Virus record (IMG/VR): IMGVR_UViG_3300047384_000197
Location: 1 to 23,894 of that record
Reading direction: 5' to 3' (one strand)
From: a virus
Length of the DNA: 23,894 nt
In this document: piece by piece, positions 1 through 23,894 of the stretch
Position numbering within the stretch: position 1 is the stretch's first letter
How the letters are laid out: each line of letters begins with the position of its first letter
Made by a program: the position numbers and the translations under genes
The notes under the pieces: generated by a model
Told to the model about the DNA's origin: nothing
Seen by the model: only the letters and a program-made list of their open reading frames with translations
The model's database searches: none

Positions 1-567
1 AGAGTCTGTAGTTGGGCTATAGAAACACTTGTCATCTTCTGTATGGTTAAGTGTTAATGGCTTCTCTCTGTCAAAGTATTCGTTCACAATTTCTTCTGCT
101 CTCTCGTTAGGAGTAAAGTCAATCACGTCAACGTCTGATGATAGTGGCTCGATACCCTCTATCTGTGCGATGTTGAATACTCTATATACTCTCAAGCCAA
201 AGATTTTCTTGTATCTTTTGTTGCTAAGATCGATCTTCCTTGTGTCCTTGACGAATTTGCCTGTCTTAGTGTCAAGGTAGCTTACACTATAGAAATGTAC
301 TTCTGTAGATTTACTACCCTTGATAATTCTACCACCATTGGATGATGCTTGTTTAAAGGTCATCCATTGGTTATGCTCCCAATTATTGCGTCTACACTCA
401 AAGTGTAGGAAGAACACGTTGAATCCTGTATACAATCTCTTTGTTATCCTATTCATAGGTTGATTGAATTCCCCTGCTTTGAATGGCTTGAACCATTCCA
501 TACCATGTTCCTTCAATCCATCTATTACTCTCTCGTTGATGCTGTCTATAATCTCTTGATTTTTCAT
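1..567 (-). CDS. ArdC-like antirestriction / ssDNA-binding protein, N-terminal domain (partial)
   Basis: The frame opens at ATG 567-565 and stays open to the window edge, so the 189 residues seen are the N-terminal part only. They fit the ArdC N-terminal domain (PF08401 type): a WFKPF segment (residues 25-29), PMNR..KRLYTGFN (37-50), WMTFKQAS..GG.I.KGSKST (68-88) and VYRVFNIAQIEGIE (127-140), each matching a conserved block of that family. In plasmids ArdC binds single-stranded DNA and protects incoming DNA from restriction. The C-terminal zinc-metallopeptidase half found in many members would lie beyond position 1 and cannot be checked. It is the last visible gene of a minus-strand run (959-777, 764-579, 567-1) downstream of the structured RNA. 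Early expression as a defence against host restriction is inferred from family and position. Confidence 0.8.
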   Translation of the reverse strand, partial: MKNQEIIDSINERVIDGLKEHGMEWFKPFKAGEFNQPMNRITKRLYTGFNVFFLHFECRRNNWEHNQWMTFKQASSNGGRIIKGSKSTEVHFYSVSYLDTKTGKFVKDTRKIDLSNKRYKKIFGLRVYRVFNIAQIEGIEPLSSDVDVIDFTPNERAEEIVNEYFDREKPLTLNHTEDDKCFYSPTTDS

Positions 568-578
568 CTGTCTGTGGT

Positions 579-764
579 TTATTTAATTAAGTTAAGTTCG
601 TTTGTTACCGATACTAATTTAGTGATGTAGTAATTACAATAACACCCATGGATGTCATCTAAATCCTCCATCTCAATCATCTTACTCTCTGCATCTTTAA
701 TGCAGTAAAACTTTCCAATAACAGAAATAATTCTGTCAGGTGCATCTTCAATTAAAAAGTACAT
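579..764 (-). CDS. small hypothetical protein (61 aa)
   Basis: A 61-residue frame starting at ATG 764-762, placed 12 nt after the stop of the upstream small membrane gene and 11 nt before the ArdC-like start. The protein is mixed in composition with an acidic centre (IEMEDLDDIHG, about residues 30-40), two Cys-adjacent aromatic positions (CYCNYY) and no predicted membrane segment. I do not recognise the family. It is called real because it sits in register in a tight same-strand run, with short spacers on both sides and no competing frame. Function unknown; by position it belongs to the same early transcript as the antirestriction-like gene. Confidence 0.55.
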   Translation of the reverse strand: MYFLIEDAPDRIISVIGKFYCIKDAESKMIEMEDLDDIHGCYCNYYITKLVSVTNELNLIK

Positions 765-776
765 AGTTTCTAAGGT

Positions 777-959
777 TTAGTTTAATTTTGTTTTTTTATC
801 GTGTTGAATTGCATCTTTTATAACTAAGCACAAGACAAAAATACCGAAAGGCATCATATACAAAGCAGCTTCGTTACTTGTTGCAACAAATAAGATTAAA
901 ATAATAAGGTTTAATAAAATCAAAATTGTAATAGCGAAATTGTAAGTGAATTTTGTCAT
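777..959 (-). CDS. small two-TM membrane protein (60 aa)
   Basis: Sixty residues from ATG 959-957. The frame is open further upstream to 1037, but the ATG at 959 follows an A-rich leader with a run of eight A typical of Bacteroidota starts, and the upstream extension (RHKSRAEETINQTKK) looks like untranslated leader. The protein has a Lys/Thr N-terminus, a first hydrophobic segment (about residues 8-26, ITILILLNLIILILF), a second (about 35-50, MPFGIFVLCLVI), and a charged Lys-rich tail. No family recognised. It is the first gene after the structured RNA and probably shares its promoter, since no TAnnTTTG box lies between 1040 and 960 on this strand. Possible roles such as superinfection exclusion are speculation. 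Confidence 0.6.
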   Translation of the reverse strand: MTKFTYNFAITILILLNLIILILFVATSNEAALYMMPFGIFVLCLVIKDAIQHDKKTKLN

Positions 960-1041
960 TGTAGTGTTTTTTTTGGTTTGATTGATAGTTTCCTCTGCTC
1001 TGCTTTTATGTCGACTTGCAACGACCATTGGTAGCATTAAA

Positions 1042-1064
1042 GGGAGTACATAAAATGCACCCCC
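1042..1064 (-). terminator. strong 10-bp hairpin at the 3' end of the structured RNA
   Basis: On the minus strand GGGGGTGCAT (1064-1055) and ATGTACTCCC (1051-1042) form an uninterrupted 10-bp stem with two G-U pairs and a TTT loop, followed by TTTAAT. The short U run makes it a weak or leaky terminator, or a 3'-end stabilising hairpin, which would fit some read-through into the downstream genes. Confidence 0.45.
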
Positions 1065-1072
1065 ATCGAATC

Positions 1073-1121
1073 AAAAAAATGTATGTTGTCATTACTCACG
1101 CAACAACATTACAAATGCGTG
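1073..1121 (-). promoter_or_regulatory. two mutually exclusive hairpins followed by a U7 tract (attenuator-like)
   Basis: On the minus strand CACGCA (1121-1116) pairs perfectly with TGCGTG (1102-1097), while ATGTTGT (1109-1103) pairs perfectly with ACAACAT (1089-1083). The two helices overlap and cannot both form. The second is followed after three bases by seven T (1079-1073), a weak intrinsic-terminator layout. This could decide whether transcription stops at the end of the RNA or continues into the genes at 959-1. The regulatory reading is inference. Confidence 0.4.
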
Positions 1122-1598
1122 TTGTTCATTTCACACTTGTTCTTACTCATTGTACTTCATTGCTTACAACTTGCAATACCAAGCCCTTGATGAACTTTCC
1201 CATATTAGTCGGTACGGATTTCTTAAATCCCCTATGGTGCTTTACCTAACTTGTAACGATAGCCTATTGGTATATCCAAGCCCATCTGGTTGTCGGCGAT
1301 GGTTTCCGTCCAGTTGTTCGATACTGGCAAACGCTGATTGAATTTTTGCTTTAATGTCTGTCTGTTGGCAATGCAACTCGTTACATCATTACTAAGGCTT
1401 ATCATCCTCAATCAAGCTAAGGTGTACTCTGTACTGATATGCTATCTCAACAATCCGAAGATACTCGATAGTCAGATGCTACTCTAAGGCTTGTGTGTTG
1501 GTCTTATGCTATCCGTATGGAGTGCCAACGCCTATGCTGAACGCTATATCTGAATCAGTAAGTGAAAGAACGAACAATGCTTTGATTCATTGTTGGGA

Positions 1599-1630
1599 CA
1601 AATATACGAACTAATTTTAATACGTGTCAA
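1599..1630 (-). promoter_or_regulatory. strong Bacteroidota-type promoter for the structured RNA
   Basis: Read on the minus strand, TTGACA (1630-1625) is followed, 21 nt after its TTG, by TATATTTG (1606-1599), a full match to TAnnTTTG. The expected start, 5-6 nt downstream, falls at about 1594, which is exactly the first base of the 7-bp hairpin of the RNA. It is the only promoter in the window with both a perfect -7 box and a perfect TTGACA-like -33 box. Confidence 0.75.
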
Positions 1631-1820
1631 GTTATTTTACACTTTATTTTTAGTTTCTCAATGTTTACGGGGGTTACAGAGCCAAAGTTTTTTTTGGAGT
1701 TAATCTATATGTGTATGGATTGGGGGGAATGATTGGGTAGTTATGCCTCCTATCTCTTGTTCTCACTACGTTAGAGACGATTTAAGAGCATTTCGGCGTG
1801 TATGTATAGTAAAGCTACCA

Positions 1821-1900
1821 TTTTGGTATGCGTATCATTACAAGGGCAGAAATTAGGTATCTCACAGCTGTGAAAAACGACATTTAGTTTTGGTATGCGT
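1821..1900. repeat. 13-bp direct repeat flanking a 12-bp palindrome
   Basis: TTTTGGTATGCGT occurs exactly at 1821-1833 and 1888-1900, 67 bp start to start. The perfect palindrome TCACAGCTGTGA (1862-1873) lies between the copies, slightly off centre. This is operator- or iteron-like, but two copies alone do not settle which. Confidence 0.6.
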
Positions 1901-2007
1901 GCATAATGTTTGACCACCCCCTTCGAGGATTTCAGTTTCGGATTATGGAACGTGCGTGCGTACTATATATATAACCCCCACCCCTTTTATATCTCACAAA
2001 AAATTTA

Positions 2008-2015
2008 TACCTTAG
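2008..2015 (+). promoter_or_regulatory. possible promoter -7 box for the 2034 gene
   Basis: TACCTTAG differs from TAnnTTTG at one position and is followed by an A-rich leader of about 18 nt to the ATG at 2034. No clear -33 element is visible. Weak call. Confidence 0.25.
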
Positions 2016-2033
2016 CAAAAAAATAATATAATT

Positions 2034-2402
2034 ATGCCTACACCTATTAAAAAGAATAAAAAAAGCTTTGGGGTTTTAAAGTCTGATGGTAAGTCTGACG
2101 TTATGACTCGTGATAAAAACTTCACTGGCCCAATGAACCTGAAACAAGACGTAATAAAAAGAAAAGCTAAAGAGAAAAAAGCTAAGATTGCCGAACTTAA
2201 ATCTAAGTCTAAAAAGTTAAGCGACAAGTGGTATAAAGTTGACAAAGAGCCTGCATACATGGGAGTTAAATTTAAAGATAAAGAGCTAAGTAAAATTAGT
2301 AAGGAGTGGAAGGCTACCAACAAAGAGCTTACAAAGCTAACAGGTAAGGGTACTTCGTTTTACGAGTACGCAAAAAAAAGAAGTCCAAAACTAAGAAAAT
2401 AA
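2034..2402 (+). CDS. lysine-rich basic protein (122 aa)
   Basis: Starts at an ATG after an A/T-rich leader typical of these phages and ends abutting the convergent gene at 2403. The 122 residues are dominated by Lys, with a helical Lys/Ala/Glu stretch in the middle (KRKAKEKKAKIAELKSKSKK, about residues 41-60) and a basic C-terminus (KKRSPKLRK). No membrane segment, no signal peptide and no recognised domain. It resembles in composition the basic proteins at 5992-7002 and 8025-8751, suggesting nucleic-acid binding or packaging with the DNA. That is inference from charge only. It is the first plus-strand gene after the control region. Confidence 0.65.
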   Translation: MPTPIKKNKKSFGVLKSDGKSDVMTRDKNFTGPMNLKQDVIKRKAKEKKAKIAELKSKSKKLSDKWYKVDKEPAYMGVKFKDKELSKISKEWKATNKELTKLTGKGTSFYEYAKKRSPKLRK

Positions 2403-2726
2403 CTACTCCTTCGCTTGACTAATCTCAAGCTCCTTCACTACAGTTTTGATGTAGTCCATATCTTTTTGTAGGTAGTGTATCTTCAGATCTTGTTTCGCAT
2501 CATCTGGTAGTGCACCCATCTCTCCACGAGGCCATTTAGTTCTAAACTCGTCATTAAGCTCTACGTGTTCTTGCATACGATATACATCTAACTGCAGTTG
2601 AGCTATTGACGCTGTAAGGGTAAACCATATACCAGCGAGGGAAACTATCCCTACGACGATCCCCACGAGTGTTTTTATGTCTAGTTTTACTTTAGACTCT
2701 TCCCCAATATTCATTTCATTTTCCAT
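2403..2726 (-). CDS. one-TM membrane protein with C-terminal coiled coil (107 aa)
   Basis: Start chosen at ATG 2726-2724: the frame is open back to a TTG at 2747, but that TTG is part of the TAAATTTG promoter box, so it cannot be translated from this promoter. The protein has a short acidic N-terminus (MENEMNIGEES), the block DIKTL, one hydrophobic segment (about residues 18-40) ending in GIWFTL, then a hydrophilic, probably helical tail. The DIK(T/S)L-TM-G(I/M)WFTL layout is shared with the protein at 8768-9046, so the two look like distant paralogues. Such short N-in, one-TM, coiled-coil proteins occur near phage lysis genes (holin or spanin-like). Here the gene stands alone under its own promoter. 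Function unassigned. Confidence 0.65.
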   Translation of the reverse strand: MENEMNIGEESKVKLDIKTLVGIVVGIVSLAGIWFTLTASIAQLQLDVYRMQEHVELNDEFRTKWPRGEMGALPDDAKQDLKIHYLQKDMDYIKTVVKELEISQAKE

Positions 2727-2744
2727 AATAATATTATTTTGTTT

Positions 2745-2752
2745 CAAATTTA
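2745..2752 (-). promoter_or_regulatory. promoter -7 box TAAATTTG for the gene at 2726-2403
   Basis: Perfect TAnnTTTG on the minus strand, about 18 nt ahead of the ATG at 2726, with an A-rich leader between. The -33 region has no clear TTG. It also decides the start codon, because the alternative TTG start lies inside this box. Confidence 0.5.
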
Positions 2753-2794
2753 CAAAAATTAATTTTTATATTGCGGGAACCATTTAAATTCAAG

Positions 2795-3190
2795 ATGAAT
2801 AAACTTACTAAAGCGACCAAGGTAAAGAAGACCCAGTTAGGGATGAATCCGTCGACAGCCTCCAACAGACTTAATAAACAACTCCTATATACATTTGCTA
2901 AGAAGTTAGATATGCACTGGTGTTACCAATGTGGTGCGGAGATTCTTGGCGTAGAAGATATGAGTATAGAACACAAAACCCCCTGGTTACATTCAGAGGA
3001 TCCTGTGTCGTTATACTTTGATATTGAAAATATAGCCTTCTCTCATAAGTCTTGCAACTACAGTGCAGCACGAAGGTTAAATAAGCAAGAATGCCCATCA
3101 GTGGGTTCTTACAATAGGGGCTGCAGGTGTGACGGCTGCAAGAAGGCACAGTCTGATTATAGAAAAGGCCTTAGAGCTAGGAAGTCTTAA
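2795..3190 (+). CDS. HNH endonuclease with extra C-terminal Cys cluster (131 aa)
   Basis: Start taken at ATG 2795, the first Met; eight more codons back to a TTG at 2771 are possible but less likely. The core fits an HNH nuclease: a C-x2-C pair (C43, C46), the catalytic-type IEHKTPW block (E59-H60), then D-IENI (N79) and H84-x2-C87-N88. After the core comes a second Cys-rich block, SYNRGCRCDGC (about residues 105-115), a small zinc-binding motif I have seen in phage proteins. The basic N-terminus (KATKVKKTQ) suits DNA binding. HNH proteins in phages act in packaging, homing or host DNA degradation. This one is not next to the terminase, so a packaging role is not supported. The stop overlaps the convergent gene at 3187 by four bases. 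Confidence 0.8.
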   Translation: MNKLTKATKVKKTQLGMNPSTASNRLNKQLLYTFAKKLDMHWCYQCGAEILGVEDMSIEHKTPWLHSEDPVSLYFDIENIAFSHKSCNYSAARRLNKQECPSVGSYNRGCRCDGCKKAQSDYRKGLRARKS

Positions 3191-3585
3191 ACTTCTGTAC
3201 CGTAAGTCATGTGCTCTACAACTGTACCACTAACTGTAGCGTAAGCTTTAAGAGTCACCCCACTTGTTACTGGAATAATTGCAAACCCACCACCAGGGAT
3301 GTAAAATAAGTCTGGATCGTCAGATGCAGTATCAGCAAATACAGAAATATAGTTTGTAGTCACGTTACTTGTGTTTTTTATGTACACGTAGTTAGGTGAG
3401 GTGTAAGAGCCACTAGAGTATAGTGTTACCTGTCCAGAAGCTGTTGCTTTAGCTGTAGAGGTAATTGTTGCTCTAGCCAAACCTGTTGTGTTTGTTGCTG
3501 TTGCAGAACTAGTAACACTTATATTCAGGGGCTGAGATAGTAAGTTAGAGCTAGTTATCGTTAATTTTTTAGTTACTGTTGCCAT
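3187..3585 (-). CDS. small beta-rich structural protein, possible virion decoration protein (132 aa)
   Basis: ATG 3585-3583 follows a run of seven A. The 132 residues are rich in Thr, Ser, Val and Ala with alternating hydrophobic pattern (LTITSSNLL, ARATITSTAKATASGQVTLYSS), suggesting an all-beta fold, and a Gly-rich turn (YIPGGGFAIIPVTSG) near residue 95. No Cys, no signal peptide and no recognised family. A perfect TATATTTG promoter box (3614-3621) lies directly upstream although it ends a run of same-strand genes, so it seems to be expressed separately and perhaps highly. That and the composition suggest a virion surface protein; this is inference. Confidence 0.6.
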   Translation of the reverse strand: MATVTKKLTITSSNLLSQPLNISVTSSATATNTTGLARATITSTAKATASGQVTLYSSGSYTSPNYVYIKNTSNVTTNYISVFADTASDDPDLFYIPGGGFAIIPVTSGVTLKAYATVSGTVVEHMTYGTEV

Positions 3586-3613
3586 TTTTTTGTATTGTTT
3601 AAATTATTGTTTA

Positions 3614-3621
3614 CAAATATA
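3614..3621 (-). promoter_or_regulatory. promoter -7 box TATATTTG for the gene at 3585-3187
   Basis: Perfect TAnnTTTG on the minus strand, 28 nt before the ATG at 3585. It sits just beyond the stop codon of the upstream gene (3634), giving the 132-aa protein its own promoter. The -33 element is not obvious. Confidence 0.5.
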
Positions 3622-3633
3622 TAAAATTTATTA

Positions 3634-4191
3634 TTACGATACAGATAAAATAAATTGTTCTACTTTAAAATTACTTATAGTTAAAGTTCTGGTTGCTGGA
3701 GCTCCAGCCCATATAAAAGAAAATTCTAAAGACGTAGGCCAAGATGAGTGTGTGTGTTTTGCTACAAACAACCCACTACCTCCTTGTGTAAGATTTCCAG
3801 CAGTTGTTCCATCTCCTCCAGCGTAATAGTTAACACTTCCAGAGTCGTAATCTGATTTTGAAAATGTACTAGACCATGCAAAAATAAAGTTTGCACCGCT
3901 TTCGGAGCTAATATTCCCTAGATTACCAGTTCTTTCCAATATGTTAAAAGAGAATCTATATTCTGCTGTAAGAGATCCAGATGTTATGGCTGGTACACTT
4001 ACAAATGTAGAAAGCTCTATTGTTTGCACTCCGCTTGTTTCAAACGAAAAAGCATTAGAAAGTGAGTTAGTACCTACCTGTTGAAGAGTACCGCTTCCTG
4101 CTCTTATTCCAAAATCTCCGTTCTCAAGAACATAAGATGATTGTACTCCATCGTTTCCTACTTCTCTTCCTAAACTTAATCCTAATCCCAT
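3634..4191 (-). CDS. hypothetical tail/fibre-associated protein (185 aa)
   Basis: Starts at ATG 4191-4189 with a short leader containing TTATG-rich spacing after the fibre gene (17-nt gap). The N-terminus MGLGLSLGREVGNDG is Gly-rich; the rest is beta-rich with many Ser, Thr, Gly and aromatic residues (FSFETSGVQTIELS, AEYRFSFNIL, NYYAGGDGTTAGN), like the carbohydrate-facing domains that accompany phage fibres. No signal peptide, no Cys and no known catalytic motif. Its place right after a tail fibre gene on the same strand supports a fibre tip, accessory or assembly role. No family recognised. Confidence 0.6.
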   Translation of the reverse strand: MGLGLSLGREVGNDGVQSSYVLENGDFGIRAGSGTLQQVGTNSLSNAFSFETSGVQTIELSTFVSVPAITSGSLTAEYRFSFNILERTGNLGNISSESGANFIFAWSSTFSKSDYDSGSVNYYAGGDGTTAGNLTQGGSGLFVAKHTHSSWPTSLEFSFIWAGAPATRTLTISNFKVEQFILSVS

Positions 4192-4208
4192 TGTTTTGTT
4201 TTTTTATG

Positions 4209-5990
4209 TTATGCTAATTCTCCTGAATCTGTTCTACCCATTTGAGTGTAGTCAAATTCTAGTACTGCTGTTACGTGATAAGTTTGACTTCCCCCAGCGT
4301 CTGTTCCATTTTGCACACTAATTAATACTAAGTCCCCAGCTTGAAAATGTTCTGCGTTATCAAAGTAAAAAGCAAACACTTCAAACTTATCTCCAGTTGC
4401 AGTAATTGTTGTAGATTCTGCTTCTTGCTGAGATTGACTTTGCATAAACCCTGCGTTTTGAGAGTAAACTTTTACAGTCATATCACTAGTGGCGGTTATG
4501 TTACCCACCCTTAAGTAAACGGCTACCACCCTTCCGTTGGCTGGAACTAAGTAGTTAGTGTCTTGATAATCTGAAGATGTACTTGAAGAGTTTTCGTATT
4601 GATCCCTCCAGGAAAGGTAGTGCTGTGTTGTACCTATATCGTCTATAAAGGTTAAGTTAAACTGTTGCTTAACTTTGTTTTCAGTAATAATCTTCTTCCC
4701 TTCTATGGTAACCTCTCCAGCAGCAGATCTTGCTATGGTAGTATCAGAAGCGTGCCCAAGTTCTATTCCTCCTGTGGTAGTTAGGTCTCCAGTAATCTCT
4801 ACAGTATCTCCTATCTGTATGTTACCTGTATCGTTATATATAACAAGGTTACTTCCGTTGGCTTGTATAGAGCTATCAAAGTCAGAAGCGTGAACTCCAC
4901 TACCAAAAACAATTTTAGTTAAATCTGAAAACTTTAAAAAATCATAAGTAGAATCCCACAAAACAGTAGCCAAAGAAGTATCTCCATAAAGTTTAAAATC
5001 GTGACCTGCTCCGTTTGCCCCTATAGTAACGTCTCCATCTATAGTTTGATTTCCTGCAGCAAGAGCAGTAGCAGTGGCAGCGTTACCACTAGTGTCTTGA
5101 CTCCCTGATGCGTTTACTCCAGGTAGGTTTATATCAGCAGTTCCGTTAAAGCTAACACCACCTATATTTCTAGCTGTTTGTAAAGAGGTTGCTGTAGCAG
5201 AGTTACCTGTACAAGATCCTGATGACCCTGTAGCATTTCCTACTAAAGAACCCGTAACTACACCAGCTATATTACCAGAAAAATTACCAATAGTAGTTCC
5301 AGCTATTGTTGTATTACCTGAGCTGTCAAAAGTTATACAAACTGTACCGTCATTATCTTTAATATCGTTACCATTTACCTGAAGGTCTCCATCTATAGTT
5401 TTATCACCAGATGTTAGGGCTGTAGCTGTAGCTGCGTTTCCAGTAGTATCTTGGTTAAGGGTTCCCACCTCGAAGTCTATAGTACCATCACCATCTTGAT
5501 ACGTTACTGTAATACCAGACTCTGTGTTTCCTGTTACCATGCCACCGACAATATCTTGCACTTGCTCGTCAGAAAGCTGTGTGTTCGTATCAGCAGTCAT
5601 ATCATCTACAACAAGATCTATAGTACCATCACCATCTTCATACGTGGCAGATATTCTAGTTTCGGTATTAGAAGTAAACATAGCCCCCACTAAGTCCTGA
5701 ATGTCTTCATCGGTGTGTCCACCGTTTGCACTAAGTTCTATTTCTGAAACCTCGTTGCTTTTGTAATATAGTTTACCGTCAGCAGATTTAGTATATATAA
5801 TACCCCCTTCTCCGTCTATTGGAGTTGACGGATCACTAGCAGTCTCGTTGGTCCTAAGTGCGTCTGCTTTTATGTCTCCATAAAAATCAAAAAGGCTACG
5901 TCCTAGTAGCCCTTTCTTAAACACCTTCATTACCCTAGCTCCGTAATCAGTGACTACCTCACCTATGCTATTAATCAGGGATGATTTCAT
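4209..5990 (-). CDS. tail fibre protein with internal repeats (593 aa)
   Basis: Long fibrous protein from ATG 5990-5988. After an N-terminal ~40-residue attachment-like region come two related repeats, residues about 92-129 and 139-175, each built as DE.(I/V)QD(L/I)VG.M.T.NTE..I..TY.DGDGTID. A second repeat pair, 181-204 and 299-322, carries D.(T/S)GNAATATAL followed by TIDGD. A TARNIGGVSFNGTADINLPG segment (about 272-291) and a HASDTTIARSAAGEV segment are typical of marine phage fibres. The C-terminal ~150 residues look like a globular beta domain, probably the receptor-binding end. No chaperone or protease motif is seen. The start lies one base after the stop of the basic protein gene upstream, so the two are likely co-translated. 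Role: host recognition, well supported by repeats and composition. Confidence 0.85.
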   Translation of the reverse strand: MKSSLINSIGEVVTDYGARVMKVFKKGLLGRSLFDFYGDIKADALRTNETASDPSTPIDGEGGIIYTKSADGKLYYKSNEVSEIELSANGGHTDEDIQDLVGAMFTSNTETRISATYEDGDGTIDLVVDDMTADTNTQLSDEQVQDIVGGMVTGNTESGITVTYQDGDGTIDFEVGTLNQDTTGNAATATALTSGDKTIDGDLQVNGNDIKDNDGTVCITFDSSGNTTIAGTTIGNFSGNIAGVVTGSLVGNATGSSGSCTGNSATATSLQTARNIGGVSFNGTADINLPGVNASGSQDTSGNAATATALAAGNQTIDGDVTIGANGAGHDFKLYGDTSLATVLWDSTYDFLKFSDLTKIVFGSGVHASDFDSSIQANGSNLVIYNDTGNIQIGDTVEITGDLTTTGGIELGHASDTTIARSAAGEVTIEGKKIITENKVKQQFNLTFIDDIGTTQHYLSWRDQYENSSSTSSDYQDTNYLVPANGRVVAVYLRVGNITATSDMTVKVYSQNAGFMQSQSQQEAESTTITATGDKFEVFAFYFDNAEHFQAGDLVLISVQNGTDAGGSQTYHVTAVLEFDYTQMGRTDSGELA

Positions 5991-5991
5991 T

Positions 5992-7002
5992 TTATTTACC
6001 GTAACCTGTTTTACCGCCTTTCTTTTTAATAGCTGATACTGCTTTTCTTCTTAGAGCACTATCAATTTGGTTTTGCGTTTTAGCGGCTGCCCTTTTCTTA
6101 CTATCAGGGTTTGCAGCTCGTTCTTTTAGCTCATTTCTCATAAAAGCTTCTCTTTGCTTTAACCTAAAGTCTTCTTTTGACGTTTTAATTTTTTTCTTTT
6201 TCTTAGGTGGATTTCCAACCTTACCACCGTCTTTCATTTTTTTTAAGTCTTTTACAGTTTTCTTGTAACCCATTTTAGGTTTTTTCTTAGGAGGGTTTTC
6301 AATCTTACCTCCATTCTTCATTTTTTTTACGCTTTTCATTTCTTCTTTTGTTTTAGTATTATATTTTTTGCCTTGCCAAGTAAACTCGTCTTTACCATAA
6401 CGCTTCGCAGCTTTAAAGGCAGTACCGAAGTCAGAAGACATTCCACCTTTAGGTACGTTACCAGCCATATCTCCTAGATAGTTTTGGCTTTCTTCGTCCC
6501 AAACGTAAGTAACACCAGCTCTAGTAAACCTTTTAGGCTTACCACCTAGCTTACCACCATCCTGAGCGTAACCCATTTTATTTCTTATTCCTGTAGGGAG
6601 TTTAGATAAACCCTTGTTATCTTTTGGAACTGCTTTAAGTGAAGATCCTTTTTCAGCCTTCTTTACAGCTCTAACCTTTTTCTTTGTACCGTCTTTCATT
6701 GTTCTAATATAAGTTTCGCCAGGCTTGGCTGCAGCAGCAGCTCTCCTATTGGCTATTGTTATTTCGTTTTGTTTAGATATAGATTTTTTCTTCTTAATAT
6801 CAGCCTTAACAGCTTTTACCTTCGCAACCTTGTCTACAGGGGTAGACGCCTTGTAAGAAACACTAGGGGTGGATTTTTGATTTTGAGCCCTTCGGGCTTT
6901 AGCGGCTTTAACTCTTTGCAGCCTCTCTTCACTAGACATCTTTCGATACTTTCGAGCTTGTCGTCTAGCAGCTCTTTTCCTCATTCTTAGTGGACTTGCC
7001 AT
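5992..7002 (-). CDS. large lysine-rich basic protein with GGK repeats (336 aa)
   Basis: Start set at ATG 7002-7000, one base after the stop of the winged-helix gene; an in-frame ATG at 7032 lies inside that gene and is less likely. The protein is extremely basic: an Arg/Lys/Ala N-terminus (RMRKRAARRQARKYRK), Lys-rich linkers, and repeated short motifs of the form KMK(N/D)GGK.(E/G)NPPKKK in the C-terminal half (two copies, about residues 225-275). In the middle, FGTAFKAAKRYGKDEFTWQG followed by KKYNTKTKEE resembles a short module common in aquatic-phage proteins. No membrane segment. DNA condensation, or injection with the genome, is a reasonable guess from charge and from its place among fibre genes, but there is no direct evidence. 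Confidence 0.7.
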   Translation of the reverse strand: MASPLRMRKRAARRQARKYRKMSSEERLQRVKAAKARRAQNQKSTPSVSYKASTPVDKVAKVKAVKADIKKKKSISKQNEITIANRRAAAAAKPGETYIRTMKDGTKKKVRAVKKAEKGSSLKAVPKDNKGLSKLPTGIRNKMGYAQDGGKLGGKPKRFTRAGVTYVWDEESQNYLGDMAGNVPKGGMSSDFGTAFKAAKRYGKDEFTWQGKKYNTKTKEEMKSVKKMKNGGKIENPPKKKPKMGYKKTVKDLKKMKDGGKVGNPPKKKKKIKTSKEDFRLKQREAFMRNELKERAANPDSKKRAAAKTQNQIDSALRRKAVSAIKKKGGKTGYGK

Positions 7003-7003
7003 A

Positions 7004-7327
7004 TTATATTTCTTCGATCCCTTCAAGGACATTATAAAATTTATTTATCAACCTTCTAGTCTTGCTAGTAACCCTATATTTATTGGGCTTGTGAGAGTTC
7101 CAAGCTCTTTTCTCGAAGCAAAACACGTAATCTCTTTTTACCAACTCAGGAAACTTAGTATCGTTAAAGTCTTTACTGACAAACATACTTTCCCTTATGT
7201 ATCTTTTTGTAAACGAGCCGTTTTCGTCGTTTATAAATAACAAGAACATAAGTTGGTTGTCTGAGAGATTATGCTTCCTTTTGAAGGAGTATATAGTATC
7301 TCCTACATATTTAAGGTAATTTCTCAT
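7004..7327 (-). CDS. winged-helix DNA-binding protein, MarR-like (107 aa)
   Basis: Starts at ATG 7327-7325. The order of elements fits a winged helix-turn-helix: a basic first helix, LSDNQLMFLLFI (21-32), a linker, FTKRYIRESMFVSKDFNDTKFPELVKRDYV (about 39-68) as the HTH and recognition helix, a wing, then KYRVTSKTRRLINKFY (83-98), the usual YxLTxxGxxL-type C-terminal helix of MarR-like proteins. It probably binds DNA as a dimer and regulates phage genes. It is the first gene of the minus-strand fibre operon, divergent from 7425, with both promoters in the 97-bp spacer, so autoregulation and control of the divergent operon are plausible. The family is inferred from pattern only. Confidence 0.65.
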   Translation of the reverse strand: MRNYLKYVGDTIYSFKRKHNLSDNQLMFLLFINDENGSFTKRYIRESMFVSKDFNDTKFPELVKRDYVFCFEKRAWNSHKPNKYRVTSKTRRLINKFYNVLEGIEEI

Positions 7328-7347
7328 TTTCTTAGATTAAATTATTA

Positions 7348-7355
7348 CAAAGGTA
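7348..7355 (-). promoter_or_regulatory. promoter -7 box TACCTTTG for the minus-strand fibre operon
   Basis: Perfect TAnnTTTG on the minus strand about 20 nt before the ATG at 7327. It is 30 bp from the plus-strand box at 7386, so the two divergent promoters share control DNA. No strong -33 box. Confidence 0.5.
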
Positions 7356-7385
7356 ACATTTTTATGGTAATTAAAAAATTATTGC

Positions 7386-7393
7386 TACATTTG
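7386..7393 (+). promoter_or_regulatory. promoter -7 box TACATTTG for the plus-strand operon from 7425
   Basis: Perfect TAnnTTTG, followed by a roughly 31-nt A/T-rich leader to the ATG at 7425. A TTTATGG near 7361 is at -33 spacing but poorly matched. Confidence 0.55.
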
Positions 7394-7424
7394 CATATAA
7401 CAATTTTTTAAAAAATATAATATT

Positions 7425-7808
7425 ATGGCTTTAGCAGGAGCAAAATTACAAATGGCTCAATTTGGGCAGTATGGGTCTGGATTATTAGATGCTGGAGAGA
7501 TTATAGATTTATCTAGTACAGCTACTTCAGACAGTACTATTGGAAACGAATACATAGTTGTTGCGATAACAATGTTAGAAACAACTACGTTCACAGCACT
7601 AGAAGGATGTGACCCTAGGTTTGCTGGAACTACAACACCTGACTGGGATGCTGACTTTGGAGCTGGTGGATCTACAACTAATAGTGATAACGGTAACGCT
7701 GTGGCTAATACAGACAACTTTCCTCAAGGGCTTACTATTTTTGGTAAGTGGGACAAGATTACAGTAAACTCAGGATCTGTATTGTTTTATGTAGCCCCAA
7801 GACATTAA
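7425..7808 (+). CDS. small virion-type protein (127 aa)
   Basis: Starts at ATG after an AATATT leader. The 127 residues are acidic to neutral, rich in Gly, Thr and Asp, with a likely beta fold (EYIVVAITMLETTTFTALEG; WDKITVNSGSVLFYVAP at the end) and a low-complexity Gly/Asn/Asp loop near 80-95. No signal peptide or membrane segment. First gene behind a perfect -7 box, so probably strongly expressed. The composition matches small head or tail surface proteins in related phages; I cannot name the family. Confidence 0.6.
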   Translation: MALAGAKLQMAQFGQYGSGLLDAGEIIDLSSTATSDSTIGNEYIVVAITMLETTTFTALEGCDPRFAGTTTPDWDADFGAGGSTTNSDNGNAVANTDNFPQGLTIFGKWDKITVNSGSVLFYVAPRH

Positions 7809-7812
7809 TAAT

Positions 7813-8025
7813 ATGAATATCTTTAAGGACAATAACGACTGGAACGAAAAGGCTATTGTAGGCTTTATAGCTTTTGCTATTATGTGCCTTATAATGGTAG
7901 CTGATCTTGTTGCGGTTTGGTTTGAGAAAGACTTTATGATAAACGAGCACGTATACGACTCCTTCGTTTGGGTTGTGTTGGGCTCGTTTGGTATTTCTGG
8001 GGTAGAAAAATTTTCAAAGAAATAA
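7813..8025 (+). CDS. holin-like two-TM protein (70 aa)
   Basis: Seventy residues: a charged N-terminus (NIFKDNNDWNEK), TM1 about 15-35 (IVGFIAFAIMCLIMVADLVAV), a short loop with FEKDFMINEHVYDSF, TM2 about 51-62 (VWVVLGSFGISG), and a basic end (EKFSKK). The NEK.IVGF start and the V..VLGSFGIS.VEKF ending resemble small holin-like proteins I associate with Bacteroidota phages. It begins 4 nt after 7808 and its stop overlaps the next start (TAATG), so it is in the lysis-region operon. A holin or antiholin role is inferred; a 3-TM holin is also present at 9861. Confidence 0.6.
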   Translation: MNIFKDNNDWNEKAIVGFIAFAIMCLIMVADLVAVWFEKDFMINEHVYDSFVWVVLGSFGISGVEKFSKK

Positions 8026-8210
8026 TGGGGGGAGCTAATTGTACTTGTAAGGCTGTAAAGCGAAAGAAGAAAGGTAAGAAAGTAAAGACCATGAAGAAAG
8101 GTGGGTCTATAAAGGATGCTTGCTACCACAAGGTAAAGGCAAGTTACAAAGTATTCCCTAGTGCTTACGCTTCTGGAGCTATAGCTAAGTGTAGAAAGAA
8201 AAGAGGATAG
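8025..8210 (+). CDS. small basic Cys-containing protein (61 aa)
   Basis: Start set at ATG 8025 (TAATG overlap with the previous stop), not at the upstream in-frame ATG 7968, which lies inside the holin-like gene. The protein has CTCKAVKRKKKGKK at the N-terminus, a KTMKKGGS motif like that of the large basic protein at 5992-7002, and DACYHKVKASYKVFPSAYAS followed by GAIAKC (about 32-57). The ACYHKVK..YKVFPSAYASG..AKCRK pattern is one I recall from many marine phage proteins of unknown function. Five Cys/His positions may bind zinc. Function unknown. Confidence 0.65.
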   Translation: MGGANCTCKAVKRKKKGKKVKTMKKGGSIKDACYHKVKASYKVFPSAYASGAIAKCRKKRG

Positions 8211-8212
8211 TA

Positions 8213-8467
8213 GTGGCAGTTAGAAAGACACAAGCAGGACTAAATCTTAAACGATGGTTTAAGGAGAAGTGGAAAGACGAAAAAGGAAATCCTTGTGGCT
8301 CTTCTAAGAATAAAGCTATTAAAAAGTGTAGACCTACTAAAAAGGTTTCTTCTAAAACTCCTGTCACCTGGAAGGGTGTAGGGCCTAGAAAGTCTGCGGT
8401 GGTAGCTCAGAAGAAAGCTGTAGGTATGGGAAGAAAAACAAAAGCAATACGCAAAAGTAAAAAGTAA
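8213..8467 (+). CDS. small basic protein, DUF5872-like (84 aa)
   Basis: Uses a GTG start at 8213, two bases after the previous TAG; no ATG is available near the N-terminus. The protein carries LNLKRWFKEKWKDEKGNPCG (about 10-29), SKNKAIKKCRP, and KKVSSKTPVTW, a set that matches the RWF.EKW...GKPCG...KCRP layout I remember for DUF5872 proteins of aquatic phages and giant viruses (recollection, not a search result). The C-terminus is Lys/Arg-rich. The next gene overlaps by one base. A DNA- or RNA-binding role is guessed from charge. Confidence 0.65.
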   Translation: MAVRKTQAGLNLKRWFKEKWKDEKGNPCGSSKNKAIKKCRPTKKVSSKTPVTWKGVGPRKSAVVAQKKAVGMGRKTKAIRKSKK

Positions 8468-8751
8468 TGGCTAAAGCGATACGAAAAACAACAACAGGTA
8501 AGGGTGCTAACTACAGATCCACAAAGTCTGGAGCTGGTATGACTAAAAAAGGAGTTGCTGCTTACAGGCGTGCAAATCCTGGTAGTAAGTTGCAGACTGC
8601 TGTTACAGAAAGCAAACCTACAGGAAAAAGAGCAGGAAGGAGAAAATCCTACTGTGCTAGATCTTTAGGTCAGTTAAAAAGAAGTAGTCAGAAGACTCAG
8701 AACGATCCTAACTCAAGGATACGCCAAGCAAGGCGACGATGGAAATGCTAA
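8467..8751 (+). CDS. small basic protein, DUF6321-like (94 aa)
   Basis: ATG overlaps the previous stop (TAATG). Visible blocks: GAGMTKKGVAAYRRANPGSKL (first third), QTAVTESKPTGKRAGRRKS, then YCARSLGQLK and a C-terminal DPNSRIRQARRRWKC. This order, G(M/L)T.KG...YRR..PGS.L..AVT...P..K...RRKS(F/Y)CAR and a terminal RW(N/K)C, is the signature I recall for DUF6321-type proteins found in aquatic phages and large eukaryotic viruses. Very basic, with two Cys. With 8025 and 8213 it forms a coupled three-gene set. Function unknown. Confidence 0.7.
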   Translation: MAKAIRKTTTGKGANYRSTKSGAGMTKKGVAAYRRANPGSKLQTAVTESKPTGKRAGRRKSYCARSLGQLKRSSQKTQNDPNSRIRQARRRWKC

Positions 8752-8767
8752 GAAAAACAATGCAATA

Positions 8768-9046
8768 ATGGGAATAAAGATTAATGAAAGTACAAGTATA
8801 AGTTTTGATATTAAAAGCTTAGGGGTAATAGCAGCAGGATTATCAATTGTAATAGGGATGTGGTTCACGCTACAAAACGATATTGCTGAGGCTAAAGAGT
8901 TACCCAAACCTTTAGACCCTGTAATTACAAGGATGGAGTTTGACATGAAAGATCAACTTATTAGGCAGACTATTATGTCTACTCAAGAAGACGTTCAAGA
9001 AATTAAAGATGACATTAAACTTATTAAGCAGAAGTTGTATGAATAA
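8768..9046 (+). CDS. one-TM membrane protein with coiled-coil tail (92 aa)
   Basis: Ninety-two residues: a short N-terminus (MGIKINESTSISF), DIKSL, one TM (about 19-37) ending GMWFTL, then a periplasm- or cytoplasm-facing helical tail rich in Asp, Glu, Lys and Ile with heptad spacing (VQEIKDDIKLIKQKLYE). It shares the DIK(T/S)L-TM-G(I/M)WFTL core with the minus-strand protein at 2726-2403. It overlaps the secreted thioredoxin-like gene by 8 bp and precedes the endolysin and holin, so a lysis-accessory role (spanin-like or holin partner) is plausible. No family is named with confidence. Confidence 0.65.
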   Translation: MGIKINESTSISFDIKSLGVIAAGLSIVIGMWFTLQNDIAEAKELPKPLDPVITRMEFDMKDQLIRQTIMSTQEDVQEIKDDIKLIKQKLYE

Positions 9047-9395
9047 AATTCTTCTCTTAATATTGTTTTTAATCCCATTAAACCTAAAGGGTCAATCCTC
9101 TATAGGCGTTGACAACTTTGATTGGGAAATAAGAAGAGGGGTAGTAGCAGTGGAGTTTTGGGCAGGATGGAATAGAGGAAACGAAATACTATTTATGCAC
9201 GAGCTAACAAACTGTAGAGCTTATAGACACATAATAAGAAGGGACGTATCCTTACTAGAAAGATATAAAATAACAGCAGCTCCAACCATTATAATATTTA
9301 AAGATGGAGAAGAGGAGTTTAGGTTTGCACCTAACATAATGCTTAAAGTAACAGCAACAAAAAATCAAGTACAATCAGCAATAAACGAACTTTAA
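9039..9395 (+). CDS. secreted thioredoxin-fold protein lacking both active-site cysteines (118 aa)
   Basis: Start set at ATG 9039 (MNKILLLILFLIPL...), which gives a clean signal peptide ending near KGQ-SS (residues 18-20); ten extra codons upstream would spoil it. The mature part follows the thioredoxin pattern: VVAVEFWAGW (35-44), a helix, RRDVSLLERYKITAAPTIIIFKDG with the cis-proline at P82 (AAPT), then the C-terminal helix. Where thioredoxin has W-C-G-P-C, this protein has W44-N-R-G-N48, so both redox cysteines are Asn. One Cys (C59) remains elsewhere. It is therefore probably not an oxidoreductase and may serve as a binding or folding module in the periplasm. It lies between a one-TM gene and the endolysin, overlapping the former. 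Confidence 0.75.
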   Translation: MNKILLLILFLIPLNLKGQSSIGVDNFDWEIRRGVVAVEFWAGWNRGNEILFMHELTNCRAYRHIIRRDVSLLERYKITAAPTIIIFKDGEEEFRFAPNIMLKVTATKNQVQSAINEL

Positions 9396-9405
9396 TTAAA
9401 CTAAA

Positions 9406-9861
9406 ATGAAACTAAGCAAGAACTTCTCCTTAGCAGAAATAACTCGCAGTAGTACTGCTAAAAGAACAGGCATAGACAATGCACCGAATAAAGAACATCT
9501 TAATAACATTCAGACTCTTATTAGAAAAGTCGTGCAGCCTTTGCGAGATGCTATCGGTCCTGTTCGCATTAGCTCTGGTTATCGCAGCCCAGCACTCAAT
9601 CGTGCCATTGGTGGTAGTAACAAAAGCCAGCATTGTAAAGGTCAAGCGTTGGATTTGCAGTTTTGGGAAAACGGAGAAATGAATAATAAAAAGATCTACG
9701 ACTGGATACTATCTAGTGGTATAGACTTCGACCAAATGATTAACGAGTTTGATTATTCTTGGATTCACATTTCTTTTAACGAGTTTAAAAACAGAAAGCA
9801 AGTCCTTGAAGCTTACAAAGACGAGGATGGAGACACTGGATATAAATACGCTGAAGTGTAA
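9406..9861 (+). CDS. M15-family peptidase, endolysin (151 aa)
   Basis: Carries the M15 (VanY/M15_3-like) signature: ISSGYRSPALN (55-65), SQHCKGQALDLQF with zinc ligands H76 and D83, E114 in MINE as catalytic base, and WIHISF with third ligand H121. These enzymes cut the peptide part of peptidoglycan (D-Ala containing bonds or stem-peptide bonds). No signal peptide, so release depends on a holin; the 3-TM holin gene follows with a TAATG overlap. The N-terminal NFSLAEITRSSTAKRTGIDN block is standard for phage M15 endolysins. Length is typical for this single-domain type. Confidence 0.9.
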   Translation: MKLSKNFSLAEITRSSTAKRTGIDNAPNKEHLNNIQTLIRKVVQPLRDAIGPVRISSGYRSPALNRAIGGSNKSQHCKGQALDLQFWENGEMNNKKIYDWILSSGIDFDQMINEFDYSWIHISFNEFKNRKQVLEAYKDEDGDTGYKYAEV

Positions 9862-10247
9862 TGAGTAAGTTACTAGACATATTAGGTGGGGGAGTTGTAA
9901 AGCAGGTTGGTGATGTTTTAGACAAGCTAACAACAACTAAAGAGGAAAAGCTTGCAGCACAACAGAAGATAGAAGAGGTTTTATTAAAGGCAGAAAGCCA
10001 AGCTCAAGAGCAGGTTACTAGACGTTGGGAGGCAGATATGAAGTCTGACAACTGGCTGTCTAAGAACATTCGTCCTTTAATCTGCATATTCTTAACTGTA
10101 ATTTTTGTAGTTTTGTCAATGTTTGATGGGAACGCAGGGGGATTTACTATTCAACAGTCTTACGTTCCAATATATCAAACCTTATTAATAACAGTATACG
10201 GGGCTTACTTTGCAGGTAGGTCTATCGAGAAAATAAAAAAGAAGTAA
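9861..10247 (+). CDS. 3-TM holin (GTA-type holin family, 128 aa)
   Basis: An N-terminal helical Lys/Glu/Gln-rich part with coiled-coil look (TTTKEEKLAAQQKIEEVLLK, 25-44) is followed by RRWEADMKSDNWLSKNIRP (54-72), the typical pre-membrane motif of the Holin_3TMs/GTA holin family. Then come a hydrophobic segment (about 73-88), a loop, and another (105-118) before SIEKIKKK. It forms membrane holes that let the M15 endolysin reach the wall. The start overlaps the endolysin stop. Family call is strong by motif and position. Confidence 0.85.
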   Translation: MSKLLDILGGGVVKQVGDVLDKLTTTKEEKLAAQQKIEEVLLKAESQAQEQVTRRWEADMKSDNWLSKNIRPLICIFLTVIFVVLSMFDGNAGGFTIQQSYVPIYQTLLITVYGAYFAGRSIEKIKKK

Positions 10248-10250
10248 GAA

Positions 10251-11801
10251 ATGAGCTCACTAAAAGGTAAAACAATATCAAGGACATATCAGAAGTTAAT
10301 TCAGTCTGATAACGAAATAACTGACAGTTTTCTAAAACAAATTAGTACTGGTAGTGGAATACCAACATCTTTAAAACTTTCTACTACTAAGGCTGAAGTA
10401 AAAAAACTTGGTGTTGGGACTGATGGAGAAACTCCAGATGGTCTTCTTCACGTTCTTGAGGTTTCTGCAGGTGCAGTTACGTCAAGCACTTCAGCTAATC
10501 AACTTACTTTAGAAAACTCTACTAATTGTGGTTTATCAATACTTTCTGGGTCCTCAAGCTTTGGTAATATCTATTTTGGAGATGTCGATGATAATAATTC
10601 AGGTAGTATATTTTACGATCACTCAAACGAATCTTTGTCTTTTGCCACTAACAGTGAAACTAGAGCTGTATTAAACAAAAGAGGTGATTTATCTATATCA
10701 GGAACTTTAACTGAAGGTTTAGATAGATACTCTCTTACAGAATATTTTCATGACTTACCAATGCTTCAGCTTGGTAACGTGGAGGTAACTCAAGACACTA
10801 GCGGTACTACTGCTGTTACTCAAAATTCTAGACTTGTTAGAATTACTACAGCTAGTATTGATCTTGCAGCTACAGACTCTGTAGAGTTTACTTTAAACAA
10901 TAACATGATTCAAGACAACTCTCACGTTTTAGCATACGTTATAAATTCAAGTGGTACTATAGCCGATAACGCTATGGTTTCTGTAATGGTTCATGATGTT
11001 GACGACGCTTCTTGTAAAATTAGATTATCTACTAACGCTGTAGATGTTGCGGCTCAAACTTACGAAATTCACGTAACGGTGGACCCTCACTTAAGGCCTA
11101 ACGGAGGTTGGCAGCTTTCTGGAACTAACGTTGTAGAGTCTAGAATTGGATATGGATCTACTGTTGCTGGTATAAAAATGCAAACTGCAGGGGCTGATAA
11201 TGACCAGTTAATTGTTTCCCCTAAAACTGGATCCGATGGGATTTACAAAGGTGGACCTCACGTAGCGTTAGCAAATGTTAGTCCTTGGACTTCTAACTTT
11301 TTTACTCCAGTATCAAAGGAAACAAGTATTCAAATGCCTATCACAACTTCTGCTAGCGTTGCAGATATGGCTTTTTGGGGAGGGTGGAAGATTACCACTA
11401 CTGGAGCTTACGCTACAGACCTTCATCAAGCGTATTTTATATACGTTTCAAATGATGACTTAGGGGCTTTTAATACTAACGGTAATTTACATTTTGTATA
11501 CAGTATAGCTGGGGCTGATTATATTACAGACTTAGGTATAGTTGTCGCAGCAGATACTACATACAGGCTAAGGATAGATTTTGATCAAAGCTTTAAAGCT
11601 TCTGTTTTTGTTAACGGAGTTCAGTATGGGTTAATAAACTCTGCTACCCTAGGTGGTGCTACAGAGTCTAATTCAACTCAACCTTCGTTAACTTTAAGCT
11701 CTACTCAAGATTTAATTCCTGTCTTAGGGGTGCAAGCTTTAACCTCAACTAATAAAGATATTCACAGCCACTTTATAAAAGCTACAAGAAACTTAACTTA
11801 A
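10251..11801 (+). CDS. second tail fibre / spike protein (516 aa)
   Basis: A long beta-rich protein 3 nt after the holin stop. The first ~170 residues have fibre-like segments (LLHVLEVSAGAVTSSTSANQ, FGDVDDNNSGSIFYDHSNES, TRAVLNKRGDLSISGTL). The rest is built of Ser/Thr/Asn-rich strands and ends in a jelly-roll/lectin-like stretch with TTYRLRIDFDQSFKASVFVN followed by GVQYG (about 437-461), the layout of concanavalin-type carbohydrate-binding domains. No clear repeats and no peptidase motif. It does not share its N-terminus with the minus-strand fibre at 4209-5990, so the two probably attach at different virion sites. Role: receptor recognition or depolymerising spike; no catalytic residues identified. 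Confidence 0.7.
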   Translation: MSSLKGKTISRTYQKLIQSDNEITDSFLKQISTGSGIPTSLKLSTTKAEVKKLGVGTDGETPDGLLHVLEVSAGAVTSSTSANQLTLENSTNCGLSILSGSSSFGNIYFGDVDDNNSGSIFYDHSNESLSFATNSETRAVLNKRGDLSISGTLTEGLDRYSLTEYFHDLPMLQLGNVEVTQDTSGTTAVTQNSRLVRITTASIDLAATDSVEFTLNNNMIQDNSHVLAYVINSSGTIADNAMVSVMVHDVDDASCKIRLSTNAVDVAAQTYEIHVTVDPHLRPNGGWQLSGTNVVESRIGYGSTVAGIKMQTAGADNDQLIVSPKTGSDGIYKGGPHVALANVSPWTSNFFTPVSKETSIQMPITTSASVADMAFWGGWKITTTGAYATDLHQAYFIYVSNDDLGAFNTNGNLHFVYSIAGADYITDLGIVVAADTTYRLRIDFDQSFKASVFVNGVQYGLINSATLGGATESNSTQPSLTLSSTQDLIPVLGVQALTSTNKDIHSHFIKATRNLT

Positions 11802-11810
11802 TTAAATTAA

Positions 11811-12086
11811 ATGGAAGCAATTAACCCTATTATTAGAAAGATAACTATAGGGGATTTAAAGCAGGGTCTTACCTATCAGGTAGGACAAAGAATGCTAGGA
11901 GGATCCCTTAGAGTTACAGCCATTATTCAAGATGAGGCAGCGTGGTACAAACATCAACAAGTAGTGTACGACGTATACGTGAAAAAAGAGACTGAAGAGT
12001 TTTCTAGGCCTTGGAAGAGGTTTTTCTCTCAACCTACGGCAATAGAGTACAACACAGACAATTTAGAAGAGTACGAGGTAAAGTAA
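11811..12086 (+). CDS. hypothetical protein (91 aa) upstream of the co-chaperonin
   Basis: Ninety-one residues, probably alpha/beta, with LKQGLTYQVGQ near the middle, a basic WYKHQQVVYDVYV strand, and a WKRFFSQPTAIEYN stretch. No signal peptide or TM. It begins 9 nt after the fibre stop and is followed, 16 nt on, by the co-chaperonin. I do not recognise the family. Position at the border of the fibre and packaging genes suggests a structural or assembly role. Confidence 0.6.
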   Translation: MEAINPIIRKITIGDLKQGLTYQVGQRMLGGSLRVTAIIQDEAAWYKHQQVVYDVYVKKETEEFSRPWKRFFSQPTAIEYNTDNLEEYEVK

Positions 12087-12102
12087 ATTTAAAGACAAAG
12101 AC

Positions 12103-12672
12103 ATGAGGCCAATTAAAGATAGCTACTGGATAGAGGTAGAAAAAGAAACAGAAGATACCATCATGTTAAACGGAAAAGAGTTGTATAGAGATACTTCTTA
12201 CGACCCCATGAAGTTAGCGAGGCAGTATGGTACAGTTTACAAGACACCGATTCAGGACACTAAAGATTCGGGAATACAGGAAGGTGATAAAGTATGGTTT
12301 CACCACTTTATAGCTACACCTGTAAACCTTGTTAAACACGCAGATAAAGAAAATATATATCAGGCTAACATGGACCAGATATACCTAATAAAAAGGGATG
12401 ACGAGTATATCCCTGTAGGTGTCTGGAACTTTATGGAGCAAGAAATGAAAGATCCAGAAAAATCAGATTCTGGTATATTTTTAGGATCAGAGGCTCAAGA
12501 AGTGGACCTGCATGGTGAAGCTGTTATTATTAACGAGTGGATGAAGGAGCAAGGAGTTGAAGAGGGAGATAGAGTAATGTGGAGCGAGAACTCTGAGTAC
12601 GATATGGATATAGACGGAAGAAAGCTTCTTCGTATGCGTAACTTTGATGTTCTTTGTAAGTATGAAAGATAG
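12103..12672 (+). CDS. tandem GroES-like co-chaperonin (189 aa)
   Basis: The C-terminal half (about 101-188) lines up with GroES from end to end: IPVGVWNF strand, a mobile loop EKSDSGIFLGSEA (120-131; compare KSAGGIVL), HGEAVIINEW, then GVEEGDRVMWSENSEYDMDI, DGRKLLRMRNFDVLCKYE. The N-terminal half repeats the same plan in degenerate form: EDTIMLNGKEL (17-27) in the loop place, QYGTVYKTP, GIQEGDKVWFHHF (57-69), then a strand pair. GroES is about 97 residues, so 189 equals two domains. The hydrophobic loop IFL suggests that the second domain still docks on host GroEL. T4 gp31 and similar phage proteins help fold the major capsid protein. The location just before terminase, portal and capsid genes supports that role. 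Confidence 0.85.
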   Translation: MRPIKDSYWIEVEKETEDTIMLNGKELYRDTSYDPMKLARQYGTVYKTPIQDTKDSGIQEGDKVWFHHFIATPVNLVKHADKENIYQANMDQIYLIKRDDEYIPVGVWNFMEQEMKDPEKSDSGIFLGSEAQEVDLHGEAVIINEWMKEQGVEEGDRVMWSENSEYDMDIDGRKLLRMRNFDVLCKYER

Positions 12673-12949
12673 TAATAAAAACTACGCTCTTGAAACTTTA
12701 GAAAAGCTGATAGAGGCTAGTAAAGGTGCTATTGATCTATTAATAGAGGAGATTAGCAAGCCTTTAGTAGAAGAGGACGACGCTAGACGAAGACAGGCTA
12801 TAAAAGCTAAACGAGAATGTTTTGAGGACTGTCAAGAAATTCTTTTAGGTATTAAGAACCTTGAAGATAGAATTAAAGAGGGCGAGTCCCTTATAGAAGA
12901 TAAAAAAGACTTTAAAGGGTCTTTTGCTGAGAGGTATGCAAAAAAGTGA
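12662..12949 (+). CDS. small helical protein before the terminase (95 aa)
   Basis: Start set at ATG 12662 (MKDSNKNY...), overlapping the co-chaperonin stop by 11 bp. The protein is almost entirely helical and charged (LETLEKLIEASKGAIDLLIE; DDARRRQAIKAKRECF; LGIKNLEDRIKEGESLIE), with a coiled-coil look and a basic end. It overlaps the terminase start by 14 bp. It holds the place of a terminase small subunit but has no helix-turn-helix that I can see, so I keep it as hypothetical. Confidence 0.6.
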   Translation: MKDSNKNYALETLEKLIEASKGAIDLLIEEISKPLVEEDDARRRQAIKAKRECFEDCQEILLGIKNLEDRIKEGESLIEDKKDFKGSFAERYAKK

Positions 12950-15017
12950 TAAAGTATATTTAATCGAAGGCAGCGAGGGTGAGGTTTTAGAGTTTGACAA
13001 CTTAAAGATCGTACTACCTAAAAAGCCTAGATTAAAAAAGGACATACTCTACCACAACCTTCCTAAAGGAAAACAAAAGTGGACTAGGGAGGATATACCT
13101 AAAGGGTTAAGTAGAGATAACGCCACAGATTATGTGGACTATATAGAAGAAGAGTTTAGACGTAGAAGAGATGGGCTTTGGTTTTTTAATAACGGAGTCC
13201 CAACCTATATTACAGGTTCTCACTATATGTTTATTCAGTGGAGTAAGATAGATGTTGGATACCCTGATTACAGGGATGCTAACAGGACGTTCTTTATTTT
13301 TTGGGAAGCGTGTAAGCTAGATAAAAACTCTTATGGGATGTGTTTCCTTAAGAACAGGCGTAGTGGTTTTTCGTACATGGCTAGTAGTGAGATTGTAAAT
13401 CAGGCTACTCAAACTTACGACAGTAACTTTGGTTTACTATCTAAAACTGGTGCTGATGCTAAGACAATGTTTACAGACAAGGTGGTTCGTATATATAGGA
13501 ACTACCCTTTCTTTTTTCAGCCTATACAAGATGGTTCTAGTAATCCTCGTGTGGAGCTAGCCTTTAGGGAGCCTGCTAAAAAGATTACTAAGAATCAAAA
13601 GCATATAGAGAAGTCTGAGGCTTTAAACTCTACAATAGATTGGAGAAACACCGCAGACAACAGTTATGATGGTATGAAGCTTAAACTTCTAATTCATGAT
13701 GAGGCTGGAAAGTGGACGGGTCAAAATTCTATTAAGAAGAACTGGGGAGTTACACAAACGTGTTTGCTTTTAGGTAGAAAGGTTGTTGGTAAATGTATGA
13801 TGGGTTCTACTGCGAATAAGCAGCAAGATGGTGGTGCAGAGTTTAAAGATATATTTTACGACTCTAATACTGACGATAAAGATCTTAACGGTAGGACTAA
13901 AAGTGGTTTATATAAACTATTTATACCTGCATACGACAACTTAGAGGGCTTTATAGACGAGTATGGATACTCCGTTATAGAAACCCCTAAGAAGCCGATT
14001 ATGGGCATTGACGAGATGCTTGTAGACGTTGGGGCTAAAGATTATATTCAGAACAGGAGAGACGCTTTAAAGAACGATACTACAGCTTTATCTGAATTTA
14101 AACGTCAGTTTCCATTTACTGTAGAGGAATCCTTTAGGAATGACACACAAAGTTGTATCTTTGACGTTGAAAGAATCTATCAACAGATGGATTATAACGA
14201 GGTTAATAACACAACAACGACTAGAGGAGAGTTCGTTTGGAGGAATGGGAAACAAGATGAAGAGGTTATTTGGATACCTCATAGAAAAGGTAAGTGGGAG
14301 ATTAGTTGGGTTCCAGAACATCAAGATCAAAACGTTATCTCTAGTAGGTACGGTAAAAGATTTCCTGGAAGGACAGATGTCTTGGTGGCAGGCTGTGACC
14401 CTTATGACCATGACACCACTACTGATGGCAGGAGATCTGATGCTTCTGCTCATGTTTTTCATAAGTTTAGCATGGCAAGCGATGCGTCTATGCAGTTTGT
14501 GTGTGAGTATATTAATAGACCGCCTAAAGCAGAAATATTTTACGAAGACATGATTAAGATGTGTGTCTTTTATGGTTGCCAGATATTAGTAGAGAATAAC
14601 AAGGTAGGTATATTAAAGTACTTTGAGAATAGAGGATACTACGAGTATCTTATGGATAGACCAGATATGACGCATACAGACTGGAGTAGAGGCAAGCAAA
14701 AGACAAAGGGTATACCTGGATCTGGTGCTGCTGTAATTAACGCTCAAGCAGAAGCTATAGCTACGTATATATACGATCACGTTGGTCAAAATGAAGAAAC
14801 TGGTGAGATGGGAAGGTGTTATTTTAACGTCTTACTTGATGACTGGAGTAGATTTGAAATAGATAACAGAACAAAATACGATGCTAGTATATCGTCCTCG
14901 TTGGCTTTACTGGCTTCACAGAAGTATATAAAACCTAAAAAAGAATTAAAAATATCGTCTCCTTTAGTTAAAAGGTACAACAACAAGGGGATGGCTAGTA
15001 AAAAATTAAGGGCATGA
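12936..15017 (+). CDS. terL: terminase large subunit
   Basis: ATG 12936 is preceded by GAGAGG; a TTG at 12924 is rejected. Visible motifs: an Arg-rich Walker A variant FLKNRRSGFS (137-146), Walker B LLIHDEAGK (251-259) with catalytic E256, coupling motif region GSTANKQ (290-296), and a C-terminal RNase H-like nuclease with D488 in VAGCDPYDH, a second acidic site in ILVENNKVG (about 555) and a third in KYDAS (about 663). It packages DNA into the procapsid using ATP and makes the cuts. Length (693 aa) fits the large crAss-like/Bacteroidota type. The ATGA overlap with the portal couples the two. The partner small subunit is not clear in the window. Confidence 0.95.
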   Translation: MQKSDKVYLIEGSEGEVLEFDNLKIVLPKKPRLKKDILYHNLPKGKQKWTREDIPKGLSRDNATDYVDYIEEEFRRRRDGLWFFNNGVPTYITGSHYMFIQWSKIDVGYPDYRDANRTFFIFWEACKLDKNSYGMCFLKNRRSGFSYMASSEIVNQATQTYDSNFGLLSKTGADAKTMFTDKVVRIYRNYPFFFQPIQDGSSNPRVELAFREPAKKITKNQKHIEKSEALNSTIDWRNTADNSYDGMKLKLLIHDEAGKWTGQNSIKKNWGVTQTCLLLGRKVVGKCMMGSTANKQQDGGAEFKDIFYDSNTDDKDLNGRTKSGLYKLFIPAYDNLEGFIDEYGYSVIETPKKPIMGIDEMLVDVGAKDYIQNRRDALKNDTTALSEFKRQFPFTVEESFRNDTQSCIFDVERIYQQMDYNEVNNTTTTRGEFVWRNGKQDEEVIWIPHRKGKWEISWVPEHQDQNVISSRYGKRFPGRTDVLVAGCDPYDHDTTTDGRRSDASAHVFHKFSMASDASMQFVCEYINRPPKAEIFYEDMIKMCVFYGCQILVENNKVGILKYFENRGYYEYLMDRPDMTHTDWSRGKQKTKGIPGSGAAVINAQAEAIATYIYDHVGQNEETGEMGRCYFNVLLDDWSRFEIDNRTKYDASISSSLALLASQKYIKPKKELKISSPLVKRYNNKGMASKKLRA

Positions 15018-17416
15018 TTTACAATAACAGCAAGGAAGAGTTAAACGGCTATCCTTCTCCTCTATCTACTAACGAAGAAAAAGCTACTAATAGCTATGGT
15101 CTTAGTTACTTTAAGGCTATGTACTACGAGTGGAAGAATAACGGAGACGTATATTTTAGAGATATTAAAATGAGGTACTCCCGTAACAGGAGTTACGCTG
15201 AAGGCAACCAAGACGTTGGTAAGTATAAAGACTTGCTTGACGTTCAAGGAGACTCTTCTTACCTTAACATAGACTGGACGCCTGTATCTATCATTCCTAA
15301 GTTTGTTGACGTTATTATCAACGGTATGGTAAATCAGGAATATGATGTTAAAGCTAAGTCTATAGACCCAATAGCTGCAGCAGAAAGACTTGACAAGAAG
15401 AAAAAGATGTTTGCTGATATGATCAACAAAGACTTCTTGGAGGATATGGAAGATCAGACTGGTGTACCTATGACGTCTAAAGGTTTTGTAGCTGAAACCC
15501 CTGAAGAGATCGAAATGTTTATGGCCCTTAACTATAAACAAAACGTGGAGATTGCTTTAGAAAAAGCTATTGAGTATACTCTTGATGTTAATGACTACGA
15601 CGAGCTTAAGCGTTATATGATACGTGACCTTGTAGTTTTAGGTATATGTGCTGCCAAGACAGAGCTGTCCAAAACAGAGGGTGTAAAGATTCGACACGTA
15701 GACCCTGCTAACCTTATTACTTCTTTCTCTGCGAAGCCTGACTTTAAAAACATACGTCACGCTGGAGAGATTTACTCGATCACTATTGCTGATCTTAAAC
15801 AACAAGCAGGAGACGAGTTTAGTGAGGAAGAGTACATATCTATAGCTAAACAGTACGCAGGAAAAAATAACAATCCTATTAACTATAGCACTACAGCGTT
15901 TTACGATAACGGTAGTGAGACTTACGACTACGACAAGTTTAGTATTAATGTATTAGACGCTGAGTTTATTACTTCACACTCTTTAAAGTACGAGAAAAAA
16001 GAGAACAAGCATGGAGGATACTCTGTAAACAAGAAAGGGCCTAAGTACAAGGCTCCTAAAAAGTCTAAGACTAAAAGGGAAGATTTAGGGTCTACTGTAA
16101 AGGTTATATATAAAGGTAAGTACATTATAGATACAGACTACATCTTTAACTACGGGTTAATGAAAGATATGCCTAGACCTAAGTCTAACCTTTCAGAAAC
16201 TAGACTTTCGTATATAGTTTACCAGCCAAACTTATACAAAATGAAGTCTAAGTCTTTGGTGGATCGTATGATCCCTTTTGCTGACCAGATACAGTTAGCT
16301 CACCTTAAGATTCAACAAGTACTTGCTAAGGCTAGACCAAAAGGTGCTGCTTTTGAGATTGGTTCTTTAGAAAACGTATCCAAAGGAGATGGTGGTACTT
16401 TTACTCCTATGGAGCTTCAAGAAATCTACGATCAAACTGGTAACATCTACTATCGAAGGATAGACGATGAAGGTCAGATGACTGGAGCTATGCCTATTCA
16501 GGAGTTAGAAAATGGTATTGGTAGAGACTTCGGTACTCTTATTAACGTGTATCAGCATAACTTACAGATGCTTCGTGACGTTACAGGTGTCAACGAGGCT
16601 AGAGACGCTTCACAGCCATCTAGCGAGGCTTTGGTAGGTGTACAGAAGTTAGCACTGCTAGCATCTAACAACGCTACTAGAGATATTAATGATGCTTACC
16701 TTAACGTAACAAAAAGAGTATCTCAAAGTATTACTGTTCGTATGCAGGACTTGGTAAACTTTAAAGGTCTTCATGGTATGTACACCAATGTTATTGGTGA
16801 GACTTCTATGCACAGTATAGACATGATGAAGAAACTTTCTGTTCACGAGTTTGGTATTACTTTAGATGTAGCACCTAGCGAGGAGGAAAAGCAGATGATG
16901 GAACAGAACATACAGGTTTCGTTAGCTCAGAAGGAACTTAGGCTAGAGGATGCTATTATGATTCGGTCTATTAGAAACATTAAGATGGCTAATCAAATGC
17001 TTATCCTTAGAAGGACTAAGTACCAGAAAGATCAGCAAGCTCAAGCACAGCAAGCTTCAGAACAAAACGCTATGCTACAGCAACAGTCAGCACAACAAGC
17101 TGCACAACTTAAGCAGCAGGAGTTGCAGACTGAGATGCAAATCGAGCAAGCTAAAGCTCAGGCTAAGGTTCAAGCAGATATGCAGCTTAAACAGTTAGAG
17201 TATCAGCTTAAAGAACAGTTCGAGCAATCACAGCACGAAAGAAGGCTTAGAGAGATAGAGCTATCCAACCTTGGTAAAGAAGGTCAAGCATCTATTCAAG
17301 GATCTGTAAGAAAAGAAGTTCAACAACAGTCTGCTATGAATCAGTCTCAAATGATAGAGCAAAGACAGGGCAAAAGAGGTCCTTTAGGTCAAGAGCAGCA
17401 AGAAGTAGAAGAATAA
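15014..17416 (+). CDS. portal protein (800 aa)
   Basis: Follows TerL with an ATGA overlap, as portals usually do. It begins with a linker, then helical YFRDIKMRYSRNRSYAEGNQ and DVGKYKDL (about 48-75), the start of the crAss-like portal pattern, WTPVSIIPKFVDVIINGMVN (about 88-107), a long clip/wing region and stem helices. The last ~130 residues (codons from about 17020) are Gln-rich and helical (QAQAQQASEQ, QMQLKQLEYQLKEQFEQSQ), a coiled-coil barrel-like tail. It forms the dodecameric DNA entry ring. The long Gln-rich C-terminus is typical of podovirus portals that carry a barrel. No catalytic residues are expected. Confidence 0.9.
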   Translation: MIYNNSKEELNGYPSPLSTNEEKATNSYGLSYFKAMYYEWKNNGDVYFRDIKMRYSRNRSYAEGNQDVGKYKDLLDVQGDSSYLNIDWTPVSIIPKFVDVIINGMVNQEYDVKAKSIDPIAAAERLDKKKKMFADMINKDFLEDMEDQTGVPMTSKGFVAETPEEIEMFMALNYKQNVEIALEKAIEYTLDVNDYDELKRYMIRDLVVLGICAAKTELSKTEGVKIRHVDPANLITSFSAKPDFKNIRHAGEIYSITIADLKQQAGDEFSEEEYISIAKQYAGKNNNPINYSTTAFYDNGSETYDYDKFSINVLDAEFITSHSLKYEKKENKHGGYSVNKKGPKYKAPKKSKTKREDLGSTVKVIYKGKYIIDTDYIFNYGLMKDMPRPKSNLSETRLSYIVYQPNLYKMKSKSLVDRMIPFADQIQLAHLKIQQVLAKARPKGAAFEIGSLENVSKGDGGTFTPMELQEIYDQTGNIYYRRIDDEGQMTGAMPIQELENGIGRDFGTLINVYQHNLQMLRDVTGVNEARDASQPSSEALVGVQKLALLASNNATRDINDAYLNVTKRVSQSITVRMQDLVNFKGLHGMYTNVIGETSMHSIDMMKKLSVHEFGITLDVAPSEEEKQMMEQNIQVSLAQKELRLEDAIMIRSIRNIKMANQMLILRRTKYQKDQQAQAQQASEQNAMLQQQSAQQAAQLKQQELQTEMQIEQAKAQAKVQADMQLKQLEYQLKEQFEQSQHERRLREIELSNLGKEGQASIQGSVRKEVQQQSAMNQSQMIEQRQGKRGPLGQEQQEVEE

Positions 17417-17418
17417 TA

Positions 17419-17448
17419 TTGCGATTGTAAATAAAATCGTTATATTTG
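17419..17448 (+). promoter_or_regulatory. promoter for the scaffold-capsid genes
   Basis: TTG (17419-17421), a 19-nt spacer and TATATTTG (17441-17448) form a complete Bacteroidota promoter in the 58-bp gap between the portal and the next gene; the ATG follows 27 nt downstream. It would give extra transcription of the scaffold and major capsid genes. Confidence 0.7.
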
Positions 17449-17474
17449 CGAAATAACAAGTAAATTTAATTAAC

Positions 17475-18551
17475 ATGGATATAAGAGAACAATTAGTACA
17501 GAAGTTTGGGGGAGAGGTTCAACAGAACCAACCTCAGCAAAATATTGTTGACTTGACTGGTGATGAAAACCAAGCAGTTGAGACAACAGAGAATACAACT
17601 CAGGAAGAGCCTGGTGTTGTAGACTTAACAGGAGAGAGTTCTTTAAATACTGAGGAACCCAATGTTGACGAACCTCAAGGTAGTCAGCAGGAAGAGGGAG
17701 AGGAAATCAGTGATGACGAAGTTGTCTTACAATACCTTAGCGAGAAGCTTGGGCGAGACCTTTCATCATTTGATGATCTTAACACCCCTGGAGCAGAAAC
17801 AGAAAGTAGTGACTTCGCTAGCGAGCAGCTTCGAGTTATTAACGACTATGTTAAAAACACAGGGCGTACAGTTCAAGATTACCTAAACACTCAATCTGTT
17901 GATTTGTCTGATGTGTCTGACGACGCTGTAATAAAGGAGTATCTACGTGTAGAGAACCCAAATTTGACTGAAGCTGAGTTGAATGATTATGTTACAGCTA
18001 CTTACAAAACAGACTCTGAAGAGTATACTGCGAGAGATGTTAACGCTGGTAAGGTTCAGCTTAATAAGGATGCTAGAGCTGCTAGGGACTATTTTAACAA
18101 AGTGAAAGAGGATTACGCTACACCTTTAGAGGCTAGCGATCCTGGAGTATCTGCTGAAGATAGAGCTGAGTGGATCAACGAGATGGAGTCTACGGTTAGT
18201 GACTTAGAAGGATTATCATTTTCTATGAACGACCAAGGCGAAGAGTATGTTTACAATCTAGACGACGATGCTCGTCAAGAGATTAAAACGTACAACTCTG
18301 ATCTAGAAAACTTTTTCGACAAGTATGTAGACCAAGGCGGTAGCTGGGATTTTGATAAACTTAATACGGATATGTACATCCTAAATAACATCGATAAGAT
18401 CGTTAGAGGAGTTGCTAATCAGTATAAGAGCAAAGGAACAGAAAGCGTAATTAATGAGATTAAGAATCCGTCGTTTACACAAGATAAGCAGGCGACGAAT
18501 CAGAAACAAGAGTCAACTCTCGATATGTTAAGAAGACAAATTCTTGGTTAG
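17475..18551 (+). CDS. probable scaffolding protein (358 aa)
   Basis: Position between portal and major capsid protein, strong acidity, and high helix content suggest a scaffold. The N-terminal ~80 residues are low complexity (Gln, Glu, Thr, Asp), with a repeated short motif (I/V)VDLTG(D/E) at residues 24-30 and 48-54. A helical middle and an acidic region (DDEVVLQYLSEKLGRD) follow, with a basic tail ending STLDMLRRQILG, a likely capsid-contact helix. No protease motif is seen, so a fused maturation protease is not indicated. Start at ATG 17475 after the promoter. The role is inferred from synteny and composition, not homology. Confidence 0.65.
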   Translation: MDIREQLVQKFGGEVQQNQPQQNIVDLTGDENQAVETTENTTQEEPGVVDLTGESSLNTEEPNVDEPQGSQQEEGEEISDDEVVLQYLSEKLGRDLSSFDDLNTPGAETESSDFASEQLRVINDYVKNTGRTVQDYLNTQSVDLSDVSDDAVIKEYLRVENPNLTEAELNDYVTATYKTDSEEYTARDVNAGKVQLNKDARAARDYFNKVKEDYATPLEASDPGVSAEDRAEWINEMESTVSDLEGLSFSMNDQGEEYVYNLDDDARQEIKTYNSDLENFFDKYVDQGGSWDFDKLNTDMYILNNIDKIVRGVANQYKSKGTESVINEIKNPSFTQDKQATNQKQESTLDMLRRQILG

Positions 18552-18583
18552 AAATTAATTATTTATTTTAAAAACACAAAAAA

Positions 18584-19984
18584 ATGGCAACAGTAAATAT
18601 TGCTACAGGAATGCAGGCAACCCCTTCATCCTCAGCAGTTGCAACAACATCAAACTACGTTTCTTCAGCAGACTTAATCGCTTCTGGAGATACTACAGCA
18701 GCTTTTCACAAGCGTGACGTTGATGAGCAACTAGTAAAACGATACGGTAATCAAGGGATTACTGGACTTATGGAACTTTTAGGTTCTAAAAAAGAAACAA
18801 CAGCAAATACTTTCGAGCACTACGAAGAGACTTTTCTTCATAACACTTTAACAGGTGCTATCGACAGTAATGGTATCCTTACAGTAGACGCTACTGATAC
18901 TGACGGAGACAACTCTACTGCAAATGGGCAATCAGCAGTTCGTAAAGGTGACTTATTATTAGGTGCTACAGGTGCTATGTACTACGTTGCAGTAGCTACC
19001 GACGGAGACACTTACACACTTAAAGATGTAGGCGATGGTTCTTTAGCTGCCGCAGGAGACACAGAATTTGCTATTGTAGGTAACGCTTACGCAGAGCAAA
19101 CTGATCAAGGTGTAGGATTAACTCCTAAAGTTCACCACTACTCTAACAAGTGTCAAATCATTAAAGAGTCGTTTGTAGTTTCAGGTTCTGAAGCAACTAA
19201 CGCTGTTTATGTAAAAGTTAACTCTCCTGAGTCTGGAACTGGTTACTTATGGTACTTGCAAGGTGAGGCTGATACTTACCAAAGATTTCAAGATTATGCT
19301 GAGTTGGCAATGATTGTAGGTGAGTCTGCAGTAGGCCTAGAAGATGGTGCTACAAATGGTGCTGGTTCTTCAGTTACAACTACAGAAGGTCTTTTGAAGT
19401 TTATCGAAAACAAAGGTCAGTCTATGGATCTTGGTTCTTCTGCAATTACAATGGCTGACTTTGACGCTGCTGTTAAGTCTTTAGACAAGTACAGAGGTTC
19501 AAAAGAAATGGCTCTTTACGCAGGTATTGATCTTTCTTTAGATATTGATGACTTATTAGCTTCTCAAGGTGCTTACGCAGCAGGTGGTGCTAACTACGGT
19601 ACTTTCGCTAACAACAAAGATATGGCGTTGAATTTAGGATTTAACTCTTTCTCTCGTGGTGGTTACACTTTCCACAAGAAGACTTACGATCTATTCAACC
19701 GTCCTGACTTGTTAGGTGCTGCTTCATTTAAGTACAATGGATTCGGTATGTGTATTCCTATGGACTCTCAGCGTGATGCTAAGTCTGGTGAGAAGATTCC
19801 TTCGCTTCGTATGAGATACAAAGCAGCTAACGGATACTCTCGTGAAATGGAGCACTGGTTAACAGGTGGTGCAGTTCTACAAAACAAAACTAACGGTTTA
19901 GATGAGTTGAAGTGCAACTATCGTACTGAACGTGGTTTTGAAGGATTTGCTCCTAACCGTTTCTTATTGTTCAAGAAATCATAA
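18584..19984 (+). CDS. major capsid protein (466 aa)
   Basis: Position after the scaffold and before connector proteins, length, and composition fit a major capsid protein of HK97 fold. After an N-terminal arm (TATPSS-like Ser/Ala/Thr, FHKRDVDEQLVKRYGNQGI TGLMELLG near 41-67), a long middle has E-loop-like strands and an insertion rich in Thr, Asp, Gly (about 90-155). A later segment, DFDAAVKSLDKYRGSKEMALYAG followed by IDLSLD, resembles the spine helix and the following strand. The C-terminal part (GFEGFAPNRFLLFKKS) is typical of capsid ends in Bacteroidota phages. It forms the icosahedral shell. An A-rich leader precedes the ATG; there is no separate TAnnTTTG box, so it depends on the promoter at 17419. 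Confidence 0.85.
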   Translation: MATVNIATGMQATPSSSAVATTSNYVSSADLIASGDTTAAFHKRDVDEQLVKRYGNQGITGLMELLGSKKETTANTFEHYEETFLHNTLTGAIDSNGILTVDATDTDGDNSTANGQSAVRKGDLLLGATGAMYYVAVATDGDTYTLKDVGDGSLAAAGDTEFAIVGNAYAEQTDQGVGLTPKVHHYSNKCQIIKESFVVSGSEATNAVYVKVNSPESGTGYLWYLQGEADTYQRFQDYAELAMIVGESAVGLEDGATNGAGSSVTTTEGLLKFIENKGQSMDLGSSAITMADFDAAVKSLDKYRGSKEMALYAGIDLSLDIDDLLASQGAYAAGGANYGTFANNKDMALNLGFNSFSRGGYTFHKKTYDLFNRPDLLGAASFKYNGFGMCIPMDSQRDAKSGEKIPSLRMRYKAANGYSREMEHWLTGGAVLQNKTNGLDELKCNYRTERGFEGFAPNRFLLFKKS

Positions 19985-20011
19985 TTATTAACTTTTTAAA
20001 CAATTAAGAAA

Positions 20012-20302
20012 ATGGCAAAATTTATTAGATTTAAGGACGGTGCTGCTGATCAGCACGCTTATTCAGTTGACAATATAAAAGGTGCTTACATTACTGCTGC
20101 AACTACTGTTGTGTTTTACGTATCACCTATTGATATTGCTGACAACTCTAGCTCTAATGTAACTCTTACTGTTACTTCTGGTAAAGCTCAAGAGGTTTTG
20201 GATGAAATCCTAAAAGCTGCAGTTAAAATTGATACTGCTGTGTATGAAGTTAGTGCTTCTCACGCAGACATTACTGCAGTAGCATTTACTGAAGGAGCTT
20301 AA
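20012..20302 (+). CDS. small capsid-associated protein (96 aa)
   Basis: Ninety-six residues, 27 nt after the capsid stop, ending before a strong terminator. Mixed alpha/beta: KFIRFKDGAAD, strand TTVVFYVSPIDIAD, strand NVTLTVTSG, helix AQEVLDEILKAAV, and an acidic end. Small beta-rich proteins directly after the major capsid gene are often decoration or minor capsid proteins. I do not recognise the family. High expression is expected from its place between the capsid gene and the terminator. Confidence 0.6.
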   Translation: MAKFIRFKDGAADQHAYSVDNIKGAYITAATTVVFYVSPIDIADNSSSNVTLTVTSGKAQEVLDEILKAAVKIDTAVYEVSASHADITAVAFTEGA

Positions 20303-20326
20303 TAGGAAACTATTAATTATATTACT

Positions 20327-20350
20327 GGAGGGGAGCAATCCCCTCCTTTT
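20327..20350 (+). terminator. intrinsic terminator after the capsid gene pair
   Basis: GGAGGGG (20327-20333), loop of six, CCCCTCC (20340-20346), then TTTT. A perfect 7-bp G/C-rich stem. It lies 25 bp after the small capsid-associated gene and would cap the strongly expressed scaffold-capsid transcript. Confidence 0.85.
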
Positions 20351-20380
20351 ATAACTTTAATTTAATTTTAGACAATTATC

Positions 20381-21259
20381 ATGACAACAAAAACAAAAAG
20401 AAAGGCTGTAACGCCTCCATCAAGTGCTAAGGTAGAAGCTAAGGCTCCCTTAACAGAAAAAAAGTTTGTACCTCAGTTTACAAACAAACAACAAGAGTAT
20501 AAGCCGACAGTATATAGATTAGTTACTAAGGCTAAAAAAAGAAACGGTATGCCTCAATACCCTGTAGTATCTCTACTAAAGGCTGAGGATATTATATTTG
20601 ACCCAGAGGCTGGGGAGAATAGAAAAATTAGATACGTCCCTGGAGAGACTTCTATATTTGCAGACGAGCAACCAGAAGGCGTTAGAATGAGAGAGCCTAT
20701 ATCTTTTAATAATGGCTTTCTTTTTGTAGATCACACAAACCCTACACTTAAAAGATACTTAGATACTTGCAACGCTAACGGAAGCAATCCACATAGGATT
20801 AAATCTAAAAGTGTAGTATTTAATATTAAAGATGATAAGAAGTCTGCACAGGATAAAATAGCTCAGGTATCCGATACTATGGATGCTGTACAAGCTGCTC
20901 TTAAAATGCCTTTAAATGAGCTTATAGGGTACGCTAAGGTGTTAGGCGTCAATACTAGTAAAAGTGTAGACGAAATTCGATGGGATATGAAGGTTCAAGC
21001 TGAAAGAAACCCTAAGTCTTTCTTAGCAGGAATGAACGACCCACGAACAGAGATGAAGCAGTTGTTGCTTATGGCTCAGGAGTCAAGTATTATTTCTATG
21101 AAAAAAACAGGGATTACTTGGGTATCTTCAGGAAACACTATTTGTGTACCTGCAATTGGAGTTAAACCTATCGACAGGATGGTAGACTTCTGCTCTGACG
21201 GAGAAGGAGAACAAATATACGCTGAAATAGAGAGAAGGCTCCAAGCTCTTAATGGATAA
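20381..21259 (+). CDS. hypothetical virion protein (292 aa)
   Basis: Starts at an ATG after the terminator. The N-terminal ~35 residues are Lys/Thr/Ala-rich and look disordered. Then come strand-rich parts (YKPTVYRLVTKAKK, PQYPVVSLLKAEDIIFD) with FNNGFLFVDHTNPTLKRYL (about 110-128). The C-terminal half is helical: LNELIGYAKVLGVNTS (about 179-194), SFLAGMNDPRTEMKQLLLMA (about 213-232), and a last strand pair GITWVSSGNTICV. This order looks like a head or neck protein of crAss-like phages, but I cannot name the family. It is bracketed by two terminators, so it seems to be its own transcription unit or relies on read-through. Confidence 0.65.
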   Translation: MTTKTKRKAVTPPSSAKVEAKAPLTEKKFVPQFTNKQQEYKPTVYRLVTKAKKRNGMPQYPVVSLLKAEDIIFDPEAGENRKIRYVPGETSIFADEQPEGVRMREPISFNNGFLFVDHTNPTLKRYLDTCNANGSNPHRIKSKSVVFNIKDDKKSAQDKIAQVSDTMDAVQAALKMPLNELIGYAKVLGVNTSKSVDEIRWDMKVQAERNPKSFLAGMNDPRTEMKQLLLMAQESSIISMKKTGITWVSSGNTICVPAIGVKPIDRMVDFCSDGEGEQIYAEIERRLQALNG

Positions 21260-21283
21260 TGACTTAATGTAATATATGTAATT

Positions 21284-21312
21284 AAAGGGGGCTTTGTGCT
21301 CCCTTTTTTTTT
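21284..21312 (+). terminator. intrinsic terminator with U9 tract
   Basis: AAAGGGGGC (21284-21292), TTTGT loop, GCTCCC (21298-21303) then nine T. The 6-bp G/C stem (one G-U) extends by A-T pairs into the T run. It sits 24 bp after the 292-aa gene and before a new promoter box at 21331. Confidence 0.85.
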
Positions 21313-21330
21313 ATATACCGATTTATTTTG

Positions 21331-21338
21331 TATTTTTG
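21331..21338 (+). promoter_or_regulatory. promoter -7 box TATTTTTG for the connector genes
   Basis: Matches TAnnTTTG, just after the terminator and about 22 nt before the ATG at 21361. No clear -33 box. It would start the connector-stabilisation transcript. Confidence 0.5.
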
Positions 21339-21360
21339 CTATTGAATAAATATTATTATA

Positions 21361-22038
21361 ATGACAATTGATGAAATATATAGACTCGTGCAAGCCTTTG
21401 CTAGCAAGGATCAGAGGGGTTTTATAACTCCTGCTGAGTTTAACTTGATGGCTAGACAAGCAGAGTTGGAACTATACAACGAAAGGCTTCAGGTAGTTAT
21501 GGAAGGCTCGCAAGCTAAAAAGATTGCAGGTTACTACAAGAAAGCATTAACACCTGCTGTAGCAGAACAAGACATACTTACATTTTTATATAAAGCTGAC
21601 ATCTCTTTAACTACAGGTGAAGGAGCTATTCTTTCTGACTATGTATGTCAACTGTATTCAGGTAACACTGCAGTAGATATAGTGACAGCAAAAAATGTAG
21701 GACAAATACAAAAAAGCTCTTTAGCAAAGCCCTCTACTGATTATCCAGTAGCTCTTTTGTCGTCAAATTCTGGGTCTGTAAAAGTTTCTGTATTTCCAAA
21801 TAATATAAGTGAGGTTTCTTGCTACTACTACCTATACAACAATAAACCTACGTGGAATTATGTAACTATAGCAGGAAAACCTGTTTACGACTCTTCTAAC
21901 TCTGCAGCTTTTTTAATATCTAGCAGATGTCATGGAGAGCTAGTTATAAAGGTACTAGGATACTTAGGAGTAAGTATAAGAGAGGCTGACTTAGTAAACT
22001 ACGCCCAAAATAAAGAGGCTGAACAAGATAAAGTATAA
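21361..22038 (+). CDS. head-tail connector / ring protein (225 aa)
   Basis: The N-terminus has IDEIYRLVQAFASKDQRGFI, TPAEFNLMARQAELELYNER (about 3-42), the helical block that opens the first connector protein of many Bacteroidota podoviruses. A beta-rich centre (PSTDYPVALLSSNSGSVKVS) and YYLYNNKPTWNY follow, with a C-terminal helix (RCHGELVIKVLGYLGVSIRE). It precedes a second connector by 2 nt and the stabilisation protein further on, the usual neck order. A ring or adaptor role is inferred from synteny; no catalytic motif. Confidence 0.65.
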   Translation: MTIDEIYRLVQAFASKDQRGFITPAEFNLMARQAELELYNERLQVVMEGSQAKKIAGYYKKALTPAVAEQDILTFLYKADISLTTGEGAILSDYVCQLYSGNTAVDIVTAKNVGQIQKSSLAKPSTDYPVALLSSNSGSVKVSVFPNNISEVSCYYYLYNNKPTWNYVTIAGKPVYDSSNSAAFLISSRCHGELVIKVLGYLGVSIREADLVNYAQNKEAEQDKV

Positions 22039-22040
22039 TT

Positions 22041-22766
22041 ATGAGTAAATATATTACTATAAAAGATATAGTTAACGATCTTCAGGTAATGATAGATGAT
22101 ACGTCTTACGATAAAGACGCTCAGATCTATCAGCTTAGGTTGTTAGCACTTCAAGGCCTTAGGGAGCTTACGTTTGATGCAGAGCAAAGAGTTAAAGCTG
22201 TGGATAAAGTGGTAAACTCTAACTTATCCTTTGCAACCCCTAACGATTTAGTTAACATAAAAAGAATAGGGTTTTTAGATGATGAAAATGTTTTTCACCC
22301 TTTCTCTAACGACAATAATTTAAGCCTTTTGGTGGGGTCTAAAGCTAAAAATATTAGTGGGTCTAAAGACGATGAAAATAACCCTTACTACCACACAGAC
22401 TTAGGTAAAAAGTTTGGTGTAGGAGGAGGTCAAAACTCTTTAGGGTACTATAGACATGACAGAGAAGATAACATTATATTTTTCTCTTCTAACTTAAAAG
22501 GAAAAACAGTTTATTTAGAGTATATAGCTGACACAGCAACATCCACTAATCCAAAGGTTCACGTTTTTTGTGAAGAGGCTTTGAGGTGTTATGTATACTA
22601 CAAGTACATTCAGCGTAAGCGTGGCGTTCCTGCTAACGAAAAACAAATGGCTAAAAGAGCCTACTACAACGAGAAAAGATTAGCTAGAGCTCGAATGATG
22701 AACTTTAGCAAAGAACAGGCTATGCAAGTCTCTAGAAAAGCATTTAAACAATCTCCAAAGATTTAA
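22041..22766 (+). CDS. tail tubular / connector protein, T7 gp11-like (241 aa)
   Basis: Short N-terminal helix (KYITIKDIVNDLQVMIDD), DAQIYQLRLLALQGLRELTF, then DLVNIKRIGFLDDENVFHPF, a Gly/Asn-rich linker (KKFGVGGGQNSLGYY), a strand pair IIFFSSNLKGKTVYLEYIAD, and a C-terminal helical end with FCEEALRCYVYYKYIQRKRG. The LPxD-like loop (FATPNDLVNIK) and the strand plus AL..Y.Y..Y.Q...G ending are the pattern of the gp11-like/neck adaptor fold. It starts 2 nt after the previous gene and ends 6 nt before the stabilisation protein. It joins head to tail. Confidence 0.7.
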   Translation: MSKYITIKDIVNDLQVMIDDTSYDKDAQIYQLRLLALQGLRELTFDAEQRVKAVDKVVNSNLSFATPNDLVNIKRIGFLDDENVFHPFSNDNNLSLLVGSKAKNISGSKDDENNPYYHTDLGKKFGVGGGQNSLGYYRHDREDNIIFFSSNLKGKTVYLEYIADTATSTNPKVHVFCEEALRCYVYYKYIQRKRGVPANEKQMAKRAYYNEKRLARARMMNFSKEQAMQVSRKAFKQSPKI

Positions 22767-22772
22767 TAGATA

Positions 22773-23894
22773 ATGGCAAAGGATAAAAGAGTATTTACGG
22801 GTGGGATGGATAAAGATTCTGATCCTCGTCTTATTAAGAATGGTGATTATCGACACGCAGAAAACATAAGGAATATAGCATCTTCAGATGGCACTTCTGG
22901 TTCTGTAGAAAACATAGAGTCTACTCAAAAAGTTAATTATAACTTTAAGGGAGAGCAAAAAGATGACATTATTGAAATTGATGGAGACAAGCTTTCTACA
23001 ATTCCTGTAGCTGCAGCTTATTACGCTCAAGAAATTACTTTTAAACACCTTGGAGGAAATAAAGAGGGTTGGGCAAATGGCCTACAAAATTCTTTTGACA
23101 TTTTATCTCACACCCCAGAAGGATCTTTACTTCCTATAGGCCATACTTGGTCTGGTAACGGCAAACTAAGGTGGAACGTGTCTGAGTTTACGCCTACGCC
23201 AGAACTTTTGTGGAATGTTTTTAACGAAGAAACTGGTACAGCAAGCATAAACATACCTATAGTAGATTTAAACACTGGAGAGTGGGAAACTGCTTCTTCT
23301 ACTGTTGATTTTTTAAAGTCTGATATTTTAGCCCATGAAACGGGTAACGAGGTAACTCTGACGATTATAGCTGACAAACCAGGGGTTCCTTTTTTGTTAG
23401 ATTTTAGCAGCCCAGGAGATAGTGTCTACTGGAGTCAAACTATAGAAGAGTTTCCCCCTGCTGGTAAATTAAACATAACAGGAGGACCAAACGATGTTAT
23501 CTGGTCACAAATAGTTTTGTCCTCTCAGTCTACCTACCAGTCTGAAAACAATAGTACTTCAGCTTTAGATAGCTTTTTAGACTCTAATCAAGACACTTAC
23601 ACTCCACCTGTTTCCTTGGAAGGAAACGCCTTAACTCAATGGACTTTAAGGTTTGTAGGGCTTGAGCCAACTACGCCTGATGAAGCAAATAACATAAAAT
23701 TATTTTCTTACACTAGAAACTCAAACAACTCTATTGAGGTTATTCCATTTCTTGAGTTTGGAGAGGGGCTCTATGATACTGGTGACTTTTATGAGTTTAA
23801 CTCTAATCAGGTAAATATTTCAAACTCTCTTTTTGATACTTTTAATAATTTTGAAGAGATAGTTTTACACAAAGGATTTGAGTCTTCTATTCAG
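22773..23894 (+). CDS. tail stabilisation protein, crAss-like / gp10-gp12-like (partial)
   Basis: The frame opens at ATG 22773 (MAKDKRVFTGGMDKDSDPRL) and is open to the window edge, 374 codons with no stop. The start block F.GGMD.D..PRLI..GDYRHAENIRN (residues 8-34), then GTSGSVENIESTQ, is the signature I associate with the stabilisation protein of crAss-like podoviruses and the P22 gp10/T7 gp12 group. The rest is beta-rich. It closes the portal-tail junction and forms the tail tube. The C-terminal part lies beyond the window. Confidence 0.75.
   Translation, partial: MAKDKRVFTGGMDKDSDPRLIKNGDYRHAENIRNIASSDGTSGSVENIESTQKVNYNFKGEQKDDIIEIDGDKLSTIPVAAAYYAQEITFKHLGGNKEGWANGLQNSFDILSHTPEGSLLPIGHTWSGNGKLRWNVSEFTPTPELLWNVFNEETGTASINIPIVDLNTGEWETASSTVDFLKSDILAHETGNEVTLTIIADKPGVPFLLDFSSPGDSVYWSQTIEEFPPAGKLNITGGPNDVIWSQIVLSSQSTYQSENNSTSALDSFLDSNQDTYTPPVSLEGNALTQWTLRFVGLEPTTPDEANNIKLFSYTRNSNNSIEVIPFLEFGEGLYDTGDFYEFNSNQVNISNSLFDTFNNFEEIVLHKGFESSIQ

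Follow-up and report, generated by a model that had tools for sequence, protein, structure and literature searches.

A candidate accessory phage RNA with an rRNA-type boxA at its start and a predicted twister ribozyme at its 3' end

On the minus strand of a 23.9-kb phage fragment (hereafter the window, meaning the whole stretch of DNA that was analysed), we identified what is probably an accessory early phage gene, which would yield an extensively folded noncoding RNA of about 556 nt, set free by a twister ribozyme. On balance, this RNA also seems to represent a new class of large RNA unrelated to GOLLD, ROOL and OLE, organized as an optional start-to-ribozyme cassette that would depend on host rRNA antitermination to be made and on the twister to be released. 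The initial annotation of the region had proposed a new large structured phage RNA with its own strong promoter, a proposal borne out by approximately 20 other phage contigs carrying it, by heavy covariation and by the lack of any Rfam match except the twister. Judged by these comparisons, the RNA appears to be real and conserved. The same annotation had missed both the twister and the boxA. The window itself encodes a terminase, a portal and an SU10-like capsid protein (profile matches). Its terminase is nearest to those of a podovirus from Manatee Spring and of Maribacter, Flavobacterium and Cellulophaga phages, and the host is therefore likely to be of Flavobacteriia type; it is also likely to be marine.

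Extent, conservation and fold of the RNA

The open reading frame list contained no long minus-strand frame between 1594 and 1042, and indels in the alignment of homologues were frequent and did not occur in threes. A coding role was rejected on these grounds, and the region stands as noncoding, as first proposed. The promoter with both boxes that had been predicted upstream (TTGACA-18-TATATT(TG), 11/12 matches) is conserved in the homologues, and the same type of promoter box precedes Bacteroidota rRNA operons. The hairpin predicted at the start was likewise upheld, with hairpins of different sequence occupying the same place in most homologues (e.g. L018, L038 and L023). The features of the locus are listed in Table 1.

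Table 1. Positions of the RNA, its predicted control elements and the genes behind it in the window
Feature	Position	Strand	Details
Promoter, Bacteroidota-type	1599..1630	(-)	TTGACA 1630-1625; TATATTTG 1606-1599
5' hairpin AACAAUG...CAUUGUU	1573..1594	(-)	At putative transcription start, ~1594
rRNA-type boxA, CGUUCUUUCACUUACUG	1556..1572	(-)	GTTC(A/T)TT then ACATA-TG in nearly all homologues
5' structured domain	1419..1555	(-)	Variable; includes covariation-counted helix CUAUC/GAUAG
Type-A core, helices H1-H5	1197..1334	(-)	Most conserved part
3' domain	1124..1195	(-)	Closed by H6 (1195-1190 with 1129-1124); holds H7-H9, shortened in window
Hairpin and pseudoknot	1083..1121	(-)	CACGCA/UGCGUG (1121-1116 with 1102-1097); AUGUUGU/ACAACAU (1109-1103 with 1089-1083); covariation-counted
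Conserved GAUUCGAUGGG, then 3' hairpin	1042..1072	(-)	Hairpin 1064-1055 with 1051-1042
Twister-P1-type self-cleaving ribozyme (predicted)	988..1044	(-)	Predicted cut between 1039 and 1038
First downstream ORF	777..959	(-)	60 aa, hydrophobic; start codon 79 nt past predicted cut
Third downstream ORF	1..567	(-)	ArdC N-terminal-domain antirestriction-like; runs off window; Pfam ArdcN E 1.1e-20; phrog_7245

Homologues were sought by IMG/VR scans with neighbouring proteins and conserved DNA patterns. The approximately 20 further phage contigs shared one layout, comprising a Bacteroidota promoter (TTG...TAnnTTTG), a 5' hairpin, an rRNA-type boxA, a modular folded core and a 3' hairpin. By BLAST, the window aligned to L018 over 712 columns at 75% and to L021 over 733 columns at 70%. 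Two core types were apparent. Type A comprised the window, L018, L021, L026, L031, L033, L036, L038, L039, L041, L023 and L050, and type B comprised L034, L035, L037, L040, L043, L045 and L046. Type B displayed a hairpin with the conserved loop CAUACGAUAAG, whose stem was seen by eye to vary on both sides among contigs. Among phages, the 5' part, the core and the 3' hairpin have been swapped like modules, with the promoter, the boxA and nearly always the ribozyme remaining constant. Further candidates (L042, L025, L027, L029, L030, L047-L049 and L051) were rejected as members, their pattern matches being due to chance or to coding sequence. No homologue was found among named phages by blastn and no copy in bacterial genomes by DNA pattern, where exact patterns can miss diverged copies. 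An earlier description of this RNA was not found in the open-access text of the papers searched.

Folding energy alone is weak evidence for structure here (z = -1.75 on the minus strand, with 5/100 shuffles as good, and -1.03 on the plus strand); the comparative evidence is strong. When 12 type-A members were aligned by sequence alone with MAFFT and helices were chosen by inspection, 96.2% of cells in the proposed pairs were paired and two-sided changes affected 31/76 pairs (78 cells), figures that overstate independent events because the structure was picked on the very sequences counted and the alignment was drawn from related phages. Shuffle controls gave two-sided changes in 13.4 +/- 2.2 pairs and 22.2 cells, whilst slid controls, in which the partner was moved by 1-3 columns, were 29-39% paired with 0-7 two-sided pairs. 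The gap between the proposed pairs and the slid controls is very large despite this relatedness. The best supported elements were H1 (CCAGU/ACUGG), H2 (CCAUC/GAUGG), H3, H6, H8, H9 and H10, together with a pseudoknot in which the H10 loop pairs with a strand further downstream; H6, which pairs GUUCAU with AUGAAC in the window, covaries across homologues. A covariance model of the core (R2, built with the window sequence included) matched the window at E 8.7e-40 and had no match outside the type-A family.

These comparisons bear unevenly on the fold first drawn for the region. The several further helices proposed there exist and are supported by the alignment of homologues, and the 3' hairpin is present at 1064-1042. 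Covariation among homologues, to which the initial annotation had looked for support, was found, though not in the long-range closing helix (1571-1562 with 1134-1124, continued by 1561-1557 with 1147-1143). That helix was not supported, being 69.6% paired across 12 homologues compared with 68.6% in shuffles; the near-invariant boxA (GUUCUUU.AC) makes up its 5' strand, and the strand on its 3' side takes part in the covarying H6. The C(UUCG)G-capped hairpin can be seen in the window, but only there, as the loop at that place varies among homologues.

A scan against all 4227 Rfam families gave no match to the window RNA at curated thresholds. GOLLD, ROOL, OLE and HEARO, the families to which membership had been left open, were unmatched at E up to 10 in the window and up to 0.5 in five homologues, and GOLLD was found in none of the nine related contigs searched; membership was thus undetectable in all four, with the twister as the only match. 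By this measure the RNA appears to form a family without a curated relative. ROOL is similarly large and ornate and derives from phage or prophage (PMC12286853), but it has no Rfam match to the window RNA, and one published account of ROOL makes no mention of a self-cleaving ribozyme. Two other candidate identities were rejected: a tmRNA or tRNA, for which ARAGORN and Rfam were negative in the window, and an IscB/HEARO-type guide RNA, considered on account of a nearby HNH gene whose product is only 139 aa and which is divergent from the RNA, with HEARO unmatched.

The promoter-proximal boxA and its occurrence in other phages

Shortly past the promoter, the homologues carry GTTC(A/T)TT followed by ACATA(C/T)TG, which reads ACTTACTG in the window and in one of the two in L034. 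In L034, L040, L045 and L046, the sequence GTTCATTGACATATTG is identical over 16 nt to the 16S-23S spacer of Flavobacterium limnophilum. Records of a plasmid collection that contain rRNA operons supplied eight Bacteroidota rRNA leaders; GTTCTTT was present in six of them, mostly 36-90 nt past a TTTGCA promoter element, and this exact word was not found in the Flavobacterium and Chryseobacterium leaders of the set. The window has a host-type rrn boxA match, GTTCTTT, close behind its promoter. The E. coli boxA is a recruitment site for NusB/S10 and, in reporters, shields long untranslated transcripts from Rho (PMC4807359). Compared with boxA of rrn leaders and spacers (and of lambda nut), the phage element shares GTTCTTT with the Bacteroidota leaders and GTTCATTGACATATTG with the Flavobacterium spacer; it differs in that the rrn element precedes rRNA, whereas the phage element precedes an untranslated phage RNA, on which it would putatively act.

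When all viral contigs were scanned blind for TTTGCA-N15-45-CGTTCWTTNACATANTG, 13 matched. Five belonged to the window RNA family, two carried GOLLD RNAs and one a tRNA and tmRNA array; the remainder were four small-ORF leaders and one chance match within a gene. The array (L064, 228-1173 minus), headed by a boxA promoter, consists of phage tRNAs and a permuted tmRNA, with a second GTTCTTTAACATATTC inside it. The GOLLD RNAs, which served as a positive control (L068, 1587-700 minus, E 4e-46; L071, 1223-300 minus, E 3e-43), lie in Bacteroidota-type phage contigs and display a TTTGCA promoter and then an rRNA-type boxA at their start, possibly a general rule for making GOLLD. GOLLD (RF02032) and the window RNA are thus alike in being large, structured, phage-borne, of unknown function and, in L068 and L071, in their promoter-boxA layout, but they share no sequence or structure match. 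GOLLD is often located near tRNA islands (PMC12286853), whereas no tRNA was found in the RNA-bearing contigs searched. The ends also differ, as GOLLD in L068 terminates by eye in a hairpin and T-run and the window RNA in a ribozyme.

Leaders with boxA but without a large RNA were observed ahead of small phage ORFs in L067, L069 and L072. The closest named relative, L061 (MW202828), likewise has a promoter, the boxA GTTCTTTGACATATGG and a noncoding leader of ~265 nt before its first early ORF (43480-43867), in which neither core nor twister was detected. Given such leaders, it may be the operon, and not the RNA, that the boxA serves.

The predicted twister-type ribozyme and the 3' end

Infernal placed a match to Rfam RF03160 (twister type P1) at 1043-992 of the window (E 4.3e-07, 40.6 bits) and at the same place in L026, L031, L035, L036 and L040 (E 8e-07 to 5.5e-06). 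All twister matches (40.6-44.7 bits) score below the Rfam curated cut-off of 67.2, and the twister is therefore named by its anatomy. P1, P2, P4, the pseudoknots T1 and T2 and the U-A cleavage site are shared with RF03160; the P3/P5 extension is absent, L2 has ACC for GCC and the score is under the cut-off. Across 11 distinct sequences, 99.4% of cells in P1, P2, P4 and T1 were paired with compensatory changes in each, T1 covarying between G-C and A-U. The U-A cleavage dinucleotide and the loop bases CAAG and GAG were invariant in 11/11. The T2 pseudoknot joins L2 to L4 (PMC5408937); it consists of A-U and C-G, invariant in the 11 sequences, and of G-C/C-G in the Rfam consensus and in L045/L046, which amounts to a two-sided change. 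A family model (R1) matched the window at 988-1044 and, weakly (E 0.075-0.4), L045/L046 exactly at the expected position.

The predicted cut would yield an RNA of ~556 nt if transcription starts at 1594. The initial annotation had ended the RNA simply with its 10-bp hairpin; the predicted twister, at 1044-988 and so just outside the interval then considered, displaces the hairpin as the element that would set the 3' end. No intrinsic terminator was found between the RNA and the genes in the window. Two homologues, L050 and L023, were without a twister. In its place, L050 (3390-3543) has an element of ~154 nt that folds as a cloverleaf with long arms, the acceptor GGGAAU/AUUCCC, the T-loop UUCGAUU and the end ACUA, which neither ARAGORN nor Rfam called as a tRNA; in L023 this element is cut short. 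A cut of this cloverleaf by RNase P, if it occurs, would again define the 3' end of the RNA. In the window (1064-1040) and in many relatives, the last strand of the 3' hairpin shares bases with the beginning of twister P1; once released by the cut, this strand could pair again and so make cleavage one-way.

The reason for the gene associations of self-cleaving ribozymes in bacteria, twisters included, has been described as unknown (PMC10085705). Here, the putative ribozyme lies at a fixed place, the terminus of a large RNA, with a job that can be checked, namely to make the 3' end of that RNA and free the mRNA behind it. If this is correct, a bacterial twister gains a concrete biological role.

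Empty sites and alternative explanations

Four sister contigs (L010, L011, L014 and L022) share the neighbourhood but not the RNA, TTTGCA being followed at once by ACATCAATCA..ATG. Comparison of L041 with L022 defined the missing block. To the left of the promoter end, -1122..-586 of L041 corresponds to -500..+8 of L022 at 68%, and to the right of the ribozyme, +52..+247 corresponds to +8..+206 at 89%. The promoter and first gene are the same in both, and the additional 638 nt of L041 begin at the transcription start and finish where twister P1 ends. Moreover, genes that lie behind the ribozyme in L026 and L033 take second or third place in L011 and L014, which do not have the RNA. Since RNA-less relatives keep the promoter and genes, the RNA is evidently dispensable for the operon, and the absence of exactly this start-to-ribozyme block in sister phages favours an accessory, free-acting RNA over a cis-acting leader. 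It looks like an optional RNA tool for early in infection.

The most economical reading of these data is a released, free-acting early RNA made in the manner of rRNA. Host RNA polymerase would start at the Bacteroidota promoter, and the hairpin and rRNA-type boxA in the first ~40 nt would load NusB/S10 for antitermination, letting the long untranslated RNA escape Rho as rRNA does. The RNA would then fold in modules (5' domain, type A or B core, and 3' domain with pseudoknot), and the 3' twister would cut co-transcriptionally to free it with a defined 3' end, separate from the downstream early mRNA. We infer that the freed RNA is stable and acts in trans, candidate roles being a GOLLD/ROOL-like scaffold or oligomer, a decoy and a counter-defence RNA. 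Lambda nut and HK022 put RNA are examples of RNA that modifies RNA polymerase in cis, and the whole element may be conceived as such a leader of the early operon, in which boxA and folds act on the polymerase and the twister merely removes the leader. Consistent with this are the rrn-type boxA near the start, the boxA leaders of L061 and some other phage operons that do not have the window RNA, and the position of the RNA always ahead of early ORFs. We nonetheless consider a cis leader unlikely. In L010, L011, L014 and L022, an equivalent promoter serves the same operon although boxA and RNA are both absent; only tens of nucleotides are required for antitermination, yet structural selection extends over several hundred; and the same boxA arrangement is present ahead of GOLLD and tRNA genes. 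Such a leader accounts for the boxA, but leaves unexplained how large the RNA is, why it covaries and why sister phages do without it.

The overlap of the 3' hairpin with P1 means that the two could compete, as would suit an allosteric ribozyme or riboswitch in which the large RNA senses a ligand or protein and controls twister cleavage and hence the first downstream gene. This is improbable, as the downstream genes are unrelated among phages, unlike those of typical riboswitches, and the twister is retained when core types A and B are swapped. Circular RNA replicons make use of twister, and the boundaries of the insertion are the transcription start and the ribozyme end, both of which would be expected of a selfish element spreading as a start-to-ribozyme cassette, e.g. 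through an RNA or circular intermediate. However, each unit has one ribozyme, no convincing second copy was found in any locus searched, the genomic place is always the same and ordinary homologous exchange explains presence and absence, making such an element very improbable. A divergent member of GOLLD or ROOL would fit the similar size, the phage-borne location and the promoter-boxA start of GOLLD in L068 and L071, but it is hardly credible given that GOLLD is easily found where present, and that the relaxed Rfam searches and the RNA-bearing contigs searched gave neither a family match nor a tRNA. For work on the function of the RNA, the natural empty sites provide controls that already exist. 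With this family, a large phage RNA that is backed by covariation and has no curated relatives joins those known, and the boxA start held in common with GOLLD suggests a shared rule for phage production of long untranslated RNAs; if true, large phage RNAs in general, GOLLD included, may borrow the rRNA boxA.

The ORFs that follow the ribozyme vary among phages, with start codons 73-96 nt past the start of a TTTAA motif in every locus. In the window, the first encodes perhaps a small membrane protein and had no Pfam or PHROG match. An antirestriction-like gene had been noted downstream of the RNA; an ArdC-like gene is indeed present, as the third ORF rather than the next. Upstream of the RNA, the window has a second noncoding stretch (1640-2040) with repeats such as GCATACCAAAA. 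A block at 1964-2060, ahead of a divergent gene at 2034, is conserved and is kept in relatives both with and without the RNA.
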